A DNA stretch of 22,769 bases. Origin: a virus. The notes below the pieces were generated by a model. The model searched no databases. It was not told the DNA's origin and worked only from the letters and a program-made list of their open reading frames with translations. This document shows, one piece after another, positions 1 through 22,769 of the stretch (its first letter is position 1; each line of letters opens with the position of its first letter). The position numbers and the translations under genes were made by a program. The stretch lies in IMG/VR virus record IMGVR_UViG_3300011114_000873, positions 1 through 22,769 of that record, one strand, 5' to 3'.

Positions 1-1
1 G

Positions 2-1024
2 GGGCAGTCGGACGCGCAGGTCGTGGTGACCAACTACGATAATCTGCAATGGCTGGCGACGCAGCGGATGGACTTTGACGGCGTGGTGTTTGACGAGCTC
101 ACCCGGCTGAAGAACCCGTCCGGCAAGCGGTTCAAGGCGATTGAGAAGGCGCTGGCGCCGATACAGGTGCGGTGGGGCCTGACCGGGTCGTTCACGTCCA
201 ACGGGCTGGAGGATGTGTTCGGGCAATGCAAGATCGTAGACGAGCGCCTGCTCGGCCGCAGCAAGGGCGCGTTCCTCCAGCAGTACTTCTACTGCGTTAG
301 CCGGGAGTTCAACGACTGGGCGCCGGTGCCAGGCTCGCTGGAGAAGGTCATGGCCCGCATCAAGCCGGCCACCTTCGTGCTGGAGAACCATGAGTACGTC
401 CGGCCGCCGTGCCATACGGTCGAGGTGCGGATGCCGCTGGACGACCGCCAGCCCTATGAGGACATGAAGACCAAGTTCGTCGCGGAGTTCGGCGACGTCA
501 AGGCGCTGGCGCTGAACGCCGGTACGGTGATCGGAAAATTGCAGCAAATGTCGGGTGGCTGGGTGTACCACAACGGCGAGACGCACTGGTTCTCGCAACA
601 CAAGTTGGAACGGCTGGACGAGATACTTGCCGAAAACCAGTTTGCGCCTACAATAATTGTTTACAACTATCAGGCCGAACTGGCCGCGCTTAAGGCGCGG
701 TACGGCGCCCGGGCGGTGACGCTGGACGATGATCGTGCAATCGAGCGATGGAACTGCGGCAAGGTGTCAATCCTGCTCATCCACCCCAAATCCGCCGGGC
801 ACGGGCTTAACCTGCAACACGGCGGGTCGAAGATGGTGTTCATGTCGCTGCCCTGGTCGCTGGAACTGTACGAGCAGACCATCGGCCGGTTGCACCGAAG
901 CGGGCAAAAGCACGACGTTTGGATCTATGTCCTTCTGGCGGACAAGACGATAGACGACAACATCTGGCGTGCGCTGCACGACAAGCAAGACGTATCTAAA
1001 TTGGCACTGGAGGCACTACGATGA
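2..1024 (+). CDS. SNF2/DEAD-like helicase, C-terminal part (5' truncated by window edge)
   Basis: The reading frame is open from base 2, so the gene starts outside the window; the GTG at 23 is not needed as a start. The visible part holds a motif II of the form VVFDELTRLK (about nt 83-112), a motif III-like LTGSFTSNGLEDVFGQ (about nt 179-226), and near the C-terminus the SF2 motif VI signature QTIGRLHRSGQ (about nt 875-907). These mark a Swi2/Snf2-type ATPase of the compact kind found in phage replication modules, which remodels or translocates on DNA using ATP. The first helicase motifs (Walker A) are missing only because of the cut. Motif III has SF where phage relatives usually have TP, a small oddity. 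It is on the strand opposite to the late genes, as expected for an early replication gene, and its TGA overlaps the next ATG (ATGA). Substrate and exact role are not visible. Confidence 0.88.
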   Translation, partial: GQSDAQVVVTNYDNLQWLATQRMDFDGVVFDELTRLKNPSGKRFKAIEKALAPIQVRWGLTGSFTSNGLEDVFGQCKIVDERLLGRSKGAFLQQYFYCVSREFNDWAPVPGSLEKVMARIKPATFVLENHEYVRPPCHTVEVRMPLDDRQPYEDMKTKFVAEFGDVKALALNAGTVIGKLQQMSGGWVYHNGETHWFSQHKLERLDEILAENQFAPTIIVYNYQAELAALKARYGARAVTLDDDRAIERWNCGKVSILLIHPKSAGHGLNLQHGGSKMVFMSLPWSLELYEQTIGRLHRSGQKHDVWIYVLLADKTIDDNIWRALHDKQDVSKLALEALR

Positions 1025-1197
1025 ACCTGACATGGCGCGAGCTGCTCGCGAAGATGCCCGACATGGGCGAGAACGAAATCAAGGAACTGCTGATGCAGGA
1101 GCATTCGGCCCGTCGCCGCACAACGGTTATCCTGCGCCTGCACCAGCGGTTTTGCATGTTGCGCGCCGAGCGCGAGCGCCGTGAACTGCTGGCTTGA
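1021..1197 (+). CDS. small phage protein (58 aa) downstream of helicase
   Basis: ATG overlaps the helicase stop as ATGA, so translation is probably coupled. The product begins MNLTWRELLAKMPDMGENEI and ends in an Arg/Glu-rich helix (RLHQRF..LRAERERRELL). It is probably all helical, with no membrane segment or known motif. From memory, similar small proteins follow phage SNF2-like helicase genes, so an accessory role in replication is plausible, but this is inference. No function is assigned. Confidence 0.72.
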   Translation: MNLTWRELLAKMPDMGENEIKELLMQEHSARRRTTVILRLHQRFCMLRAERERRELLA

Positions 1198-1360
1198 GTG
1201 CGACCACGGGCGCAGGCCGGGCTGGTGCCCGTACTGCGCCCTGCTAGAAGAAAAGCGCGGTCAGCGCCGCCATGAGCCCGCCCCGCGCCAACTCCATCCC
1301 GGCCCACCGTTTGTTGACCGGCGCCGCAAGGGCCAGCAGAGCCCCGACAGCGGGCGCTAG
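1181..1360 (+). CDS. probable zinc-knuckle microprotein (59 aa)
   Basis: A GTG-started frame overlaps the end of the preceding gene by 17 bp and runs to TAG at 1358-1360. Residues 7-19 form a compact C-x-H-G-x5-C-P-x-C pattern (CDHGRRPGWCPYC), a four-ligand zinc-knuckle arrangement that I recall in many tiny phage proteins. The rest is basic and proline-rich with no further motif. Its last 117 bp lie antisense to the membrane-protein gene that ends at 1244, and the Cys/His codons sit on a strong hairpin (1208-1241). There is no clear Shine-Dalgarno, so coupling to the upstream gene would be needed. The metal-ligand spacing is the main support; it could be a chance frame. Confidence 0.45.
   Translation: MNCWLECDHGRRPGWCPYCALLEEKRGQRRHEPAPRQLHPGPPFVDRRRKGQQSPDSGR
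1208..1241. terminator. hairpin at convergent gene junction, possible bidirectional terminator
   Basis: Arms GGGCGCAG (1208-1215) and CTGCGCCC (1234-1241) pair perfectly; inside them CGGGC (1218-1222) pairs with GCCCG (1227-1231) around a TGGT loop. The hairpin begins 2 nt past the stop of the last - strand gene and just after the 58-aa + strand gene, where converging transcripts should end. Neither side has a T run, so it is not a classical intrinsic terminator; it may only reduce read-through or may be incidental to the zinc-knuckle codons. Confidence 0.4.
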
Positions 1361-1708
1361 CGCGCACGCCAGCACCATCGGCCAGTAGGCCGTATCCACG
1401 ACCAGCATCGGCGCCACGCAGGCCGCGAACACGGCGCCGATGCGGGCCTGACCTAGCCAGCCCTTCAGCCGTTTCCCGTCCGGGCGGATAAGTTCGGCCA
1501 TGACCGACATGTCCTGCCGGTCGCCCTGCGCCATCAAGACGCCGGCCAGCAGGCACCACCAGTCCGGTCGGATCAGCGTCGCGATCAGCGCCCCGCTGCT
1601 GTACCAGCCGGCCATGCGGACGATGTCGCGACCCCAGAAGCGTTTCTCTGGAAACCCGCCGCGCATCCGGTCGGCCAGCGCGGCGAAGGCGATGATGAGC
1701 GCCGTCAT
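1244..1708 (-). CDS. multi-pass membrane protein at the end of the lysis cassette (154 aa)
   Basis: The start ATG overlaps the stop of the holin-like gene (ATGA) and the TAG is 2 nt from the junction hairpin. The protein is strongly hydrophobic with about four candidate membrane spans: around residues 30-60 (GWYSSGALIATLI and CLLAGVLM), 88-106 (RIGAVFAACVAPMLVV), 108-128 (YWPMVLACALAPAVGALLAL) and the C-terminal AALTALFF. A short charged segment (DRMRGGFPEKRFWGRD) near the N-terminus probably faces the cytoplasm. As last gene of a late operon, next to a holin-like gene and an endopeptidase, a role in lysis or its timing (second holin or antiholin) is reasonable, but I do not recognise the family. 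Confidence 0.6.
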   Translation of the reverse strand: MTALIIAFAALADRMRGGFPEKRFWGRDIVRMAGWYSSGALIATLIRPDWWCLLAGVLMAQGDRQDMSVMAELIRPDGKRLKGWLGQARIGAVFAACVAPMLVVDTAYWPMVLACALAPAVGALLALAAPVNKRWAGMELARGGLMAALTALFF

Positions 1709-1866
1709 CCTCGGCGGATGACCTCGATAAGGCCGATGGCGGCGGTGACCGCAGCGCCGATGGCCGGGATGAGGTCAGGGGCGACTTGGACGCCGAACCC
1801 GCCAACGATAAGGGCGATGCCCCGCCAGGTGCTGGCTTCTTTCAGCCGGTCAAAGATGTAGGTCAT
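1705..1866 (-). CDS. holin-like small membrane protein (53 aa)
   Basis: The product has a polar start (MTYIFDRLKEASTWRG) and then two short hydrophobic stretches, IALIVGGFGVQVAP and LIPAIGAAVTAAIGLIEVI, ending with RRG. The layout (short amphipathic N-terminus with a TWRG signature, two spans, basic tail) matches small phage holins that open the inner membrane to release endolysin. Start and stop overlap the neighbours as ATGA on both sides, between the M15 endopeptidase upstream and the multi-TM protein downstream. The family is recalled from general knowledge, not from a search; holin function is inferred from size, topology and neighbours. Confidence 0.68.
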   Translation of the reverse strand: MTYIFDRLKEASTWRGIALIVGGFGVQVAPDLIPAIGAAVTAAIGLIEVIRRG

Positions 1867-2207
1867 GCGCGCCCCGCGTGTCTGATTGAAAAGTGATTGC
1901 CATCCGGCTTGGAAAACCGCCCGCCCCAAGCGCAGTCCGGCCCAAGCGACTCCCAGTACTCGCCGAGCAGTTTATAGTCGGCGGAATCGGTCAGGTATTT
2001 GCCGTTTCGGAACAGGTTGAGATCTATCGCCAGCCGCTCGCAGTGGAGGCTGTTGACGATGCCTTTGCCGGCGGCGGCGTTCAGCTTGGCCTGCTCCGGG
2101 CTGCGGTAGGCGTCGCCGAAGGTCAGTTCGTAGCCGACGCGGTAGGCGTACTCGATGAGCTTGCCGATGAGCCTGGTGAACAGCCGCTGTTTCTCGCCTA
2201 GGGTCAT
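1863..2207 (-). CDS. endolysin: M15 family peptidoglycan peptidase (114 aa)
   Basis: This is a single-domain zinc peptidase of the VanY/L-alanyl-D-glutamate endopeptidase type (phage T5 endolysin family). It contains YRSPEQAKLN (residues 34-43), then SLHCERLAIDLN with zinc ligands H55 and D62, seven residues apart as in the T5 enzyme, and near the C-terminus WGGRFSKPDGNHF with catalytic-acid candidate D102 and third zinc ligand H105, three apart. It would cleave the peptide cross-links of the cell wall at the end of infection. There is no signal peptide, so export depends on the holin encoded next. The ATG at 2207 is chosen because it overlaps the previous stop (ATGA) and the M15 fold begins there; a longer frame upstream lies inside the preceding gene. 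Length is typical of the compact members. Confidence 0.9.
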   Translation of the reverse strand: MTLGEKQRLFTRLIGKLIEYAYRVGYELTFGDAYRSPEQAKLNAAAGKGIVNSLHCERLAIDLNLFRNGKYLTDSADYKLLGEYWESLGPDCAWGGRFSKPDGNHFSIRHAGRA

Positions 2208-2452
2208 GGCTTGTCGGCCTTGCTGTCGAGCCGGTCGAAGATTTTGCCGAGCATGTCTTTGATCTCGTAGATGTCGCGGCGGTAGTCTTCTTTCAGGACG
2301 TAGGTGCGCGGCAGATCTTCGCGCAACTTGCCGAGGTCGGTCTTCAGTTCTTTGACAGCGCTCCACATTTCCATTGCCAGCCAGCAAAGCAGGGTGATGA
2401 ACGACCCCAGCAGGATGTTGATGATGCCTTGCACGTCGATCACCCAGTTCAC
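2204..2452 (-). CDS. single-span membrane protein with coiled-coil tail, lysis cassette (82 aa)
   Basis: A GTG start lies behind a strong AAGGAGG site. Residues about 7-27 (VQGIINILLGSFITLLCWLA) form one membrane span; the rest is charged and helical (AVKELKTDLGKLREDLP, then DYRRDIYEIKDMLGKIFDRL) with a coiled-coil look. This N-terminal-anchor-plus-coil layout resembles inner-membrane spanins (Rz) and XhlA-like lysis accessory proteins, though it is short for Rz and no outer-membrane partner is seen. It is first of four overlapping lysis genes. The strong ribosome-binding site suggests translation re-initiates here after the gap behind the ejection proteins. Confidence 0.65.
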   Translation of the reverse strand: MNWVIDVQGIINILLGSFITLLCWLAMEMWSAVKELKTDLGKLREDLPRTYVLKEDYRRDIYEIKDMLGKIFDRLDSKADKP

Positions 2453-2468
2453 AGCAGACCTCCTTATA

Positions 2469-2493
2469 CCGCGCCGCGCCGCGCCGCGCGGCG
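2469..2493. repeat. GCGCC tandem microrepeat with GC hairpin
   Basis: Three exact GCGCC units (2471-2485) run into a perfect 12-bp palindrome CGCCGCGCGGCG (2482-2493). It fills most of the 54-bp gap between the last ejection-protein gene and the lysis cassette, directly upstream (on the - strand) of the AAGGAGG site at the 2452 start. On the - strand the only T run (GTTTTT, by the stop at 2507) comes before the hairpin rather than after it, so it is not a standard terminator. Confidence 0.7.
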
Positions 2494-2506
2494 ATATGGG
2501 AAAAAC

Positions 2507-5248
2507 TCACGGCTGCTGGTCGCCCGTCAGCGCGTTGATGTTGACGGCGGCCGGCGCAAGTTTGTTGACCGCGCCGACCGTTCTAGTCGTCGCGTCAACG
2601 GCTCGCTGGGTAAGGTTACCCTTGGCAGCTTTCTTCATGGCCTCCGCCAACGCTTTGGAGTCTATCATCGCCAGCGCCAGCCGCTGCGCGAGCCGCGCGT
2701 TTACGTTTTTGGACAACTCGGCGACCGTGTTGTTGATGATAATTTCGGTGCCGATGCCGACCGGGATTTTGACGCTGCGGTATTTCTCCCACAGCGGCAT
2801 CTTGAGCTTGGCGCCGGTTTCGGCCAGCTTCGCCGCCGAAGTCTGGTGATACAGCGCCTCTTTAACCTGGTCTACGATAGCCTTGGCCGCCGGCACGTCG
2901 GCCACGATGTCGGCCACCGTTTCTTTTTCGGGCACGTTCAGTTTCTTCCGAAGCGCCGAAATGTCCGCATTGACGGTTTCCAAGTCGCTGACCGCCGCTT
3001 TAGCGGCTTGCTCTCTGCGCACCACTTCGCGCGTCGCCTCCTCTACGTCGCTCGCCAGCGCGCCACGGTTTTGCGCCGCCGCCGCATCGCGCGCGGCAAT
3101 GTCCGCTTCTACCTCGGTCACCGTTTTGCGAACGCCGGGCATTCCGCCTTCAATTTGCGGGATGGGGCCTTGCGGCGTGGGGCCAAGTTTGTTCTGCAAT
3201 TTCTGAATCTGCGCCGTCGTTTCAGAAATGTCCGCTGCCATGCGCGGATAGACTGTAGCGGGCAGCGTGCGAAGGTTGATATTGGTGAAGTCAACGCCGG
3301 CGCCTTTCAGAATCCGCATGTTGTCTTCGTACCGGGACATAAACTTGGCATGCGCAGCGGGGTCAATCACGTTGTTCTTGACCACTTGCCTGCGGTAGAA
3401 GTTTTCAATCGCTAGCTGTAGCTGGGCCTTGGCCGCCGGATTATCGGCCACCATCCGCGCCATCTGTTGCGTCGCGTCAAGGCTATTGCTGTTAAAGAAC
3501 GTGGATACGATTTTGGCGGGCTCGATATTCCCCGTCAGCAGCGCGCGGGATTCGTCGCCGGATTTGTACACGTCGCCGATCAAAGTCTTGTACGCCACTC
3601 GCGCATCGTCCGCCGCTTTTATCGCATCCGGCGGGAACGTCGTGCTATTGCCGATGACGCCGTCAATCGCTTCCTGCATTTTCGCCAACGCCGCAAGTTT
3701 AGTTGCTTGCGCTGGGTCGCCCGAAGCGCGGATGGTTCGGGCGTAATCGGCGTTCAACGCTTTACGAAGGTCAATCAGGTCATCCATCGCCGCCATCGGC
3801 GCTTCAAAAGTGGTTGACCGCCCTGTCAGGCCCATAGGCCCCGTGCCGGTGGTGGTGGCCTTGCCTCGGAACCGATTCAGAATTGCGGCCGTGGCGGCAG
3901 GAAGCATATCCGGCGAGAACTTGGCAAGCGGCGTGCCCATAGCCTGCGCCGCGACGTTGAAGATTTCGCTGGCGTCGGTTTTGATTCCTGCCGCCAGGGT
4001 GCGCGCCGAGTCGTACAGCGGGTCAACCTTGGCTTTGGTCACGCTGGTTTTCCGTTTGTCGATCATGTCAGTCAGCACCTGGCCTTGAAGTTCTGGCGCC
4101 GTTTTGGGCAGCGTCCCGGCCTCAGCCATTCGCGTCTGGTCTAGTTCGGACGAAAGTCGGCCTGCGGCCTGCTTGGCGCCCTCAAGCTGAAGCAGCATGT
4201 TCGGCGACGGCGGAACTTGCCCGCCTGCCGCTGCGGCTCTTTTTGTGTCGTCTAGCACATTTTGCGCAAGATTTACCGACCAGTCTGACATCGCGTTGAC
4301 GCTGCCAATTTCCTGATTGACCGCCGACTGGGCGCCGGCCAATTGATTGGCTTGCGCGCGCCGTTGAGCGGTGGCTGGGTCTTGGAAGAACTTTTTCTGA
4401 ATAGCCTCGCCGCCCATAAACTCGGCTTCCCGCGCAGCCCAAGCCAGCGTCGGTAAGTCCATTTCGGTGGCGATTTGCTCGATAGACTGCCCCGCCTCCG
4501 CGCGTGTGGCGATTTCGTTCATCCGGTCGGGGCTAATGCGCGGGCGACCGCTACGGTCAAGGACGTCGTTGTATAGCCCAATTTCGCGGAGCGCCCGATT
4601 AAATACGGCTGTTTCCCCGCCGGGGACGATGTACGGCTCCGCAAACCGATACGCGCCGCCGATTACGGGGTTGACCAGCGCAGCGGCGGGGCGCAATGGG
4701 TCGGTGAACCTCCCCGCCGTAGACAGCGCCGTGCCGGCTTTCGCAAGTTTCCCCGCCGCGCCTGTTGCCCCTGCGGCGCGTGTGGTGGCTGCTGCTGCGT
4801 TTACGCCGCCGGCGCCAAGGGTTAGCACCGAGGACACGTCGGCTATCGCGCCGACCGGGTCTGTCTGCACGGTCTTGATGAAGTTGTCCCACCCGCCATA
4901 CCTGTCGCGGTACATAGAGTTTAGACTTTTTGCAAGCTGAACCGCCTGCTGTTTTTCCGGCTGTTCTTTGTAGTCCAGCCCGGTAGCCAGCAACGCTTCG
5001 CCCTGGGCTAACCGGCCGATCATGGTGGCCGTGTCCACAGGGTTAAGAACCATGTCAACCAAGCTGCCGTAGAAATTGACGGCGCTAGATGGCACGTTAC
5101 TAGCCGTTGTCTTTACGCCCTGCCATATGTCGCCCAGCATAGACTGCTGGGGCCGCTCGACTATCGGCGCCGATTCCCACGCCGCCGCGCTTGTGGAAGG
5201 CGCGGGGCTTTTCTCAACTATCGGTGCTGATTCCCACGCGGCAGGCAT
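2507..5248 (-). CDS. large internal virion / DNA-ejection protein, P22 gp16-position (913 aa)
   Basis: This is the largest gene of the window, third of three ejection-type genes and in the place of P22 gene 16. ATG at 5248 overlaps the previous stop (TAATG) with GGAGG upstream. The N-terminus carries a 19-residue tandem repeat holding AAWESAPIVE twice (residues 3-12 and 22-31), a style of N-terminal peptide I associate with phage internal and polyvalent proteins. Residues about 100-200 are Ala/Gly-rich and weakly hydrophobic (SVLTLGAGGVNAAAATTRAA), suitable for membrane interaction; the middle is helical and Ala/Gln-rich; about 670-800 is charged and coiled-coil-like (EEATREVVRREQAAKAAV). The C-terminus is Ala/Asn-rich. 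No enzyme motif was recognised, and no lytic transglycosylase signature is evident. Role as a protein ejected with the genome is inferred from position and composition. Confidence 0.7.
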   Translation of the reverse strand: MPAAWESAPIVEKSPAPSTSAAAWESAPIVERPQQSMLGDIWQGVKTTASNVPSSAVNFYGSLVDMVLNPVDTATMIGRLAQGEALLATGLDYKEQPEKQQAVQLAKSLNSMYRDRYGGWDNFIKTVQTDPVGAIADVSSVLTLGAGGVNAAAATTRAAGATGAAGKLAKAGTALSTAGRFTDPLRPAAALVNPVIGGAYRFAEPYIVPGGETAVFNRALREIGLYNDVLDRSGRPRISPDRMNEIATRAEAGQSIEQIATEMDLPTLAWAAREAEFMGGEAIQKKFFQDPATAQRRAQANQLAGAQSAVNQEIGSVNAMSDWSVNLAQNVLDDTKRAAAAGGQVPPSPNMLLQLEGAKQAAGRLSSELDQTRMAEAGTLPKTAPELQGQVLTDMIDKRKTSVTKAKVDPLYDSARTLAAGIKTDASEIFNVAAQAMGTPLAKFSPDMLPAATAAILNRFRGKATTTGTGPMGLTGRSTTFEAPMAAMDDLIDLRKALNADYARTIRASGDPAQATKLAALAKMQEAIDGVIGNSTTFPPDAIKAADDARVAYKTLIGDVYKSGDESRALLTGNIEPAKIVSTFFNSNSLDATQQMARMVADNPAAKAQLQLAIENFYRRQVVKNNVIDPAAHAKFMSRYEDNMRILKGAGVDFTNINLRTLPATVYPRMAADISETTAQIQKLQNKLGPTPQGPIPQIEGGMPGVRKTVTEVEADIAARDAAAAQNRGALASDVEEATREVVRREQAAKAAVSDLETVNADISALRKKLNVPEKETVADIVADVPAAKAIVDQVKEALYHQTSAAKLAETGAKLKMPLWEKYRSVKIPVGIGTEIIINNTVAELSKNVNARLAQRLALAMIDSKALAEAMKKAAKGNLTQRAVDATTRTVGAVNKLAPAAVNINALTGDQQP
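5156..5242 (-). repeat. 57-bp-period coding repeat (AAWESAPIVE units)
   Basis: The 30-bp units at 5213-5242 and 5156-5185 agree at 26 of 30 positions and encode the same ten residues in frame at the start of the 913-aa ejection protein. The differences are single-base substitutions, so this is a duplicated unit that has drifted under protein-level conservation. Confidence 0.85.
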
Positions 5249-6477
5249 TACGGTTTCCTCCGCTCAATGCCGTTTGGGTCTATAAACGTAGCGCCCGACG
5301 GGAGCGCGTGAAACTCTTCGTCGTTAGTGACGCGGGGAATCGTTGTGGTAGCGGGCGCGGGTTCTGAAGGCGCAGCAACGGAGCCGCCCGCGCGGGACGG
5401 AAGTTTGATGTACGGATAAAACGGAAACTTAACGCCTCTTTCTTCAGAGCTTTTTACATCTTCGTTGTACAGATCAACCTGTTTGTAGGTGGCGTCAATA
5501 AACGTATCCAGAATGGCGGGGAGCGCCTTGGGGTCGGTGCTTAAGCTACCGATAGCAGTTCGCAATGCCTCCTGCTGGCGTTCAGTCGGGTTCGGATCCA
5601 TCTTTTTAAGGTTATCCAAGATACCGCGAAACAGACGCGATTCTAGCTCACTGGCGTCCCTCACTCCCTCAACATTGATGTCCGTTCCTAATCGATTGTT
5701 GAGGAAAGAGGCTACGTTCTTAAATGAAGTCCCGCCAGGGCCCATAAAGTCCTTGGCGTTGGTAGTCAACGCTATGCGTTTTGCGGCTTCCAGATTTTCA
5801 ATCTGCACTGGCGCATTTCTCAAGATCTTTCTAGTTTCAGCGATGTCCGCCATAAAACTTTTAGCCGCTTGAGTCTCTGCGGTGTCGGAACTATTGATCT
5901 CAACCCTAGTCCCCGGCGCGCGGGTCTGCTCGTAGGCAATCTGCCTGTTGACCTCATCCAGTTTGATAGAGTACATCGGGTCGGTTCGGTCAAGACGGTC
6001 GCGCAACTGCTGAAGCTGGCCCAGCGTAGTCGGCGATTTGTTCATATTCATCTCAACTTCAGGCGTGTACCCGCCAGTCAGCCGCCAACGCAACTTTTGG
6101 ATGTTTTCCGGAGACGTTAGGTTGCTGCGGATCATCTCAACGTGCTGCGGGGTCAAGTCGCCCAAAAAAGGTTTGATGTCTGGGTCTTGCAGTCCACGCT
6201 GCAAAGTCCCAATCAACAAATCAGAATTGTCCCCCGCGACGTTCACTGCCTGCTGGAATTGCTTCCACTTGGTGTCTGCTACCGCTCTGCGTTCCGTAGC
6301 CTGACTGGCGGCGACGTCCTGCTGATACTTCTGCGCCTGCAACTGATTGGCCTGCATCTCATTCTGCAAGCCTTGAATCTTCATGATGGCGCCAAGCTGG
6401 TTCATCCCGGCGTTCGGGTCGGGCTGCGGCATCGAGATGGGCGTCAGCCCACGAACGAGAACTGGATCTAATGGCAT
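5248..6477 (-). CDS. internal virion / DNA-ejection protein, P22 gp20-position (409 aa)
   Basis: ATG at 6477 is preferred over a GTG at 6495 because GGGAGGG lies about 9 nt upstream of it and the GTG would sit inside the preceding gene. The N-terminal 60 residues are Gln/Ala/Met-rich and helical (MNQLGAIMKIQGLQNEMQAN); residues 45-330 are soluble and helical; the end is Pro/Ala-rich followed by DEEFHALPSGATFIDPNG, a C-terminal signature I recall from phage injection proteins of this type. There are no membrane spans or catalytic motifs. Sitting between the gp7-like and gp16-like genes, it probably forms part of the ejected protein set that carries DNA across the envelope. The exact equivalence to gp20 is positional inference. 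Confidence 0.68.
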   Translation of the reverse strand: MPLDPVLVRGLTPISMPQPDPNAGMNQLGAIMKIQGLQNEMQANQLQAQKYQQDVAASQATERRAVADTKWKQFQQAVNVAGDNSDLLIGTLQRGLQDPDIKPFLGDLTPQHVEMIRSNLTSPENIQKLRWRLTGGYTPEVEMNMNKSPTTLGQLQQLRDRLDRTDPMYSIKLDEVNRQIAYEQTRAPGTRVEINSSDTAETQAAKSFMADIAETRKILRNAPVQIENLEAAKRIALTTNAKDFMGPGGTSFKNVASFLNNRLGTDINVEGVRDASELESRLFRGILDNLKKMDPNPTERQQEALRTAIGSLSTDPKALPAILDTFIDATYKQVDLYNEDVKSSEERGVKFPFYPYIKLPSRAGGSVAAPSEPAPATTTIPRVTNDEEFHALPSGATFIDPNGIERRKP

Positions 6478-6478
6478 G

Positions 6479-8233
6479 TTAGGCAGCCCTCCCACCGGCG
6501 TTCCGAATCAGCGCGTTGATGTAGTCCCGCTGCAGCTGCTGGTCTTGAGTCGTGCCGCGCGACAAGGCGCTGTTAATCGCCTTGTTCCAGCCCTCCTGCG
6601 CGCCCAGGTAGCCCGACGCCCTCGCGTCCGCCGCCCCAGTCACACCAGCAATCTGCGCCTGCCCGCTTGCGCCCATTGCGTTGCTGACGTTGGTGCCCAT
6701 GTTCTGGCCCGCCTGCGACAGCGTGTTGGTCGCGGTCTGCCCGGTGCCGGCGATAGCCTGCAACGGGTTGAGCAGGTTCGTGCGGTTGGTCTGGAAGCGG
6801 TTGAATGCGTTCAGGTACTCCTGAGACGCCAAATCCTGCCCATACCGTTGAGCGGCCTTGAGCGCGGGGCCAGAGATGAGCCCGCCGCGCGCCGCAGCCT
6901 GACGGTCAAGCGCCTTCATGCCCTCCGACATGCGGAACGCATAGCCGGGGTCGGCCTGAAAGTCGGACATCGAGAAATTGCGCGACAGCGAACCGTACCC
7001 TGGCGCGTTGCGGTTGCTACTCAGCCCCAACAAGTCCTGCATCCGGTTCAGCGCGTTGACGCCGCCCTGCCGGAATGGTTCGTTTAGCGCGGTCTGCTGG
7101 GCGAAGATGTCACGCGCCAACTCCATCTGCTGGTTGGCGGTCTGCGAGCCGATGTTCGCCGCGTTCTGCGCGGCGTTGGCCTGCATCTTGGCGGCGTTCT
7201 CGACGGCGTTGGCGTTCCGCATACCGGAGACGATGTCGATGCCCGCGCGGAGCAAATCCCCCTTGGATATGCCCCAGTCCTCCATTAAATCCGGAAACCA
7301 GCCCATGTTATTGCCTCCCGGGCCTGCGCCCGCCGTGCTAGTTGCCCCGGCCCGGCCGGGATTGTTCATTGCGCCTATAGTACCAGCCGCGCGAGCGGCG
7401 TTCGACATCCCTGCGACGCCGCCCGGCAACCGCCCCGCGACCGCTGAGTTCTGGAACGCGCGCGGAAACAGCGACGCGGTGTTAAGGTTAGTCAGCGTAG
7501 ATTCCGCCGCCCCGCCGGGGAAATAACTGGCAAACTCCGCGCTGCCCATCTCCGGGCCGTACTTCAGATAGTTCAGCGCGTTGCTGGGGGCGTTCATGAT
7601 CGACGACCCAAGGTTCCGCGCGTAGTTTGCCCAGCCGCCGGCGGCGTTGACGCCGGCCTGCAAACTGGCGCCGCTCATGCCGCCCAGATAGCCGCCGCCT
7701 GCACTCAGCGCGATGTCCCAGAAATCGCCGCCTTCGCCGGCTGTGCGACCGCCCATATATGCCGCCGACAACGCCGGGTTGATAAACCCAAGCCCGGTGG
7801 CGATGATAGGGTCCAAAATCGTCATGATATCGAAGTCGCGCGGCGGCAGGGCGTTCTGCGCCTGATAGTTCCGCGCCGTCATGTCGAACAGCTTATGCAC
7901 CGGCACGCCGGGGTTCTGCGCCATCAGCGTCCGCAGGCCGGGCTGACGGGCGTCGTCGCGGCCGTACTCTGCCTCGCTGAACGCCCGGTTGTAGCCCGGC
8001 TGGCCTTTGCGGTTGTTCGGGTTGGCGCTGTATCGCTTCAACCAGGCAATCGTGTCCTGCTCGACAGTGGGCGAGCTTGGGTCGATCCCGCGAGCCCACA
8101 ACCCCGCGCCCTCGGACGTCGCGAACCGCTTGACGTCCTCATCGTGATGAAACCCACCGGACATGCCAAAGCGAACCTTCACGCCGTTGAAGACGCGAAC
8201 ATCCCCCTTCTTTGGCCGGCGGTAGGTGCTCAC
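6479..8233 (-). CDS. DNA transfer / ejection protein, P22 gp7-like (584 aa)
   Basis: A GTG start overlaps the stop of the 41-aa gene (GTGA). The N-terminal about 140 residues are polar; about 145-215 is Gly/Ala-rich and hydrophobic (IIATGLGFINPALSAAYMGG); the C-terminal half carries the pattern of phage DNA-transfer proteins: FRQGGVNALNRMQDLLGL, then DFQADPGYAFRMSEGMKAL, AAARGGLISGPALKAAQRYG and the Ala/Gln/Thr-rich tail GTGQTATNTLSQAG. From knowledge of the family, these pre-ejection proteins sit in the capsid near the portal and form a conduit in the cell envelope. It is followed by two more ejection genes, as in P22. No protease or muramidase motif was seen. Confidence 0.75.
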   Translation of the reverse strand: MSTYRRPKKGDVRVFNGVKVRFGMSGGFHHDEDVKRFATSEGAGLWARGIDPSSPTVEQDTIAWLKRYSANPNNRKGQPGYNRAFSEAEYGRDDARQPGLRTLMAQNPGVPVHKLFDMTARNYQAQNALPPRDFDIMTILDPIIATGLGFINPALSAAYMGGRTAGEGGDFWDIALSAGGGYLGGMSGASLQAGVNAAGGWANYARNLGSSIMNAPSNALNYLKYGPEMGSAEFASYFPGGAAESTLTNLNTASLFPRAFQNSAVAGRLPGGVAGMSNAARAAGTIGAMNNPGRAGATSTAGAGPGGNNMGWFPDLMEDWGISKGDLLRAGIDIVSGMRNANAVENAAKMQANAAQNAANIGSQTANQQMELARDIFAQQTALNEPFRQGGVNALNRMQDLLGLSSNRNAPGYGSLSRNFSMSDFQADPGYAFRMSEGMKALDRQAAARGGLISGPALKAAQRYGQDLASQEYLNAFNRFQTNRTNLLNPLQAIAGTGQTATNTLSQAGQNMGTNVSNAMGASGQAQIAGVTGAADARASGYLGAQEGWNKAINSALSRGTTQDQQLQRDYINALIRNAGGRAA

Positions 8234-8355
8234 GACGGCTCGTTACCCTCGGCTACCCACCGCAGATATTCCTGCCAGTCGCGGTTGTCTGGGTCGTTCG
8301 GAATGAACGCGCCGTCCGACCGCAGCACACCATTTTCGCGTTTCTGGTATGTCAT
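8230..8355 (-). CDS. 41-aa phage protein between fibre and ejection genes
   Basis: ATG overlaps the fibre stop (ATGA) and its TGA overlaps the GTG of the ejection protein (GTGA). The product is MTYQKRENGVLRSDGAFIPN followed by DPDNRDWQEYLRWVAEGNEPS. The IPNDPDNRDWQEYLRWVAEGN stretch is a signature I recall from short proteins, or N-terminal parts of longer proteins, encoded directly after phage tail-fibre genes. A fibre-assembly role is a guess from position; the short length makes it look like a minimal stand-alone version. Confidence 0.68.
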   Translation of the reverse strand: MTYQKRENGVLRSDGAFIPNDPDNRDWQEYLRWVAEGNEPS

Positions 8356-9959
8356 AGTTCGGCATCCGCTGTGTGCGCCCAAGTGTAATAGCTGCCCGCC
8401 GTCAGCGATACGCTACCTTCAAGGTACGAATACCCGCCGGGATATGTTGCAACCGGCGCATACGTTGTGCCGATAGCAACGCCGCTTGCGTTATACGCCG
8501 CGACCGCGCCGGCCGTAGTCGTGGTGCCGGCGTATATGGTGACGGTAGGGGCAACTCGCATAGGTACGGGAAACAGAAACCCGGCGTTAACGCGGGCGGT
8601 TGTGATCGCCGTATTTATCAAATACTGCCGACTGGGCGAGTTGCCGGTCGTCGATTGGTAGTACCGCTGGCACAGCATAATTTCTTCTTGCAGCTGCCTG
8701 TTCTCAAACGTCGGCGTTGACGCGCCGGGGAGCAACTGCACCCCCGTGATGGCAAACAGATTGCCTGCCGTGTCGCCGAGATTGACCTGCGCGCTGGTGG
8801 CAAGATAGCTGCCGGCGTTCCAGGCACCGCCCGTGGTCTGGTATGTCACGCCGGCCATAAGCGCCCAGATTAGATACACCCCAATACCGCTAGTGGTGTT
8901 CCACGTCAGGGTGTTCGGCAGACCGTTGGTAATGGTGATGGTCTTGTACTCCCATGCGTTGGCGACGTTGATCGTATACGTCGCCACATAGGTGTGCGTC
9001 ACCGGGTCGTTTTTGAACGCCACGCAATGCGTGCCAATCTTGGCCGACCGCACCCAGAAGGACAGCGTGAACGTCTGCCCAATCAAGTCGGTGATGTTGT
9101 AGCCTTCTACCTTCTGCGAAATGTACGCCAAGTCACCAATCGCCACCGTAGAATGCGCGGTCGTGCAGTTCCACAACGACGAGTACGTCGCGGCTACCGG
9201 CGCGCCTGGCGATGCCGTAGACCGCTGGATGCTAGCCACCAGCGCCGGCGCGGCAGGGGCGCTAAAGAAATACTGCCAGCGGTCGCAGATGAATGACGAG
9301 CTGGTTCCGGTAATCGCCGCGCCGGCGTTGCGCTGATCAACCATCATGCCGGCGTTGATGACGCGGTTGTTGTTCTGCGCCAGCCCGGTGCCCACCGGAA
9401 CGTAGGAGTAGTTGACGAACTGGAACCGAGTGCCATCGTACTCAACCAGCACGATCTGCCCAGCCTGAATGTCGCCGGCTGACAGCGGGTTGGTGCCCTG
9501 TTTGGTCAGCGCCTTTGGCCCCAAACCGTTCAAATTAAGCGTGACAGAGGACGTAGTATTAGAGCCCGCTGCCACAAAAGAAAACATCTGCCCGGCGGCA
9601 TAGGCCGTGAAGTTGGGCGACGTTACCGTAGCGGTAATGGCATTGGCGCCCGACACGCTGGTCAATAGCTGCGACGCGCCAAACGTCTCGGCGCTGCTAA
9701 CGTTGTCCACCGTCCAGATTTCGACATCATCCGCCGTGGTCAGCTTCAGCTTGTACGCCGCCGACGCCAGCCACACGCCAGCCTCGCCGCGAGAGTCGAG
9801 GATGATCGGATTGGTGTTAGCAATCGTCCCGGCTTGCGTCGTGTAGGTCGCAAGCGGCGTCGTAGTGCCGGCAGCGTAGGTGTACAGCTTACCGCCGACC
9901 AACGGAACGCCAGCGGTGGAGAAGAACTGCATTTTCGGCAGGGGACTTAGAATTGCCAC
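8352..9959 (-). CDS. tail fibre / receptor-binding protein with particle-binding N-terminus (535 aa)
   Basis: A GTG start has AAGGAG 8 nt upstream. Residues 1-95 resemble the head-binding domain of podoviral tailspikes: a GGKLYTYAAGTTTPLATY strand pair, NPIILDSRGEAGVWL, then YKLKLTTADDVEIWTVDNVS. A Ser/Thr/Asn-rich beta shaft follows (about 100-190), then NNNRVINAGMMVDQRNAGA, which commonly opens the receptor-binding half of phage fibres. About 200-405 looks like a carbohydrate-binding jelly roll (FTLSFWVRSAKIGT; FAITGVQLLPGASTP), followed by ENRQLQEEIMLCQRYYQ and a C-terminal beta tip. No enzymatic spike motif was seen, so binding rather than cleavage is likely. It lies between the needle-position gene and the ejection genes, unlike P22 where gene 9 follows gene 16. 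Confidence 0.8.
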   Translation of the reverse strand: MAILSPLPKMQFFSTAGVPLVGGKLYTYAAGTTTPLATYTTQAGTIANTNPIILDSRGEAGVWLASAAYKLKLTTADDVEIWTVDNVSSAETFGASQLLTSVSGANAITATVTSPNFTAYAAGQMFSFVAAGSNTTSSVTLNLNGLGPKALTKQGTNPLSAGDIQAGQIVLVEYDGTRFQFVNYSYVPVGTGLAQNNNRVINAGMMVDQRNAGAAITGTSSSFICDRWQYFFSAPAAPALVASIQRSTASPGAPVAATYSSLWNCTTAHSTVAIGDLAYISQKVEGYNITDLIGQTFTLSFWVRSAKIGTHCVAFKNDPVTHTYVATYTINVANAWEYKTITITNGLPNTLTWNTTSGIGVYLIWALMAGVTYQTTGGAWNAGSYLATSAQVNLGDTAGNLFAITGVQLLPGASTPTFENRQLQEEIMLCQRYYQSTTGNSPSRQYLINTAITTARVNAGFLFPVPMRVAPTVTIYAGTTTTAGAVAAYNASGVAIGTTYAPVATYPGGYSYLEGSVSLTAGSYYTWAHTADAEL

Positions 9960-9969
9960 GCGGGGCTCC

Positions 9970-10413
9970 TTATAAGGTCACGGCCTTGATTACCGCAAAG
10001 TTTACCACGGGCGATTCTGATAGCGACCCCGCCGAGACATTGGTCACCTGTATCCGCGCCGACCCATCCGCCACCGACCGCACCACGACCGTGTAGGCGT
10101 CCAGCGTACCGCCCGGCCCCATTGCAACGACTACCGTGTCGCCGACGGCGATGTAGCTGTTGGTCAGGATGAACGTCACCGACGCGCTGGCGGCCAGCGG
10201 GTTGGAGTCCATCACAATCTGCCCGCTCAGGTTGTTCAGTGTCACGTCGGACGTTTTGGCCGGCGATTGGATGACGACGCCAGTCACGCCGATGACCTGC
10301 GCCAGCAGCTCGTACTGGTTAAACAGGTAGCGATACCACTCGCGCGAGATAAGCCCGGTCTTAAGGTCAAGCAGCGGGACGCGCGACGATGGGATTTGCG
10401 TAATGTTAGGCAT
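9970..10413 (-). CDS. tail protein in the P22 gene 26 (needle/plug) position, with beta domain (147 aa)
   Basis: The ATG lies 8 bp inside the gp10-like gene. Residues 1-40 (IPSSRVPLLDLKTGLISREW, then YRYLFNQYELLAQ) form a small segment loosely reminiscent of the plug end of the P22 tail needle; residues about 50-147 form a beta-rich domain (VTLNNLSGQIVMD, VTFILTNSYI, VVVRSVADGSARIQVTNVSAGSLSE, VVNFAVIK). That beta domain is clearly related to the one in the 137-aa protein at 18541-18954. The long coiled coil of P22 gp26 is absent. By position (after gp10, before the fibre) it may close the tail hub or link the fibre; this is inference. Confidence 0.62.
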   Translation of the reverse strand: MPNITQIPSSRVPLLDLKTGLISREWYRYLFNQYELLAQVIGVTGVVIQSPAKTSDVTLNNLSGQIVMDSNPLAASASVTFILTNSYIAVGDTVVVAMGPGGTLDAYTVVVRSVADGSARIQVTNVSAGSLSESPVVNFAVIKAVTL

Positions 10414-11836
10414 TGGTCGCGGATATTGTTAGTTCAGCGCCGACGATGGCAACCTTGACCGGATCTGTGCCAGACACTTCATACACCCGGTCGCGCAGCT
10501 TGTCCGTCATCCCCAGCCGCCGCCAGATAGCCCGCGTGCCGAACGACCCAATCGCGCCCATCGATGTCCAATGTTCGTTCGACCAGGTGTGCCCACCATC
10601 GTCCGACCAGCGCAGCATGACCTGTGGGTTCGACCCTTGACCAGTGGATAACCCCACGCCCGTTTCGCAGTCCAGTTGCAGAGCGTGCTGCGCGGTGCGC
10701 TTTAGCGTGTTCTGGTCGCTGGATAGCGCCCGCCACGACCGCAGCCACTTCTGCGGCTGGCCGTTGTCGGTAAATACGTCAAGGTCAAAGGCGTACAGGT
10801 TGCCGTTGCCGCTGTCGCCCACCACGATTGCGCCGTTGTAATTCATCTGGCAGTTCGACGCATGGCGGTAGAACTGACCGTTCTCGAACCTGGCACGTTC
10901 GTGCCAACCGCCGGTTGCTACGTCATACACCCAAGTCGCGTTACCCGTCGGGAACGACAGCACATAGAACGAATGGCCGTCCTGCTGGTAAGTGTACCCA
11001 ATGGCGTCGGAGATGTTGGCGTAGCTCTGGATGGCGTACTCCACGGCGTGCGTGCTGATCCGCTGGCCGGTGTAGCCGTTTGCCCGATAGACCATGCCGT
11101 TGCCGCGCGCGTCGGAGCCCAGCCAGAACAGCCCGTTGTCCATCTTGGCGACCGAATACGCCGCAGCGCATCCCAGCTCGTTAAAGGCGCCCTGAATCCG
11201 TTGTAGCGGAAAGTCCGCTTCGCCCGCGTTGTACCAGACCTCAACAGAATTAGTGCCGAACAGCCACACTTCACGGTGGTCAACGATAAGCGCCACCAGA
11301 CCGTCGGTGGCCCCCTCGGCGCTGGCGAAGTCCAACGGATCTACCGACGTGCCATCCAGCAAACTTGTCACCCACACACGCTGCGAGTTGGGCTCATTGA
11401 ACACAAAGTAGCCGTCGAGGTATCCCACCGTCACCGCGCCCGGAAAGTCTACGTCGGAAATCTCCGCAAACACCCCGGTGCTGGCGTTGTAGATGTAGCT
11501 GCGCGGGTTGCACGCCACGAACAACTGCGTGCCGTTGTCGGACATGCTGACCGGCCCACTGCCGGACACCGTGCCCAGCGCCGTCACCGTCCACGCCGCG
11601 TCCACCCGGTACAGCGTGTTGCCGGACACCGCGTAGCCGTACCCCTCAAACTGCCATAGCCCGCGCACCGGGCCGCCGCCCAGCGTCGCCAACAGCCGCA
11701 GGCCCGGCGCTCGATTCAGAAATCCGGCGGTCTTGCCATTCTCGGGCGTGGCTTCGGGGTAGAGGTTGATCATGCGGTTGTCCACAGCGTTGACGCTGCG
11801 GGCTACATATGCTTGACCGAGGATGGGCGTTTTCAC
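10406..11836 (-). CDS. P22 gp10-like tail hub / packaged-DNA stabilization protein (476 aa)
   Basis: GTG lies 2 bp after the stop of the gp4-like gene. The N-terminus, GQAYVARSVNAVDNRMINLY followed by PEATPENGKTAGFLNRAPG, is the signature of the gp10 family. The body shows repeated beta-propeller-like blades (GLWQFEGYGYAVSGNTLYRV, GPVSMSDNGTQLFVAC, GYLDGYFVFNEPNSQRVWV, HREVWLFGTNSVEVWYN, MDNGLFWLGSDARGNGMVYR). P22 gp10 is 472 residues, so length fits very well. The protein would form the hexameric tail hub below the gp4-like ring, seal the filled head and hold the needle and fibres. Alternatives are minor: it could be described as a generic propeller-type tail protein, but position after gp4 supports the call. 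Confidence 0.87.
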   Translation of the reverse strand: MKTPILGQAYVARSVNAVDNRMINLYPEATPENGKTAGFLNRAPGLRLLATLGGGPVRGLWQFEGYGYAVSGNTLYRVDAAWTVTALGTVSGSGPVSMSDNGTQLFVACNPRSYIYNASTGVFAEISDVDFPGAVTVGYLDGYFVFNEPNSQRVWVTSLLDGTSVDPLDFASAEGATDGLVALIVDHREVWLFGTNSVEVWYNAGEADFPLQRIQGAFNELGCAAAYSVAKMDNGLFWLGSDARGNGMVYRANGYTGQRISTHAVEYAIQSYANISDAIGYTYQQDGHSFYVLSFPTGNATWVYDVATGGWHERARFENGQFYRHASNCQMNYNGAIVVGDSGNGNLYAFDLDVFTDNGQPQKWLRSWRALSSDQNTLKRTAQHALQLDCETGVGLSTGQGSNPQVMLRWSDDGGHTWSNEHWTSMGAIGSFGTRAIWRRLGMTDKLRDRVYEVSGTDPVKVAIVGAELTISATNA

Positions 11837-11838
11837 GA

Positions 11839-12552
11839 CTAGTAGTTGCCGGCAAACACGTTAAACCGCTGACGAGTGCCCACAATGCTGTACGGCAGGC
11901 CCATAATGTCGCCGGGGTTATTGATGCGTTTCAGATTGCGCTTACTGGTCATCGCGATCCGCTTGACCTGCGGCGACGGCTCTACGCCGAACTCCGGGGC
12001 GATTTCGCAGGCCAGGTTGTACTTGAACGCCCGCAGGTAGCCTGGCGGAAACGCAAGCTGCGTGGTCAGCGTCGCCGGCTGAGTCAGTTCCTCCACCGAA
12101 ATGAAGTGCCATTCCAGCGCCCGCGTCGGCACCGGATAGACGTACATCTCGATGTCGGGGTAGGTCATGTTCAGCCAGATGATTTGCGGGTAGGTGCTGG
12201 TGACCGTCTTGACCGCAATGCCATCGTATTGCTGCTGGTTAATTTGCTTGATGCCGAACGAAATGCCGGTCGTCGCGTCGCGGAAGTACGTCGAGTCATC
12301 AAGCTGGATGGGCCGGTTGCCCACGAAATTGCCAGACGGCCCCAGCGTTCGGCTGATGGCGTTGGCGGGCCAAGTGAACACTTGGTCTTGCGTCGAAAAT
12401 ACGCTAAGCCGTTCAGTGTTCCACGAATCAATCATCTGATTCATGGCGGCCAGCGCATCAATGGACGTGGCAGCCGACGGCGTCTCACCTTCGGCCAGTT
12501 GCCCGATGAGCCGTAGCGCGGCGTTGATCTGTTCCCCTGCCGTAACGGCCAT
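11839..12552 (-). CDS. P22 gp4-like head-to-tail adaptor (237 aa)
   Basis: The ATG is preceded by TAGGAGG. The N-terminal part has the helical adaptor signature GEQINAALRLIGQLAEGETP and ALAAMNQMIDSWNTERLSVF, followed by a beta-rich region (VFTWPANAISRTLGPSGNFV, IIWLNMTYPDIEMYVYPVP) and a helical C-terminus (PPGYLRAFKYNLACEIAPEF). This matches the gp4 / tail accessory factor type, which binds the portal after packaging and extends the channel. It is longer than P22 gp4 (about 166 aa). The muramidase activity reported for P22 gp4 cannot be judged here. It sits between head genes and gp10, the conserved place. Confidence 0.82.
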   Translation of the reverse strand: MAVTAGEQINAALRLIGQLAEGETPSAATSIDALAAMNQMIDSWNTERLSVFSTQDQVFTWPANAISRTLGPSGNFVGNRPIQLDDSTYFRDATTGISFGIKQINQQQYDGIAVKTVTSTYPQIIWLNMTYPDIEMYVYPVPTRALEWHFISVEELTQPATLTTQLAFPPGYLRAFKYNLACEIAPEFGVEPSPQVKRIAMTSKRNLKRINNPGDIMGLPYSIVGTRQRFNVFAGNY

Positions 12553-12563
12553 GCGTCAGCCTC

Positions 12564-12728
12564 CTAGCAGCGGGCTTCTGCACCCTGCCGCCGCTGGCGT
12601 TTCAACTGGTTGACGGGTGCGAGGTCTTCAAGACCTCGCACCCATCCGTTCTCCATGTCAGCCTCAACTTCGGCCTCCAAGGTCGCAACCTTGGTGCCGT
12701 GAACCGGGTGGTAGAGCTTGACGTTCAT
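12564..12728 (-). CDS. 54-aa phage protein with embedded hairpins
   Basis: ATG at 12728 lies 13 bp after the decoration-gene stop, with GCGGGGTGG upstream. The product begins MNVKLYHPVHGTKVATLEAE, continues VEADMENGWVRGLEDLAPVN and ends with a basic tail (KRQRRQGAEARC). Similar short sequences (KLYHP.HG.KVAT.EAE..) are, in my recollection, frequent next to phage coat genes, so it is likely translated; function is unknown. Unusually, two RNA hairpins lie wholly inside it: a perfect 14-base-arm repeat over codons for WVRGLEDLAP and a 7-base-arm stem over KVATLE. The coding density and the hairpins may serve different ends. Confidence 0.68.
   Translation of the reverse strand: MNVKLYHPVHGTKVATLEAEVEADMENGWVRGLEDLAPVNQLKRQRRQGAEARC
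12615..12643. repeat. perfect inverted repeat, 14-bp arms, 1-nt centre
   Basis: Arm GGGTGCGAGGTCTT at 12615-12628, a single C, then its exact complement AAGACCTCGCACCC at 12630-12643. It lies inside the 54-aa gene between head and tail genes. As RNA it would fold into a very stable hairpin; as DNA it is a 29-bp dyad. There is no T tract after it in either direction. Confidence 0.95.
12677..12694. repeat. second hairpin in the 54-aa gene, 7-bp arms, 4-nt loop
   Basis: CCAAGGT (12677-12683) pairs with ACCTTGG (12688-12694) around CGCA (TGCG in the - strand transcript). It lies 33 bp from the larger inverted repeat, upstream of it in the direction of transcription, so the two stems would follow one another in the mRNA. 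Confidence 0.85.
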
Positions 12729-12741
12729 ACCACCCCGCTCT

Positions 12742-13131
12742 TTAGGCCAGACGGTACAGCGACCAGGCGCCGTCGCCGGTCTTGCGGGCACGGAACCGGC
12801 CGGACGTGTTGGTGGCCGCAGTAGCCAGACCAACAAGCGTCCAACCCGTGCCAGCCGCAACAGTCGCCGTAGAAGCGGCCGTGTTGACCAGCGACAGATC
12901 AAAGCCGCTATCGGCTTTGACGTTGCCCATCGCCGCTTCCAGAAGCGCAACCGTCGGCAGGGTCTGAGTGCCGGGCGTGCCGCTCGCCACAATCAGACCA
13001 GTCAGTAGCTGCGCCGCAGTAAGGGTGCCCGCCGCCGAAACGGCAGCAGGTGAACCCTGAGTGACCAACACAACTTCATTGACGTTACCGTCAGTATTTT
13101 GATAGCCGTTACCGGTAGAAGGAAATGCCAT
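12742..13131 (-). CDS. probable capsid decoration / head structural protein (129 aa)
   Basis: The ATG is preceded by AGGAGAAAACATC, a good binding site, and the gene directly follows the coat gene. The product is Ala/Thr/Gly-rich with beta character: GTLTAAQLLTGLIVASGTPG, QTLPTVALLEAAMGNVKAD, FDLSLVNTAASTATVAAGTG, then ATNTSGRFRARKTGDGAW. The same order (QLLTG, TLPT, FD..L.N.., VA.GTG, RFR.RKT) recurs, from memory, in small phage virion proteins. There is no Cys, membrane segment or enzyme motif. A surface decoration role is inferred from composition and adjacency to coat; a head fibre component is an alternative. Confidence 0.68.
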   Translation of the reverse strand: MAFPSTGNGYQNTDGNVNEVVLVTQGSPAAVSAAGTLTAAQLLTGLIVASGTPGTQTLPTVALLEAAMGNVKADSGFDLSLVNTAASTATVAAGTGWTLVGLATAATNTSGRFRARKTGDGAWSLYRLA

Positions 13132-13143
13132 GATGTTTTCTCC

Positions 13144-14358
13144 TTAACCCCAGATGCGGCAAGCCATCGGCGCGCGGATGACTGAATAGCCATACAACAC
13201 GTCAATACGGCAAGGCATGCGGTCGTTGTTGATGTCGTACTGCCGAACCACACGCAGGCTGATGCCGTTATGCACCTGCCGAGAGGCCATATCGACACCC
13301 TGCGGGAGCAGAAGGTCAGCGGTGGCCAGCGTAATGGCGTCCTTGTGGTACACCAGGTTCTGCGGGTACTGAGTAGACGCCGCGCCAATGAAGGTTACGG
13401 CGGCATTGTCAGCCGGGAACGCATCAACCGTAGCCAGAGCATTTGCGCTGGTGTAGATCGGAGGCGAAATCGCCACGCTAGTCCACGCACCGCCCGCAGC
13501 GGTCGCCGCCGCAGTCACGGTGAACTGCTGAAGCGAGCCAGTGGACTGACGGGTCTGCGGGTTGACCGAGTACACGCCAGCAATGGTGAACACGTCACCA
13601 ACCGCAATAGTCGCGGAACCGGTGCCGCCATCCAGATTGATGGTGGTCGCGCCCTGCGTGCTGATCGCACCGTTCACCAGAATGGTGTCGGAGGTCGAAC
13701 GACTGCCGGTGGTGTGCTGCACAATGCTCTGGGACATGTTGACTTCGTCCAGCCCCAGAATGCCTTCACCCATCATGCCGTTCTTGAACTGACGGCTGAT
13801 GGTGCTAGTCGGGTTGAACAGGCCTTTCATGCCTTCGACCAGGCCAGCGTTCGCCGCCGGGTTCACCGTGGCGTAGCGCGGCGACATCGGAGCAGCATAC
13901 TCGTTCAGCTTCTGCTGCGCCTGCAACAGCACCAGCGAGGTAGCCGGGGTGGTGCCGGGGGTGCCGACCGAGCTGTAGATGGCCTTGTAGGCGTTCGCCA
14001 CGTCGGCATCGACGCTGGACGCCAACTGACTGACGCGCGGCTTCAGCACGCGCTCGGCGAAGTCGTCAAGCTGCATGGTCAGTTCGGCGGAGGTGAAGTT
14101 AACGCCGATGTGCTTCTGGCTGGCGACCGCGAGCGTGGTGTACTGCTCGTTGTCGTCCTGCACCTGAAGCGCAGCGCCGTCGGTCACCAACGCGCGGTCG
14201 GGAAGGCGGATTCGCAGCGTGGAGCCGATTTTTGCACCTTCGACGGCGAACGAATCGTCGTACTGGCGGTTTACGTTGCGGGAAAGCACAAGATTGTTCT
14301 CGAGAATCTCGAGGCACTTGCGAGTGATCATATCAATCGTAAGCAATGAGTTAGCCAT
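13144..14358 (-). CDS. major capsid (coat) protein, P22 gp5-like (404 aa)
   Basis: The ATG is preceded by AGGAGCCCAAA. The N-terminus (LTIDMITRKCLEILENNLVL), followed by SRNVNRQYDDSFAVEGAKIG and STLRIRLPDR, is characteristic of the P22 coat family, as is VNFTSAELTMQLDDFAERVL. The middle region with VNPQTRQSTGSLQQFTVTAAA may be the inserted domain typical of P22-type coats; the end (RVVRQYDINNDRMPCRIDVL and YGYSVIRAPMACRIWG) is also family-like. It would form the HK97-fold shell. P22 gp5 is 430 aa, so length agrees. It is placed directly after the scaffold gene, as in P22. Confidence 0.93.
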   Translation of the reverse strand: MANSLLTIDMITRKCLEILENNLVLSRNVNRQYDDSFAVEGAKIGSTLRIRLPDRALVTDGAALQVQDDNEQYTTLAVASQKHIGVNFTSAELTMQLDDFAERVLKPRVSQLASSVDADVANAYKAIYSSVGTPGTTPATSLVLLQAQQKLNEYAAPMSPRYATVNPAANAGLVEGMKGLFNPTSTISRQFKNGMMGEGILGLDEVNMSQSIVQHTTGSRSTSDTILVNGAISTQGATTINLDGGTGSATIAVGDVFTIAGVYSVNPQTRQSTGSLQQFTVTAAATAAGGAWTSVAISPPIYTSANALATVDAFPADNAAVTFIGAASTQYPQNLVYHKDAITLATADLLLPQGVDMASRQVHNGISLRVVRQYDINNDRMPCRIDVLYGYSVIRAPMACRIWG

Positions 14359-14371
14359 TTTGGGCTCCTAG

Positions 14372-15118
14372 TTAGCGGTACTTTGCCTCCGCCTTTTTCA
14401 TCTGCCGTTGCCGCTCAGCTTCAATCCACTCCGACGTACTCATGCTCTTGATGGAGCGCGGATCCGTCGTATCAAATACCGGCGTCGTGCCCACTCGGGG
14501 CTTGACAGGCGAAATAGGTTCGGGCGCTTTTGACACCTGTTTCGTCATCGGCTCGGTGGTCAACTTGACCTCCAGCCGTCCAATCTCTTTTGCCTGCAAG
14601 AACGGCGACAACCGGGAGATACGATCTGCCTCTTTGGGGTTTGCCCCCAGATAGTAGGCCAAGTCCGGCCCAATATCAGACGCCTGAATCGTTTCGGCCA
14701 TCACGTTCGTGATCGGAAGATTCGGGTTGTACGCGACTTGTTCAAAGTCATCGTACTTCGACCTGGCTTCTTCCTCACGGTCGTGATAAGCCTCCAGCAT
14801 CTCAGCCTGCTTGGCGCTGGCTTCCCGCGTCCGAATCAGTTCTTCCGCCTTGCGGGCGGCCAGCGCGTCGGCATACGCCTCTACGCTCTCAAACTGATCT
14901 GCCGGCGGTAGCTCAACAGGCGCCTTTACCGGCTGCTGTTGCTGCTGACGCTCCCACTTACGCTGCTCTCTTGCGAGCCTCTTGCTGACAATCGCGTCAA
15001 GTTCTTCCTGTGTGAAAGTCTTGGACGTTTCAGCATCCGGCGAAACTTCAGGTTCAGGCGCCGCCGTAGCCACCTGTTCCGGCGCGGAGGTGTCCGCTAA
15101 CAGTTCTTCATCAGACAT
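14372..15118 (-). CDS. scaffolding protein (248 aa)
   Basis: ATG at 15118 is chosen because GGAG lies 6 nt upstream; a TTG four codons earlier would overlap that site. The protein is highly charged and helical with an acidic, Pro/Ala-rich start (VATAAPEPEVSPDAETSKTF), a coil (VSKRLAREQRKWERQQQQQP), a second coil (EELIRTREASAKQAEMLEAY) and a basic C-terminal helix (WIEAERQRQMKKAEAKYR). A basic C-terminal coat-binding helix is what P22 scaffold uses. Its place directly before the coat gene and the lack of enzyme motifs support scaffolding; sequence similarity to P22 gp8 is not obvious, so the call rests on composition and position. Confidence 0.78.
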   Translation of the reverse strand: MSDEELLADTSAPEQVATAAPEPEVSPDAETSKTFTQEELDAIVSKRLAREQRKWERQQQQQPVKAPVELPPADQFESVEAYADALAARKAEELIRTREASAKQAEMLEAYHDREEEARSKYDDFEQVAYNPNLPITNVMAETIQASDIGPDLAYYLGANPKEADRISRLSPFLQAKEIGRLEVKLTTEPMTKQVSKAPEPISPVKPRVGTTPVFDTTDPRSIKSMSTSEWIEAERQRQMKKAEAKYR

Positions 15119-15192
15119 ACATGGCTCCAAAAAGCCCCCGGTGAGCCTCGCCGGTACGGTTATTTTGTTTTTACCCTATTTGGCAGAAACAA
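15119..15192 (-). promoter_or_regulatory. candidate internal promoter and leader hairpins before scaffold gene
   Basis: On the - strand TTGATT (15191-15196), a 17-nt spacer and TAAAAA (15168-15173) form a weak sigma70-like pair (4 of 6 matches each). Downstream, CCGGCGA can pair with TCACCGG (one mismatch) around GGC, and alternatively GGCTC (15143-15147) can pair with GAGCC (15123-15127), which would cover the scaffold GGAG site. Both readings are weak alone; the region is one of the few gaps in the operon and precedes the most highly needed products. Confidence 0.28.
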
Positions 15193-15459
15193 TCAATCAA
15201 AAATGACCGTGGCGGAGACAGTTCCACTGATAACGACGTAAAGGCCGTCATTAAACTGAACGCCGTCCACCGGAAAAATATAACTAGTGGCCGAAACGGG
15301 AGTAAACACGCCGATCAGCGTGGCTGAAGTCGTTTTGGCTTCTGAATCGTAAACCGTAATGGTTGGTGTAGCCGACGCGGCGCTAACAAAAATCCCTTTT
15401 AGCTTGCCAAAATTTGGTTTTAAGTTGGCCGAAGCTGTGATGTATGTTGCGGTTGCCAT
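15193..15459 (-). CDS. 88-aa beta-rich phage protein, head module
   Basis: The ATG is preceded by TAGGGGGCATC. The product is small, uncharged and Ser/Thr/Val-rich: NFGKLKGIFVSAASATPTIT, VYDSEAKTTSATLIGVFTPV, FPVDGVQFNDGLYVVISGTV. It looks like an eight-strand jelly-roll-type module; I recall similar 80-100 aa proteins in phage structural clusters, with the same LKG.FVS...TPTITVYD...GLYV.ISGT order. It lies between the Dps-like gene and the scaffold gene. A minor capsid or decoration role is plausible; no function can be assigned from sequence. Confidence 0.65.
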   Translation of the reverse strand: MATATYITASANLKPNFGKLKGIFVSAASATPTITVYDSEAKTTSATLIGVFTPVSATSYIFPVDGVQFNDGLYVVISGTVSATVIFD

Positions 15460-15517
15460 GATGCCCCCTACGCTAGGTTATTAATCAAAATGCCTTCAAT
15501 GCCAAGGCCTACGGAAA

Positions 15518-15880
15518 TCATGACAAAAACCGTAACTTGTATAGCGTTGACAGGTACAGTTCGATGATCCCATCAATCAGGTTCTGCAACGGCGTGTCTG
15601 TCTTCGGGCACACCTCGTAGCGCATGGACTCGATGGCTTCCAGCTGGTCTTCCAGAAACTCAACCACGTTGCTGGTCTTCTTCGCGCCCTGCAACGAAAT
15701 CGGCCCGATCAGACCGTGCCGCCCCTGGTACGCCTCGGCAAACCCGTCCGCCAGGTCAATGATGCCTTCGTAGAACTCCTGCAACGCCTTGTGTTTGGCG
15801 TAGCTGCGGGTGTTCAAATGCACGCTATGCGTTACGTCGCGGGCCAAAAACAGCATCCCAACTAATTCGGCGCACTTCAT
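15518..15880 (-). CDS. Dps/ferritin-like four-helix protein (120 aa)
   Basis: The ATG overlaps the portal stop (ATGA). Four helices can be read: about 1-25, 28-53, 70-89 and 97-118. The first two carry H18, H30, D45 and E49, with spacing 12, 15 and 4, matching the H51, H63, D78 and E82 ferroxidase ligands of E. coli Dps; Q34 replaces Dps D67. The stretch HLNTRSYAKHKALQEFYEGI followed by IDLADGFAEAYQG strongly recalls the Dps pattern HWN.RG..F...H......Y......D..AER. Phage proteins of this sort fall, I believe, in an uncharacterised family (DUF5856). Iron binding or DNA protection is inference; the protein is shorter than Dps (about 160 aa) and may lack full activity. Its place between portal and scaffold is unlike P22. 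Confidence 0.68.
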   Translation of the reverse strand: MKCAELVGMLFLARDVTHSVHLNTRSYAKHKALQEFYEGIIDLADGFAEAYQGRHGLIGPISLQGAKKTSNVVEFLEDQLEAIESMRYEVCPKTDTPLQNLIDGIIELYLSTLYKLRFLS

Positions 15881-18021
15881 TGCATTGGCTCCTGCATCGG
15901 CATTTCACCCGGAAGTTCTTGTGGCGGCATCTCAGGCATCCCGCCGGCCTGCGGCGCAAGGTCGCCGGACTCCATCATGCCGTGGATGGTGCCCAGCACG
16001 ACGTCTTGCACCTGATCTGGCGTCATCCCGGCCATCGTCGCCGAGATCCGCTTCGTTTCGGCGTCATACGCTTTAATCTTCAGCTCCTGCGCTTCCATCG
16101 ACTGCGCTACGCCTTGAAGCATCTGGTGCATTTGCTCCATCTCTTGCCCCATCGCCGCCATCTGCTGCTCGGCTTGCATCAAAGCCGGCGTCTTGTCGTC
16201 ATCCGACAGCAGTTTTGGATCAATCGTTTTCGCAAACCGCGCCGACATTTCCTGCGCACCCGGCCAGTCCATGTTCTTGATGAACAAATCGCCGGCTACC
16301 GCCCAAAGTTGCGGGTTGCCCTGCAAAATTTGGCTCATCGCGTCCATTGCTTCCTGACGCTTGGTCATGTAGCTCGGGCCCGTGGTGACGCACACGTCGT
16401 ACTTTCCGACGCCGGGGTTGTAAATCTTCTCGATTACGTTCCCCATGTCGTCTTCCATGCGGCGAACAGGCTCTGGCTGCGTCGGGTCAATCTTGACGGC
16501 CTTCACATCGCCGTCCAGCCCGACAATCCGCGCAATTCGCTGCGTGTCGTAGATTTTCGGCACCAAATCCACAATCTGCCGAGTAATATACCGCACGGCA
16601 CGCGCCAGGTTATCCACATAGTGGTACGTTCCGGTGTCGCCCTGCTTCTCTCGCGCCAAAATAGCCCGGCCAGACCGCTCATTGCTGGTCGCGCCCAGGC
16701 TTGAATCGTATTGCCCGGTGGTCGATTTGATGTCGTCCGACGCGCCCATCTTGGCCTGAATCAGCCCGGTCTGCGCCAACGGCGGGGCGGCGCGCTGCGG
16801 CAGCGGCAATACCGACCCCTGACCGTCCGTTACGTCCGGGTTGACTTCCAAATACGGCCAGTTGTTGACGTTGGCCGTTTTCCACTGCGATTCGTAGCCT
16901 TCAAACTGCCCGCCGTAGCCAATAAACGGGGCTTTCGGCGCCAACGCCAGCATTTCCGCTTCCTGACTGACCCAGTAGTTGTACATGCGCTGGGCGTCTT
17001 TAGCGTTGCGGACGATGCCGGACACAAATACCCGGCCGTCCACTTCAAATTCGTTGCCAACTACGCGGACGACCGGAATCCATTTGCCCGCCCAGTCCCG
17101 CTCTTCCAGCACTTCAAAGCCGTTGATGCGGCACCACTTGATTTTGCGGCGCTGCACTTGCCGGCTCTTAATGGGCCGATAGCCCATCGCCTTAACCTGC
17201 GCCATTTCCGGGGCGTCGTCATATAGAACGATGTTTCCCGGGAACATGTGCAACGTGGTTGGCTCGTACTCGGCGTAGAAGTACTCGGCGATGCGCACCG
17301 TATCTTCGTTGATCCACTGGCTCAGCGACTGGTCGCCTACGCCTTGTAGCTCAATGCTAGATAACGGGCGGGCGTCAGGATATTGACGCTCAAATTCTTC
17401 TTTCAGCAGGTCTTCCGTGATGAAGCACCATTCGGCGTCGGCGCCGCACGGGTCTTGAATGGTCGGGTCCATGTACACGCTGAACGAGTTCCGAATCCGC
17501 CCGATCTTGATGTCCTGATCAAACGAATCGTCGTCGCAGTACTCCGTCAACAGCCGGATGTACCCCTCGCCATACGTCACCTGGTTCTCGCACGCCGTGT
17601 CATACGCCACGTCGGCGTCGCTGATGTACTCGATGTGCCGCACCAGCCCGTCAAATATTTCGGCCACCTCAACGTCGGCCTTGTCGTCCGCCGGAATGAC
17701 CTTGCCAGACGGCCGATTCTGCCGCTGGTCGTTGGTGACCTGCTTCACATGCTGCGGCAACTTGTTGATGGTCAGGCACGGCCTAGCGTTGATCGTCTGG
17801 CCCTGCACCGACCCCCGCGTCGCCAATACGTCCGCCGGCCACTGCCATTGGTTGTCCGGCGACCCTGCGGCGAACCGCAGATCATCTATTTCATCTTCGC
17901 GAGATTCAGAATACGCGGCTACCGCCAGCGTCATGCGGTGGCGGGCCTGCGACAGCAGGTCGGACTGGTCGGTTCCGCCGTTTGCTACCGACAGAACGGC
18001 GTTTTTACTTTTTGGCGCCAC
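15877..18021 (-). CDS. portal protein, P22 gp1-like (714 aa)
   Basis: A GTG start lies 17 bp inside the preceding gene with GGTGA close upstream. The N-terminal SQARHRMTLAVAAYSESRED, then INARPCLTINKLPQHVKQVT and NDQRQNRPSGKVIPADD, is a clear P22-type portal signature; further family segments are TYGEGYIRLLTEY, SFSVYMDPTIQDPCGADAEW and NNWPYLEVNPDV. Residues about 611-660 are a Met/Gln-rich coil (MGQEMEQMHQMLQGVAQSM) that probably forms the barrel, and the last 25 residues are Met/Pro/Glu-rich. P22 portal has 725 residues, so size agrees. It would form the dodecameric DNA channel, bind the terminase and later the gp4-like adaptor. Confidence 0.94.
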   Translation of the reverse strand: MAPKSKNAVLSVANGGTDQSDLLSQARHRMTLAVAAYSESREDEIDDLRFAAGSPDNQWQWPADVLATRGSVQGQTINARPCLTINKLPQHVKQVTNDQRQNRPSGKVIPADDKADVEVAEIFDGLVRHIEYISDADVAYDTACENQVTYGEGYIRLLTEYCDDDSFDQDIKIGRIRNSFSVYMDPTIQDPCGADAEWCFITEDLLKEEFERQYPDARPLSSIELQGVGDQSLSQWINEDTVRIAEYFYAEYEPTTLHMFPGNIVLYDDAPEMAQVKAMGYRPIKSRQVQRRKIKWCRINGFEVLEERDWAGKWIPVVRVVGNEFEVDGRVFVSGIVRNAKDAQRMYNYWVSQEAEMLALAPKAPFIGYGGQFEGYESQWKTANVNNWPYLEVNPDVTDGQGSVLPLPQRAAPPLAQTGLIQAKMGASDDIKSTTGQYDSSLGATSNERSGRAILAREKQGDTGTYHYVDNLARAVRYITRQIVDLVPKIYDTQRIARIVGLDGDVKAVKIDPTQPEPVRRMEDDMGNVIEKIYNPGVGKYDVCVTTGPSYMTKRQEAMDAMSQILQGNPQLWAVAGDLFIKNMDWPGAQEMSARFAKTIDPKLLSDDDKTPALMQAEQQMAAMGQEMEQMHQMLQGVAQSMEAQELKIKAYDAETKRISATMAGMTPDQVQDVVLGTIHGMMESGDLAPQAGGMPEMPPQELPGEMPMQEPMQ

Positions 18022-18133
18022 GCTTCACCGCGTAAGCAATAGCCACGGCCTGCTTCGGCGGCTTGCCCGCCTTCAGCTCAGCCTTCACATTGGCCCGAAA
18101 CGCCTCTTTGCTGCCGGATTTTTTGAGCGGCAT
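18005..18133 (-). CDS. basic microprotein (42 aa), K-rich
   Basis: ATG at 18133 follows the previous TAA by one base, so translation is probably coupled; a longer frame upstream only shadows the 51-aa gene. The product is MPLKKSGSKEAFRANVKAEL followed by KAGKPPKQAVAIAYAVKRGA and KK, with 12 Lys/Arg in 42 residues. The KPPKQAVAIAYAVKR stretch recalls a recurrent small phage protein that I have seen described only as hypothetical. Two short helices are likely. A nucleic-acid or virion-interior role is a guess from charge and neighbours. Confidence 0.75.
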   Translation of the reverse strand: MPLKKSGSKEAFRANVKAELKAGKPPKQAVAIAYAVKRGAKK

Positions 18134-18134
18134 C

Positions 18135-18290
18135 TTACTTTCCTTTCGGCTTGGCCGTCTTGGCTGACTGCTTAAACGCCTTGGCGGTGGGCGCGCCTTC
18201 CGCGCCGGGCTTCCGCATCTTCTCGCCGCTACCCGCTTTGATGCGCTCGCGCTTGGCGTTGATGTTGGCATATAGCCCGGGTTTGCTCAT
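18135..18290 (-). CDS. basic microprotein (51 aa), LYANI/KAGSGEKMRKPG type
   Basis: The ATG overlaps the stop of the 85-aa gene (ATGA). The product reads MSKPGLYANINAKRERIKAG, then SGEKMRKPGAEGAPTAKAFK and a Lys/Ala tail; 14 of 51 residues are Lys/Arg. The motif LYANI.AKRERI..GSGEKMRKPG is one I recall from many phages, where it is uncharacterised. It is second of three consecutive basic microproteins between terminase and portal. Too short for the usual gene-finder cut-offs, but the in-frame coupling and recognisable motif support it. Confidence 0.8.
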   Translation of the reverse strand: MSKPGLYANINAKRERIKAGSGEKMRKPGAEGAPTAKAFKQSAKTAKPKGK

Positions 18291-18544
18291 GGGCACTTCC
18301 ATCTCCTGAGCGACGCCTTAGCTCGCTCGCCATCTTTTGCCTTAGCCGCTACCGCACCCATACGCGCGCAGAAACTCGCCTTGCGGCCCTTGTCCGCTTC
18401 CGTCTTGGGGCTCGGCGCCGGCGCCTTCAACTTGCTGCCCGTCTCGCGGTTGTACTTTTCCCGCCCCTTGGCGGTCAGGCCAGCGCCCTTGCTGGCCGGC
18501 AGCTTCTCGCCGCGCCCCACACTAAGCGAGACGCTCTTTTTCAC
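18287..18544 (-). CDS. basic small protein (85 aa), probably DUF6321-type
   Basis: A GTG start overlaps the previous TGA (GTGA). The product contains LPASKGAGLTAKGREKYNRE, TGSKLKAPAP and, near the end, RKASFCARMGAVAAKAKDGE and KASLRRWKC. The GLTAKGREKYNRETGS..KAP and SFCARM...AKASL.RW.C blocks match my memory of the phage family DUF6321; the two conserved cysteines (in FCARM and WKC) may bind metal or form a pair. About a quarter of residues are Lys/Arg. Function is unknown; position before the other basic microproteins and the portal suggests a head-related or DNA-contacting role. Confidence 0.8.
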   Translation of the reverse strand: MKKSVSLSVGRGEKLPASKGAGLTAKGREKYNRETGSKLKAPAPSPKTEADKGRKASFCARMGAVAAKAKDGERAKASLRRWKCP

Positions 18545-18954
18545 CGGCAGTGGATGAGCGCGAAGTTGATGCCCACCGCTTCCGCCAGAGCGCCAGCCGT
18601 GGTGTTGCGCAGCGTGATGCTGGCCGTGCCCGCGCCCAGCGAGTCAACCCACAGGTTGTACGAGGCGGCGGTGGCGCCAGCGGCGACGTTCAGGATCAGC
18701 ACGTCGTTGCTGCTGATCAGATTGTTGTTCAGCGTGAACGACACGTTGGTGCCTGCGCCCAGCGATGCGTTGTTCAACGTAATGCGGCCCGCCGACTTGT
18801 TCAACGTCACGGCAGTAGACTTGCTGGTCGCCTGCGTCACGGTGCCCTGCGCGGCGGCGGTGTAGCCCAGCTCGCGGTCGGACAGAATGACGTCCGAACC
18901 GTTAATCTCCTGATCCGCGTACGCAACGCCAATCGGTTTCGTATTGCTGCTCAT
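18541..18954 (-). CDS. beta-domain structural protein (137 aa)
   Basis: The ATG lies 3 bp after the large terminase stop. Residues 1-40 are a linker (SSNTKPIGVAYADQEING); residues about 40-137 form a beta domain (VTQATSKSTAVTLNKSAGRI, VSFTLNNNLISSNDVLILNV, YNLWVDSLGAGTASITLRN, TAGALAEAVGINFALI). The domain aligns over its whole length with the C-terminal domain of the needle-position protein at 9970-10413. Similar proteins are, as I recall, found in phage structural clusters. It has no enzyme motif; a virion surface or decoration role is inferred. Confidence 0.7.
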   Translation of the reverse strand: MSSNTKPIGVAYADQEINGSDVILSDRELGYTAAAQGTVTQATSKSTAVTLNKSAGRITLNNASLGAGTNVSFTLNNNLISSNDVLILNVAAGATAASYNLWVDSLGAGTASITLRNTTAGALAEAVGINFALIHCR

Positions 18955-18957
18955 TTC

Positions 18958-20478
18958 CTAAGCCCCCATCCAAGAGTTGATGACGCCGGCCTGCGCGACC
19001 ATACGTCGTGGTTTCTCAACGTACTCCCGGTGCGCTACCGGAAAGGCAAACGTCACCGCCAATGCATCCGCCGCGTCTGGACTTGCCAGACCCCGCGCCT
19101 TCATGTCCTTCTTCGACTCCAACTGGATTACCCCGCTGGACGTCGGCTTCACCATCACGCCCGTCAGATCTGACTTGAACCGGCGGTCGTCCGGGATGCT
19201 AGCAGACTTCAGCCAGTCTTTCATAGCCCCCCACAGCTCAGCCCGTTTGTTCAGGTACATGGGCTGTTTGGGCCTCCAGCCGAAGTTGACGCCTTTTACT
19301 ACCTTGTACCGCTGCTCGTGCAACCTGTCCAAGATGCCGTACCCCAGGCCGCCCTCGTCTATCACCGCCAGCACCGGCTTGTACTCTTCAATGGCCTCGA
19401 TGACCCGTCCCACAATCGCCATCGTGTCCTCGCCCTGGTACCGCTTGATGGCCTTCACGTCCCGGCCCTGCCGCACCACGATGACCGTCGAGTCCGCCCC
19501 GCCTCGCGCCGGGTCGATGCCCAATATGATGGGCGCCGTCTCATCGTTGTACCTCGGCCGCGCTACGGCGTCGTTCACCAGCTGCGGCGAGATGAACTGG
19601 TCGTCGCCTTCGCTCGGGAACTCCCCGTACACCTCAACCCGCGCCTGATATGAGTCCGGCCCGTACTCCGCGATGATCTGCTCGTAGACCGCCTTGTCAG
19701 TGTCCTCCACCGTCCGCGCGTCCACCTGCTTCCCTTGCCAGAAGTCCCGCTTGGCGTGGAAACACTCGAAGAAGTACCCCTGATTACGCCGGGGGTTGCT
19801 GAACGCCAGCCAATACCTGTCCAAGATGTTCTCGGTGAAGAACCCCGCGCCTACCGACCAGATGCTGTCCGGGATGCCGCTCGCCTCGTCGAAGATGAGC
19901 ATCATCCCGTCGTGGTTGTGAACGCCCGCGTAACTGTCCGGGTTCTCCTCACTCCACAGCTTTCCTTCCGCCGCCCAGTAGCGCGTGCCCTTCTTCAGAT
20001 CGCGCTCCACAATGTCCGTCAACCATTTGGCGGGCGTCAATTTCGTGGCGCTCGGCTCCCACCAGTGCGAGTTGATGAGCATCGCCGTCCACTTGCTCAA
20101 CTCGCCCCAGGTCACCGACCGCAGCTGCGCTTCGGAGTTAGCGCTCACTACTACCGAAGACCCAATCCGCGTCGTCAACATCCACAAGATGAGCCAACTG
20201 ACCAACGCCGACTTGCCAATGCCGCGACCTGACGCCACGGCCATCCGCAGCGTGTCCATGTCCACCTTGCCCTGGTTCGCCTTGATGTGCGCGGCCAGAT
20301 TCCGCAGCGTCTCGCGCTGCCACTTGCGCGGCCCCCGAAACTTGGCCAGCGGGGTGCCGGGTTGGTTCCACGGGAAACTGAACAAAACGAACGCTTCCGG
20401 GTCGTCCGCTATCTGCGGCGACCATAGCCGGGCCATCAGCGTCTGCTCTTCGTCGGCGGAATAGATCGGTTTTTGCAT
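18958..20478 (-). CDS. terL: terminase large subunit (506 aa)
   Basis: The ATG overlaps the previous stop (TAATG). The ATPase domain has Walker A SGRGIGKS (residues 83-90) and Walker B MLIFDEASG (193-201). The nuclease domain has the RNase H-like acidic residues in GIDPARGGADST (D322), AVIDEGGLGYG (D374) and ASPDAADALAVTFAFP (D468, D471). Length is typical of headful and related terminases. It cuts concatemeric DNA and pumps it through the portal using ATP. The early part (FSFPWNQPGTPLAKFRGPRK) carries the adaptor segment seen before Walker A in this clade. It is separated from the small subunit by the methyltransferase and the 73-aa gene. Confidence 0.97.
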   Translation of the reverse strand: MQKPIYSADEEQTLMARLWSPQIADDPEAFVLFSFPWNQPGTPLAKFRGPRKWQRETLRNLAAHIKANQGKVDMDTLRMAVASGRGIGKSALVSWLILWMLTTRIGSSVVVSANSEAQLRSVTWGELSKWTAMLINSHWWEPSATKLTPAKWLTDIVERDLKKGTRYWAAEGKLWSEENPDSYAGVHNHDGMMLIFDEASGIPDSIWSVGAGFFTENILDRYWLAFSNPRRNQGYFFECFHAKRDFWQGKQVDARTVEDTDKAVYEQIIAEYGPDSYQARVEVYGEFPSEGDDQFISPQLVNDAVARPRYNDETAPIILGIDPARGGADSTVIVVRQGRDVKAIKRYQGEDTMAIVGRVIEAIEEYKPVLAVIDEGGLGYGILDRLHEQRYKVVKGVNFGWRPKQPMYLNKRAELWGAMKDWLKSASIPDDRRFKSDLTGVMVKPTSSGVIQLESKKDMKARGLASPDAADALAVTFAFPVAHREYVEKPRRMVAQAGVINSWMGA

Positions 20479-20699
20479 TATTCCGGCCAGACCACAATCG
20501 GGGTATGCACGCCGGTGTAGGCGCCTTCAATGTTGAAACTTATGTAATCGCAGGCGTCTTCATAGCTGGCGCCGTCCCGCTCCATCAGAATGCCCGCGAT
20601 TTTGTCACCGTCGTACACATACGCTTCGTATTGGCTTCCATCGCGCCAGACATTGGAAATCCCGATCAAAGCCGCGTCAAGGTCGTCTAACTTAATCAT
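20478..20699 (-). CDS. 73-aa phage protein of unknown function
   Basis: The ATG overlaps the methyltransferase stop (ATGA) and the TAA overlaps the large terminase ATG. The product is acidic: MIKLDDLDAALIGISNVWRD, GSQYEAYVYDGDKIAGILME, RDGASYEDACDYISFNIEGA. It has an alpha/beta look and no known motif. A DNA-mimic or terminase-associated role could be imagined from its charge and place, but nothing in the sequence proves it. Coupling on both sides suggests it is produced at similar levels to its neighbours. Confidence 0.7.
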   Translation of the reverse strand: MIKLDDLDAALIGISNVWRDGSQYEAYVYDGDKIAGILMERDGASYEDACDYISFNIEGAYTGVHTPIVVWPE

Positions 20700-21955
20700 C
20701 GCGGGAAGAACTTATCCAATATAGGGTTTACCACATGCTGAGTCATAGCCGGGGCCATTCCATTACCCACGATGGTTTTGGCGAGCCTGCCGCTTTCCGG
20801 CAGCGGGTAGTCGTCAGACAAGCCCATCAGCCTAGCATACGCGCGGGGGTTCAGCGTGTAAGTCGTTCCGTCCGGCATTACGATGCGGTCGGCCCCAAAC
20901 TCTTTTGCGGTAGCTTTTACCGGAAACGACGGTTCGCCTGCGTATGCGTATGGTATCTGGCCTCTGAACCCCGACCCGCCGCCTACAATGACCGGACGGG
21001 TCAGGTTTTCAACGTCTACGCCCTGCGCGGCCAGCCGCTGGCGTTGCCAGGGGGCAAGTGTTGACTTTTTCATTGTCGGCAGCAGGTCTTCTACTGCTGC
21101 CAACCAGTCTGATTTTGGCGCCGCTGCGGCGACCGACGGCGGCGGGAGGTCTTCGCGGCTGGCCCGAAGCATTATTCGCTCCCGGCGGCTGGGTGCGCCT
21201 AGCGCAGCAGCGTCGTGGACGTCGATGTTCCATTTGTACCCAAGTTCATCCAGCTTGTCGGTAATGATTTTTAGGGCCGCTTTGCCCTTGCTCTGATATT
21301 GCGGGACGTTCTCTAGCGTGAACACGCGAGGCTCAATGTCTTGCAGCGCCCGCGAGGTTGCTTGCGCGGTCATAATGTCTAGCGGCGTTTCGCCTACGCC
21401 GCATTTGGCGCCAGAGTAGTTCTTGCACACCGGGCTGGCATGGAGAATATCAACCTGGTCGCGAAACTTTGCGAAATCTATGTTTCGGACGTCGTCGATG
21501 TTGATGTGGTCGCCGTGAACCGATTTGTAGTGCGCCCCTATGTCCGGGTCGAACTCCACCGCCGCCACAGGCTTGACCCGGCCTTTTAGCGCCTGTTCAT
21601 ACGTTCCGCCGCCGGAAAACAGCGTCATCAGCCGTGGCAGTCCTGTCGTCACTGTCCCCGCTCCTGCTTTAGGCCCAAAGGGAATGCCGCCGGTCATGGC
21701 CGCGCCGGCGAAGCCCATGGCGTCCTCGGGCGTGGGCTGCCGGCCCATCAGCGCCTGCCGGGGCATACTGATCGTCGAGTCTATGCCCGCCAGCAGTTTC
21801 GCCAGAATGGCGTTGCCCGTCGCCTGATACCCCGACGCCTGCGGTTGCGGCGCGAACCGGCTGAAGATGGGCGTGACCGGGTAGTTGATGTTGCCGTCCT
21901 CGTCCATCGTCACCATCGCATTCTGCGGTGGTGGTGCCAGCATGTTACGGGGCAT
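20696..21955 (-). CDS. C5-cytosine DNA methyltransferase with virion-protein-like N-terminus (419 aa)
   Basis: ATG at 21955 is preferred over GTG at 21967 because AAGGTGAGG lies just upstream of it. The catalytic part starts near residue 108: motif I LFSGGGTYEQAL (112-123), motif IV ASPVCKNYSGAK with nucleophile C177, motif VI ENV (215-217), motif VIII GAPSRRERI (253-261), a short target-recognition region (about 268-350), motif IX ARLMGLSDDY (374-383) and motif X GNGMAPAMTQHVV (397-409). Motif IV has PVCK where PPCQ is usual; similar variants exist in phage enzymes. Residues 1-105 (MPRNMLAPPPQNAMV; ISMPRQALMGRQPTPEDAMG; FAGAAMTGGIPFGPKAGAG) are not part of any methyltransferase core and look like phage virion/polyvalent proteins. 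It would methylate phage DNA against restriction. The TerS and 73-aa genes overlap it at both ends. Confidence 0.93.
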   Translation of the reverse strand: MPRNMLAPPPQNAMVTMDEDGNINYPVTPIFSRFAPQPQASGYQATGNAILAKLLAGIDSTISMPRQALMGRQPTPEDAMGFAGAAMTGGIPFGPKAGAGTVTTGLPRLMTLFSGGGTYEQALKGRVKPVAAVEFDPDIGAHYKSVHGDHINIDDVRNIDFAKFRDQVDILHASPVCKNYSGAKCGVGETPLDIMTAQATSRALQDIEPRVFTLENVPQYQSKGKAALKIITDKLDELGYKWNIDVHDAAALGAPSRRERIMLRASREDLPPPSVAAAAPKSDWLAAVEDLLPTMKKSTLAPWQRQRLAAQGVDVENLTRPVIVGGGSGFRGQIPYAYAGEPSFPVKATAKEFGADRIVMPDGTTYTLNPRAYARLMGLSDDYPLPESGRLAKTIVGNGMAPAMTQHVVNPILDKFFPR

Positions 21956-22343
21956 GGATGACCTCACCTTCTATGACTCGGGCCTGCGCTTGGGCCAGGG
22001 CGTCGGTTATCGAGATCTGCTGCGCGACGTCAACCTGAACGTGCGTCTTCGCGACCCAGCCGTGCTGGTGCTTCAGAATCTCCAGCGCCGCCTTGGAGTC
22101 GCCCGCGAACGCAGCATCGTGCAATACATTCGACAACGCAATCTCCGCGTCAGCTCGCCCCTTCGCTACCGCCAAGTCAACCAGCGGATCTGCCGACGCT
22201 AACCGCCGGTACTCGGCCGGCAACATCCCGGCCGCTAACGCCAACGAATCGCCCTTCAACCCCCGGTGCGCGGCGGCGTACAACGCTTCTAACCGCGCCT
22301 CGGTCGCGCTGATGTCGCGGATGGTGAGCGGAAGACCTCGCAT
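21945..22343 (-). CDS. terS: terminase small subunit (132 aa)
   Basis: This is the first gene of the late operon. ATG at 22343 has no strong binding site upstream, so with the promoter called here the leader would be only about 24 nt. The N-terminal half (SATEARLEALYAAAHRGLKG, then DSLALAAGMLPAEYRRLASA) looks like a DNA-binding helix-turn-helix; the middle (GRADAEIALSNVLHDAAFAG, DSKAALEILKHQHGWVAKT) is the oligomerisation region typical of small terminases of this kind; the end (ITDALAQAQARVIEGEVI) is a short tail that may contact the large subunit. It recognises the packaging site and starts headful packaging. The stop overlaps the methyltransferase start. Confidence 0.82.
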   Translation of the reverse strand: MRGLPLTIRDISATEARLEALYAAAHRGLKGDSLALAAGMLPAEYRRLASADPLVDLAVAKGRADAEIALSNVLHDAAFAGDSKAALEILKHQHGWVAKTHVQVDVAQQISITDALAQAQARVIEGEVIHAP

Positions 22344-22355
22344 AAAGTGCCCGTG

Positions 22356-22383
22356 GCTGTAGAACTGCGGGCAGTTCTACAGC
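22356..22383. promoter_or_regulatory. perfect palindrome overlapping -10 and start site: candidate operator
   Basis: Arms GCTGTAGAACTGC (22356-22368) and GCAGTTCTACAGC (22371-22383) are exact complements around GG. The dyad covers the -10 hexamer and the expected start site of the promoter above, the classic place for a repressor or regulator dimer. No T run follows in either direction, so a terminator is less likely; an mRNA 5' hairpin remains possible. Confidence 0.72.
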
Positions 22384-22440
22384 AAAAAAGTTTTTGTGTC
22401 AACGGTAAGCAGGTTTTTTTAGCAAAAAAAAATTTTGTGT
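22371..22440. repeat. imperfect direct repeat of A/T tracts upstream of the promoter
   Basis: The block at 22371-22399 (GCAGTTCTACAGC, AAAAAAGTTTTTGTGT) recurs diverged at 22409-22440 (GCAGGTTTTTTTAGC, AAAAAAAAATTTTGTGT), about 40 bp apart. Both copies carry an A-run/T-run dyad. The copy nearest the gene holds the promoter -10; the second has no good -35. The tracts are likely curved and may act as an UP element. Confidence 0.7.
22374..22402 (-). promoter_or_regulatory. sigma70-type late-operon promoter
   Basis: On the - strand TTGACA (22397-22402), a 17-nt spacer, then TAGAAC (22374-22379; 4 of 6 matches to TATAAT). Transcription would start near 22367, about 24 nt before the small terminase ATG. 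A/T tracts lie upstream, where an UP element would be. It is the only strong promoter match found upstream of the operon. Confidence 0.66.
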
Positions 22441-22769
22441 GGGCCCTACTGTAACTGTAGCGCGGCCGCGCGGGCCCTATCCGGGGGGCCTCTCCCGACC
22501 GCGAATTGCGGCCAGCCGGCCCGCCGTATGCCCGCCAGACCGCGTGTGACGGCCTACAGCGCACGCTAGCGGGCAGAGTGCGGTTACCCTAGCACTACAG
22601 GCGCGCGCGCCTTGTGCGCCATTGTACGCGGCCACACGGGCATATGGCTTGCAGCGGCCCGGACGGCGCAGCCGGCCGGGCTCGATGCCAGGCGCCGGAC
22701 GGCGAAGGGCGGCCGGGCGGACGGCGAGCGGCCGGACGGCCGGACGGGCGGCGAAGGGCGGCCGGGCGC
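22441..22769. other. GC-rich non-coding region with repeats at right end
   Basis: No credible gene is seen. It contains GGGCCCTA twice (22441 and 22472), a 12-bp palindrome GCGCGGCCGCGC (22460-22471) and a 14-bp palindrome AGGCGCGCGCGCCT near 22600. From about 22660 the DNA is built from CGGACGG units. It may hold regulatory or packaging sites, or be the edge of the phage region. Confidence 0.6.
22660..22768. repeat. iterated CGGACGG(C/G) and 19-bp direct repeat
   Basis: CGGACGGC occurs at 22660, 22696, 22718 and 22733, and CGGACGGG at 22741. An exact 19-bp repeat GGCGAAGGGCGGCCGGGCG lies at 22701-22719 and 22750-22768, 49 bp apart. The window ends one base later, so the array may continue. 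Confidence 0.85.

Follow-up and report, generated by a model that had tools for sequence, protein, structure and literature searches.

What is a cytosine methyltransferase with a long, unfamiliar N-terminus doing inside a phage packaging module? The question arises from part of the genome of an uncultured P22-like podovirus in IMG/VR, a stretch of 22,769 nucleotides that we call the window. Its minus strand carries TerS, the methyltransferase, a 73-aa frame (ORF73) and TerL, followed by portal, scaffold and coat in the P22 arrangement, and the enzyme gene hence sits among late virion genes in a run of overlapping frames. We propose, at a probability of about two in three, that its product is an injected protein, a cargo bearing a terminal signal in common with the phage's own ejection protein, by which it would be loaded into the capsid and leave it with the DNA.

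By sequence match, with portal, scaffold and coat (P22_CoatProtein, E 4e-44) in P22 order, the window is a P22-like podovirus morphogenesis module (Table 1). After coat come Ad3 and Hc3 connectors and then proteins at the positions of P22 gp7, gp20 and gp16, in the gene order of those ejection proteins, which are known injected proteins of P22-type phage (PMC8402733). TerS is so named for its 27% identity (E 3e-9) to the TerS annotated in phage DSL-LC05. In P22 the terS-terL gap is gene-free. The first-pass annotation had placed the methyltransferase gene between TerS and TerL, which stands; the gene is not directly before TerL, since ORF73 intervenes. It had also described translational coupling, and overlaps are present on both sides, with the cargo ATG inside the end of terS and the cargo stop overlapping the ORF73 start as ATGA. 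ORF73 is acidic (14 D/E, 4 K/R) and co-conserved with the methyltransferase cargo, and in L012 the sole gene of the slot is a 46% relative of it; it is possibly a DNA mimic or a partner. Between portal and scaffold (15518-15880, minus strand) lies a homologue of phrog_858, a "starvation-inducible transcriptional regulator", an odd location for a regulator.

Table 1. Features of the window (positions from its first letter).
Feature	Position	Strand	Basis or remark
TerS (small terminase)	21945..22343	-	stop overlaps cargo start by 11 nt
Cargo gene: N-terminal tag + spacer + C5-cytosine methyltransferase, 419 aa	20696..21955	-	ATG start
N-terminal tag, aa 1-14, MPRNMLAPPPQNAM	21914..21955	-	DNA pattern match 21920-21946; score 27.2 under a matrix derived from ejection-protein C-termini
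Constant spacer, aa ~15-101, common to three cargo types of the subgroup	21653..21913	-	identity at chance level past codon ~101
C5-methyltransferase domain, aa 108-412, Cys177 at motif IV	20720..21634	-	Pfam and M.HhaI alignment
ORF73, 73-aa acidic ORF, same slot	20478..20699	-	phrog_13182
TerL (large terminase)	18958..20478	-	relatives fetched at 76-88% identity
P22-like portal protein	15877..18021	-	Pfam P22_portal, E 2e-174
P22-like scaffolding protein, candidate tag receptor	14372..15118	-	phmmer, 6e-9
Ejection protein, P22 gp7 position	6479..8233	-	phrog_598 "DNA ejection", E 3.4e-32
Protein, P22 gp20 position	5248..6495	-	gene order
Large ejection protein, 913 aa, P22 gene-16 position	2507..5248	-	gene order
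C-terminal motif copy NKLAPAAVNINAL, 6 residues before the end	2528..2566	-	DNA pattern match

By domain score and motifs the cargo protein is a C5-cytosine DNA methyltransferase with, on the same grounds, an intact catalytic core. Pfam DNA_methylase covers residues 110-412 (E 2.5e-30; 106.5 bits against a cut-off of 22), M.HhaI structures align with residues 104-409 (E 2.7e-12), and, of the motifs named in the first-pass annotation, these were found: I (FSGGG, residue 113), IV (PVC, Cys177), VI (ENV, E215-N216-V217), VIII (RRERIM, residue 257) and X (GNG, residue 397), with Cys177, ENV, RRER and GNG lining up with their M.HhaI counterparts. Motif IV reads SPVC, in contrast to the usual PPC/PC of C5 enzymes. 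Pfam and PHROG searches of the protein matched C5-methyltransferase families only, and Pfam found one domain, as opposed to the two or more catalytic or LPD domains of a polyvalent protein. The catalytic fold and motifs are those of bacterial and phage C5-cytosine methyltransferases such as M.HhaI, but none of the matches has the N-terminal extension.

Judged from these matches and its relatives, the extension is not methyltransferase sequence, and its conservation goes far beyond chance. Residues 1-105 matched no family in Pfam or PHROG profile searches and nothing significant among annotated phages (best E 4); for residues 13-105 relatives outside the subgroup were undetectable. Across IMG/VR relatives the roughly 100 residues are 84-94% identical, fused to the same methyltransferase in L002-L004 and, in that same terS-terL position, to two different and unrelated C-terminal parts in L005 and L006. 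Compared in steps of 30 nt, the DNA of the window and of L005 is 83-100% identical as far as codon ~100, and identity is at chance level beyond; the L003/L006 junction falls at codon ~95, and the junctions, all sharp, range overall from codon 95 to 101. As dN/dS is about 0.1 over residues 1-101 (0.08 over residues 1-15) and 0.04 over the enzyme part, both halves of the protein are kept by selection. The view that the extension lies outside the methyltransferase core is borne out by this swapping of C-terminal domains behind it; residues 1-105 did not match methyltransferases only, their N-terminus being shared by unrelated proteins. AlphaFold, given 3 near-identical sequences for the window protein and a single sequence for the L005 cargo, yielded models with a pLDDT of ~35 that were unusable. 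In L002 a second, untagged 111-aa ORF (L002:3751-4086) lies between terS and the methyltransferase cargo.

Within the first 14 residues of the cargo protein lies the motif N-x-L-A-P-x-x-x-N-x-[LMF], which we call the tag. In 80 TerL relatives, fetched at 76-88% identity, terS and terL mostly abut, and roughly one gap in three contains one or two genes. These slot genes are mostly unrelated in body yet alike at the start (MPRNMLAPPPQN, MPTNNLAPKTKN, MPQNALAPTPVN, MANALAPPSRN, MPKNALAPQSDN); exceptions that lack the motif include HNH endonucleases, L037, L059 and L083, and in many relatives the slot is empty. Tagged ORFs near TerL, in related P22-like podoviruses, make up at least 15 families between which no similarity is detectable past residue 30, including methyltransferase, ADP-ribosyltransferase-like, zincin-like and LPD23 types among others. 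LPD23 is found in L192, L183, L107 and L113 (E 1e-12 to 1e-17), with an ART-like segment in addition in L192; ART-PolyVal matches L097 and L059 weakly, and DUF6973 and DUF6321 are further domains of tagged genes. Searched against annotated phages, the L106, L079 and L152 proteins gave one weak match or none, and no annotated relative with virion proteomics. The stretch singled out by the first-pass annotation as a clue, GRQPTPEDAMGFAGAAMTGG, is not the diagnostic part of the extension: in a profile-profile comparison of two cargo families only residues 1-18 align. The residue at +2 after the second Asn, a position outside every search pattern, is L, M or F in 22/22 families. All codon variants are used for the conserved Pro, Ala and Asn and third positions vary freely; the conservation therefore acts at the protein level, and an RNA- or DNA-level element such as a pac site or translation signal is ruled out by the same observation. 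We also rejected the tag as a by-product of overlap with the terS 3' end, since many cargos start clear of terS or downstream of terL.

An IMG/VR-wide scan with the DNA pattern of MPxNxLAPxxxN returned at least the matches listed, and among these most that open a real ORF adjoin a TerL of the same group. With all loci pooled there are at least 85 distinct tagged ORFs, a few of which are chance matches; among the 85 listed, the TerS-TerL interval holds 41, another 23 are downstream of TerL (in most cases by no more than 0.7 kb), 11 are upstream, and 10 come from fragments that have no TerL. A stricter form of the tag gave 12 matches in 257 Gb of prokaryote genomes, about the chance number by our estimate, and no host prophage was found there with the tag pattern.

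The motif occurs exactly twice in the window, and its second copy lies at the other end of a very different protein; TerS, TerL and portal are without it. The 913-aa protein at the gene-16 position ends ...GAVNKLAPAAVNINALTGDQQP, L221-L227 end alike, and the motif closes the large ejection protein of the window and of about 20 relatives. The first-pass annotation had called the extension virion-protein-like, and its first ~14 residues do have a match at the C-terminus of this large ejection protein. By phmmer the 913-aa protein shows no similarity to P22 gp16, and the C-terminus of P22 gp16 is free of the motif, as is the rest of that protein. The bodies of the ejection proteins themselves form several groups without mutually detectable similarity, yet the tail is the same; the long protein with this tail sits just upstream of a small membrane-protein gene. 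Nine pattern matches resembled separate 18-aa ORFs, which we considered as mini-genes and rejected, because they are the last codons of the long protein (e.g., ...EMPANALAPGQPNQNALAR-stop).

The preference for protein ends holds across records. Searched without a start codon, the pattern gave 31 matches against 1 for a reversed-pattern control in 28 long records (ten selected via the tag and two via the N-terminal module), of which 15 are cargo N-termini, 14 lie 4-12 residues from a long-protein C-terminus and 2 fall elsewhere. A further 50 records, selected by TerL only, gave 11 matches against 1 reversed, of which 8 open a cargo, 2 fall at the C-terminus of an ejection protein and 1 is internal. 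Over the 78 records this amounts to 42 matches against 2, with 39/42 at protein termini; seven records have the motif at both an N- and a C-terminus (G000, G001, G009, G014, G018, G020, G067), and variant tails occur in records without an exact match (G004, INNLAPAPAAPANALAR; G010, NALAAESQNNLGK). Inside the long ORFs of the fetched loci the strict form N.LAP...N was never internal. A 9-column matrix built from 18 ejection C-terminal peptides only, when run over the starts of ORFs of at least 110 aa in TerL-selected loci, passes 15/26 slot ORFs against 3/290 others (Fisher 3e-16, uncorrected for relatedness), and shuffled slot N-termini pass at a mean of 0.27/26.

We suggest that a common procapsid docking signal is the simplest account of these data, because the terminal peptide is the sole feature common to the unrelated enzymes and the ejection protein. 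The packaged, injected enzyme proposed in the first-pass annotation gains strong though indirect backing from the sharing of its N-terminus with unrelated proteins, as opposed to methyltransferases, and from the ejection-protein match. The ~14-residue signal would probably bring proteins into the procapsid alongside the ejection proteins, the scaffold being the likeliest route, and would commit its carriers to leave with the DNA, while the phages exchange the effector behind a constant signal. The scaffold is our first candidate for the receptor since P22 ejection proteins enter through it, and indeed need it to enter the procapsid (PMC8402733). P22 gp7 and gp20 are loaded by their N-terminal parts (PMC8402733), and a C-terminal loading signal is therefore without P22 precedent. 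On entry, a C5-cytosine methyltransferase could methylate the phage DNA as it arrives and shield it from restriction by the host, an early methylation that we posit by analogy with the T4 and P1 cargos. Free-standing C5 methyltransferases of other subfamilies, encoded on the strand opposite TerL, occur in relatives that have another cargo (G002, G007), so that methylation itself is common in the group; what the tag would alter is when and where it acts. We lean, with slightly less assurance than toward the cargo assignment itself, to the broader notion of a portable terminal address, usable at either protein end, that belongs to the gene-16-position ejection protein and is borrowed by small effectors rotating around terS/terL; large polyvalent proteins would in effect be unbundled into injected effectors that are each tagged and swapped on their own.

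The closest parallel is the capsid-targeting sequence (CTS) of T4, where a short N-terminal peptide of ~10 residues on the divergent proteins IPI-III and Alt is a portable head-targeting signal and the injected cargo works against restriction or alters host proteins (PMC9026906, PMC9958956). The tagged families, too, have a short N-terminal peptide common to unrelated proteins, and they are presumably destined for the virion. The tag is nonetheless unrelated to the CTS in sequence and belongs to an unrelated phage; unlike the CTS, it also stands at an ejection-protein C-terminus, and nothing points to its being cleaved by a prohead protease; no such protease appeared among the scanned proteins of the window, itself a fragment. 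P1 DarB is a methyltransferase carried in the head, as the present enzyme would be, and its N-terminal packaging signal is longer than 9 and shorter than 30 residues (PMC9024508); the P1 cargos, like those of T4, are injected and fight restriction. DarB, however, is a 250-kDa adenine methylase-helicase and the present enzyme a small C5-cytosine one, and P1 Dar proteins have no consensus N-terminus or common signal, from which the consensus tag of the present cargos, if truly a signal, would set them apart. Polyvalent proteins, predicted to be co-injected effectors (Iyer, Burroughs, Aravind 2017; PMC5512222), share with the tagged relatives the late-gene context, LPD23 and ART-PolyVal. They are single large multidomain chains, with methylases that are mostly adenine methyltransferases, whereas most of the present cargos are short, consist of one effector each and have the terminal tag in common; the open literature searched yielded no paper that links polyvalent proteins to capsid targeting.

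Other interpretations have to be weighed. The protein could be an ordinary late methyltransferase that modifies progeny DNA before packaging, its extension a carry-over from fusion at a recombination hot spot; we regard this as unlikely. It would agree with the complete core under strong purifying selection (dN/dS 0.04), with the free-standing C5 methyltransferases of relatives and with a slot that also accepts untagged genes. The extension, however, is itself conserved and common to non-methyltransferases, carry-over leaves the motif at the ejection-protein C-terminus unexplained, and in G002, G003, G005 and G007 the free-standing enzymes are encoded on the other strand from TerL, those fully read being tagless. 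Methylation in the course of packaging, an earlier idea for this enzyme, gains no support from the present analysis.

Two further readings concern the motif rather than the enzyme. That it marks where a host or phage protease processes proteins near their ends, and is not a targeting signal, we consider improbable, at well under the chances of the late methyltransferase: its place at the extreme termini of both kinds of protein would fit, host OpdA trims the first 20 residues of P22 gp7, and the T4 signal doubles as targeting and cleavage signal (PMC9026906), but trimming a few C-terminal residues has no obvious purpose, P22 gp7 can lose its first 20 residues with little consequence (PMC8402733), and a shared virion fate would be implied anyway. 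Least probable of all is that the motif docks late proteins to a partner outside the virion, for instance a membrane site or the packaging motor, and so brings them together in one place; tagged genes do cluster beside the terminase genes, but the motif's second carrier, an ejection protein, is encoded ~15 kb from them, and neither terminase subunit nor portal carries either of the window's two matches.

To our knowledge, head-loading peptides have been established experimentally in few phages (T4, P1). If the motif is a loading signal, injected effectors of uncultured podoviruses would become recognisable from sequence alone, and families such as L163, L106, L079, L152 and L072 would make up a list of anti-defence candidates. 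It would equally render the P22-type selection of internal proteins by scaffold testable, and supply a short handle with which proteins could be brought into P22-like capsids.

Some minor observations follow. Untagged C5 methyltransferases of other subfamilies are L280, L281 and L282 (records G002, G005 and G007), again opposite TerL. The terS-terL gap holds untagged, free-standing genes that by eye are HNH-type endonucleases (L043:4488-5000, L047:3475-3975, L057:3967-4440, L082:4495-4995), and in two cases such a gene directly follows a tagged cargo; these endonucleases may drive cassette exchange. In another subgroup the slot is taken by an untagged 148-aa protein (LEEANAFVxxHHRHHNPVVGHKFSIAV; L065:4545-4991, L085:1967-2413). 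The small "SFCARM" protein has a tagged version with DUF6321, MPNHLAPKSKNHL (L192:11686-11961, L036:178-453), and the window encodes an SFCARM-like protein without the tag (18287-18544, minus strand). A further cargo swap is seen in L133:2589-3038 and L142:1861-2310, which combine the N-terminal module of the L126 cargo family with the C-terminal domain found in the L152/L104 family.
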